A stretch of DNA of 35,983 bases. Source: Holdemanella biformis DSM 3989 (lineage in GTDB: Bacteria; Bacillota_I; Bacilli_A; Erysipelotrichales; Erysipelotrichaceae). The notes under the pieces are model-generated. The model worked only from the letters and a program-made list of their open reading frames with translations, did not search any database and was not told the DNA's origin. The position numbers and the translations under genes were made by a program. How positions within the stretch are numbered: position 1 is the first letter of the stretch; each line of letters begins with the position of its first letter. Below, piece after piece: positions 1-35,983 of this stretch. The stretch is taken from positions 20,957 to 56,939 of the forward strand of contig NZ_DS996842.1 in the NCBI RefSeq assembly GCF_000156655.1, read 5' to 3'.

Positions 1-1
1 G

Positions 2-202
2 GAAGGTTCTAAACACGCAAAAGCTAAATATGTATTTAGAAGATTGTTTCCAGAAGCTTCTTGGTTTAAGAATCACTCTAAATTCCTTGATTCCTATCCA
101 ATTTTCATTCCATTTTGTGCAGTCTTTCGAATTATAACGAAAGTCTTTATGAGTTGGAAAAAGTGGACTAGTGAACTAAAGAATATACTATTTATGGATT
201 AG
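2..202 (+). CDS. C-terminal end of an upstream protein, possibly nucleotidyltransferase-like (partial)
   Basis: An open frame enters from the left edge and ends at TAG; about 66 residues are visible. The tail is basic and aromatic, with RRLFPEASWF and YPIFIPF motifs near the end. This pattern resembles, from memory, the end of uncharacterised nucleotidyltransferase proteins of polysaccharide loci, which would fit the capsule genes downstream. The match is weak because the catalytic part lies outside the window. The next start codon follows 8 bases after the stop, with AGGAG immediately before it, so the two genes are probably cotranscribed. Confidence 0.35.
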   Translation, partial: EGSKHAKAKYVFRRLFPEASWFKNHSKFLDSYPIFIPFCAVFRIITKVFMSWKKWTSELKNILFMD

Positions 203-210
203 GAGAAATT

Positions 211-1002
211 ATGGATCAATATAAATTAAAGGATTTAATGGATGCGACAAAAGAAGAGGTCGGAAAAGAACTAGTAGAAAAACTATTACCTGCAGTTATT
301 CAAGAAGCAGGAAGCTTTTTGTTTGATAAAGGTATGGGAATGTGAGCTTGTGAAATGGTTGGATCTGTTTTGCCCGTGGCAAATAATGTTCTTCTTTCAT
401 ATAAACAACATTGTCTTGAAAGAAATGTTTTAAATGCTTTAAAAAATATTCAGACTAGACAAACTGAACTTGAATATAGAATGAATAATCTATTTGAAAA
501 TAATCCAGTCTTTATTGAACAGATTACAGAGGCTTTGTTGGATAATATAATGGATGAGATACAGGAAAAGTTGGTTGAATATAATGTGAATGGATATATC
601 AACCTCTTGGAATCGGATCATACAAACATAGATTTGGGTTTAATGTTTTTTAAAACGATGTCTCAATTGAATGATTTGGATATTCGTATATTAAAAGTGT
701 ATTCAAATCTAGAAACTTATGGTGAGAGTATTGTTTCTATATGCAATGAATTAAATCTTGAACTGAATCAAATTCGATTTATTAAGGAGAAATTGGAATG
801 ATTTGATCTATTACAGAGTCGAAATGAAGAAATGAATGATGATAATTTAGAAATGATTGTAAATTACTTGGAGAAAGTAAAAAAAGAGAATCGAAAAAGG
901 AATCTAAATGATATAAAGGTTCCTAGTTTAAAAAGAGTGAGTGCAAGCGATAGTTATCGTATTACACCGCTTGGCAGACACTATTTGACTATGATTTGAT
1001 AA
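211..1002 (+). pseudogene. Accessory protein gene interrupted by two in-frame TGA codons
   Basis: One reading frame runs from ATG 211 (AGGAG 9 bases upstream) to a tandem TGA-TAA at 997-1002, broken by TGA at 343 and TGA at 799. The pieces are 44, about 151 and 65 residues, and they read as one helical, hydrophilic protein. A glycine/methionine and hydrophobic patch (GSVLPVANNVLLSY) follows the first break, and a basic C-terminal part contains SYRITPLGRHYL, typical of a winged-helix or repressor-like end. No TGG codon occurs anywhere in the frame. I do not recognise a named family. Ordinary genes in this window (comEA, marR) use TGA as a stop, so nonsense decay is the default reading; readthrough, or origin in an element that reads TGA as tryptophan, is the alternative. 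An internal restart at ATG 355 would give a 148-residue protein, but no good ribosome site precedes it. Confidence 0.6.
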
Positions 1003-1027
1003 AATATTCATGAAAAATTAACAATTG

Positions 1028-1056
1028 TTTACATATAAGATGAATTTATTTATAAA
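1028..1056 (+). promoter_or_regulatory. Candidate promoter of the capsule/EPS operon
   Basis: TTTACA at 1028-1033, a 17-base spacer and TATAAA at 1051-1056. A second possible -10 (TATAAT, 1081-1086) and a direct repeat GGTTCAT (1061-1067 and 1092-1098) lie between this and the first gene, so the true start site is uncertain. Confidence 0.45.
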
Positions 1057-1145
1057 AAAAGGTTCATTTTATGGTATAGTTATAATGTTTTGGTTCATGG
1101 TTGTTTTAATCATGCTTAAAATAAAAAGTAGGAGGATAAGGGTTT

Positions 1146-1868
1146 ATGGCTTATAAGAGAATGTCTCGTAATGATGCTTATATGAATGTGGCTAATGTAG
1201 AAGATGATGAAGATGTTATTGATCTTCTTGAAGTGGCTCGTGTTATTTTAAAACATATTAAATTAATTATTTTACTTTGTGTTGTATTTGGCGCTGTTGG
1301 ATTTTTTGGAACAAAGTTTTTGATTGCGCCTAAATATACGGCTAGTACTTCCATTTATTTAACGCCTCAAGTAAGTGATAGTGGTGCTTTGGATTATAAC
1401 TCACAGATTGCCAATAGTAAATTGGTTACTAACGTAGTTAACTTAATGACGCAGAATAATGTTATGTCTGAAGTGGCTAAAAATGTGGGTATGGAAAACG
1501 CAAAAAGTGTCAAAGATTGTATTGAAGTTACGAATGAATCAAATACGGAAATTATCACAATTACGGCTACAACTACAGATCCTAAGTTATCTAAGGATAT
1601 CGCAAATGGAACTGTAGATACTTTTATTAAGACAATGCAGAAAAACTTAAATGTTCGTAATATTGAAATTGTAGACAAGGCAAAATTATCTTATGTACCA
1701 AGTGGTCCAAATGCAAAGAAGAATGGTGTACTTGCGGCTGCAGTTGGATTTGTACTTGGTGCAGGATATGCGGTATTAAGATTCTTGTTTGATAATCGTT
1801 TGCGTACGAAAGAAGAGGCAGAAAAATATTTGGGTATTCCTGTTTTCTGCGAGATTCCTGAATTATAA
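1146..1868 (+). CDS. Wzz/YveK-type polysaccharide co-polymerase, adaptor of the tyrosine kinase
   Basis: This is the transmembrane adaptor of the Gram-positive split tyrosine kinase. It sets polysaccharide chain length and activates the cytoplasmic kinase encoded two genes later. The 240-residue protein has a cytoplasmic N-terminus, a membrane segment at about 37-58 (LIILLCVVFGAVGFF), an extracellular Wzz domain starting with APKYTASTSIYL, and a second membrane segment at about 190-213 after the family-typical proline motif VPSGPNAKKN. The tail ending in GIPVFCEIPEL is also typical. AGGAGGAT lies at 1130-1137, nine bases before the ATG. Its stop overlaps the next start (TAATG), which indicates coupled translation. 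Symbols in other genomes are cpsC, capA or yveK; none is assigned here. Confidence 0.9.
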   Translation: MAYKRMSRNDAYMNVANVEDDEDVIDLLEVARVILKHIKLIILLCVVFGAVGFFGTKFLIAPKYTASTSIYLTPQVSDSGALDYNSQIANSKLVTNVVNLMTQNNVMSEVAKNVGMENAKSVKDCIEVTNESNTEIITITATTTDPKLSKDIANGTVDTFIKTMQKNLNVRNIEIVDKAKLSYVPSGPNAKKNGVLAAAVGFVLGAGYAVLRFLFDNRLRTKEEAEKYLGIPVFCEIPEL

Positions 1869-2644
1869 TGGCTAAGTTTATAGATATTCACTCACATATC
1901 GCTTGGGGTATTGATGATGGCATGCCATCTATTGAGGATGCTCAAAGTTCGTTAGAAGCAGCTCGTAATGATGGCTTTGTAGGAATCTGTAGTACACCAC
2001 ACTTTATACCTGGACAATTAGATGTTTCTATTTATAATGAGATTGTTTCTCGTCAGATGGAATTAAAAGAAATGAGTCCGATTCCAATTTATTGTGGTGG
2101 AGAAGTCATGATGAATAGTGAATTCATTGATGGGTTGGATTTAGATTTATATCCTACACTAAATGGATCTCGTTATATGCTTGTGGAGTATAATGTTCTT
2201 CGTGACATTCATTCCATTGATTATAGAGATGATTGTTTGTATGAATTGAAGGTAAAGGGATTTGTTCCTGTGCTTGCGCATATTGAACGTTATTTTCATT
2301 CCGGACTTGATTATTCAATTATTGATAATTGGATTGATATGGGTTGTGTATTACAGATCAATCGTACTTCTATTTTAGGAATGCATGGAAAGACAATTCA
2401 ATCGAACGCATTATCTTTATTAGATGATGGATATTGTGATGTGATTGGTACAGATACACATAGAGCAAGTGGGCATCGTATTTCTAAATTGAGTGATGCG
2501 TATTCTGTTGTTTCAAAGCGTATTGGTAGTGAGAATGCGGATATATTATTTTTTGAGAATCCTAAGCGTATCTTGAGTGATATGGATATATTAAATGTTG
2601 AGGTTGTAAAGAAAAAGAAGCGTTTTAGTTTCTTTAGGAGATAG
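1868..2644 (+). CDS. cpsB: CpsB-type PHP-domain protein-tyrosine phosphatase
   Basis: This is the manganese-dependent phosphatase that dephosphorylates the C-terminal tyrosines of the partner kinase, cycling polysaccharide export. The 258-residue protein carries the PHP metal-binding motifs: DIHSH at 6-10, DDG at 16-18 followed by a helix, a TPHF motif near 42-45, an HIERY motif in the middle and GTDTHR near residue 195. Length and order match CpsB/YwqE proteins. It sits between the Wzz-like adaptor (one-base overlap) and the kinase (2-base gap), the classic streptococcal cps order. The C-terminus is strongly basic (KKKKRFSFFRR). Confidence 0.92.
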   Translation: MAKFIDIHSHIAWGIDDGMPSIEDAQSSLEAARNDGFVGICSTPHFIPGQLDVSIYNEIVSRQMELKEMSPIPIYCGGEVMMNSEFIDGLDLDLYPTLNGSRYMLVEYNVLRDIHSIDYRDDCLYELKVKGFVPVLAHIERYFHSGLDYSIIDNWIDMGCVLQINRTSILGMHGKTIQSNALSLLDDGYCDVIGTDTHRASGHRISKLSDAYSVVSKRIGSENADILFFENPKRILSDMDILNVEVVKKKKRFSFFRR

Positions 2645-2646
2645 AA

Positions 2647-3357
2647 ATGGCAAAGAAAAAGAGAAATCAGTTTGATGTAGATGAGATTTATCGTGGCTTG
2701 CGTACAAATATTGAGTTTAGTCAAATGGATGAGGCTATGCAGGTTATTACTTGTGTAAGTACAGTTCCAAATGAAGGAAAGAGTACGATAGCTTGTAACT
2801 TGGCTCGTATTATGGCAGCAAAATATAAAAATGTATTATTAATTGATTGTGACTTAAGAAATGCATCGGTTCATAAAACGTTGCATATTTCAAATCGTTC
2901 AGGACTTACAAATATTATTTCTGAATTTCAAGAAGGACTTAGTATCAATTCGTATGAGGGTGTTCAACAAGTTCAATATGATGGTGGTCAAACACTTACT
3001 GTAATTACAGCAGGTCATAGAGTACCAAATCCTAGTGAAGTATTGGGATCTAAAAGAATGGGACGCTTTTTAGAACAAGCTCGTAAAGAATTTGGATATA
3101 TTATTATTGACTCACCACCAATGGCAGTAGCATCAGATACAATTCCATTGAGTAATGTGAGTGATGGCGTATTATATGTAGTGGATGCAAAATCTTCAGA
3201 TAAACGTAGAGTTAAAACGGCTATCAATGACTTAAAACGTAATGGTGGACACGTAATTGGTGTTGTATTAAACAAAGTGGATATGAGTGATGAAAACCGT
3301 TATGGCTACGGATATGGATATGGTTATGGAGGAGACGGTGATGGTGAAAAGAAATAG
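2647..3357 (+). CDS. cpsD: CpsD/YwqD-type bacterial tyrosine kinase
   Basis: This is the cytoplasmic autophosphorylating tyrosine kinase (BY-kinase) that works with the membrane adaptor to control polysaccharide polymerisation. In 236 residues it shows Walker A (STVPNEGKST, 38-47), Walker A' (VLLIDCDLR, 63-71) and Walker B (YIIIDSPP, 151-158). The C-terminus has a tyrosine cluster at 219, 221, 223, 225 and 227, the usual autophosphorylation site and CpsB substrate. The start has GGAG in TTTAGGAGATAG just upstream, inside the end of cpsB. Its last 17 bases overlap the next gene, whose ribosome site lies inside the codons of the tyrosine/glycine repeat. Confidence 0.93.
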   Translation: MAKKKRNQFDVDEIYRGLRTNIEFSQMDEAMQVITCVSTVPNEGKSTIACNLARIMAAKYKNVLLIDCDLRNASVHKTLHISNRSGLTNIISEFQEGLSINSYEGVQQVQYDGGQTLTVITAGHRVPNPSEVLGSKRMGRFLEQARKEFGYIIIDSPPMAVASDTIPLSNVSDGVLYVVDAKSSDKRRVKTAINDLKRNGGHVIGVVLNKVDMSDENRYGYGYGYGYGGDGDGEKK

Positions 3358-3888
3358 TTTAATATTCCTTACAGCTTTTGGTCTACTTCTAACGGGTTGT
3401 AGTAAATCTGGCTTAGAAATCACAAAAGATGATATTCTAGAAGTAGCTAGAGATGATGCGAATGCCACGAAAAGTGAATGTGAAAATGTATCCATTAAAG
3501 AACAAAAAGGTTCATATATTGTTTCATTTAATACGAATGGTGGATCTTATGAATACAAGATTGGTAAAGATGGTATTATAAAAGAACGTAGTTTTAAGCG
3601 TGGAGCTAAAGAAGAGACCACTGAAACTGAAAAGGTTGAAGAACCGGTTAAAGAAGAAACTACAAAAAAGAAGAAAAGTCTTCAACTTCATTTGATGAAG
3701 GTCAACAACAGGCAATCAATGCGGTATTGGCAAATTCTGGATTAGAACAAAGTGATGTATCTAATATTACTTGTTCTTTAGATTCAAATACAAATCAATA
3801 TACAGTCACATTTGTATTAAATGATGTCACAACTACGGCTACTGTAGATGCGGCTACATTTACTGTATTATCTACAATTTTAGGATAA
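3341..3888 (+). pseudogene. PepSY-like two-domain lipoprotein, split by a -1 frameshift at A_AAA_AAG
   Basis: The start at 3341 has GGAGG at 3328-3332 and gives a lipoprotein signal: KR, a hydrophobic core, then LTGC with lipidated Cys20. Residues from about 25 form a PepSY-like domain (helix, then a YIVSFNTNGG strand and YEYKIGKDGIIKE). The zero frame ends at 3745. In the -1 frame the sequence continues through a second PepSY-like domain (AINAVLANSGL, then YTVTFVLND) to TAA at 3886-3888. The switch lies at A_AAA_AAG (3664-3670), read in phase as ACA-AAA-AAG, inside the Glu/Lys linker between the domains. A 6-bp hairpin (CTTCAT/ATGAAG, 3686-3700) follows 15 bases later. The joined product would be 182 residues, the unshifted one 135. 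It could be a programmed or slippage-rescued frameshift, a real indel, or a homopolymer read error. PepSY-like domains are usually inhibitory or sensory extracytoplasmic modules; its role in this locus is unknown. Confidence 0.7.
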
Positions 3889-3890
3889 TG

Positions 3891-3918
3891 AATGCATACA
3901 TTTGTGTATGCATTTTTT
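3891..3918 (+). terminator. Intrinsic terminator after the lipoprotein gene
   Basis: A perfect 10-bp stem (3891-3900 with 3905-3914) around a TTTG loop runs into T residues at 3915-3918. It starts 2 bases after the -1 frame stop at 3888, whereas the zero-frame stop lies about 145 bases earlier. This placement supports the long form as the original gene. Confidence 0.85.
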
Positions 3919-3958
3919 CATTATTGTAGTAATATAGTTAGAAAATGAGGTGTTAAGT

Positions 3959-5458
3959 ATGAATGAAAAGAAAAATGTTGTGAGTAAAGTATTTGGGATT
4001 CTATTTTCTTTAATCTTAGTTATTTCAAGTATATACTGCTTATATCAATTGATTCAATTAAATGTTTTGACAAGTAAATTATTATTTTTAGCTACAACAA
4101 TATTTATATTAATCGACTTAATTTTTGTGTTATTACTATGTTTTATTTCTAAAGGTGTAGTATCTAAAATTATCTGTATTCTATTAGCTGTTGTATTATC
4201 TGTAGGATACGGTATTGGTGGATACTATATTTCTAAAACGGGTGGTGCTTTAAATAAGATTACTTCGGTTATAAAGAATGCGAAAAATACGGTAAGCATT
4301 GTTGTAAAACAATCGAGTGATGTTAAAGATAAGAAGTCTTTAAATGGCCTTAGTGTTGGTTATTTAAGAAATATTGGTACAGCTGGATCGGCTGCTATGT
4401 TAGAAGATTTAAGTAAATCCAATATTAAGATGGAACAAATACAATATGATAGTATGACAGCACTTTTAGAAGCTTTCTATAATGGAGAAGTAGATTCCAT
4501 TATTATTAATGAATCAAGTCGTAGTCAAATTTTGGATATGGAAGCTTATTCTAACTTTGATTCAAATACGCGTGTGGTTTATCAAACTTCTTATAAAGTA
4601 AAAAATAATGATTCAGCCGCAGCTGTAAGTGATATTACTTCAAAACCATTTAATGTATTGATCTCTGGTTCAGATACACGTGGTGGATTTGATGAAAATG
4701 GTCGTAGTGATGTGATTATGGTAGCTACAGTTAATCCTAAATCACATACCATTCTATTAACTTCCGTACCACGTGATTTCTATGTCACTACAGCTTGTGA
4801 TGCAGGGGATGGATGTATGCAAGGAGCATTAGATAAGATTACACATACGGGTATTCATGGTACGAATACGACAAAGCGTACTGTAGAACAATTATTGGGT
4901 ATTGAAATTAACTATACATTCAAAGTTGGCTTTGATACAGTAACAGATTTAGTAGATGCCGTTGGTGGAATCGATGTTACTGTGGCTCCTGGATATGCAG
5001 TAGATAAACTTTTAACAAATCCTGCTTATGGTGTACATGAAGGTGTGAATCATTTAAATGGAGAGCATGCGCTTGCCTATGCTCGTGAGCGTTATGCCTA
5101 TACAGAAGGGGATCGACAACGTACAAAGAATCAACAACAAGTTCTTATGGGAATTATCGATAAGATTACAAGTCCTGCAATCGTTACAAATTATGCTTCG
5201 ATTATGGATAGTATGGCAAATACTTTCTCAACAACAATGTCTAATGATGAGATTACGGATTTGATTAAGTATCAGTTGAATAAGAATCCAAAATGGAAGA
5301 TGGAACAGTATATGGTAGATGGTACGGGTGATACTTTAATGTGCGCTGAACTTGGAGATGCGGCATCTGTTATGGTTCCAGATCAAAGTACGGTTAAAAT
5401 GGCTAAGGATAAAATTAATGCTGTTTTAGCTGGTAATTCAAGTGATGATGTACAATAA
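3959..5458 (+). CDS. LytR-CpsA-Psr (LCP) family glycopolymer transferase, copy 1
   Basis: LCP proteins transfer undecaprenyl-linked glycopolymers (capsule, teichoic acid) to peptidoglycan outside the membrane. The ATG at 3959 is preferred over the GTG at 3950 because AGG lies 8 bases upstream. The 499-residue protein has three membrane segments in the first 100 residues. Next comes an extracellular region (about 110-225) with the shape of a periplasmic-binding module (LLEAFYNGEVDSIIINESSR), comparable to the accessory domain of streptococcal CpsA. The LCP catalytic domain spans about 230-440: LISGSDTRGG, RSDVIMVATVNP, TSVPRDFYV, DKITHTG and LNGEHALAYARERYA. The acidic and arginine residues that bind the pyrophosphate lipid are present. 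The position after cpsD fits capsule attachment. Two paralogues follow. Confidence 0.92.
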   Translation: MNEKKNVVSKVFGILFSLILVISSIYCLYQLIQLNVLTSKLLFLATTIFILIDLIFVLLLCFISKGVVSKIICILLAVVLSVGYGIGGYYISKTGGALNKITSVIKNAKNTVSIVVKQSSDVKDKKSLNGLSVGYLRNIGTAGSAAMLEDLSKSNIKMEQIQYDSMTALLEAFYNGEVDSIIINESSRSQILDMEAYSNFDSNTRVVYQTSYKVKNNDSAAAVSDITSKPFNVLISGSDTRGGFDENGRSDVIMVATVNPKSHTILLTSVPRDFYVTTACDAGDGCMQGALDKITHTGIHGTNTTKRTVEQLLGIEINYTFKVGFDTVTDLVDAVGGIDVTVAPGYAVDKLLTNPAYGVHEGVNHLNGEHALAYARERYAYTEGDRQRTKNQQQVLMGIIDKITSPAIVTNYASIMDSMANTFSTTMSNDEITDLIKYQLNKNPKWKMEQYMVDGTGDTLMCAELGDAASVMVPDQSTVKMAKDKINAVLAGNSSDDVQ

Positions 5459-5479
5459 TATAGCTTAGGGGTACTTACA

Positions 5480-5650
5480 ATGAACAAAGCACATTTGGGT
5501 TTAATGATTGGAATGATTTCTTGTATCATGGCTAGTATTATATGTCTGGTTCTATATTTAATGATTTCAATTGTGTGGTTCGTTTTGGCTAGTATTGTAT
5601 TATTGTTAGTTTCTTTATTATTGGTTTTTATAGATTTGTTACATGATTAA
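5480..5650 (+). CDS. Small two-segment membrane protein, unknown
   Basis: A 56-residue ORF with two hydrophobic segments (about 8-27 and 30-52, MISIVWFVLASIVLLL) and a short polar end. AGGGG at 5466-5470 lies 9 bases before the ATG. It sits 21 bases after the first LCP gene and is followed directly by a terminator, so it is the last gene of that transcript. Coding is supported by its start signal and placement only; no family is recognised. Similarity to the N-terminal membrane segments of the neighbouring LCP proteins is superficial. Confidence 0.6.
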   Translation: MNKAHLGLMIGMISCIMASIICLVLYLMISIVWFVLASIVLLLVSLLLVFIDLLHD

Positions 5651-5657
5651 GTATTGT

Positions 5658-5687
5658 AGGATGGTTTAAAATGACCATCCTTTTTTT
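5658..5687 (+). terminator. Intrinsic terminator
   Basis: AGGATGGT (5658-5665) pairs with ACCATCCT (5674-5681) around an 8-base loop and is followed by six or more T residues. An ATG in the loop (5671) is in frame with the next gene but is not its start. Confidence 0.88.
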
Positions 5688-5766
5688 GTCGATTTGCCAA
5701 AAAGTAGTATTTTATTATATAATATGTAATTGTGAGCCATATAAATCAATTATAGGAGATTATTTT

Positions 5767-7557
5767 ATGTCTAAAAAAGATATTGAACTTTCCCATGATG
5801 TAAAGGGAAATAGTAAAAAGAATAAGAAAAAAAGAAGGCCTATAAGTAAATTTTTAACGGTGTTTATGTTTGTTGCACTCGCATTACTTATACTTCAAAT
5901 GGTGCGTTTAAATTTATTGCCATTTAAATTGATTGTGTTAATTTCGGCTGTGTTTATAATATTAGCTTTGATAGTCACTTTAATGATGCATTATAAGGCA
6001 AAGAAGTTTTTCAGTCGATTATTACTTGGGTTGATCTCTTTGTGTATGTGTGTAGCTTTTGCGTATGGAAATTATTTTATTTATAAGACGAAGGATACTT
6101 TTGATGTAGTGACAAGTCTTGCAGATAAAAGGGCTATCACAACTTCAATTATCGCATTAAAGGATTCAAATATTACTTCAAAGGCGGATCTTAAGAATAA
6201 GAAGATTGGTACTGTTCTTGAAATGGATAAGGAAGCTACAAAGCGTACTTTAGAGGCACTTAAAAAAGATGAGATTAAATATTCAACTTCAGATTATAGC
6301 AATCTAGATGATTTGGTAAATGCTTTATATGAGGGTAGTGTAAATGCGATTTGTTTAAATGAAAAGTATCGTGATGTTTTACATGAGACAGAGGAATATT
6401 TTACTTTTAACACGATTACGAATGTTGCTTATCAAAATGTGCATTATGTAGAAAAAGCGGCAAGTGAAAATGAGAGTGATCCGGTTAGAAATATTACGAA
6501 AGATGCGTTTACTGTACTTGTGAGTGGTAATGATTCTTATGGTAGTTTACAGGATTCAAATACGCGTAGTGATGCGAATATGTTGTTGACGGTAAATCCT
6601 AAAACGGGAACGATTTTGATGACAAGTATTCCTAGAGATTATTATGTAAATCTTGTATGTCCTGAAGGGGATGAAAATTCGTGTCCAGAAGAGAGTAAAG
6701 ATAAATTGACACATACGGGTCTTCTTGGAATCAAGAGTACGGAAAAGTCAATTGAGAATGCTTTAGGTATAAAGATCAATTATAATGTTCGTATAAACTT
6801 TTCAAGTGTGGTTAATTTAGTGGATGCTTTGGATGGAATTGATTTGGATATCAAGGAAGGCGAAGAGTGTGATATTTTATATGCGAATATGCAGCCTGGA
6901 CTGAGTGTAGGTAAGCATCATGTGGATGGTGAAACAGCTTTAGCTTTTGCACGTGAAAGACATGCTTATTTAAATGGGGATAATCAGCGTGTTAAAAATC
7001 AGCAGAAGGTATTTAAGGCAATATTTAAGCGTGTAGTATCTCCTAAGATGATTACAAACTATGGTAAGTTTATGGATGCTTTGGCAGTTGCGTTTGATAC
7101 AAACATTTCGGCGAATGAAATGAGTGATTTTATTAAGTATGAACTTGGTTCTATGCCAAAATGGAAGTTTGAATCGTATTCGATTTCGGGGGATTCTGGT
7201 AATGAATTCTGTTATTTAGCACAAACATATGCTTCCATAACATATGAAAATGAATTGATGAATCAAATAGCAAGAGATAAGATTAATGCGGTTTTAGAGG
7301 GTAAAAGTTCAGATACAGTAAAAGATACATCTGGATCCGTTCAAGAGCCAAGTGCAGATAATGTAATTCATGAATCAAATGATTCAAGTACGGATTATAA
7401 TTACGATTACGATTATGATTATAGTTATAGTTATGATCCAAGTTATCAAGAATCTTATGATACACAGAATTCATCGAATGAAGATTATTCGAACTCGAAT
7501 ACGGGTTATGATTCTTATGAAGAGCCATCATATGATGATTCTAATGAAGGGTATTAA
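5767..7557 (+). CDS. LytR-CpsA-Psr (LCP) family glycopolymer transferase, copy 2, with Tyr/Asp-rich tail
   Basis: A paralogue of the upstream LCP gene. The start at 5767 has TAGGAG at 5752-5757, nine bases upstream; the earlier in-frame ATG at 5671 lies in a terminator loop. The 596-residue protein has a long basic N-terminus (KKNKKKRRP), three membrane segments (about 24-105), the accessory binding-like domain (LVNALYEGSVNAICLNEKYR), then the LCP domain: LVSGNDSYGS, TRSDANMLLTVNP, TSIPRDYYV, DKLTHTGLLG and VDGETALAFARERHA. The last roughly 75 residues are low-complexity Tyr/Asp/Ser/Asn, including a run of Asp-Tyr and Ser-Tyr pairs. Its own upstream terminator and ribosome site suggest a separate transcript from copy 1. 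The third copy follows after 9 bases. Confidence 0.9.
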   Translation: MSKKDIELSHDVKGNSKKNKKKRRPISKFLTVFMFVALALLILQMVRLNLLPFKLIVLISAVFIILALIVTLMMHYKAKKFFSRLLLGLISLCMCVAFAYGNYFIYKTKDTFDVVTSLADKRAITTSIIALKDSNITSKADLKNKKIGTVLEMDKEATKRTLEALKKDEIKYSTSDYSNLDDLVNALYEGSVNAICLNEKYRDVLHETEEYFTFNTITNVAYQNVHYVEKAASENESDPVRNITKDAFTVLVSGNDSYGSLQDSNTRSDANMLLTVNPKTGTILMTSIPRDYYVNLVCPEGDENSCPEESKDKLTHTGLLGIKSTEKSIENALGIKINYNVRINFSSVVNLVDALDGIDLDIKEGEECDILYANMQPGLSVGKHHVDGETALAFARERHAYLNGDNQRVKNQQKVFKAIFKRVVSPKMITNYGKFMDALAVAFDTNISANEMSDFIKYELGSMPKWKFESYSISGDSGNEFCYLAQTYASITYENELMNQIARDKINAVLEGKSSDTVKDTSGSVQEPSADNVIHESNDSSTDYNYDYDYDYSYSYDPSYQESYDTQNSSNEDYSNSNTGYDSYEEPSYDDSNEGY

Positions 7558-7566
7558 GGAGAAAAC

Positions 7567-9166
7567 ATGAAAAAGAATATTATTTTTAAAGTTTTTGCAG
7601 TTATTCTTTCCATCTTGATGGTAGCTGCTTCAGGATTAATTGTAGTTCAACTGTCTAAAATGGATGTTTTACCACAAAGTCTATTCATTCCAGTTGTATT
7701 GATATTTGTATTAATTTGTTTGATTTTCATCTTATGGATCAACCTAATGGCAAAGGGTGTTGTAAGTAAAGTCTTTGCGGTTATATTTGTGCTTTTGTAT
7801 ACAGTATCTATGGGCATTGGAAATTTCTATCTTTATAAGACGGATGATTTCATGCAAAAGGTTACGGATCACAAGGTTGGTGAAGTAAAGAATACAGTTT
7901 CTATTATTGTTAAGGATGAGAGTAAAATTACTAAATTATCTTCTTTAAAGGGTAAAAAGGTTGGTCGACTTAACAATGTCGATAAGGTTGGAACAAGCAA
8001 ATTATTAAAGGCTGTTAAGAAAGAAAAGGGTGCAAATTATTTTGATCTTGAAAAATATGATGGTGCTCTAAGCTTAGTTGAAGCTTTATATAATGGTGAT
8101 ATTGATGCGATGATTTTAAATGAATCTTATCGTGGTAATATTACAAGTGTTGAGGAATATGAACATTTCTCAACCGAAACTCGTGTCGTATATTCAAAAT
8201 CATACTATACAACGAAAAAGAATGATTCATTAGTTGTTTCTGACATCACTAAAAATCCATTCACAATAAACTTCAACAATTCTTTTAACGAGTATGTCAC
8301 GTGATACGTATGTAGAAACTGTTTGTGATGCCGATGGGGATGTGGCTTGTCCAAATGGTCAAATGGATAAGATTACGCATACGGGTATTTATGGATTAAA
8401 CACAACGCGTGAAACAATCGAGAATTTCTATGATTTAAAAGTGAATTATTCTTTCCGTGTAAACTTTACAAGTGTTATTGACGTTGTGAATGCATTGGAT
8501 GGAATTGATTTAAATGTAGAAGAAGGCGAACAATGCGATTTATTCTGGGCAAATATGAAACCAGGACTTCCAGTAGGATTACACCATGTGGATGGTGAAA
8601 CAGCATTGGCATTTGCTCGTGAAAGAAAAGCATATGTGGATGGGGATTATCAGCGTGTTCGTAACCAACAAAAGGTTTTACAAGCTATTATCAACCGTGC
8701 AATCAGTAGTAGTGCATTAGTAAATTACACAAGCTTTATTGATTCTCTTCAATCAGCTTTTGAAACGAATATGACATACGATGAAATCACTGATTTAATT
8801 AAATATGAATTACAGGCAAAACCTTCATGGAAATTTGAAACTTATCAAATTTCAGGATTGGGGGACAATTTGATGTGTGCATCTATGGGACAAGGTGCAA
8901 GTGTACAAGTTCCAGATTTAAATACAGTAAGAATCGCAAGAGAAAAGATTCAAGCTGTAATGGATGGTAAATCAAGTACAGAAGTAGCTGAAGATGGCTC
9001 TCCTCAATATAATTATTATGAAACGGTTCCAACTACAGATTATTTAGAAGAGGAAACTGTTACTGAAGAGCCAATTTATTCAGATCAAATTGTTCAGGAT
9101 CAGGAAACATATACTCCGGATACTGAAGAAACGGATAATGAATTTACAGAAGAACCAGAAAATTAA
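7567..9166 (+). pseudogene. LytR-CpsA-Psr family gene, copy 3, broken by an internal deletion
   Basis: The first frame (7567-8304) encodes the N-terminal membrane segments and the accessory domain, ending with SDITKNPFTINF and then frame-shifted residues. The second frame (open from about 8267; first ATG 8294) resumes with TSTILLTSMSRDTYVETVC and runs to TAA at 9166. Compared with copies 1 and 2, roughly 28-30 codons are missing, exactly the part holding the SGSDTR/RSD motif needed for catalysis, and the frame is also shifted. The usual proline in TS(V/I)PRD is serine here. The second half keeps DKITHTGIYG, VDGETALAFARERKA and an acidic Glu/Thr tail. The ORF at 8294 lacks a membrane anchor and is unlikely to act alone. 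Confidence 0.85.
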
Positions 9167-9172
9167 TTTAAG

Positions 9173-9201
9173 AAACCATTTCGCTTTGAAATGGTTTTTT
9201 T
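9173..9201 (+). terminator. Intrinsic terminator after LCP copy 3
   Basis: AAACCATTTC (9173-9182) pairs with GAAATGGTTT (9188-9197) around a 5-base loop, followed by more T residues. The stem is a perfect 10 bp. Confidence 0.9.
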
Positions 9202-9252
9202 ACTTTTTATGTATTTTCAGTTATAATTAATAAATGAAAAAGAGGTTTTACA

Positions 9253-11097
9253 ATGAATAGTCTTTATAAATCTAATTTATATAAAAATTACAGAGGACTC
9301 CTAATATCATTTATTGATGTATGTATTGTCTTCTTGGCATATATTGTCGCATTTTTAATTCAAAATAATTTTTTGATTTCAGGACGTGTAATCACTTTGA
9401 CAAAATTACTTGGCTTAGGATTGTTCTTTTTGTTGGCAATCCATTTTGTTGTGTTACGCCTATTTAAAACGCAAATGTCGTTATGGACATATACGGGGCC
9501 AAATGAAATTGTTCGTACATTTTTAAGTTGTTTAGTTTGTTTTTGTATAATGTCCTTTTTTGTGATTCAAGTCGATATTTTTAATATTGAACTGATTGCT
9601 TTAGCTGAATTATTATGCTTTGTGTTCATTTTAGGTGCTAGAATGCTCTATCGTATGGCTAGACGCTACATCATGGATCTTGAAAGAGTTGAGAATTGTT
9701 TAATTGTTGGTGCTGGTAGCGGTGGATATTTATTGATGAATGAAATCTATCATAACATGGCCTATCCGTATAATGTCATTGGTTTTGTGGATGACTTTAA
9801 AAAGAAGGGGACTATGCTTAGTGGTAAGCCAGTACTTGGAACAATTGAAGAAGTGAAACAAGTGTGTGAAGAAAATAATGTGCGTTGTATTTTTATTACA
9901 ATCTCTTCTGTAAATGACAAAAGAAAGCAGGAAATACTGGATTTATGTGCATCGACTTCAATCCCTACAAAAATGATGCGCATCTTAGTTGGCAGTGATG
10001 CGAATAATCATATTTCTTTTGAGGATATTGATATCAAGGATTTATTGAATCGTCCGAGCATTGATTTAAAAGTGGATCAGATTGGATCGTATCTTACAAA
10101 CAAAGTGGTTTGTGTTACTGGAGCAGGTGGATCGATTGGTTCTGAATTGTGTCGTCAAATTGTTCATTTCAATCCTTCTAAATTGATTATGGTGGATATC
10201 AATGAAAATGCTCTGTATATGTTAAAACAAGAATTCTTGGTCATGAAAAGAAAACATGAAATGAAGGATTCCATTGAACTTGAATCATTGATTATATCCA
10301 TTCGTGAAAGAGAAGAAATCTATAAATTAATGAAGAACTACAAACCGGATGTTGTCTATCATGCAGCCGCTCATAAACATGTTCCTTTAATGGAAGATCG
10401 TCCTACAGAAGCTATTCGTAATAATATCTTTGGAACTAAGAATGTGATTGATGCTTGTTGCGACTGCGGTATTTCTAGATTTATTATGATTTCAACCGAC
10501 AAAGCGGTTAATCCAACCAATGTCATGGGAGCCACTAAACGAATGACGGAAATGTATATGCAGTCAAGAACAACGCATTGTGGTATTCATATGGCGGCTG
10601 TTCGTTTTGGAAATGTGTTGGGATCCAATGGTTCTGTGATTCCAATCTTTAAAGAACAAATCAAGAATGGAGGTCCCGTAACCGTTACACATAGAGATAT
10701 TAAACGTTACTTTATGACCATTCCAGAAGCGGCTCAATTGGTTCTACAAGCTGGTTTTTATGCGAATGAAAGAGAAATCTTTGTTCTAGACATGGGACAA
10801 CCAGTGAAAATATGGGATCTTGCAGATAAAATGATTCGCTTGGCCGGACTTGTACCTGGACGTGATATTGAAATTCAAGAAATTGGATTACGTCCTGGTG
10901 AAAAAATGTTTGAAGAATTGGCTCTTGAAATGGAAGAGTGTCATAAAACAGACAACAACTTAATTTTTGTTCATGAAAAAATGGACATTGATTCCACAGT
11001 TGTAGATTCTGATTTAGTTCAACTACAAGAATTAATGGAAACTACAGATGATAAACAACAAATCAAAGATGTTTTGATGAATATGATTCAAGACTAA
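9253..11097 (+). CDS. Membrane nucleotide-sugar 4,6-dehydratase, CapD/PglF/WbpM type
   Basis: Probable membrane-bound UDP-N-acetylhexosamine 4,6-dehydratase, which makes a keto-deoxy sugar for surface glycans. The 614-residue length is full for the large family. Four membrane segments occupy about residues 12-135. A first Rossmann fold begins with LIVGAGSGGYLLMNE (about 152). The catalytic extended-SDR domain begins with VTGAGGSIGSE (288-298). The family motif STDKAVNPTNVMGATK holds Asp416, Lys417 and Lys429; large 4,6-dehydratases carry Met/Lys here instead of the usual Tyr-x-x-x-Lys. RPGEKMFEEL near the end is typical. A weak promoter (TTTACT, 17 bases, TATAAT at 9222-9227) and AGAGG precede it. 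It lies after a terminator, so it is probably transcribed separately from the LCP genes. Substrate and stereochemistry cannot be read from the sequence. Confidence 0.9.
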   Translation: MNSLYKSNLYKNYRGLLISFIDVCIVFLAYIVAFLIQNNFLISGRVITLTKLLGLGLFFLLAIHFVVLRLFKTQMSLWTYTGPNEIVRTFLSCLVCFCIMSFFVIQVDIFNIELIALAELLCFVFILGARMLYRMARRYIMDLERVENCLIVGAGSGGYLLMNEIYHNMAYPYNVIGFVDDFKKKGTMLSGKPVLGTIEEVKQVCEENNVRCIFITISSVNDKRKQEILDLCASTSIPTKMMRILVGSDANNHISFEDIDIKDLLNRPSIDLKVDQIGSYLTNKVVCVTGAGGSIGSELCRQIVHFNPSKLIMVDINENALYMLKQEFLVMKRKHEMKDSIELESLIISIREREEIYKLMKNYKPDVVYHAAAHKHVPLMEDRPTEAIRNNIFGTKNVIDACCDCGISRFIMISTDKAVNPTNVMGATKRMTEMYMQSRTTHCGIHMAAVRFGNVLGSNGSVIPIFKEQIKNGGPVTVTHRDIKRYFMTIPEAAQLVLQAGFYANEREIFVLDMGQPVKIWDLADKMIRLAGLVPGRDIEIQEIGLRPGEKMFEELALEMEECHKTDNNLIFVHEKMDIDSTVVDSDLVQLQELMETTDDKQQIKDVLMNMIQD

Positions 11098-11117
11098 GTA
11101 TGTAAATATATCTATAA

Positions 11118-11144
11118 GTGCTGAGAATAAACTCGGCATTTTTC
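11118..11144 (+). terminator. Intrinsic terminator after the dehydratase gene
   Basis: GTGCTGAG (11118-11125) pairs with CTCGGCAT (11132-11139), with two G-U pairs, then TTTTC. It marks the right end of the polysaccharide locus in this window. Confidence 0.75.
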
Positions 11145-11246
11145 TTTATTGAAAATAGGATGTATAAATCTAAATATGGAAGAAAAAATACAAAAATAAA
11201 GAAAATAAGTTGATATTTCTATTTATTATGTAAGTTAGGAGCTAAA

Positions 11247-11621
11247 ATGTTAATACAATTTTCTGTTACTAACTTTTTGTTTTTTAGAGATGAAGTGATC
11301 TTGAGCTTAAGTACGAATAAAGATAATTCGCATAAAGAAAATTTATTGTTTTATAAAAATGAAAGAATCTTACCGAGTGTAGCGATATATGGTGTTAATG
11401 CAGCTGGTAAATCAAATTTACATAAAGCAATGAGTGCAGCTATTCGAATGATTTGTTGGATTTAAATTTATTTTGTTGAAACAGATAATAAAACGGGTGT
11501 TTCTGATTTATATTCTTTAGATGATTTTTCACCACGAAAATCAGAAAATATTCAAAAAGGGTATTTACAGGGAAGAAATGGAGCTGTGCCAGTTGTAAAT
11601 TTCAAGGATATTGAATGGTAA
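11247..11621 (+). pseudogene. Collapsed remnant of a RloA/AbiL-type AAA ATPase
   Basis: AGGAG precedes ATG 11247. The first 72 codons are the N-terminus of an AAA ATPase with LIQFSVTNFLFF and an intact Walker A (YGVNAAGKSN). A TAA at 11463 follows. In the same frame the sequence continues directly with the C-terminal end of the same family: IYFVETDNKTG, DLYSLDDFSPRKSENIQKGY, LQGRNGAVP and a final DIEW. Some 300 residues between the halves are gone, including the Walker B region. The end corresponds to the C-terminus of the intact relative at 18853-20193 (IWFVERDKNN, IYSLDTFNER, LEGRYGAIP). It is a dead remnant and no RloB partner follows. Confidence 0.85.
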
Positions 11622-11886
11622 AAAGAAATGTGGAAATATCTGCGTTCTTCCTTTTTTTCTCAGTATGGCATATTATACATAGAACAGCATATTATTTTCC
11701 CATTTCGGAAACTTTTATTTGATTTACGTTAATATTTTCCGCTATCGCAAACACCTTTTCTAGACTTGTCCAATATAACTTAGCTACCAAATGAATTTAC
11801 TGGGATTGTTAGTGCAGGATGAGCAGGATTCTTTTGATAAAAAAGAATGTAAATATATCTTAAATGATCAATCTTTTGTATAATTA
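11622..11886. other. Gene-poor debris between the ATPase remnant and the HipA-like gene
   Basis: No convincing gene. On the minus strand a frame of about 33 codons (about 11690-11792) ends with WTSLEKVFAIAENINVN, which looks like the C-terminal helices of an XRE-type repressor such as a HipB antitoxin; this is tentative. On the plus strand a 30-codon ORF (11791-11883) has no recognisable feature. TATAAT at 11879-11884 could be the -10 of the HipA-like gene, but no good -35 is visible. Confidence 0.4.
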
Positions 11887-11916
11887 GTGTGTAGTTGTAT
11901 AATGGAGAAAAAGAAT

Positions 11917-13065
11917 ATGAGATGTGTGTTAATGAATAAGAATACACCTGTACTAGAGGCTGAATACATGAGTGGTGTTGGTGTATTCACAAATATATAT
12001 GTGTTGTATAATATGGACTATGCGCCTTATCATTTACGTAATTCGAATTCTTTATGTGTTCAATTGAGTGAATGGTTTAAAAATCGTGGCATTCCATCCT
12101 TTAGAGATCAATTGGATTTGTTGATGCACCGTTTGAATGTACATGCACCAAGTGAATTATTAGATAAGGCTTTTGGTTTATCCTTATCCGATCAATATTG
12201 GTTAAAACCAAAGGATTTAGATATATCCTATGATAAGATCAATTTCTTTGAAAATGATTTTGAATATGCTCCATTCATGGATGCTTCTTTATCAAAGAAT
12301 ACGAAATGTATTCAAAATGAATCTTCATTATATTCTCCAAATAATACAACGGATGGTATGTTAAGAAAGGCTTGGATCATTGAAGATGGCATTCGCTATT
12401 TACTCAAGGGTGGCTATAAAAATGAAACACTACAACCTTTTAATGAAGTTTTGGCTAGTGAAATTTGTAGAAGACTTGGATTTGATCATGTTGAATACTC
12501 ATTGGCAATCTACAAAGATATGGTTGTTTCTAAATGTCCATGTTTCATTGATATCAATACAGAGCTTGTAACGGGTCGTCAAATTATGGATGATTCGATT
12601 GATGACTATGATTCTTATATTAAAAAATTAGAATCAGAAGGTATTGGGGATGCTCGTATTAAAATGGAGAATATGTTTATACTCGACTATTTAATGTTAA
12701 ATGAAGATCGGCATTTAAATAATTTTGGCATCATTCGAAATGTGAATACACTCAAATGGGTGGATGTTGCTCCTATATTTGATAATGGACAAAGTCTTAA
12801 TATTCAATACTACGATGATAATGAAATGCACGTTGTAGGTGAGGGAAAATTCTTTTATGAAATTAAACCCTTTAAAGAGATCATTCAAGTCGTACAAGAT
12901 TTAAATCGCATTGATATAGATAAACTACAAGATCTACCTGCATGGTTTGATGACTTGTTGCATCAATATCAACATATGACTTACTATTCGGATCAACGTA
13001 TTCATAAGCTATGCGTTTTGTTGAATCGACAAATTCATAATCTTAAGTTTTTCTTAAGTAGTTGA
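11917..13065 (+). CDS. HipA-like serine/threonine kinase domain protein
   Basis: This is a 383-residue protein whose C-terminal two thirds match the HipA kinase fold. An ATP-binding lysine and following helix occur in LLKGGYKNETLQPFNEVLAS. The catalytic motif NEDRHLNNFGII holds Asp264 and Asn269, and FDNGQSL holds Asp289, equivalent to the metal-binding Asp. HipA proteins are kinases, some acting as growth-arresting toxins. The N-terminal about 150 residues, including a stretch with EWFKNRGIP, resemble no HipA N-terminal domain I can name. The start at 11917 is chosen because GGAG lies at 11904-11907; upstream in-frame starts at 11887 and 11902 lack one. No intact antitoxin gene adjoins it. 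It could equally be a non-toxic regulator of this Firmicutes subfamily. Confidence 0.75.
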   Translation: MRCVLMNKNTPVLEAEYMSGVGVFTNIYVLYNMDYAPYHLRNSNSLCVQLSEWFKNRGIPSFRDQLDLLMHRLNVHAPSELLDKAFGLSLSDQYWLKPKDLDISYDKINFFENDFEYAPFMDASLSKNTKCIQNESSLYSPNNTTDGMLRKAWIIEDGIRYLLKGGYKNETLQPFNEVLASEICRRLGFDHVEYSLAIYKDMVVSKCPCFIDINTELVTGRQIMDDSIDDYDSYIKKLESEGIGDARIKMENMFILDYLMLNEDRHLNNFGIIRNVNTLKWVDVAPIFDNGQSLNIQYYDDNEMHVVGEGKFFYEIKPFKEIIQVVQDLNRIDIDKLQDLPAWFDDLLHQYQHMTYYSDQRIHKLCVLLNRQIHNLKFFLSS

Positions 13066-13090
13066 GATAACAAGAAATTCATTTTATAAT
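13062..13090 (+). promoter_or_regulatory. Promoter of the zinc-ribbon/DUF2752 gene pair
   Basis: TTGAGA at 13062-13067, a 17-base spacer and a perfect TATAAT at 13085-13090, 26 bases before the chosen start. The -35 overlaps the stop codon of the HipA-like gene. Confidence 0.7.
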
Positions 13091-13115
13091 TGAATCAATC
13101 GAAAGGATGTTTGTT

Positions 13116-13979
13116 ATGTTTTGTAAAAATTGTGGTCACGAAATTAGTGATGATGCAAAGTTCTGTTCAAATTGTGGAACAAAAGTAGAAGTTGAAGAAG
13201 AAATTGTTGAACCCATTGAGGTTGTTGATAAAACACAAGCTAAAGAATGGTATTATGTAGAGAATAATGATTCTAAAGGTGCATTTACTTTAGAAGAAAT
13301 GAAAGAATTGATTGAATCCAATAAAATTACGGGTTCTACTCTAGTATGGAAGGCGAGTTTAAAGGATTGGCAAAAACTAGCGGATAGTGAGCTTAATGAA
13401 TTCATGCATGTGGATGAAGAAAAGAATTGGTATTATGTTGAAAACAACGATTCCAAAGGACCTTATTCACAAGAAGAAATGAAAGGGTTTATGGATGCAG
13501 GTATTCTTTCAGGCAATAGCTTTGTATGGAAAACAGGTATGCAAGATTGGACACACCTAAAAAATACCGAGCTTGCAGGAAATGAAATGCCAGAACCAGA
13601 ACCTACACCACAACCTTCTTTTTATGGGGTGAAAGAAAAGAGTATTGCCTTAAATGTTGTATTAACGTTTGTGACATGTGGACTATATGGCCTTTATTGG
13701 CTATATACCATCGCCAAAGATTTAAATGATTTATGTGCAAGCCAACACCAAGAAAAAGGAGCCGATCCATTCCTTGTGGTTGTATTAAGCATTGTCACTT
13801 GTGGTATTTATCAAATTTACTATATGTATAAAGCGGGTAAGATGGTTTCAAGCCTTACTAAAAATGGTCAACACCTAAGTGATGATAGTGTTGTTTTAAT
13901 GGTATTAGCCATTCTACAACTATCCATAGTTTCTTATTGCATCCTACAAAGTAATATCAATGGACTCACAAAAAACTAA
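13116..13979 (+). CDS. Zinc-ribbon, double GYF_2 and DUF4234 membrane protein
   Basis: A 287-residue protein of unknown role with a clear module order. An N-terminal zinc ribbon has two CxxC pairs (CKNCGHE and CSNCGTK) within the first 25 residues. Two GYF_2 (DUF4339) repeats, each about 50 residues, carry WYYVENNDSKG and a later VWK; they probably bind proline-rich or unfolded peptides. A DUF4234 membrane region has FVTCGLYGLYWLY and SIVTCGIYQIYYMYK segments followed by a third hydrophobic helix. The start at 13116 is preferred because AAGGA sits 8 bases upstream; the ATG at 13107 lies inside that site. Its last 20 bases overlap the DUF2752 gene, so the two are translationally coupled. The two GYF_2 repeats are similar enough to suggest a recent duplication. 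Confidence 0.85.
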   Translation: MFCKNCGHEISDDAKFCSNCGTKVEVEEEIVEPIEVVDKTQAKEWYYVENNDSKGAFTLEEMKELIESNKITGSTLVWKASLKDWQKLADSELNEFMHVDEEKNWYYVENNDSKGPYSQEEMKGFMDAGILSGNSFVWKTGMQDWTHLKNTELAGNEMPEPEPTPQPSFYGVKEKSIALNVVLTFVTCGLYGLYWLYTIAKDLNDLCASQHQEKGADPFLVVVLSIVTCGIYQIYYMYKAGKMVSSLTKNGQHLSDDSVVLMVLAILQLSIVSYCILQSNINGLTKN

Positions 13980-14334
13980 GACTTTAGGAATAGTTCTTAT
14001 ACTATTCCTTCTTTTATTATTCTATAAATGTCCTATTCAAAGTGTTACAGGCTTACCATGTCCCGGATGCAACATGAAAACAAGCCTATATTATCTACTT
14101 CATTTTAAATTCTCTTTATCCCTCTATTATCATGCACTCCTTATTCCTACTCTTATTGTGTTTGTGGTAGTTTTGATGAATTTAAATAAACCGGAAAGAA
14201 TCAAGAAACTATTGATCATCTGGGCCATTTTCATGATTGTCTATTATATCTATCGTATGATTGTTTATTTTCCCAATAGTCCAATGATGTATTCTAAAGA
14301 AAATTTGATTTATTTCATATTTAGACACGTATAA
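13960..14334 (+). CDS. DUF2752 small membrane protein
   Basis: A 124-residue protein with the DUF2752 signature CPIQSVTGLPCPGCNMKTS near residues 24-42: a cysteine pair followed by a helix, flanked by hydrophobic segments at about 8-23, 60-80 and 90-110. Function is unknown. In other genomes this family often accompanies DUF4234 or TM2-type membrane proteins, as here. It begins inside the end of the preceding gene with no clear ribosome site of its own, which is consistent with coupled translation. Confidence 0.85.
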   Translation: MDSQKTKTLGIVLILFLLLLFYKCPIQSVTGLPCPGCNMKTSLYYLLHFKFSLSLYYHALLIPTLIVFVVVLMNLNKPERIKKLLIIWAIFMIVYYIYRMIVYFPNSPMMYSKENLIYFIFRHV

Positions 14335-14378
14335 TGTCAATTAAAGCTGTATTTTGAAATCAAAAGGAGGACAAGAAG

Positions 14379-14672
14379 ATGTCAAACATTTATTTCACAA
14401 TGACAGGTTTAAATCATTATTATGGAAATGAGTTTCTAGAAAAGGAAATGGTAATTTATCTAAAGAAAGATAAAGATAATGAATATGATAAGGAAGCTAT
14501 TAGTGTCAATCTTGCAGGTCTAGGAAAGATTGGCTATGTTGCTAATAGTCCATATACAGTACTAGGAGAAAGCTACAGTGCTGGAAGATTATATGACAAG
14601 ATCGAAGATGAGGCACAGGGTAAGATCAAGTTCATTCTAGATAAGGGAGTTGTATGTGAACTTGTAGAATAA
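14379..14672 (+). CDS. HIRAN-like domain protein
   Basis: A 97-residue protein with a strong AAAGGAGG 12 bases before the ATG. The sequence fits the HIRAN fold: TMTGLNHYYGNEFLE, a charged strand-helix with DNEYDKEAISV, then GKIGYVANSPYTV. HIRAN domains bind DNA ends or stalled-fork structures and occur alone in many Bacillota. The conserved DNxxDxxAI core is clear, so the family call is reasonable, but the function of stand-alone copies is not known. No terminator is visible after it. Confidence 0.7.
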   Translation: MSNIYFTMTGLNHYYGNEFLEKEMVIYLKKDKDNEYDKEAISVNLAGLGKIGYVANSPYTVLGESYSAGRLYDKIEDEAQGKIKFILDKGVVCELVE

Positions 14673-14723
14673 GGATATTAAAGAATTGGTATAGGTATAG
14701 GTAAGATGTTTTGTTAGGGGAAA

Positions 14724-14803
14724 ATATATTTAGATAGTTCATATAAATGTTTTGATACCCATAATAAGTTAAGACGATAGAGGGTAAAAGAATCTAAATA
14801 TAT
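14724..14803. repeat. Long-range inverted repeat in the HIRAN downstream region
   Basis: ATATATTTAGAT (14724-14735) is perfectly inverted as ATCTAAATATAT (14792-14803). Inside it, TACCC (14756-14760) can pair with GGGTA (14782-14786). It lies in the 207-base gap between HIRAN and the minus-strand coiled-coil gene, which otherwise holds no gene. It may be an RNA hairpin or the ends of a small non-coding element. Confidence 0.4.
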
Positions 14804-14861
14804 CATGGTAGTAATGTAATTGTAAATAAAGCAAAAATTATTACGGATGGATTCTAGAATT

Positions 14862-14897
14862 TTAAAAAAGATTGCGGACTTATTGCTCCACAATCTT
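14862..14897 (-). terminator. Minus-strand terminator containing the stop codon in its loop
   Basis: A 10-bp stem (14868-14877 with 14888-14897; one G-U on the RNA) is followed on the minus strand by six U residues. The loop (14878-14887) contains the TAA of the coiled-coil gene, so the last codons form the 5' arm of the terminator. Confidence 0.85.
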
Positions 14898-15101
14898 ATC
14901 TAAACTATGAATGAATTCTACAACCATCTTACGTTTGATGTCATCGATTCGAACAAGTTTATTCAAGGCTTCGATTTCATCTTCATTATCGAGGCAAACG
15001 ATTTCTCTTCTTAAACGATCGATTTCATCTTCTAAACGATTTTGTTCTTTAATATACTGTTCATGAACAGCTTTGATTTGATTGTATAATTGATTATCCA
15101 T
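14880..15101 (-). CDS. Small coiled-coil protein, unknown
   Basis: A 73-residue, highly charged helical protein starting MDNQLYNQIKAV. Heptad-like repeats (YIKEQNRLEDEIDRLRREI) indicate a coiled coil over most of its length. The downstream start at 15101 is chosen because it has an AGCGGTG site; a longer form from 15164 would add 21 residues (MKNKLFYSLVYYIM) with no better signal. The gene points away from valS and ends in its own terminator. It is not a recognised family. Confidence 0.65.
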   Translation of the reverse strand: MDNQLYNQIKAVHEQYIKEQNRLEDEIDRLRREIVCLDNEDEIEALNKLVRIDDIKRKMVVEFIHSLDKIVEQ

Positions 15102-15170
15102 GTTTACACCGCTTTCTTTAATCATAATATAGTAAACGAGAGAATAAAACAACTTATTTTTCAAAATGAT

Positions 15171-15199
15171 TTGAGTTTTTACTTTTTCTTTGATAAACT
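15171..15199 (+). promoter_or_regulatory. Candidate valS promoter
   Basis: TTGAGT at 15171-15176, 17 bases, TAAACT at 15194-15199, just upstream of the T-box leader. Confidence 0.5.
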
Positions 15200-15410
15200 A
15201 AATTCAAAGCGATGACAAGAAGGAGTAATTTACTTGTATTCTTTAGAGAGCAGGCGGTTGGTGAAAGCTTGTGTATAGGGTAGATGAAGGTAGTCTTTGA
15301 GTTGAATTTATGAAATGAAGTAGTAAATTTCGTGACACAGCGTTAATGTGAATGAGAATAAAATTAGGTGGTACCACGTCAAGCACGTCCTATGTGGATG
15401 TGCTTTTTTA
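15200..15410 (+). promoter_or_regulatory. T-box riboswitch leader of valS
   Basis: This tRNA-sensing transcription attenuator should read uncharged tRNA-Val. Stem I closes with AATTCAAAG paired to CTTTGAGTT (15294-15302). Its conserved elements AGAGAG (15245-15250) and GGTTGGTGAAAGC (15256-15268) are present. The probable specifier codon is GUA (Val) at 15290-15292, followed by G just before the closing helix. The T-box core TTAGGTGGTACCACG (15364-15378) supplies UGGU, complementary to the ACCA end expected for tRNA-Val. The terminator follows: 15381-15390 pairs with 15396-15405, then T residues to 15409. The gene downstream is valS, which agrees with the specifier. Confidence 0.93.
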
Positions 15411-15434
15411 TATGTACAGAAAGGATGATTGTGG

Positions 15435-18047
15435 ATGACGTTGGAAGCAAAATATAATCATTTAGCAGTAGAAAATGATAAATACCAAAATTGGATTGAA
15501 AAAGGATATTTCACAGCGGGCGATCTATCAAAACGCCCATATTGTATTGTGATCCCTCCACCAAATGTAACAGGGAAGCTGCACTTAGGACATGCATGGG
15601 ATACAACACTACAAGATATTTTATGTCGTTATAAAAGATTAAAAGGCTATGACGTATGCTGGGTAGCTGGAATGGACCATGCGGGTATTGCGACACAGGC
15701 AAAAGTAGATGCACGTTTAAAATCAGAAGGCATTTCTCGTTATGATATTGGTCGTGAAAAATTCTTAGAAAGAGCGTGGGAATGGAAAGAAGAATATGCT
15801 TCTACCATTCGTAGCCAATGGGCTAAATTAGGCTTATCTTTAGATTATAGTCGTGAACGCTTTACTTTAGATGACGGATTAAGTCATGCGGTTCGTAAAG
15901 TCTTTGTAGACTTATATAAGGATGGACTAATCTATCAAGGTGAAAGAATCATCAACTGGGATCCTGAAGCTAAAACTGCATTAAGTAATATTGAAGTAGT
16001 ACATAAAGAAATCATGGGTCACATGTACTACTTTAAATATAAAGTCGTCGAAACAGGACAAGAATTAGTGATTGCGACAACACGTCCAGAAACCATGTTT
16101 GCCGACCAAGCTATCTTTGTTCACCCAGATGACGAAAGATATAAAGACATTGTTGGAATGCATGCGATTAACCCTGCCAATGGAGATAAACTTCCAATCA
16201 TGGCTGATGATTATATTGACATGAGTTTTGGTACAGCTGTTATGAAATGTACACCAGCACATGACCCTAATGACTTCGCATTAGCTAAAAAATACAACTT
16301 ACCAATGCCTATCTGTATGAATCCAGATGGAACGATGAATGACATGTGTGGTAAGTATGCTGGTATGGATCGTTTTGAATGTCGTGAAGCTTTAGTCAAT
16401 GACTTTAAAGAAGCAGGTGTAGTTGATCATATTGAAGAACACTTACACCAAGTCGGACACTCTGAAAGAACAGGTGTAATTGTAGAACCTTACTTAAGTA
16501 AACAATGGTTTGTGAAGATGAAACCACTTGCCGAAGAAGTATTAAAAAATCAAGAAATTGAAGATCAAAGAATTAACTTTGTACCTTCTCGTTTCAATAA
16601 AACGTTTGAACAATGGCTAGAAAACATTGAAGATTGGTGTATTTCACGTCAATTGTGGTGGGGACATCGAATTCCTGCTTGGACAAACAAAGAAACGGGT
16701 GAAATCTATGTGGGAATGGAAGATCCAAAAGACATTGAAAATTGGAAACAAGATGAAGATGTATTGGATACATGGTTCTCAAGTGCATTATGGCCATTCT
16801 CAACACTTGGTTGGCCAGAAACAACAGCTGATCTAGAACGCTATTTCCCAAATGATGTATTAGTAACAGGATATGACATCATCTTCTTCTGGGTAGCTCG
16901 TATGGCATTCCAAACACGCTACTGCATGAAGAACCGTCCATTCAAAGACGTATTGATCCATGGCCTTGTTCGTGATACACAAGGACGTAAAATGTCTAAA
17001 TCATTAGGCAATGGTATTGACCCAATGGATGTGATTCAAGAAAAGGGTGCAGATGCCTTACGTTTCTTCTTAACAACAAACTCAACACCAGGACAAGACT
17101 TACGTTTTGACGAAACTAAGATGGATGCAAGCTGGAACTTTATCAATAAGATCTGGAATGCAGCTCGTTATGTTCAAATGCAAATTGGGGATACAAAACC
17201 AGAACTAGACATGACAAAAGCCAATAGCGTAGACAAATGGATCCTAGCACGCTTTAACGAAGTATTAGACCACGTATCTACAAACATGGACAAATATGAA
17301 TTGGCTATTGTAGGAAACGAACTATATAGTTTTGTATGGGATGATTTCTGCAGCTGGTACATTGAACTTTCTAAAGCTACTCTATATTCAGAAGACGAAA
17401 GCTTAGTCGCTAATACAAAAGCTGTTCTTTATACAGTCATGATGGGAATTTTAAAAGTATTATCTCCATTCATGCCATTTGTGACAGAAGAAATCTATTT
17501 GAACTTACCTCATGATAAAGAAAGCTTAAATGTTGAAACTTGGCCAGAAAAAGTTGAATTCGAATATGCAGATGCAGAAAAAGATGAAATGGCATTAGTA
17601 ATTAGTGCAATTCAAACGGTTCGTGAAATCAAAGTTGAATACTCAATGAAACCAAGTGAAGACTTGACGATTTCATTACACAACGACAATGGCTATGTAG
17701 CACTAAATTCAGAATCAACTGCCATTTTAGCACGCATGGCACATGCCACAGTAAAAGAAGATTTAAACACAGAAGATGTACTTTCTCGTACAATTGAAAA
17801 AGCTGTATTAACAGTTGCGATGGATGCATTGATTGACTTAGAAGAAGAAAAAGGAAAACTAGAAAAAGAAATCGCACGCCTAGAAAACGAAATCAAACGT
17901 TGTTCAGGCATGTTGAAAAATCCTGGATTCGTCAATAAAGCACCAGAAGCAAAAGTCAATGCAGAAAAAGAAAAACTAGCATCTTACACAGAAAAGCTAG
18001 AAATGACGAATACACAATTAGATAATATCCTTAAGAAATTAGGATAG
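15435..18047 (+). CDS. valS: Valyl-tRNA synthetase
   Basis: This class I aminoacyl-tRNA synthetase charges tRNA-Val and edits Thr-tRNA. At 870 residues it is full length. The ATP-binding signature PPPNVTGKLHLGH is at 41-53 and KMSKS at 519-523. The CP1 editing domain lies between (TTRPETMFADQAI and GTAVMKCTPAHD). The anticodon-binding region and the C-terminal coiled-coil arm (LEKEIARLENEIKR) typical of ValRS complete the protein. The ATG at 15435 has AAGGA 9 bases upstream; the upstream in-frame TTG at 15429 is less likely. Expression is under the T-box. The gene is intact and ends in a strong terminator. Confidence 0.98.
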   Translation: MTLEAKYNHLAVENDKYQNWIEKGYFTAGDLSKRPYCIVIPPPNVTGKLHLGHAWDTTLQDILCRYKRLKGYDVCWVAGMDHAGIATQAKVDARLKSEGISRYDIGREKFLERAWEWKEEYASTIRSQWAKLGLSLDYSRERFTLDDGLSHAVRKVFVDLYKDGLIYQGERIINWDPEAKTALSNIEVVHKEIMGHMYYFKYKVVETGQELVIATTRPETMFADQAIFVHPDDERYKDIVGMHAINPANGDKLPIMADDYIDMSFGTAVMKCTPAHDPNDFALAKKYNLPMPICMNPDGTMNDMCGKYAGMDRFECREALVNDFKEAGVVDHIEEHLHQVGHSERTGVIVEPYLSKQWFVKMKPLAEEVLKNQEIEDQRINFVPSRFNKTFEQWLENIEDWCISRQLWWGHRIPAWTNKETGEIYVGMEDPKDIENWKQDEDVLDTWFSSALWPFSTLGWPETTADLERYFPNDVLVTGYDIIFFWVARMAFQTRYCMKNRPFKDVLIHGLVRDTQGRKMSKSLGNGIDPMDVIQEKGADALRFFLTTNSTPGQDLRFDETKMDASWNFINKIWNAARYVQMQIGDTKPELDMTKANSVDKWILARFNEVLDHVSTNMDKYELAIVGNELYSFVWDDFCSWYIELSKATLYSEDESLVANTKAVLYTVMMGILKVLSPFMPFVTEEIYLNLPHDKESLNVETWPEKVEFEYADAEKDEMALVISAIQTVREIKVEYSMKPSEDLTISLHNDNGYVALNSESTAILARMAHATVKEDLNTEDVLSRTIEKAVLTVAMDALIDLEEEKGKLEKEIARLENEIKRCSGMLKNPGFVNKAPEAKVNAEKEKLASYTEKLEMTNTQLDNILKKLG

Positions 18048-18056
18048 TATAAATCA

Positions 18057-18086
18057 AACGCCCAGTGAAATCACCGGGCGTTATTT
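18057..18086 (+). terminator. valS terminator
   Basis: AACGCCC-A-GTG (18057-18067) pairs with CAC-C-GGGCGTT (18072-18082) with one mismatch, around AAAT, followed by ATTTC. It is the most GC-rich hairpin in the area. Confidence 0.85.
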
Positions 18087-18230
18087 CTTTAACTGATAAA
18101 AATACTATATATGCGTTGATTTTTATATAATCGAAGGTGTAGTTTATTTTTAGGACTTTTTAGATTTAGTAATTAGATTGAGTATTAAATGTTTCTTATT
18201 TCTTTTATTCAAATAAATAAAGAACTCTAA

Positions 18231-18268
18231 ATTAAAAAGAGAGTCATTTCATTAGAAGTGCTCTCTTT
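18231..18268 (-). terminator. Minus-strand terminator of the small basic protein genes
   Basis: On the minus strand, an AAAGAGAG/CTCTCTTT stem (18236-18243 with 18261-18268) with a 17-base loop is followed by U residues. It lies 37 bases downstream of the 41-residue gene. Confidence 0.65.
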
Positions 18269-18304
18269 GAGAATTAAGTGAATTAGAGTTTGGTAAAATG
18301 TAAG

Positions 18305-18430
18305 TTAGTGATATTTGTGTTTATGATCAGCCAAAACTTTTCCTGCTCTACTTTTTTGTTTAGAATTTGATTTAGTATTGGATAATGTTTTAGCAGCTTT
18401 ACTAATTTTAGGACCTGAATGACGAGCCAT
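18305..18430 (-). CDS. Small basic protein (41 residues), unknown
   Basis: This short gene has an almost perfect ribosome site (AAGGAGG, 18439-18445 on the minus strand). The protein starts MARHSGPKISKAAKTL and ends in a His/Lys-rich tail (ADHKHKYH). It is Ser/Lys/Ala-rich, with the pattern SGPKxSKAAKTL...AGKxLA seen in a widespread class of tiny basic proteins of unknown function, often near DNA-processing or accessory genes. It shares a transcript with the 38-residue gene upstream (35-base gap). The strong start and codon content make it a likely real gene. Confidence 0.75.
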   Translation of the reverse strand: MARHSGPKISKAAKTLSNTKSNSKQKSRAGKVLADHKHKYH

Positions 18431-18465
18431 ATAAAATACCTCCTTCCGATTCTTGTTAGAATTTT

Positions 18466-18582
18466 TTAATATGTTCTAGATGTTGTGTGACTGTGCCCGT
18501 TACGTGTTGTTGTTGTTTTGACACGAATACGTCCTGTCTTAGTAATATGAGTTGTAATTTTGATACTGCTTTTTTTACTCAT
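18466..18582 (-). CDS. Small Thr-rich basic protein (38 residues), unknown
   Basis: AAGGAGG lies at 18590-18596 on the minus strand, 7 bases before the ATG. The protein is MSKKSSIKITTHITK followed by a Thr/Arg-rich half with TTTTRNGHSHTTSRTY. The repeated beta-prone pattern and lack of hydrophobic segments suggest a nucleic-acid-binding or secreted peptide, but no family is recognised. It is upstream of, and probably cotranscribed with, the 41-residue gene. The structured element at 18606-18734 lies in its 5' leader if transcription starts further right. Confidence 0.7.
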   Translation of the reverse strand: MSKKSSIKITTHITKTGRIRVKTTTTRNGHSHTTSRTY

Positions 18583-18605
18583 GACAATGCCTCCTTCTAG
18601 AAAAG

Positions 18606-18734
18606 AAGCAGCCTAAATTGATGGTTTCTGTTTGTTTTCAAATTATAAATGTGATACTATTGATTTGGTTTAAGGTTAATATCACATTTTGATATCAATC
18701 TATGGTGGCTCTGTTTAAGCAGGGCTGCTTTTTT
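18606..18734 (+). ncRNA. Nested-hairpin element ending in an intrinsic terminator; candidate RNA
   Basis: Three nested perfect helices: 18606-18613 with 18723-18730 (8 bp, AAGCAGCC), 18617-18622 with 18694-18699 (6 bp) and 18647-18656 with 18680-18689 (10 bp, AAATGTGATA). On the plus strand the outer helix is followed by T residues (18731-18734), like a terminator. The strand is uncertain. As a minus-strand leader the same helix ends in UUCUUUU just before the ribosome site of the 38-residue gene, so it could also act as an attenuator. No convincing plus-strand promoter was found. It does not match an RNA family I know. Confidence 0.4.
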
Positions 18735-18801
18735 CGTTTATATAGTAGCATAAAAGTTAAAAGAAGTAAATGAACAAACGAGAAAAAATCACGTATAAAT
18801 G

Positions 18802-18829
18802 TTTACATAGCTAAGATATGTAGTATAAT
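18802..18829 (+). promoter_or_regulatory. Promoter of the ATPase/RloB pair
   Basis: TTTACA (18802-18807), a 16-base spacer and TATAAT (18824-18829), 23 bases before the ATG. AAAGGAG follows at 18838-18844. This is a strong, dedicated promoter. Confidence 0.75.
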
Positions 18830-18852
18830 ATACTTGTAAAAGGAGAAAAAAT

Positions 18853-20193
18853 ATGCTTATAGGGGTAAAGGTACAAAATTTTAAATCGTTCAATGATTTA
18901 ACTGCTTTTAATATGATTGCTTCGAATAAATTAAGAAAGCAAAAAGAAAGATTGTATGAATCTGATACAATATCACTTTTGAAAAGTACTGTGATTTATG
19001 GACCTAATGCTAGTGGTAAATCTAATTTTGTAGAAGTATTGCGCTTTATGAAGGAGTGCGTTATAAATCAAGAAATTCCAATTGAATCATATAATTGGTA
19101 TTGTAGAAATCATGAAGAAAACAAAGAAATAATTTCATCTTTTTCAGTTCAATTGTTATTGAATGAGGATTTTTATGAATATGGATTTGATGCTATCTTG
19201 AATACACAAACAATCAAAGATGAATGGATTGTAAATTTAAATAAAAAGAAAATCTTATATCAGAGAAATAATGATGGAAAACCTTTAAATAGTTTAAATT
19301 TAGGGAACGAAGATCGTGTACGTATGGAAATTTATTTAGATGATTTCCTATATAATGACAAATCATTATTTTTAACAGAAATGAATAGAAATAAAAGCTT
19401 TGATAAAGATTCTGAATTAAATGTGTATCATAGAATCTATAATTGGTTCGTAAAGGATTTGAATGTGGTTTTACCAGATATGCCATTAACAAATTTTGCA
19501 TACTATTATGATGAAAGTACATTGAATAATATAAAGAAAATTGTTCGTTCATTCGATACAGGTATAGAGGATATTGAAATTAAGGATATGAGTGAAGAGC
19601 AGCTTCAAAATAAGATTGGTATTTCACTCTATAAAGATGTCATAAGTGAATTGAAAAAGAAGGTTCAAAAACAGAGGCAAGAACTCAATTTATCAATGCG
19701 ATCTAAAAAGGAATTTTTTAATATTACTATGAATGACAATTATGATTTGGAGATTAAGACCCTATGTTTTAAACACGGGAAATCCATGTTAGATTTTGAA
19801 TTTTGTGAAGAATCAGATGGTACAAGACGTATATTTGATTTTTTAGATATATTATTTAATAAAAATAAAAATAGTGTATATGTTATTGATGAAATGGAGA
19901 GAAGCTTACATCCAAATTTATTTAAGCATTTTATAGAATTGCTAAATCAATATCAAAAAAAATCAAATATACAAGTTATATTTACAACTCATCAATCTGA
20001 AATTATGAGTCAAGATTTGTTTAGAAGAGATCAAATATGGTTTGTTGAAAGAGACAAAAATAATGACTCAAAAATATATTCTCTAGATACATTTAACGAA
20101 AGATTTGATAAAAAAATTAGTAAAGCTTATCTAGAAGGTCGATATGGAGCGATACCTCAATTCAAATCTTTTAATATAGATGAGTTAGAATGA
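18853..20193 (+). CDS. AAA family ATPase, RloA/AbiLi-like (candidate phage defence)
   Basis: A 446-residue ABC/AAA-type ATPase of the RloA group. It begins with the typical KVQNFKSFNDL strand, then Walker A YGPNASGKSN (49-58). A long central region follows, then Walker B VIDEMERSLHP (344-354) and a TTHQSEIM switch motif (378-385). The C-terminal end FVERDKNN...LEGRYGAIPQF is characteristic of this family. Such ATPases pair with TOPRIM-like or RloB proteins in abortive-infection systems (AbiL, PARIS and similar), where the ATPase senses phage. It overlaps the next gene by 4 bases (ATGA), so the two products should be made together. It is clearly more AT-rich than valS, and a dead relative lies at 11247-11621. 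Confidence 0.85.
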   Translation: MLIGVKVQNFKSFNDLTAFNMIASNKLRKQKERLYESDTISLLKSTVIYGPNASGKSNFVEVLRFMKECVINQEIPIESYNWYCRNHEENKEIISSFSVQLLLNEDFYEYGFDAILNTQTIKDEWIVNLNKKKILYQRNNDGKPLNSLNLGNEDRVRMEIYLDDFLYNDKSLFLTEMNRNKSFDKDSELNVYHRIYNWFVKDLNVVLPDMPLTNFAYYYDESTLNNIKKIVRSFDTGIEDIEIKDMSEEQLQNKIGISLYKDVISELKKKVQKQRQELNLSMRSKKEFFNITMNDNYDLEIKTLCFKHGKSMLDFEFCEESDGTRRIFDFLDILFNKNKNSVYVIDEMERSLHPNLFKHFIELLNQYQKKSNIQVIFTTHQSEIMSQDLFRRDQIWFVERDKNNDSKIYSLDTFNERFDKKISKAYLEGRYGAIPQFKSFNIDELE

Positions 20194-20894
20194 TTCCAAT
20201 TTCGCTGTATACAGGATTTAATCAAAGACCTTCAGATTTGCTCACAAAGAAAGAACCATATAAAAAGTACTTTATTATTTGTGAAGGTGCTAATACAGAG
20301 ACTTTTTACTTTACAAATTTGATTGACAATAAAAGAGAATTAGGTTTTAGGTCAACAGTAGATATCATCTTAATGGAGAAAACTGGAGAACATAAGAATT
20401 TATCATACGCAAAAAGTCTCGTGAAATTTGCAAAAGATAAGAGAAACGAATTAATTGAAAAAGAAATTTTTAATGCTGAAACTGATGTTATAATTGTAAT
20501 TTTTGATTTAGATATCTTTAACGCAAAAGTGAAAGATATCGATGAAATATTTAAAGAAGAAGATGATCATTTGATATTTGGCTTTACCAATCCGGAGTTT
20601 GAGTTGTTCTTGTTGCTACATATAAAAGATTCATACAATCAGGTCATTAAGCCAAATGAAGAAATCATTTTAAATAATCAAAGAATAGGAAATAAAAGGC
20701 CTTGCGAATATTACTTATGGCAACAAACAAATATGAATTCAAAAAAGAATCCTTTAATCGGAGATTTATCAAAAGAATTATTAATGGCAATTGAACAAGA
20801 AAAGTATTTAAACCAGGATAAGGAGATGTGTTTAGAGAAAATCAGTAGTAATATTGGACAAATCTTAGAAAAAATTATTCGTGATGAGCGATAG
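20190..20894 (+). CDS. RloB-family protein, candidate effector of the ATPase pair
   Basis: A 234-residue protein matching the RloB family, thought to be a TOPRIM-like nuclease. CEGANTET (31-38) carries the conserved Glu after a hydrophobic strand (KYFII). FDLD at 105-108 supplies the paired acidic residues. NPEFELFLLLH (134-144) is the third conserved motif. Translation starts inside the stop of the ATPase gene. In the lactococcal AbiL arrangement an ATPase and an RloB-like protein are encoded in the same order, so an abortive-infection role is likely by family; activity is not shown by sequence alone. Confidence 0.85.
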   Translation: MIPISLYTGFNQRPSDLLTKKEPYKKYFIICEGANTETFYFTNLIDNKRELGFRSTVDIILMEKTGEHKNLSYAKSLVKFAKDKRNELIEKEIFNAETDVIIVIFDLDIFNAKVKDIDEIFKEEDDHLIFGFTNPEFELFLLLHIKDSYNQVIKPNEEIILNNQRIGNKRPCEYYLWQQTNMNSKKNPLIGDLSKELLMAIEQEKYLNQDKEMCLEKISSNIGQILEKIIRDER

Positions 20895-20969
20895 TGCTAT
20901 TAATAGTGTACGATTCATAAAAATATCCTGCTCTTTTGACCTGCAATGAAACAACCTAGTTAAAAAGTG

Positions 20970-21078
20970 TTGATTATTTATTTTTATAAGGTAAAATAGA
21001 AAACAACAGAAATGGTTGCTTACGAGGCGACTAGTGAAAACCTTCTTTCTATTGAATAGATTGGAGGTTTTTATTTTA
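20970..21078 (+). ncRNA. Candidate small RNA unit with its own promoter and terminator
   Basis: Promoter TTGATT (20970-20975), 16 bases, TAAAAT (20992-20997). The predicted transcript, from about 21003, contains a small hairpin GTTGC/GCGAC (21015-21019 with 21027-21031). It ends in a two-tier terminator: AAAACCTTC (21037-21045) with GGAGGTTTT (21063-21071), and TCTAT/ATAGA inside, followed by TATTTTAT. The unit would be about 75 nt. It also holds a 15-codon ORF (21012-21059) that could be chance. A compact independent RNA beside a defence pair could be an antitoxin or regulatory RNA; I cannot name its family. Confidence 0.5.
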
Positions 21079-21187
21079 TATATCTAGTGAGGTTGTAGAA
21101 TGTTTAGATTTTCCTGCACAAATACTAAATCCATTGGTGCACAATCAAATAATTATGTTAGAAAGAGGTTTTGAGGAACGTAAAATT

Positions 21188-22165
21188 ATGAATGTTGTAG
21201 ATGGGAATAAAGAAGCATTTGATATAAACATCCCTTTTGTAAGAGATGCAATTTTGTGTTATACGATACAACAATATTTTAATAATAATGATAAAAAGAC
21301 TTGTGAGTTTATTCATCAGATTGAAGAAACTCATGGTTTTAGTTTTCAAAATGGATTGAAAATGAATATTCCGTTATTATCTAAATTGCTTAATACTACA
21401 GATAAAGAATTTTATGCTTGTTATGGCATGGTAAAGAAAAGTTTCGCTAATTTAACTAATGATGTGATATTAGTAAAAAAAGGGGATCAAGCTTATTCTA
21501 AACTATTAGCTACAACGAAAGAAGCTCCGCCATATTTGTTTTTAAAAGGGAATGTTCACTTGCTAGAAGAAAAATCTGTTTGCGTTGTTGGTAGTAGAAA
21601 CGCTAGTGAAGAATCATTGAAAAAAACAGAGCGTATTGTTAAATCTCTTGTTAAAAGAAATATTGTCGTAAATGCTGGACTTGCAAGAGGTATTGATACC
21701 GCGACTCATACTGCTGCATTAGCCAATGGTGGAAGAACAATAGTTGTGATTGGTACACCAATCAACCAGTATTATCCTAAAGAGAATAAGGATTTACAAA
21801 TTCAAATTGAAAAGAATGGGTTGGTAGTATCTCAATTTCCACCATGTAATCCGATTAATAGATGGAATTTTCCAACACGTAATGGAGTTATGAGTGGCAT
21901 TTCATTAGCAACTATCATTATGAAAGCAGGTGAATCTAGTGGTGCATTGAAACAAGCCGATTATGCATTAAAACAGGGTAGAGATGTTTTGATTCCACAA
22001 TCTGCAATTGATAATCCTTTAATTCAATGGCCAAAAACATATATTAGTAAAGGCGCTCATGCATTTAAAACGTTAAAAGAGGTTCTACAGATTTTAAATA
22101 GAAATGAATTGCTTTTAAACATGCTTGATAATGATATGAAAGTAAGTACTGTTGAAATGGATTGA
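21188..22165 (+). CDS. DprA-like Rossmann protein, stand-alone accessory type
   Basis: A 325-residue protein with the DprA/Smf Rossmann core: VVGSRNASEES (134 onward), NAGLARGIDTATHTAALANG, VVIGTPINQYYPKEN, SQFPPCNPINRWNFPTRN and SGALKQADYALKQGRDV. Canonical DprA loads RecA on incoming DNA. This copy is divergent (GSRNAS in place of GSR/TxxT) and lacks a recognisable winged helix at the C-terminus. It lies away from the usual dprA context and next to defence genes, so a role other than competence is possible. The start at 21188 has GAGGAA 9 bases upstream. The frame is open back to 21056 and the extra residues look protein-like (SSEVVECLDFPAQILNPLV), so the gene may be 5'-truncated or use a non-ATG start. 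Confidence 0.75.
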   Translation: MNVVDGNKEAFDINIPFVRDAILCYTIQQYFNNNDKKTCEFIHQIEETHGFSFQNGLKMNIPLLSKLLNTTDKEFYACYGMVKKSFANLTNDVILVKKGDQAYSKLLATTKEAPPYLFLKGNVHLLEEKSVCVVGSRNASEESLKKTERIVKSLVKRNIVVNAGLARGIDTATHTAALANGGRTIVVIGTPINQYYPKENKDLQIQIEKNGLVVSQFPPCNPINRWNFPTRNGVMSGISLATIIMKAGESSGALKQADYALKQGRDVLIPQSAIDNPLIQWPKTYISKGAHAFKTLKEVLQILNRNELLLNMLDNDMKVSTVEMD

Positions 22166-22257
22166 TTTAAGATGATTTTTTTAATTAAGTTCAAAAGGTT
22201 TTTACAAAAAGATTTTTGATATAAATGGAATTATATATAATAATTTTGAAAGGGATC

Positions 22258-22714
22258 ATGAATAGAAAAATGAAGGGTATAAAAGTTAAAGATTTAAAAA
22301 TTGAGTGTGAATATTTTGATTGTGAAATACCTCAAGAGTATTTAGAAAAAAACCAGGAGGACCTATTACTGATGAAGATATAAAAGAATTTTTTTCTGAA
22401 GCAACAGAATCTGAAATTGAGTCCGCTTTATGTGGTCTACCAAAATTTTTGGATAGGGTCAAAAAAGTACTTGGATCATAGATGGTATTTGCATATTGTA
22501 GAGTTAATTGCTTTTAAAAATGCATACATATTAATAAACAGTTTGGGGGTGAGACTATGCATTGGGCGCCAATTTGGTATCCTGATATTGACAGGGAAAA
22601 GTCAACAATTAAAAAAAAGTATTAAAACCGGATACTCCACAAGAAATCAGAGATGCTTTTGAGAAACATCAAGAAGAATTGAAGAAACCTGTTCATGGTT
22701 TTGTTGATAAATAG
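22258..22714 (+). pseudogene. Small unknown gene broken by several homopolymer frameshifts
   Basis: ATG 22258 has GAAAGGG upstream. The zero frame ends after 41 codons at 22383. One plausible ancestral protein is recovered by changing frame at A7 (about 22348-22354), A6 (about 22461-22466), G5 (22544-22548) and A8 (22611-22618). It reads through KVKDLKIECEYFDC, PGGPITDEDIKEFFSEATES, HRWYLHIVELIAFKNAYI, MHWAPIWYPDIDREKS and PDTPQEIRDAFEKHQEEL to TAG at 22712. The last part alone has a strong site (GGGGGTGAG) and ATG at 22557. I do not recognise the family. Four breaks in 460 bases, against none in the long genes on either side, point to real decay, although read error in homopolymers must be excluded. 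Confidence 0.6.
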
Positions 22715-22758
22715 CATTTATAATAAAGTGTCTAAAAGATTGAAAGGTAGTATATCTC

Positions 22759-22977
22759 ATGCTTGAAAAGAAGAAATTAACATTTGTGGTATTCATTCTT
22801 CATGCTCTTGGCCAACATTGGAATATGACAACGCCTGAAGTGTACGAAATCTTGAATACGACAGGTATATTAGATGATTACATTATTAAATGCTATGATG
22901 TTTTGCATACGTTAGGAAAAGAATATTTAGTTGAAGACATTACGGAGTTTGTTAGAGAAAAGGGAATAGACGTGTAA
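22759..22977 (+). CDS. DUF3791 family small protein
   Basis: A 72-residue protein matching DUF3791: FVVFILHALGQHW, TPEVYEILNTTGILDDYIIK and CYDVLHTLGKEYLVEDITEF cover nearly the whole length. In other Bacillota this family is encoded beside a DUF3990 protein in what looks like a toxin-antitoxin-like pair; no DUF3990 gene is present here, so it is an orphan. GAAAGG lies 12 bases before the ATG, rather far. The gene faces a convergent minus-strand gene 36 bases away. Confidence 0.85.
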   Translation: MLEKKKLTFVVFILHALGQHWNMTTPEVYEILNTTGILDDYIIKCYDVLHTLGKEYLVEDITEFVREKGIDV

Positions 22978-23013
22978 AAGAGGCTTTTTGTATAAGAGCT
23001 CATTTTTAACTGT

Positions 23014-23505
23014 TTAATCGAAATTATATCCACCACGAAAATTATAATAAACACTAGTTTCTTCTGATATTCCATATGGATCATCAATGATTTTAAATAC
23101 CATATTAGGATAGAAGTAGCAACAATAAGAATCATCCATGACTAAAAGAAGTCCATTTTTATCTTTACCAATAGCTTTGTATTCTTCTCCAAATGTGATT
23201 CCACAAATTAAATGATCATATTGATGTGTAATACATTGAACTGTAGCTTCATAATTGTTTAGAAGATTACCTTCATCACTTATAATTTCAAAATCTTCTA
23301 AATGATTAAAATCGGTAATCGTACCATCATTACCTCTTACATGTAGGCTAGTACGTTCACCTTCCCAATATTCGATAAAGTAGGCCTTATGCAATTTACC
23401 TTTTGTAAATTTACGATTTGATTTTGCGTTGTATCTTACAACGGCTGGTTTATTAAAGTTTATATTGTTCATATCTTTAAATGTATTATAAGGTTGATAG
23501 TACAT
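23014..23505 (-). CDS. Unknown beta-rich protein with two SH3-like repeats
   Basis: A 163-residue protein. Two beta-rich repeats are visible: one around KAYFIEYWEGERTSLHVRGN to FEIISDE, and one around YKAIGKDKNGLLLVMDDSYC to VFKIIDDP. Both show the strand pattern of small SH3-like barrels found in uncharacterised Bacillota proteins. There is no signal peptide and there are no catalytic motifs. No good ribosome site precedes the first ATG; Met12 is another possible start. It is convergent with the DUF3791 gene and divergent from the marR region. Function unknown. Confidence 0.65.
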   Translation of the reverse strand: MYYQPYNTFKDMNNINFNKPAVVRYNAKSNRKFTKGKLHKAYFIEYWEGERTSLHVRGNDGTITDFNHLEDFEIISDEGNLLNNYEATVQCITHQYDHLICGITFGEEYKAIGKDKNGLLLVMDDSYCCYFYPNMVFKIIDDPYGISEETSVYYNFRGGYNFD

Positions 23506-23533
23506 TTATACCAATCGAATCTATAATTTCTCT

Positions 23534-23662
23534 TTGATTTAATTCTTATTAAATGTGATATAATCGCTATCAGAAGTTCTTTGAAATCTCTTTTTAAATG
23601 AATGGGTCTGCGAGAAGGGATTTCAAGTTCTTTAAAAGATATGTTTTATGCATATTTTTTTT
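23534..23662 (+). ncRNA. Structured leader or small RNA upstream of marR
   Basis: Promoter TTGATT (23534-23539) and TATAAT (23559-23564) with a 19-base spacer and a TGTG extension. The transcript would contain an 8-bp helix TTGAAATC/GATTTCAA (23581-23588 with 23619-23626) closing a 30-base loop with GGGTCTGCGAGAAGGG. A 9-base direct repeat AAGTTCTTT flanks it (23574-23582, 23625-23633). A terminator hairpin ATATG/CATAT (23639-23643 with 23651-23655) with eight or more T residues ends it. The marR promoter starts right after. It could be a riboswitch-like leader feeding marR or an independent RNA; it matches no class I recognise. Confidence 0.5.
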
Positions 23663-23663
23663 A

Positions 23664-23704
23664 TTGACTTAATAGTTAAGTAGTTATATAGTTAAGAAAC
23701 TTAA
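23664..23704 (+). promoter_or_regulatory. marR promoter with two palindromic operator-like sites
   Basis: TTGACT (23664-23669), a 17-base spacer and TATAGT (23687-23692). The palindrome CTTAA-TAG-TTAAG (23668-23680) lies between -35 and -10. A second, TTAAG-AAA-CTTAA (23692-23704), covers the start region. The same half-site in both, at promoter positions, is what an autorepressing MarR protein would use. Confidence 0.75.
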
Positions 23705-23721
23705 ATAAATTGGAGGTTCTT

Positions 23722-24159
23722 ATGGAAGTTCAAGATGAAGTACTCGATTTGATGTTTGATCTCACGTATAAAGTCACGAACTATGTTCGAAATAACCGTC
23801 ATTGTAAAGATGGTCCTAGAATAAAGGATGTGATGTTGTTTAAAACGATTTATAAAGCAGAAAATCATCAGATCACAATGAGTGAACTGGCAAATATATT
23901 GGGTGTATCTGCTGCAGCAGTATCGCAGATGATTGCTGGATTTGAAAAGAAGGGGCTGCTTCAAAGGGTGCATTCGAATACGGATCGTAGAACGGTCTAT
24001 ATTCAAATTGTCCCTGAAGCCATTGAAATGTTTCAAAAAAGAATGGATACACATGTAGAAAATGTATATCATTTTTTGGATTATTTAGGATCCGAAGACT
24101 GTGCGCATTTAAGAGATATATTGATCAAGACAACTCGTTATATGGAGGAAAATAAATGA
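23722..24159 (+). CDS. MarR family transcriptional regulator
   Basis: A 145-residue winged-helix regulator. It has an N-terminal dimerisation helix, then TMSELANILGVSAAAVSQMIAGFEKKGLLQR (recognition helix near 65-75, wing with NTDRRTVYIQI), and a C-terminal helical region. The start at 23722 has GGAGG at 23712-23716. The first gene of a three- to four-gene operon, it overlaps the exporter gene by 4 bases (ATGA). By context it represses the exporter and itself through the palindromes upstream. The ligand is unknown. Confidence 0.92.
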   Translation: MEVQDEVLDLMFDLTYKVTNYVRNNRHCKDGPRIKDVMLFKTIYKAENHQITMSELANILGVSAAAVSQMIAGFEKKGLLQRVHSNTDRRTVYIQIVPEAIEMFQKRMDTHVENVYHFLDYLGSEDCAHLRDILIKTTRYMEENK

Positions 24160-26339
24160 CAAAGATATTGAAATATTTAAAACCGTATTGGCTATCGATT
24201 GTACTTGCGTTTGGTTTGTTGTTTGGACAAGCGACTTGTGAACTAACAATGCCGGATTATATGCAAAATATTGTTAATACAGGAATTCAGAATGCGGGTA
24301 TTGAAAGTGGGGTTTATCAACAAATTCGTGAAAAGACTTTAAATTCCTATTTAATGTTCGCAAATGATTCTGAAAAGGATTTGATTACATCTTCATATAA
24401 GTTGGTTACACCAAGTAAGGCAACCAAGGAAGAAAAAACTGAAATTCCAGCTTTGAAAACAGAGAATGTATATGTATTAAAAGATATCAGTGAAGAAAAG
24501 GAAGAAAAGCTTTCTTCCGCTTTGACCTTACTTCAAATGACAATGGTTGAAGTAAGTAAAGATGCTAAAGAACAAAATGTACAAATTCCACAACTTCTTA
24601 TGATGAATGGTATAGATTCATATAGAAAAGCTGCAAAATCCGAGATTTCTAAGCTAGGAGATTCGACTGTATCGAGTATGAGTTCTCAATTCCTTAAAAA
24701 AGAATATACAGATCTTGGTATGAATATGGAAAAGATGCAACAAGACCATATTATCTTTTCTGGACTTAAGATGTTAGGTTATGCCTTAGGCAGTGCTGTA
24801 TGTGCGATTTTAGTTGGTTTTTTAGCTTCGAGAATTGCCGCAGGCTTTTCCAAAGACTTGCGTGAAGAAGTGTTTGAAAAAGTCACTCATTTCTCAAATG
24901 AAAACTTGAACACATTTAGTACATCGAGTTTAATTACACGTACCACAAATGATATTCAACAACTTCAAATGACAATTGTGATGTTTTTAAGAATTGTAAT
25001 GTATGCACCAATCATTGGTGTAGGAGCCATCTTACACGTCATTGAATCGGGTGCGAATATGACTTGGATTCTAGCTTTATGTGTCGTTGTGATTTTAAGT
25101 GTTGTTTTATTAATCTTTATGATTGTGATGCCAAAGTTTAAGATCATGCAGAAAATGATCGATAAAATGAATAGTGTGGTTCGTGAATTGTTAGATGGAA
25201 TGTTAGTCATTCGTGCTTTCAACAATGAAAAGCTTGAAGAAAAAAAGTTTGATCAAGCCAATTCAGACATCACTTCCATTTCCTTATTCACAACACGTGC
25301 AATGGCTATTATGATGCCAATTATGATGTTTTTAATGAATGGTACAACACTGATGATTTTATGGTTTGGATCGAAACAAGTCGATTCAGGCATGATTCAA
25401 GTAGGTAGTATCATGGCCTTTATGCAGTATGCGATGCAAGTTATCATGGCCTTTTTAATGATTACAATGGTCACAATCATGCTTCCTCGAGCTAATGTAA
25501 GTGCTTTGCGTATTCATGAAGTCTTAAGTAGTGAAATTACTATAAAAGATCCATCAAATCCTATGAATTTCTCATCTTCTATGCGTGGTGTTGTCTCTTT
25601 TAAAAATGTATCGTTTAAATATCCGGGTGCCGATGAAGAAGTGTTGAGTAATATTAGTTTTGAAACTAAACCAGGCGAAACCACAGCCTTTATTGGAAGT
25701 ACAGGTTCTGGTAAATCAACATTGATTAATTTAGTCCCACGTTTCTATGATGTAACAAGCGGTTCGATTTTAGTGGATGGAGTTGATATTCGGAATGTGA
25801 AACAGGCGGATTTAAGAAGTCGTATTGGCTATGTTCCACAAAAAGGAATGTTACTATCGGGAGATATTGAATCGAACTTATTGTATTCAAAGAAAGATGC
25901 AAGCAAGGATGATATTTCTAATGCATTATCTATTTCTCAAAGTACGGAGTTTGTTTCTAAAAAACCAGAAGGAATCAAGAGTGAAATCAATCAGGGGGGA
26001 ACAAATGTTTCAGGCGGACAAAGACAAAGACTTTCCATTGCCCGTGCCGTTGTAAGAAAGCCTGAAATCTATATTTTTGATGATAGCTTTAGTGCCTTGG
26101 ATTTTAAGACGGATGCTAAGCTTAGAGAGGCTTTGGCAAAGTCTTGTAAAGAAACAAAGAGTACCGTATTACTTGTGGCACAACGTATTTCGAGTATTTT
26201 ACATGCGGATCAAATCATTGTACTCGATGAAGGAAAGATGGTTGGCAAAGGAACACATGCCCAATTGATGAAATCTTGTGAGGTTTATCAACAGATTGCG
26301 TCTAGCCAATTGACAAAGGAGGAACTTGCCAATGTCTAA
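24156..26339 (+). CDS. ABC exporter subunit with degenerate ATP site and large extracellular insertion
   Basis: A 727-residue half-transporter fusing six membrane helices to an ATPase domain. Residues about 45-198, between the first two membrane helices, form an unusually large hydrophilic insertion placed outside the cell. The ATPase domain has Walker A GSTGSGKS (514-521) and signature VSGGQRQR. Its Walker B has Asp643 where catalytic Glu is expected (FDDSFSALD), and the switch His is Gln676 (VAQR). These are the hallmarks of the degenerate subunit of heterodimeric exporters such as TM287/288 or BmrCD. It is coupled to marR and overlaps the second subunit by 8 bases. The likely role is drug, peptide or lipid export. 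Confidence 0.92.
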   Translation: MTKILKYLKPYWLSIVLAFGLLFGQATCELTMPDYMQNIVNTGIQNAGIESGVYQQIREKTLNSYLMFANDSEKDLITSSYKLVTPSKATKEEKTEIPALKTENVYVLKDISEEKEEKLSSALTLLQMTMVEVSKDAKEQNVQIPQLLMMNGIDSYRKAAKSEISKLGDSTVSSMSSQFLKKEYTDLGMNMEKMQQDHIIFSGLKMLGYALGSAVCAILVGFLASRIAAGFSKDLREEVFEKVTHFSNENLNTFSTSSLITRTTNDIQQLQMTIVMFLRIVMYAPIIGVGAILHVIESGANMTWILALCVVVILSVVLLIFMIVMPKFKIMQKMIDKMNSVVRELLDGMLVIRAFNNEKLEEKKFDQANSDITSISLFTTRAMAIMMPIMMFLMNGTTLMILWFGSKQVDSGMIQVGSIMAFMQYAMQVIMAFLMITMVTIMLPRANVSALRIHEVLSSEITIKDPSNPMNFSSSMRGVVSFKNVSFKYPGADEEVLSNISFETKPGETTAFIGSTGSGKSTLINLVPRFYDVTSGSILVDGVDIRNVKQADLRSRIGYVPQKGMLLSGDIESNLLYSKKDASKDDISNALSISQSTEFVSKKPEGIKSEINQGGTNVSGGQRQRLSIARAVVRKPEIYIFDDSFSALDFKTDAKLREALAKSCKETKSTVLLVAQRISSILHADQIIVLDEGKMVGKGTHAQLMKSCEVYQQIASSQLTKEELANV

Positions 26340-28170
26340 TCAGAAACAAAACAATCGTCCAAGAGGTCCAATGGGCCATGGTATGCGTGGTGGTGGCGAG
26401 AAGGCAAAAGACTTCAAGGGAACGATGAAGAAGCTTTTAAACTACATCAAACCCTTTAAATTCTCATTTCTAGTTGGTCTATTATGTGCCATTGTTTCCG
26501 TATGCATCATGGTGATTGGTCCTAAGATTCAAGGAAATATTATTACTGAAATTGCGCAAGGCTTTATGAATAAAGTACAGGGTAAAGGTGGCATTGATTT
26601 TGATGCGATCCAAAAAACATGTGCTTTATTACTTGCGATTTATGCTTTGAGTACAGCCTTCTCTTATCTTCAAGGCTGGTTGATGAGTGGTGTCTCTAAT
26701 AAAATGGGATACAAGCTTCGTAAAGAAATGAATCAAAAGATTGATAAGCTTCCACTATCTTACTTTGATAGAAATAGTCATGGAGATATTCTTTCAAGAT
26801 TTACCAATGATGTAGATACTCTAGTACAATCGTTAAACCAATCTTTATCCACTATGGTATCAAGCTTTGTACAAATTATTGGCTTTTTAGTCATGATGCT
26901 TAGTATTTCATGGAAGATGACACTTATGGCTTTAATTGTCATTCCATTGAGTTTGATCTTAGTTATGGTCGTTGTCAAAAAGAGTCAGCGTTATTTTAAG
27001 GCTCAACAAAAATCATTAGGTTTAGTGAATGGTCATATTGAAGAGATGTATTCGGCACATACAATTGTGAAGGCATTTAATGGGGAAGAAGATTCTTTGC
27101 GTACTTTTAAAGAATATAATGATCAATTGTATACGAGTGCTTGGAAATCACAATTCTTATCTGGACTTATGATGCCATTAACGAACTTAATTGGAAATAT
27201 CGGATATGTGGGTGTATGTATTCTAGGTGGATATTTAACGATTCATAAAGAAATTGCCGTGGGAGATATTCAATCGTTTATTACATATACACGTAACTTT
27301 ACGCAACCGATCTCTCAAATCTCACAATCTATGAATATGTTACAGAGTACGGCAGCTGCTGCAGAGCGTGTTTTTGAATTTTTGGCAGCAGAAGAAGAAA
27401 TTTGTGATGTAAAAAATCCAGTTGTATTAGAAGATGTACAAGGTCAAGTGACTTTTGAAAATGTATGTTTTGGATATGATCCAAATAAAATTGTCATCAA
27501 CAATTTTTCGATGTATATTAAGCCAGGACAAACGACCGCGATTGTTGGTCCTACAGGCGCTGGTAAAACAACCATTGTTAAATTATTGATGCGTTTCTAT
27601 GAATTGAATGCAGGATCCATTTATATTGATGGCCATAATATTACGGAATATACAAGAAGTGGTTTGCGTAATATGGTTGGTATGGTCTTACAAGATGCCT
27701 GGCTATTTGAGGGTAGTATTTTAGAAAACTTACGTTTTGGTAAGCCAAGCGCTAGTGATGATGAAGTAATCCAAGCGGCTAAGGCAGCTCATGTCGATCA
27801 CTTTATTCATACATTAGATCATGGATATGGTACTGTATTAAATGAATCTTCAAGTAATATTAGTCAAGGTCAAAGACAATTATTAACGATTGCCCGTGCT
27901 TTTTTAGCGGATCCTAAAATTTTAATTTTGGATGAGGCGACAAGTAGTGTGGATACACGTACGGAAGTCTTGATTCAAAAAGGTATGGATGAGTTAATGA
28001 AGGGACGTACAAGTTTTGTGATTGCGCACCGTTTATCCACGATTCGTGATGCGGATAATATTATTGTGATGGATCATGGTGACATTGTAGAAGTCGGAAG
28101 TCATGATGAATTGATGAAGCGTAATGGTTTCTATACGAAGTTATACAATGCTCAATTTGAAGAGGCTTAG
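26332..28170 (+). CDS. ABC exporter subunit with canonical ATP site
   Basis: A 612-residue partner of the preceding subunit. The cytoplasmic N-terminus is Gly/Arg-rich (RPRGPMGHGMRGGG). Six membrane helices follow, then an ATPase domain with Walker A GPTGAGKT (406-413), signature ISQGQRQ, Walker B ending in catalytic Glu535 (LDEATSSVD) and switch His566 (AHR). It supplies the hydrolysing residues missing in its partner. The start at 26332 is supported by AAGGAGG at 26316-26322; the in-frame TTG at 26326 is less likely. Confidence 0.93.
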   Translation: MSNQKQNNRPRGPMGHGMRGGGEKAKDFKGTMKKLLNYIKPFKFSFLVGLLCAIVSVCIMVIGPKIQGNIITEIAQGFMNKVQGKGGIDFDAIQKTCALLLAIYALSTAFSYLQGWLMSGVSNKMGYKLRKEMNQKIDKLPLSYFDRNSHGDILSRFTNDVDTLVQSLNQSLSTMVSSFVQIIGFLVMMLSISWKMTLMALIVIPLSLILVMVVVKKSQRYFKAQQKSLGLVNGHIEEMYSAHTIVKAFNGEEDSLRTFKEYNDQLYTSAWKSQFLSGLMMPLTNLIGNIGYVGVCILGGYLTIHKEIAVGDIQSFITYTRNFTQPISQISQSMNMLQSTAAAAERVFEFLAAEEEICDVKNPVVLEDVQGQVTFENVCFGYDPNKIVINNFSMYIKPGQTTAIVGPTGAGKTTIVKLLMRFYELNAGSIYIDGHNITEYTRSGLRNMVGMVLQDAWLFEGSILENLRFGKPSASDDEVIQAAKAAHVDHFIHTLDHGYGTVLNESSSNISQGQRQLLTIARAFLADPKILILDEATSSVDTRTEVLIQKGMDELMKGRTSFVIAHRLSTIRDADNIIVMDHGDIVEVGSHDELMKRNGFYTKLYNAQFEEA

Positions 28171-28172
28171 TG

Positions 28173-28424
28173 ATGCGTAAGATCATTGTGGATTTAAATC
28201 GAGTCAAAGATGATGAATATGCAGCAATGTATGAAATCTTTGGATTGGATGTACTTAATAAGTCATATGAGGATTTTGAAAGAAGAATGCTTCAAATCCA
28301 AATTGAAACGATTGTCGAAGTAAAAAATAGGAAACATAACCTTTCTACTTGTTCGAAATGGATCTTTATCTTAGAGGATATTCAACAAAAAAGTGATTAT
28401 TTTTACTGTATATGGGGTGTTTAA
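28173..28424 (+). CDS. Small unknown protein at the end of the exporter operon
   Basis: An 83-residue acidic/basic mixed protein (MRKIIVDLNRVKDDEYAAM, later FERRMLQIQIETIVEVKN). It begins 2 bases after the exporter stop with GAGG 7 bases upstream, so it is the last gene of the marR operon. The stop lies in the loop of the operon terminator. No known domain is recognised. Predicted helix-strand content and the absence of membrane segments suggest a cytosolic protein. Confidence 0.6.
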   Translation: MRKIIVDLNRVKDDEYAAMYEIFGLDVLNKSYEDFERRMLQIQIETIVEVKNRKHNLSTCSKWIFILEDIQQKSDYFYCIWGV

Positions 28425-28435
28425 CATCCCATTTT
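28412..28435 (+). terminator. Terminator of the marR-exporter operon
   Basis: ATGGGGTG (28412-28419) pairs with CATCCCAT (28425-28432), with one G-U, around TTTAA, followed by TTT. The loop contains the TAA of the last gene. Confidence 0.7.
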
Positions 28436-28502
28436 CTACTAAATCGCTTTCTTTTTGGTTAGGATTCATATATAATAAAAATGTGTTAAGGAGTGTGAAA
28501 TT

Positions 28503-28754
28503 ATGAAAGACATTACCGAAACAATGACATTTACTACGGAAGAGATTCGTCGTGAGAATATCAAGATGATTCTTCGTGAAGTAAGTGATGCTTTGGAAGA
28601 ACGTGGTTATAATTCAGAAAATCAAATTGCTGGCTACTTGATCAGTAATGATCCTGCGTATATTTCTTCTCACAAGAATGCTCGTAACTTGATCCAAAAG
28701 ATCGAACGTTATGAAATCATTGAAGAATTAGTACGTGCATATTTGGATAAATAA
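28503..28754 (+). CDS. ireB: IreB/YrzL family regulatory phosphoprotein
   Basis: An 83-residue protein matching UPF0297/IreB across its whole length: [60 protein letters not shown] and [10 protein letters not shown]. In enterococci IreB is phosphorylated at N-terminal threonines by the PASTA kinase IreK and modulates cell-wall stress and cephalosporin resistance; the Thr-rich N-terminus ([10 protein letters not shown]) is present here. AAGGAG lies 9 bases before the ATG and a TATAAT (28471-28476) upstream. It heads the conserved ireB-ruvX-yrzB block and overlaps ruvX by one base. Confidence 0.95.
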
Positions 28755-29179
28755 TGGATCGTATCATTGGTTTAGATCTTGGTTCGAAAACGTGTGGTGT
28801 ATCGATTTGTGATGCGCTTCATATTACGTGTCGTGCTTTAACGACTGTGCGTTTTGAATCGGATGATTATGATGCTTGTTTGGAAGAAGTTTTGAAATTG
28901 CTTCAGGAAAATAAAGTAAAAGAAGTAGTTTTAGGCTTACCGAAGCACATGAATGGAGATATCGGAATTCGTGGTGAAATATCTTGTGAATTTGCCAAGA
29001 AATTAGAATCTTCTGGAATTAAAGTTCATCTTTGGGATGAGCGACTTACAACAGTTGCAGCTGAGAAAATTTTACTTCAGGGGGATGTTTCTAGAAAGAA
29101 ACGTAAAAAAGTAATTGATCAAATGGCTGCGGTTCAAATTTTACAGAGTTTTTTGGACAGACAAAACGGGGGATTTTAA
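28754..29179 (+). CDS. ruvX: RuvX/YqgF RNase H-fold nuclease, Holliday junction resolvase-like
   Basis: A 141-residue RuvX protein. It starts with the acidic motif IGLDLGSKTCGVSICD and continues with VVLGLPKHMNG, WDERLTTVAAEKIL and the final acidic IDQMAAVQILQSFLD. The three acidic catalytic positions of the RNase H fold are present. Proposed roles are pre-16S rRNA 5'-end maturation and junction resolution. Start and stop of neighbours overlap (TAATG). A weak GC hairpin (29168-29187) with T residues follows its stop and may attenuate transcription into the next gene. Confidence 0.95.
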   Translation: MDRIIGLDLGSKTCGVSICDALHITCRALTTVRFESDDYDACLEEVLKLLQENKVKEVVLGLPKHMNGDIGIRGEISCEFAKKLESSGIKVHLWDERLTTVAAEKILLQGDVSRKKRKKVIDQMAAVQILQSFLDRQNGGF

Positions 29180-29211
29180 TGTCCTCCTTTATTTTTGAAA
29201 GGAAGTAATGT

Positions 29212-29469
29212 ATGTTAGATTCAAATTGTTTATATGTTAAAGATGAAAATGGAAACGAAAAAAAGATGACAATTCTATTCACTTTTGATAGTGATGAAAC
29301 GGGATGTCAATATGTTGTTTTCCAAGACCCAGATTTAGATGAGGGCGAAGTATATGCCTCTCGTTATGACGACAAGGGTCAATTGATTCCAATCGAAAGT
29401 GAAGCAGAATGGGATATGGTTGAAGAAGTAATCAACACATTTGTTGAGGACGAGGAAAATGCCGACTAG
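29212..29469 (+). CDS. DUF1292/YrzB family protein
   Basis: An 85-residue acidic protein of the DUF1292 family, with the pattern KKMTILFTFDSDETGCQYVVF, DEGEVYASRYDD and EWDMVEEVINTF. It almost always follows ruvX in Bacillota, as here (yrzB in Bacillus). Its function is unknown. GAAAGGAAG precedes the start. It overlaps the mltG start by 11 bases. Confidence 0.93.
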   Translation: MLDSNCLYVKDENGNEKKMTILFTFDSDETGCQYVVFQDPDLDEGEVYASRYDDKGQLIPIESEAEWDMVEEVINTFVEDEENAD

Positions 29470-30547
29470 GCGTAAAGTCAATTCTGTAAGAGTTGTTTTA
29501 TTAGCCGTTGTATGTATTTTAATTATTGCTGGTCTTGCAGGTGTTTTTGTAGTTAAAAAAGGCTTGTCAAGTACGGGCAACGGGGATAAGAATATAGTAT
29601 TCACAATTGAAAGCGGAGATGCGCTTGATCAGGTTGTAGAAAATTTGGAAAATGAAAATTTGATTTCAAATGCGACAGTGACAAAGTTGTATGCCAAGGC
29701 AAGTCACAATACAAATTTTGTGGCCGGAACATTTGAATTAAATAATGGTATGAGTGTAAAAGAAATATTATCGTATATTCAAGATAGTACAAAACTTAAG
29801 AAGGATGCGTTGATATTAAAGGTACCAGAAGGAAAATGGGCAAAAGAAATAGCGGCTGAAATATCCAATTTATATGATGGAAAGTTTTCGTCTGAAGAAA
29901 TCTTAAATCAATGGAATGATATTTCATATATTCAAAAACTAGCGAAAGATTATTCATTTATCAATGTGGATGATTTAAATAATTCCAACTACAAAGTAAA
30001 ACTAGAAGGGTATTTATTCCCAGATACGTATTATTTAGGAAAAGAGGATTCCATTGATGAAATCACTCGGATTATGCTAGACCGCTTTGAAGTGATGTAT
30101 AAAGAGAACAAGGAATTGTTCTCAAAGAGTCATTATTCTGTGCAACAAGTCATCAGTTTGGCAAGTGTGGTTCAATTTGAGGCAAGTTCAAAAGAAGATA
30201 TGGAAATGATTGCAGGTATTTTCCATAATCGTTTAGAACAAGGCATGAAACTTCAATCGAGTGTTACAGTATGTTATGCATTATATGATGATTTTAAAGA
30301 TCCTAAAGATTGTGAAACCAATCCAGAAATCGATTCACCATACAATACGTATCTACATGAAGGCTTACCAATCGGTCCCATTTTAAATCCGGGTGATGAC
30401 GCGATCAAGGCTGTGCTTGCACCTAAAAAGACAGATTATCTATTCTTTGCGGCCGATATTTACAATAAGTTGGATGGTAAAGTCCATTATTCAAAAACAT
30501 ATGAAGAACATCAACAGATTTGCGAAAAATTAGGATTAAATCTGTAA
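29459..30547 (+). CDS. mltG: MltG endolytic murein transglycosylase (YceG-like)
   Basis: A 362-residue membrane-anchored lytic transglycosylase that cuts nascent peptidoglycan strands. It has a short basic N-terminus, a single membrane helix at about 11-32, and a LysM-like region. The YceG domain includes VPEGKWAKEIA, GYLFPDTYYL, SVVQFEASSKEDMEMIAGIF with catalytic Glu241, NRLEQGMKLQSSVTVCYAL, and the terminal SPYNTYLHEGLPIGPILNPG. The start at 29459 has GAGGA 8 bases upstream; an earlier in-frame TTG at 29441 is not needed. Confidence 0.94.
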   Translation: MPTRRKVNSVRVVLLAVVCILIIAGLAGVFVVKKGLSSTGNGDKNIVFTIESGDALDQVVENLENENLISNATVTKLYAKASHNTNFVAGTFELNNGMSVKEILSYIQDSTKLKKDALILKVPEGKWAKEIAAEISNLYDGKFSSEEILNQWNDISYIQKLAKDYSFINVDDLNNSNYKVKLEGYLFPDTYYLGKEDSIDEITRIMLDRFEVMYKENKELFSKSHYSVQQVISLASVVQFEASSKEDMEMIAGIFHNRLEQGMKLQSSVTVCYALYDDFKDPKDCETNPEIDSPYNTYLHEGLPIGPILNPGDDAIKAVLAPKKTDYLFFAADIYNKLDGKVHYSKTYEEHQQICEKLGLNL

Positions 30548-30554
30548 CAATGTT

Positions 30555-30582
30555 TTGCATAATTCAAGGATTATGCTATAAT
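30555..30582 (+). promoter_or_regulatory. greA promoter
   Basis: TTGCAT (30555-30560), 16 bases, TATAAT (30577-30582) with a TGC extension just before it. Located between mltG and greA. Confidence 0.75.
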
Positions 30583-30613
30583 TTTTTGTGCTAAATACAA
30601 GGAGTGATACCAC

Positions 30614-31102
30614 ATGGCAAATGAAAAATTTTACGTTACCCAAGAAGGTTATAATGATTTAGTCAATGAACATGAAAACCTAGTTCATAAAGTGCGTCAA
30701 GAAGTTATCGTTGAGTTACAAGAAGCTCGTGCACAAGGTGACTTGTCCGAAAATGCGGACTACGATGCGGCAAGAGAACATCAGGCGCAAGTCGAAGGTC
30801 GTATTCGTGAATTAGAGGCAATGATCAAAAATGCCGAAATCATTACTGAATCTGCAGATGTAGAAGATAAAAAGAAAAAGAATGTTGTTAAATTAGGATC
30901 GACTGTAAAGATCTTAGATTTATCAGACAATCAAGAAGTAACATTTAATATCGTTGGTACAATTGAAGCGGATCCATTCAATGGTAAGCTTTCAAACACA
31001 ACTCCACTTGCAGAAGTGATCATGGATCACAAAGTAGGGGATGTTTGTACTGTAAAACGTGTTGAAGAACCTTATGATGTAAAAATTTTAGAAATAAAAT
31101 AA
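30614..31102 (+). CDS. greA: Transcription elongation factor GreA
   Basis: This 162-residue factor rescues backtracked RNA polymerase by stimulating transcript cleavage. It has an N-terminal coiled coil with the catalytic acidic tip in the motif AQGDLSENADYDAAREHQ, where Asp and Glu lie at the hairpin end, and a C-terminal FKBP-like domain (VKLGSTVKILDL, NTTPLAEVIMDHKVGD). AAGGAG lies 8 bases before the ATG. It is full length and follows mltG, a common order in Bacillota. Confidence 0.96.
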   Translation: MANEKFYVTQEGYNDLVNEHENLVHKVRQEVIVELQEARAQGDLSENADYDAAREHQAQVEGRIRELEAMIKNAEIITESADVEDKKKKNVVKLGSTVKILDLSDNQEVTFNIVGTIEADPFNGKLSNTTPLAEVIMDHKVGDVCTVKRVEEPYDVKILEIK

Positions 31103-31125
31103 AAAAACATCAAAAAATAACGTAT

Positions 31126-31168
31126 AAGAGAAGGGTGATATTTATGAAACGAACTCTTCTCTTTTTTT
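31126..31168 (+). terminator. Terminator-like hairpin overlapping the comEA start
   Basis: AAGAGAAG (31126-31133) pairs perfectly with CTTCTCTT (31156-31163), followed by more T residues to 31168. The 22-base loop holds the ribosome site tail and ATG of comEA, and the T run lies in its codons 6-8. It may end greA transcription and restrict comEA expression. Confidence 0.6.
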
Positions 31169-31620
31169 GTGCAATCATTTTCTTTGTCTTTACATGCTTT
31201 AACCGATATACTCCAATTACTTTAAAAGAAACAAAGCCTACATTGATGGAAGTTGAAATTAAAGGGGCCATTCAAAATCCAGGTGTCTATACACTCAAAC
31301 GGAATAGTTCTATTTCAAAACTTATTAAAATGAGTGGTCCTTTATTAGAGAATGCGGATACTTCAAGTATTAGTTTTACGCATATTCTTCAAGATAAAGA
31401 TGTTGTCGTTATTCCAGAAATCAAAGAAATCAAACTTATATCTTTAAATAGTGCAACTTCAGAAGAGCTTCAAACGCTTCCTGGCATTGGTCCAAGCATT
31501 GCACAAAGAATCATAGACTATCGGCAAGGAAACACATTTCAAACTTTAGAACAAATTAAAGATGTAAAAGGCATTGGCGAAGCTTTATTTAATAAGATCA
31601 AGGATAAGATCTGCCTATGA
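31144..31620 (+). CDS. comEA: ComEA competence DNA receptor
   Basis: A 158-residue membrane-anchored DNA-binding protein of the competence uptake apparatus. It has an N-terminal membrane anchor (RTLLFFCAIIFFVFTCF), an SLBB-like domain (MEVEIKGAIQNPGVYTL to DVVVIPE), and a helix-hairpin-helix pair at the C-terminus (LNSATSEELQTLPGIGPSIA and IKDVKGIGEALFNKIKD). The ATG at 31144 has AAGGG 8 bases upstream. The stop overlaps the comEC start (CTATGATG). Confidence 0.93.
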   Translation: MKRTLLFFCAIIFFVFTCFNRYTPITLKETKPTLMEVEIKGAIQNPGVYTLKRNSSISKLIKMSGPLLENADTSSISFTHILQDKDVVVIPEIKEIKLISLNSATSEELQTLPGIGPSIAQRIIDYRQGNTFQTLEQIKDVKGIGEALFNKIKDKICL

Positions 31621-32156
31621 TGTTGATTGTAAGTTTTGGCTTTTTGGCCTGTATTATTCTAAAAGATCCTCTTTGTATATTTTGTTTTAGCTTTTGTTTC
31701 TTATTGTATTTAAATGAGAGATTTCATAGTAAAAGAATTCTGATTGTATTTACTATACTCTCTTTATTCTCTATTGTTTTAGTTAAGCCTTGTAAAGAGG
31801 CTGAAAAAGGAATTTATACTATATCCGAAATCAAACAAAGTTATTATGTCGCAAAAAATCAAAGGACAAGGGTGCTTGTACAGAGTGATTTAGATTTAAA
31901 TTTCAAGGATCAAATTCAAGTTGATTCTTTAGAACCGATTCATACCGATGACAATTTTACACTCTTTAGTTTTACAAAGTATAATGCGTCAAAAAATGTA
32001 TTTTATAAAACGAAATCCATAAGGATTTTAAAGAAATCCAATTCATTAAAATCCAAACTATATGCCTATATAGCGAGTCAAAAGAATTCAAAAGTATTAT
32101 TATCTTTATATTATGGAATTCATGAAGATACGATTGATGAAATCTATACTATGTTA
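31617..32156 (+). pseudogene. comEC: comEC, 5' part, interrupted by the IS21-family insertion
   Basis: This is the N-terminal about 180 codons of the competence DNA channel. It has hydrophobic segments at 2-20 and 22-60, then a soluble OB-like region (RTRVLVQSDLDLNFKDQIQV) and the start of the membrane domain (LLSLYYGIHEDTIDEIYTML). The frame enters the insertion and stops within it at TGA 32163. Because insertion plus target duplication is 2535 bases, a multiple of three, precise loss would restore the original frame with the right part at 34684. Confidence 0.93.
32149..32156 (+). repeat. Left copy of the 8-bp target site duplication
   Basis: CTATGTTA directly before the left end of the insertion; the same eight bases follow the right end at 34684-34691. 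Confidence 0.93.
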
Positions 32157-32237
32157 TGCATATGACGGAAAAATGGTGCGCGTGTAGCGCACCATCGGTG
32201 TATCTGTAGCAGTCAACCGGTGCATCGATTTTTTGAT

Positions 32238-32999
32238 TTAATTTCTTAATGATTCACCTTTAAATTCTAATCGATATGCTTTACATAGAACTCGATCTAA
32301 ACACGCGTCAGCGTATGTACAATCCTTAAATAAATCGTACCATTCTTTTACTGGGATTTGAGAAACCAACACTGTTGATTTTCTTCCTTCCCTTGAGTCA
32401 AGAATTTCAAATAGATGTCTACATTTTTCAACATCAAGATTCATAAGCCCAAAATCATCTATAATCAGTAGGTCTACTTGCGCTATATTTTCCATAATAC
32501 CTAAAAATTTTAGTGAATCATCCACTTGTTCATGAGCACTGAGTTCCAGTAAGAGTTTGGAAGCAGAATAATATCTTACTTCTTTGAATTGTTTTAAAGC
32601 TGCAACTGCCAAGGCATTCACGTAATATGTTTTTCCTGTTCCTGTCATTCCTGTAACTACGAGATTTCTTCCTTCATCTATCCATGTACAAGTATTAAGT
32701 TTTTCGATTGTTGGTATATCCAGTTGTCTATCCGAAACATAAAGCTTCTCATCAAATGTTGCTCCAGGTATTTTCAGTTTAGCTTTTTTTAAATAACGTT
32801 CAAATTTCTTGTTGTATCTTAGATTCCATTCAGCTGTGACCAGTTTTTCAAAGCGATTTTGAAAAGATTCTAAATCACTATTCGGATTTTCCAGTTGAAT
32901 GCGAAGCTCTTCTGCCATGCCCGAAAACTTCATGGATTTTAATTTCTCATATAGATCCATATAAAGTATTTGTTCTTCTTTTATTTCTGTATTATTCAT
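32238..32999 (-). CDS. istB: IstB-type helper ATPase of the IS21 element
   Basis: A 253-residue AAA+ protein that binds target DNA and stimulates the transposase. It has an N-terminal helical IstB domain, Walker A VTGMTGTGKT (115-124) and Walker B VDLLIIDDFG. IstB is essential for IS21 transposition. Its start overlaps the end of istA by 8 bases. Confidence 0.95.
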   Translation of the reverse strand: MNNTEIKEEQILYMDLYEKLKSMKFSGMAEELRIQLENPNSDLESFQNRFEKLVTAEWNLRYNKKFERYLKKAKLKIPGATFDEKLYVSDRQLDIPTIEKLNTCTWIDEGRNLVVTGMTGTGKTYYVNALAVAALKQFKEVRYYSASKLLLELSAHEQVDDSLKFLGIMENIAQVDLLIIDDFGLMNLDVEKCRHLFEILDSREGRKSTVLVSQIPVKEWYDLFKDCTYADACLDRVLCKAYRLEFKGESLRN

Positions 33000-34539
33000 A
33001 ATGTGATTTACCCCTAATATTCTTATGTTCAGGAAGAGTTCCAGAACTGTTTGTTTTCTTTTGATTCATCAAATTGTAAAGCTGCTTTTTAAAATGTGTA
33101 TAGTTATAGATATGAGATTCCAGACAAGTCTTGGCAGCTGTATCCGAAAATACTTTTGGATTGTTTTTACACAAGTGAAGGATTCCATTGCAGCTTTTAT
33201 AAGACTGTTCTTCATAGCGGAATGTGCCGATAACCATACAAATTAATTCATAAACATTTGGACCATAACTCTTTGCCCAGCTTTTGTATGATTCTGCATT
33301 CATTTTGTTTTCCAGGTAGTAATAACGATGGCTCTCAGGCATATGCTCTTCCTTTGTTATATATTTTGGAAATGGTTTATAAGCACGTTTATGCGTACAG
33401 ATCAGATGGTTCATAGAATCACAGATAATAATATCGAAATATGAAGCTTTTAATGTAACTTCCTGTTTATAATAAGTATGGGGAACAGAATAGTAATGGT
33501 TATCATATTCAACATGATAATTATTAGGAACGGTTTTGATTACATATGTATATGGCTTTAAAGATTCATGTGGTAGTGGCTGTAAAGCAGGCTTGTCATA
33601 TTTATCAAATAATTCTTTTCTGTTTCCTTTTTCTTTAGAAAATTCTCGATTGTTCAACTCATCTATGATTATAGATATTTCTGCATTCAGTTCTGAGAAG
33701 CTAGAAAAACGACGTCCTTTTAATTTTTCCAAAAGATGTGTTTCTATCCATTTGACATTGTTTTCAACCGTAGACTTTGCACGCGGCTTTAACGGAGGAG
33801 CTGGAACAATTACAGTATTGTAGTAATCCTGCAAATCTTCATAGACCTTGTTTAAAATCAATACATCTTTTGTGTTTTTAATAGAAGCAGCCTTTGTATT
33901 GTCGGGCTTTAGAATTTTAGGAACACCTCCATAAAAGTTTAAAGCTTCTATCGTACCCTGAAGAAAGTTGGGTGTTTGTTCATTTGGAAACGCCATAACG
34001 AAGCAGTAACTGCTCACACCTAAGGTTGTTGTAAAAAAATGAGCAGTCTGAAGTTCACCAGGCACATCAGTATATACAAGATCCAAAGTGTCTCCAACCC
34101 AGTCTATATACATAATTTCACCAGGAACTCTGTTGATTGCCATTCTAAGATTGCTTTCCAAATGATTTTCATCAAGCCATTGTTTAAAGTAATGTTTAAA
34201 TTGCGTGTATTGATAGCCATCTGGATATAATTTCTTATAATCAATCCAAATAAAATACAAATTTGCCTTGGAATTTTTATCTGTAAGCTTTTTATAGACT
34301 TTCTCAAAATCCGGTAACGGAGCTTCCTTTCTAGGATGTGCGTTTGGATAGAACATTTGTTCAACCATTTTTGGTGTCATAGAATGAAGTTGCTTAAGAG
34401 TTACATCCATTGTCTTAAACTTTTTCTTGATGTCAGTGATAGTGCTGTTCCCAATCGAATATCTTGTACGAATGTCGTTATAAGAGAAACCATCTTCTAA
34501 CATTTCAAGAACACCAATAATTGTAGTGCTTTTCTGCAT
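32992..34539 (-). CDS. istA: IstA-type DDE transposase of the IS21 element
   Basis: A 515-residue transposase with an N-terminal helix-turn-helix (YNDIRTRYSIGNSTITDIKK) and an rve integrase core. Candidate catalytic residues are Asp146 (MYIDWVGD), Asp213 (LKPDNTKA) and Glu259 (KSTVENNVKW). A C-terminal Mu-type beta region (NNYHVEYDNHYYSVPH) follows. AAAGGAGG lies upstream of the ATG on the minus strand. It is full length. Confidence 0.96.
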   Translation of the reverse strand: MQKSTTIIGVLEMLEDGFSYNDIRTRYSIGNSTITDIKKKFKTMDVTLKQLHSMTPKMVEQMFYPNAHPRKEAPLPDFEKVYKKLTDKNSKANLYFIWIDYKKLYPDGYQYTQFKHYFKQWLDENHLESNLRMAINRVPGEIMYIDWVGDTLDLVYTDVPGELQTAHFFTTTLGVSSYCFVMAFPNEQTPNFLQGTIEALNFYGGVPKILKPDNTKAASIKNTKDVLILNKVYEDLQDYYNTVIVPAPPLKPRAKSTVENNVKWIETHLLEKLKGRRFSSFSELNAEISIIIDELNNREFSKEKGNRKELFDKYDKPALQPLPHESLKPYTYVIKTVPNNYHVEYDNHYYSVPHTYYKQEVTLKASYFDIIICDSMNHLICTHKRAYKPFPKYITKEEHMPESHRYYYLENKMNAESYKSWAKSYGPNVYELICMVIGTFRYEEQSYKSCNGILHLCKNNPKVFSDTAAKTCLESHIYNYTHFKKQLYNLMNQKKTNSSGTLPEHKNIRGKSHYE

Positions 34540-34683
34540 ACAAAAAGGCCTCCTTTCACTACAGTCAAACTATAGCATTAAGGAGGTCCTATTACACCGG
34601 TAGTACGTCATGTTGCACCGCTTCAAGCGTCATTCGAAACCGGTATGACCGCTAGGGGTGCACCGAATTAGCCGTCAATTGCA

Positions 34684-34691
34684 CTATGTTA
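34684..34691 (+). repeat. Right copy of the 8-bp target site duplication
   Basis: CTATGTTA directly after the right end of the insertion, identical to 32149-32156. Confidence 0.93.
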
Positions 34692-35983
34692 GGTTATGGA
34701 TATATTAGTGCTTATTTTATCGTGTTTAATCTATTAAAAAGAAAGTATGAAGATAAAAAGATTCGCATAAGTTTATTAATCTTGAGTATACTCTTTGGTT
34801 CTTTCTTTGTGTTTACACTTTCATTGACAAGATTTATTCTGTATCAAATATCTTACTTATTTTTTAAATCCAAATCCGATCAAATTGGATTTACCATTTT
34901 ATGCTTTTCTATTCTGTATCCAACACAAGTACTGTCTATATCGTTTGTACTACCTATTCTTTTGCAGCTTGTATCCTATTTTTGTACAGAACATAAGTGG
35001 ATCGTACAAAAGATGGTTTTAATAAGCGTCTTATTCATTTACTTTAAGAAAGTCGATATTGTTTCGTTCTTGTTGTTTAATTTACTTCGAAAGTTATATG
35101 GATGTGTATTCTTGTTGGGAATGTTTATTCCGGATTTTTTGACATTAAAAATTCCATATCTAACAATTCATTATGCTCCACAATATGTATTTATTTTGGC
35201 CTTTATTGTAGTTTATATACAATGTCTTAAACATTTTAAATGGAAATATATGATCCTTTTTCTCATTCCATTTCTAGAAGTTTTTTGTAATCCATTCTTT
35301 CAAGTTTATACATTAAATATAGGGCAGGGCGATTGTAGTGTCATTGTAGAACCTTTTTATAAAAGTGTAGTAATGATTGATTGTGGTCAAAGCCTATATC
35401 GAGATAATGTAGAACGTATTATTTTTCCTTTTTTAGAAAACAAGAATATTCATACAATCGATACTTTGATTTTAACACATGATGACTTTGATCATAGTGG
35501 TGGTTATGATCATTTAAAAGAAAAGGTTAAAATCAAACAGGTAATCAAGAACTCAAAAGATAAGGTAAATGTAGAATACCCATTCTATTTACTTCTTCAA
35601 GAAAGAATGGCGAAAGATGAAAATGATTCAAGTATAATCTCTTATTTTACATATGATCATTTAAATTATCTTTTTATGGGTGATGCGAGTAAAGAAATCG
35701 AAAAACAATTGATGGACACGTATGATTTAAAAGCGGATGTGATCAAAATAGGACATCATGGTTCAAATACAAGTTCAGACGCAGCTTTTTTGGATTCTTT
35801 AGATTGTAAGATTGCCTTAATTAGTGCAGGCTATAAGAATAAGTATGATCATCCTAGTACGGAAACATTAACGACATTAGATCATTTACATATTCATACT
35901 TTTTGTACAAGTACAGATGGCAGTATTGCGATTTATTCTTTGCATCACTTTGCTTTTATTGTCACAAACGATGGATTGTTTGG
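34684..35983 (+). pseudogene. comEC: comEC, 3' part, membrane and metallo-beta-lactamase domains (runs off the window)
   Basis: The frame is open from the duplication to the window end and continues the ComEC protein: MLGYGYISAYFIV, several hydrophobic helices, then LNIGQGDCSVIVEP at the start of the metallo-beta-lactamase domain. Metal-binding motifs THDDFDHSGG and IGHHGSNTSS are present, as is AGYKNKYDHPS near the edge. The MBL domain degrades the non-transforming strand in other species. Separated from its N-terminus, without a ribosome site, it is probably not expressed as a working channel. The usual SGLHV motif of the competence domain is not evident. Confidence 0.92.

Follow-up and report, generated by a model that had tools for sequence, protein, structure and literature searches.

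Two predicted entry points into an exporter operon

What does a short, terminated RNA do in front of an exporter operon that appears to have a MarR-type promoter of its own? The question arises in the window, the whole stretch of 35,983 nucleotides that was analysed, which comes from a Holdemanella genome. H. porci is the nearest relative found. In order along the plus strand, the locus contains a TATAAT box (the -10 element of an upstream promoter, P1), a repeat, a hairpin, a second repeat, an AU-rich stem with eight U, a second promoter (P2), palindromes, a ribosome-binding site (RBS), marR and the genes of two ABC half-transporters. The layout claimed by the original prediction is therefore present: two predicted entry points, with a terminated leader and then a MarR-type promoter and operator, lie ahead of marR and the ABC exporter genes.

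The first gene of the operon, marR (23722-24159, plus strand), has the RBS GGAGG just 5' of it and encodes a MarR-family regulator of 145 amino acids. The protein matches Pfam PF01047 and PF12802 above the cut-off, with 43.6 bits for the MarR domain PF01047 against a cut-off of 24.6. On the same strand follow ABC exporter subunit 1 (24156-26339; 727 amino acids; PF00664 and PF00005) and subunit 2 (26326-28170; 614 amino acids; identified by Pfam search). The Walker B region of subunit 1 reads FDDSFSALD, which is of the degenerate-site type, and the corresponding ILDEATSSVD of subunit 2 is of the consensus-site type. TM287/288 chain A (3qf4) is among the closest solved relatives of subunit 1. 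This kinship and the degenerate Walker B end place the pair in the heterodimeric exporter type, and the same features suggest that the two subunits pair with each other. No paper on MarR together with heterodimeric ABC operons turned up in a literature search. About 170 residues precede the ABC_membrane match of subunit 1, which begins at residue 175. This N-terminal part is longer than in subunit 2 and is possibly an enlarged extracellular segment.

The upstream promoter of the original prediction stands in its -10 box and is weaker in its -35 element. The box, TATAAT at 23559-23564 on the plus strand, occurs in the extended form TGATATAAT with TG in front. The exact TATAAT is also found in H. 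porci, and the distance to the conserved RNA body is 7 nt in both Holdemanella. The candidate -35, TTGATT (23534-23539), is spaced 19 nt from the -10 box, outside the 16-18 nt range, and a promoter scan of the window does not list it; no recognisable -35 for P1 was seen in H. porci. Transcription from P1 is predicted to start at 23572, and we infer that P1 is used.

The surrounding DNA contains several other features. A reading frame of 163 amino acids on the minus strand (23014-23505), divergent from the leader, has no match in Pfam or NCBIfam. In H. porci, a plus-strand frame ends about 40 nt ahead of the P1 -10 box. Elsewhere in the window, a T-box leader lies at 15203-15395 on the plus strand (127 bits, well over the gathering score). 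An AAA ATPase gene (PF13304) and then an RloB-like gene (PF13707) occupy 18853-20894, an arrangement reminiscent of candidate defence genes of the RloA/RloB type.

Conservation and spread of the terminated leader

The leader RNA body extends for about 91 nt, from the predicted start to the end of the U-tract (23572-23662, plus strand). It is conserved in H. porci, with 84 of 91 ungapped columns identical (92%). Fourfold-degenerate sites are 50% identical between the same species in the first ABC gene (128/258) and 71% identical in marR (29/41). The binomial probability of the leader identity is 2e-18 against the ABC rate and 4e-7 against the marR rate; both values are rough because sites are treated as independent. 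The conserved block opens at the start point predicted from TATAAT and extends through the terminator, and the DNA upstream of the -10 box (35-100 nt) is unrelated between the two genomes, its alignment being no better than that of shuffles. Since identity is far above that of the fourfold sites and the upstream DNA is unrelated, the leader is very probably under selection, a conclusion drawn from one pairwise comparison because only two species carry the leader. A sequence kept so far beyond neutral expectation probably has some role.

The leader appears to be confined to the genus. When 294 genomes of the order were searched with a covariance model, the two Holdemanella contained it and the other 292 gave no match; the search filters were strict and the model came from two sequences, so that distant relatives could be missed. 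Near related marR genes, the covariance-model search gave no significant match. A DNA search of 60 relatives identified H. porci as the sole true leader match, and 11 of the 16 other, weak matches were inspected and discarded as short AT-rich pieces at unrelated places. A search of the genus likewise found the leader in the two Holdemanella genomes only, and none was found in viral contigs searched with exact leader patterns. In Rfam there was no match at the gathering score and only chance matches at E up to 10, which agrees with the original statement that the RNA matches no recognised riboswitch class. A literature search returned no paper joining Holdemanella with a riboswitch.

The U-tract terminator of the original prediction is real and conserved. 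An AU-rich stem (23634-23660) runs into an 8-U tract, and the fold of the whole element (23634-23662, plus strand) far surpasses that of shuffles, with z -5.5 in the window and z -6.7 in H. porci. Both changes between the species keep the pairs. The terminator ends at 23662 and P2 starts at 23664. At several related marR loci, a terminator that seems to belong to the preceding gene lies a short way upstream of the promoter. It is therefore the dedicated P1 leader that is unusual, rather than the presence of a terminator before P2.

A leader with its own -10 box and a clear terminator could also be an independent small RNA working in trans, the terminator being its 3' end with no cis effect on marR. 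The conserved, unpaired loop segment TGGGTCTGCGA (23603-23613, plus strand; identical in H. porci) fits such an RNA. However, the complement of the loop, TCGCAGACCC, is matched perfectly nowhere else in the organism's own genome and hence offers no perfect trans target besides itself, and the leader adjoins the marR promoter in both species even though the upstream DNA is unrelated. A trans-acting RNA is thus somewhat unlikely, though it deserves to be kept in mind.

Helix 1 and the leader as a candidate switch

The 9-base direct repeats described in the original prediction are present on the plus strand. A sequence scan placed the first copy of AAGTTCTTT at 23574-23582, followed by GAAATC, and the second at 23625-23633, followed by AAAAGATATG and abutting the terminator stem. 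The form AAGTTCTTTRAAA, with one mismatch allowed, was counted three times in the window, where 0.63 occurrences are expected, and three were reached in 1 of 100 shuffles.

The predicted 8-bp helix fared less well. A hairpin does fold in the window, as a helix of 13 pairs, two of them G-U, between a 5' arm at 23581-23593 and a 3' arm at 23614-23626 (plus strand). The 5' arm is identical in H. porci. The 3' arm has three substitutions there, two of which break pairs and none of which is compensated, and its loop side has three additional A (one gap placement). A helix that is not conserved among relatives had been named beforehand as refuting the prediction, and the H. porci sequence does not confirm its conservation. 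The covariance model proposed at the outset was built and run; its leader relatives come down to the two Holdemanella, and in these two available sequences 0 of 28 consensus pairs covary. The fold of the whole leader in the window beats shuffles (z -3.5), and when it is split the signal comes mainly from the terminator. The hairpin alone reaches z -1.8 in the window, with 22 of 500 shuffles as good, and z +0.6 in H. porci. The complementarity of the helix 1 arms is equalled by 5 of 1000 shuffles in the window and by 33 of 1000 in H. porci, two tests that are not independent because the species share an identical arm. What is kept in the leader is its sequence and the terminator, not helix 1, and the two-sequence comparison lowers the likelihood of a structured sensor.

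A simple antiterminator, in which the 5' arm of helix 1 pairs with the 5' arm of the terminator, gained no statistical support. In the window 676 of 1000 shuffles pair as well, and in H. porci 210 of 1000, so the pairing does not exceed chance in either of them, although a fold of these two arms does arise as the H. porci transcript grows.

These results bear directly on the ligand-sensing riboswitch, in which helix 1 and the G-rich loop would bind a small molecule and control the terminator. The conserved loop segment and the strong arm complementarity in the window speak for it. Against it are the weaker arms of H. porci with their two broken, uncompensated pairs, a hairpin there that is no better than shuffles, an Rfam search that yielded nothing credible up to E 10, and the occurrence in one genus only. 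Together with the absence of a simple antiterminator pairing above chance, these findings leave the ligand-sensing claim of the original prediction unsupported. A riboswitch function is possible but unsupported, and we regard it as highly improbable.

Translation of the leader would offer a different kind of switch. No RBS precedes any start of the leader reading frames in either species. In one frame a stop and a start codon are directly adjacent in both, at 23599-23604 and at positions 2874-2879 of the H. porci locus (L019). They read TGA-ATG in the window and TAA-TTG in H. porci, an observation that rests on two substitutions. The leader might accordingly code for one tiny peptide or for two (LKSLFK and then MGLREGISSSLKDMFYAYFFY), and stalling of a ribosome there might keep the terminator from forming, as with bmrB in B. 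subtilis. Both adjacent codons have changed without loss of their role, the indel between the repeats is 3 nt, and a ribosome-mediated mechanism has been shown for bmrCD (PMC4191407). Yet neither start has an RBS in either species, most in-frame changes alter the amino acid, an extra base at the terminator shifts the end of the frame, and the antiterminator pairing is not above chance. Control by a leader peptide is, on balance, quite unlikely.

The repeats suggest one further mechanism. If AAGTTCTTTGAAA were boxA-like, it could load Nus factors, and P1 transcripts would read through the terminator under some conditions. The leader has TCTTTGAAA in common with the boxA-like GATCTTTGAAAACTGA of the organism's own rRNA operon leader and spacer, and the repeat is present in two copies. 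However, the 9-mer is expected by chance about 1.6 times in the window, the second copy in the window is TCTTTAAAA, and boxA systems act mainly on Rho-dependent termination. The chance that the repeats work in this way seems very slim indeed. An origin of the leader from an rRNA leader was rejected as well, the rRNA operon leader and spacer sharing only the boxA-like 9-mer with it.

The predicted MarR operator and control of the exporter

The second promoter of the original prediction, P2 (23664-23692, plus strand), was found by the promoter scan as TTGACT-17-TATAGT and is conserved in H. porci. P2 and the operator are identical at 54 of 59 columns, and like the leader both are very probably under selection. 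The sequences of leader, terminator, P2 and operator are all conserved between the two species. The predicted operator, TAGTTAAGAAACTTAAATA (23689-23707, plus strand), overlaps the -10 box of P2; none of 300 shuffles gives as good a match, and similar sites lie upstream of related marR genes. The sequence AGTTAAGNNNCTTAA occurs once in each Holdemanella genome, at the operator. Of the two TTAAG palindromes originally noted, TTAAG-AAA-CTTAA (23692-23704) is conserved, its arms identical and its spacer AAA in the window and CTA in H. porci. The other, CTTAATAGTTAAG (CTTAA-TAG-TTAAG; 23668-23680, plus strand), is imperfect in H. porci (CTAAATAGTTAAG).

Nine of 16 other marR-like loci in the family and order carry, no further than 110 nt from the start, a site with 3 or fewer mismatches to TAGTTAAGNNNCTTAACTA, and 0 of 300 shuffles reach the site match in those nine loci; since TAGTTAAGNNNCTTAACTA was written after viewing these regions, the counts describe the motif and are no independent test. 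The palindrome TAGTTAAGNNNCTTAAATA downstream of the leader is a convincing candidate for a MarR operator. On one relative's contig, three marR-like genes follow one another in a stretch of about 1.4 kb (loci L028, L040 and L042).

We give a probability of roughly 55% to a MarR-autorepressed ABC exporter operon with an extra promoter, P1, that makes a conserved, terminated leader of about 91 nt serving as an attenuator or insulator. MarR from the operon would bind the TAGTTAAG-N3-CTTAAATA operator at the -10 box of P2, and an inducer would free MarR, allowing the exporter to be made from P2. Polymerase that starts at P1, or arrives from upstream, would be halted at the terminator just ahead of P2, so that the leader is probably a simple attenuator or insulator. 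It would limit the share of transcripts that enter marR and the exporter genes. We infer that some read-through past the terminator occurs and that it is regulated at all. The leader probably does something, and the evidence does not point to sensing.

Known systems offer functional comparisons, with no homology claimed. In S. pneumoniae, transcription of the patAB ABC drug exporter pair is limited by an intrinsic terminator in the leader immediately ahead of it (PMC4319486). A leader terminator upstream of an ABC exporter pair is common to both systems, but it stands directly before patA there, whereas marR and a MarR-type promoter lie in between in Holdemanella. The bmrCD locus of B. subtilis likewise consists of a promoter, a leader with a terminator and an ABC exporter pair; there bmrB, a leader peptide of 53 codons, is translated, an antiterminator is predicted, and AbrB controls the promoter (PMC4191407). 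In contrast, the Holdemanella leader was found to have no RBS or supported antiterminator, and P2 is a promoter of the MarR type. There is also a likeness in layout to MarR-family autoregulated exporter operons, in which marR comes first, a palindrome lies over the promoter, the exporter genes are 3' and the site is common to related marR genes. In Holdemanella an additional terminated leader, specific to the genus, precedes the MarR promoter, and the arrangement seems to be a minor, genus-specific variant of exporter control as already known.

A more far-reaching interpretation is that the leader, with no RBS, a conserved unpaired TGGGTCTGCGA and a repeated AAGTTCTTT, is a new type of genus-specific conditional attenuator that provides a second, RNA-based input independent of MarR. 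We consider this unlikely. If the leader does regulate read-through, a common gut genus would control the expression of a drug exporter through two independent inputs at one operon, one of them a repressor and the other an RNA switch. As it stands, the main result is a MarR operator motif, well supported, for a family of exporter operons in gut bacteria, together with a conserved small leader RNA that deserves a place in transcript-end maps.
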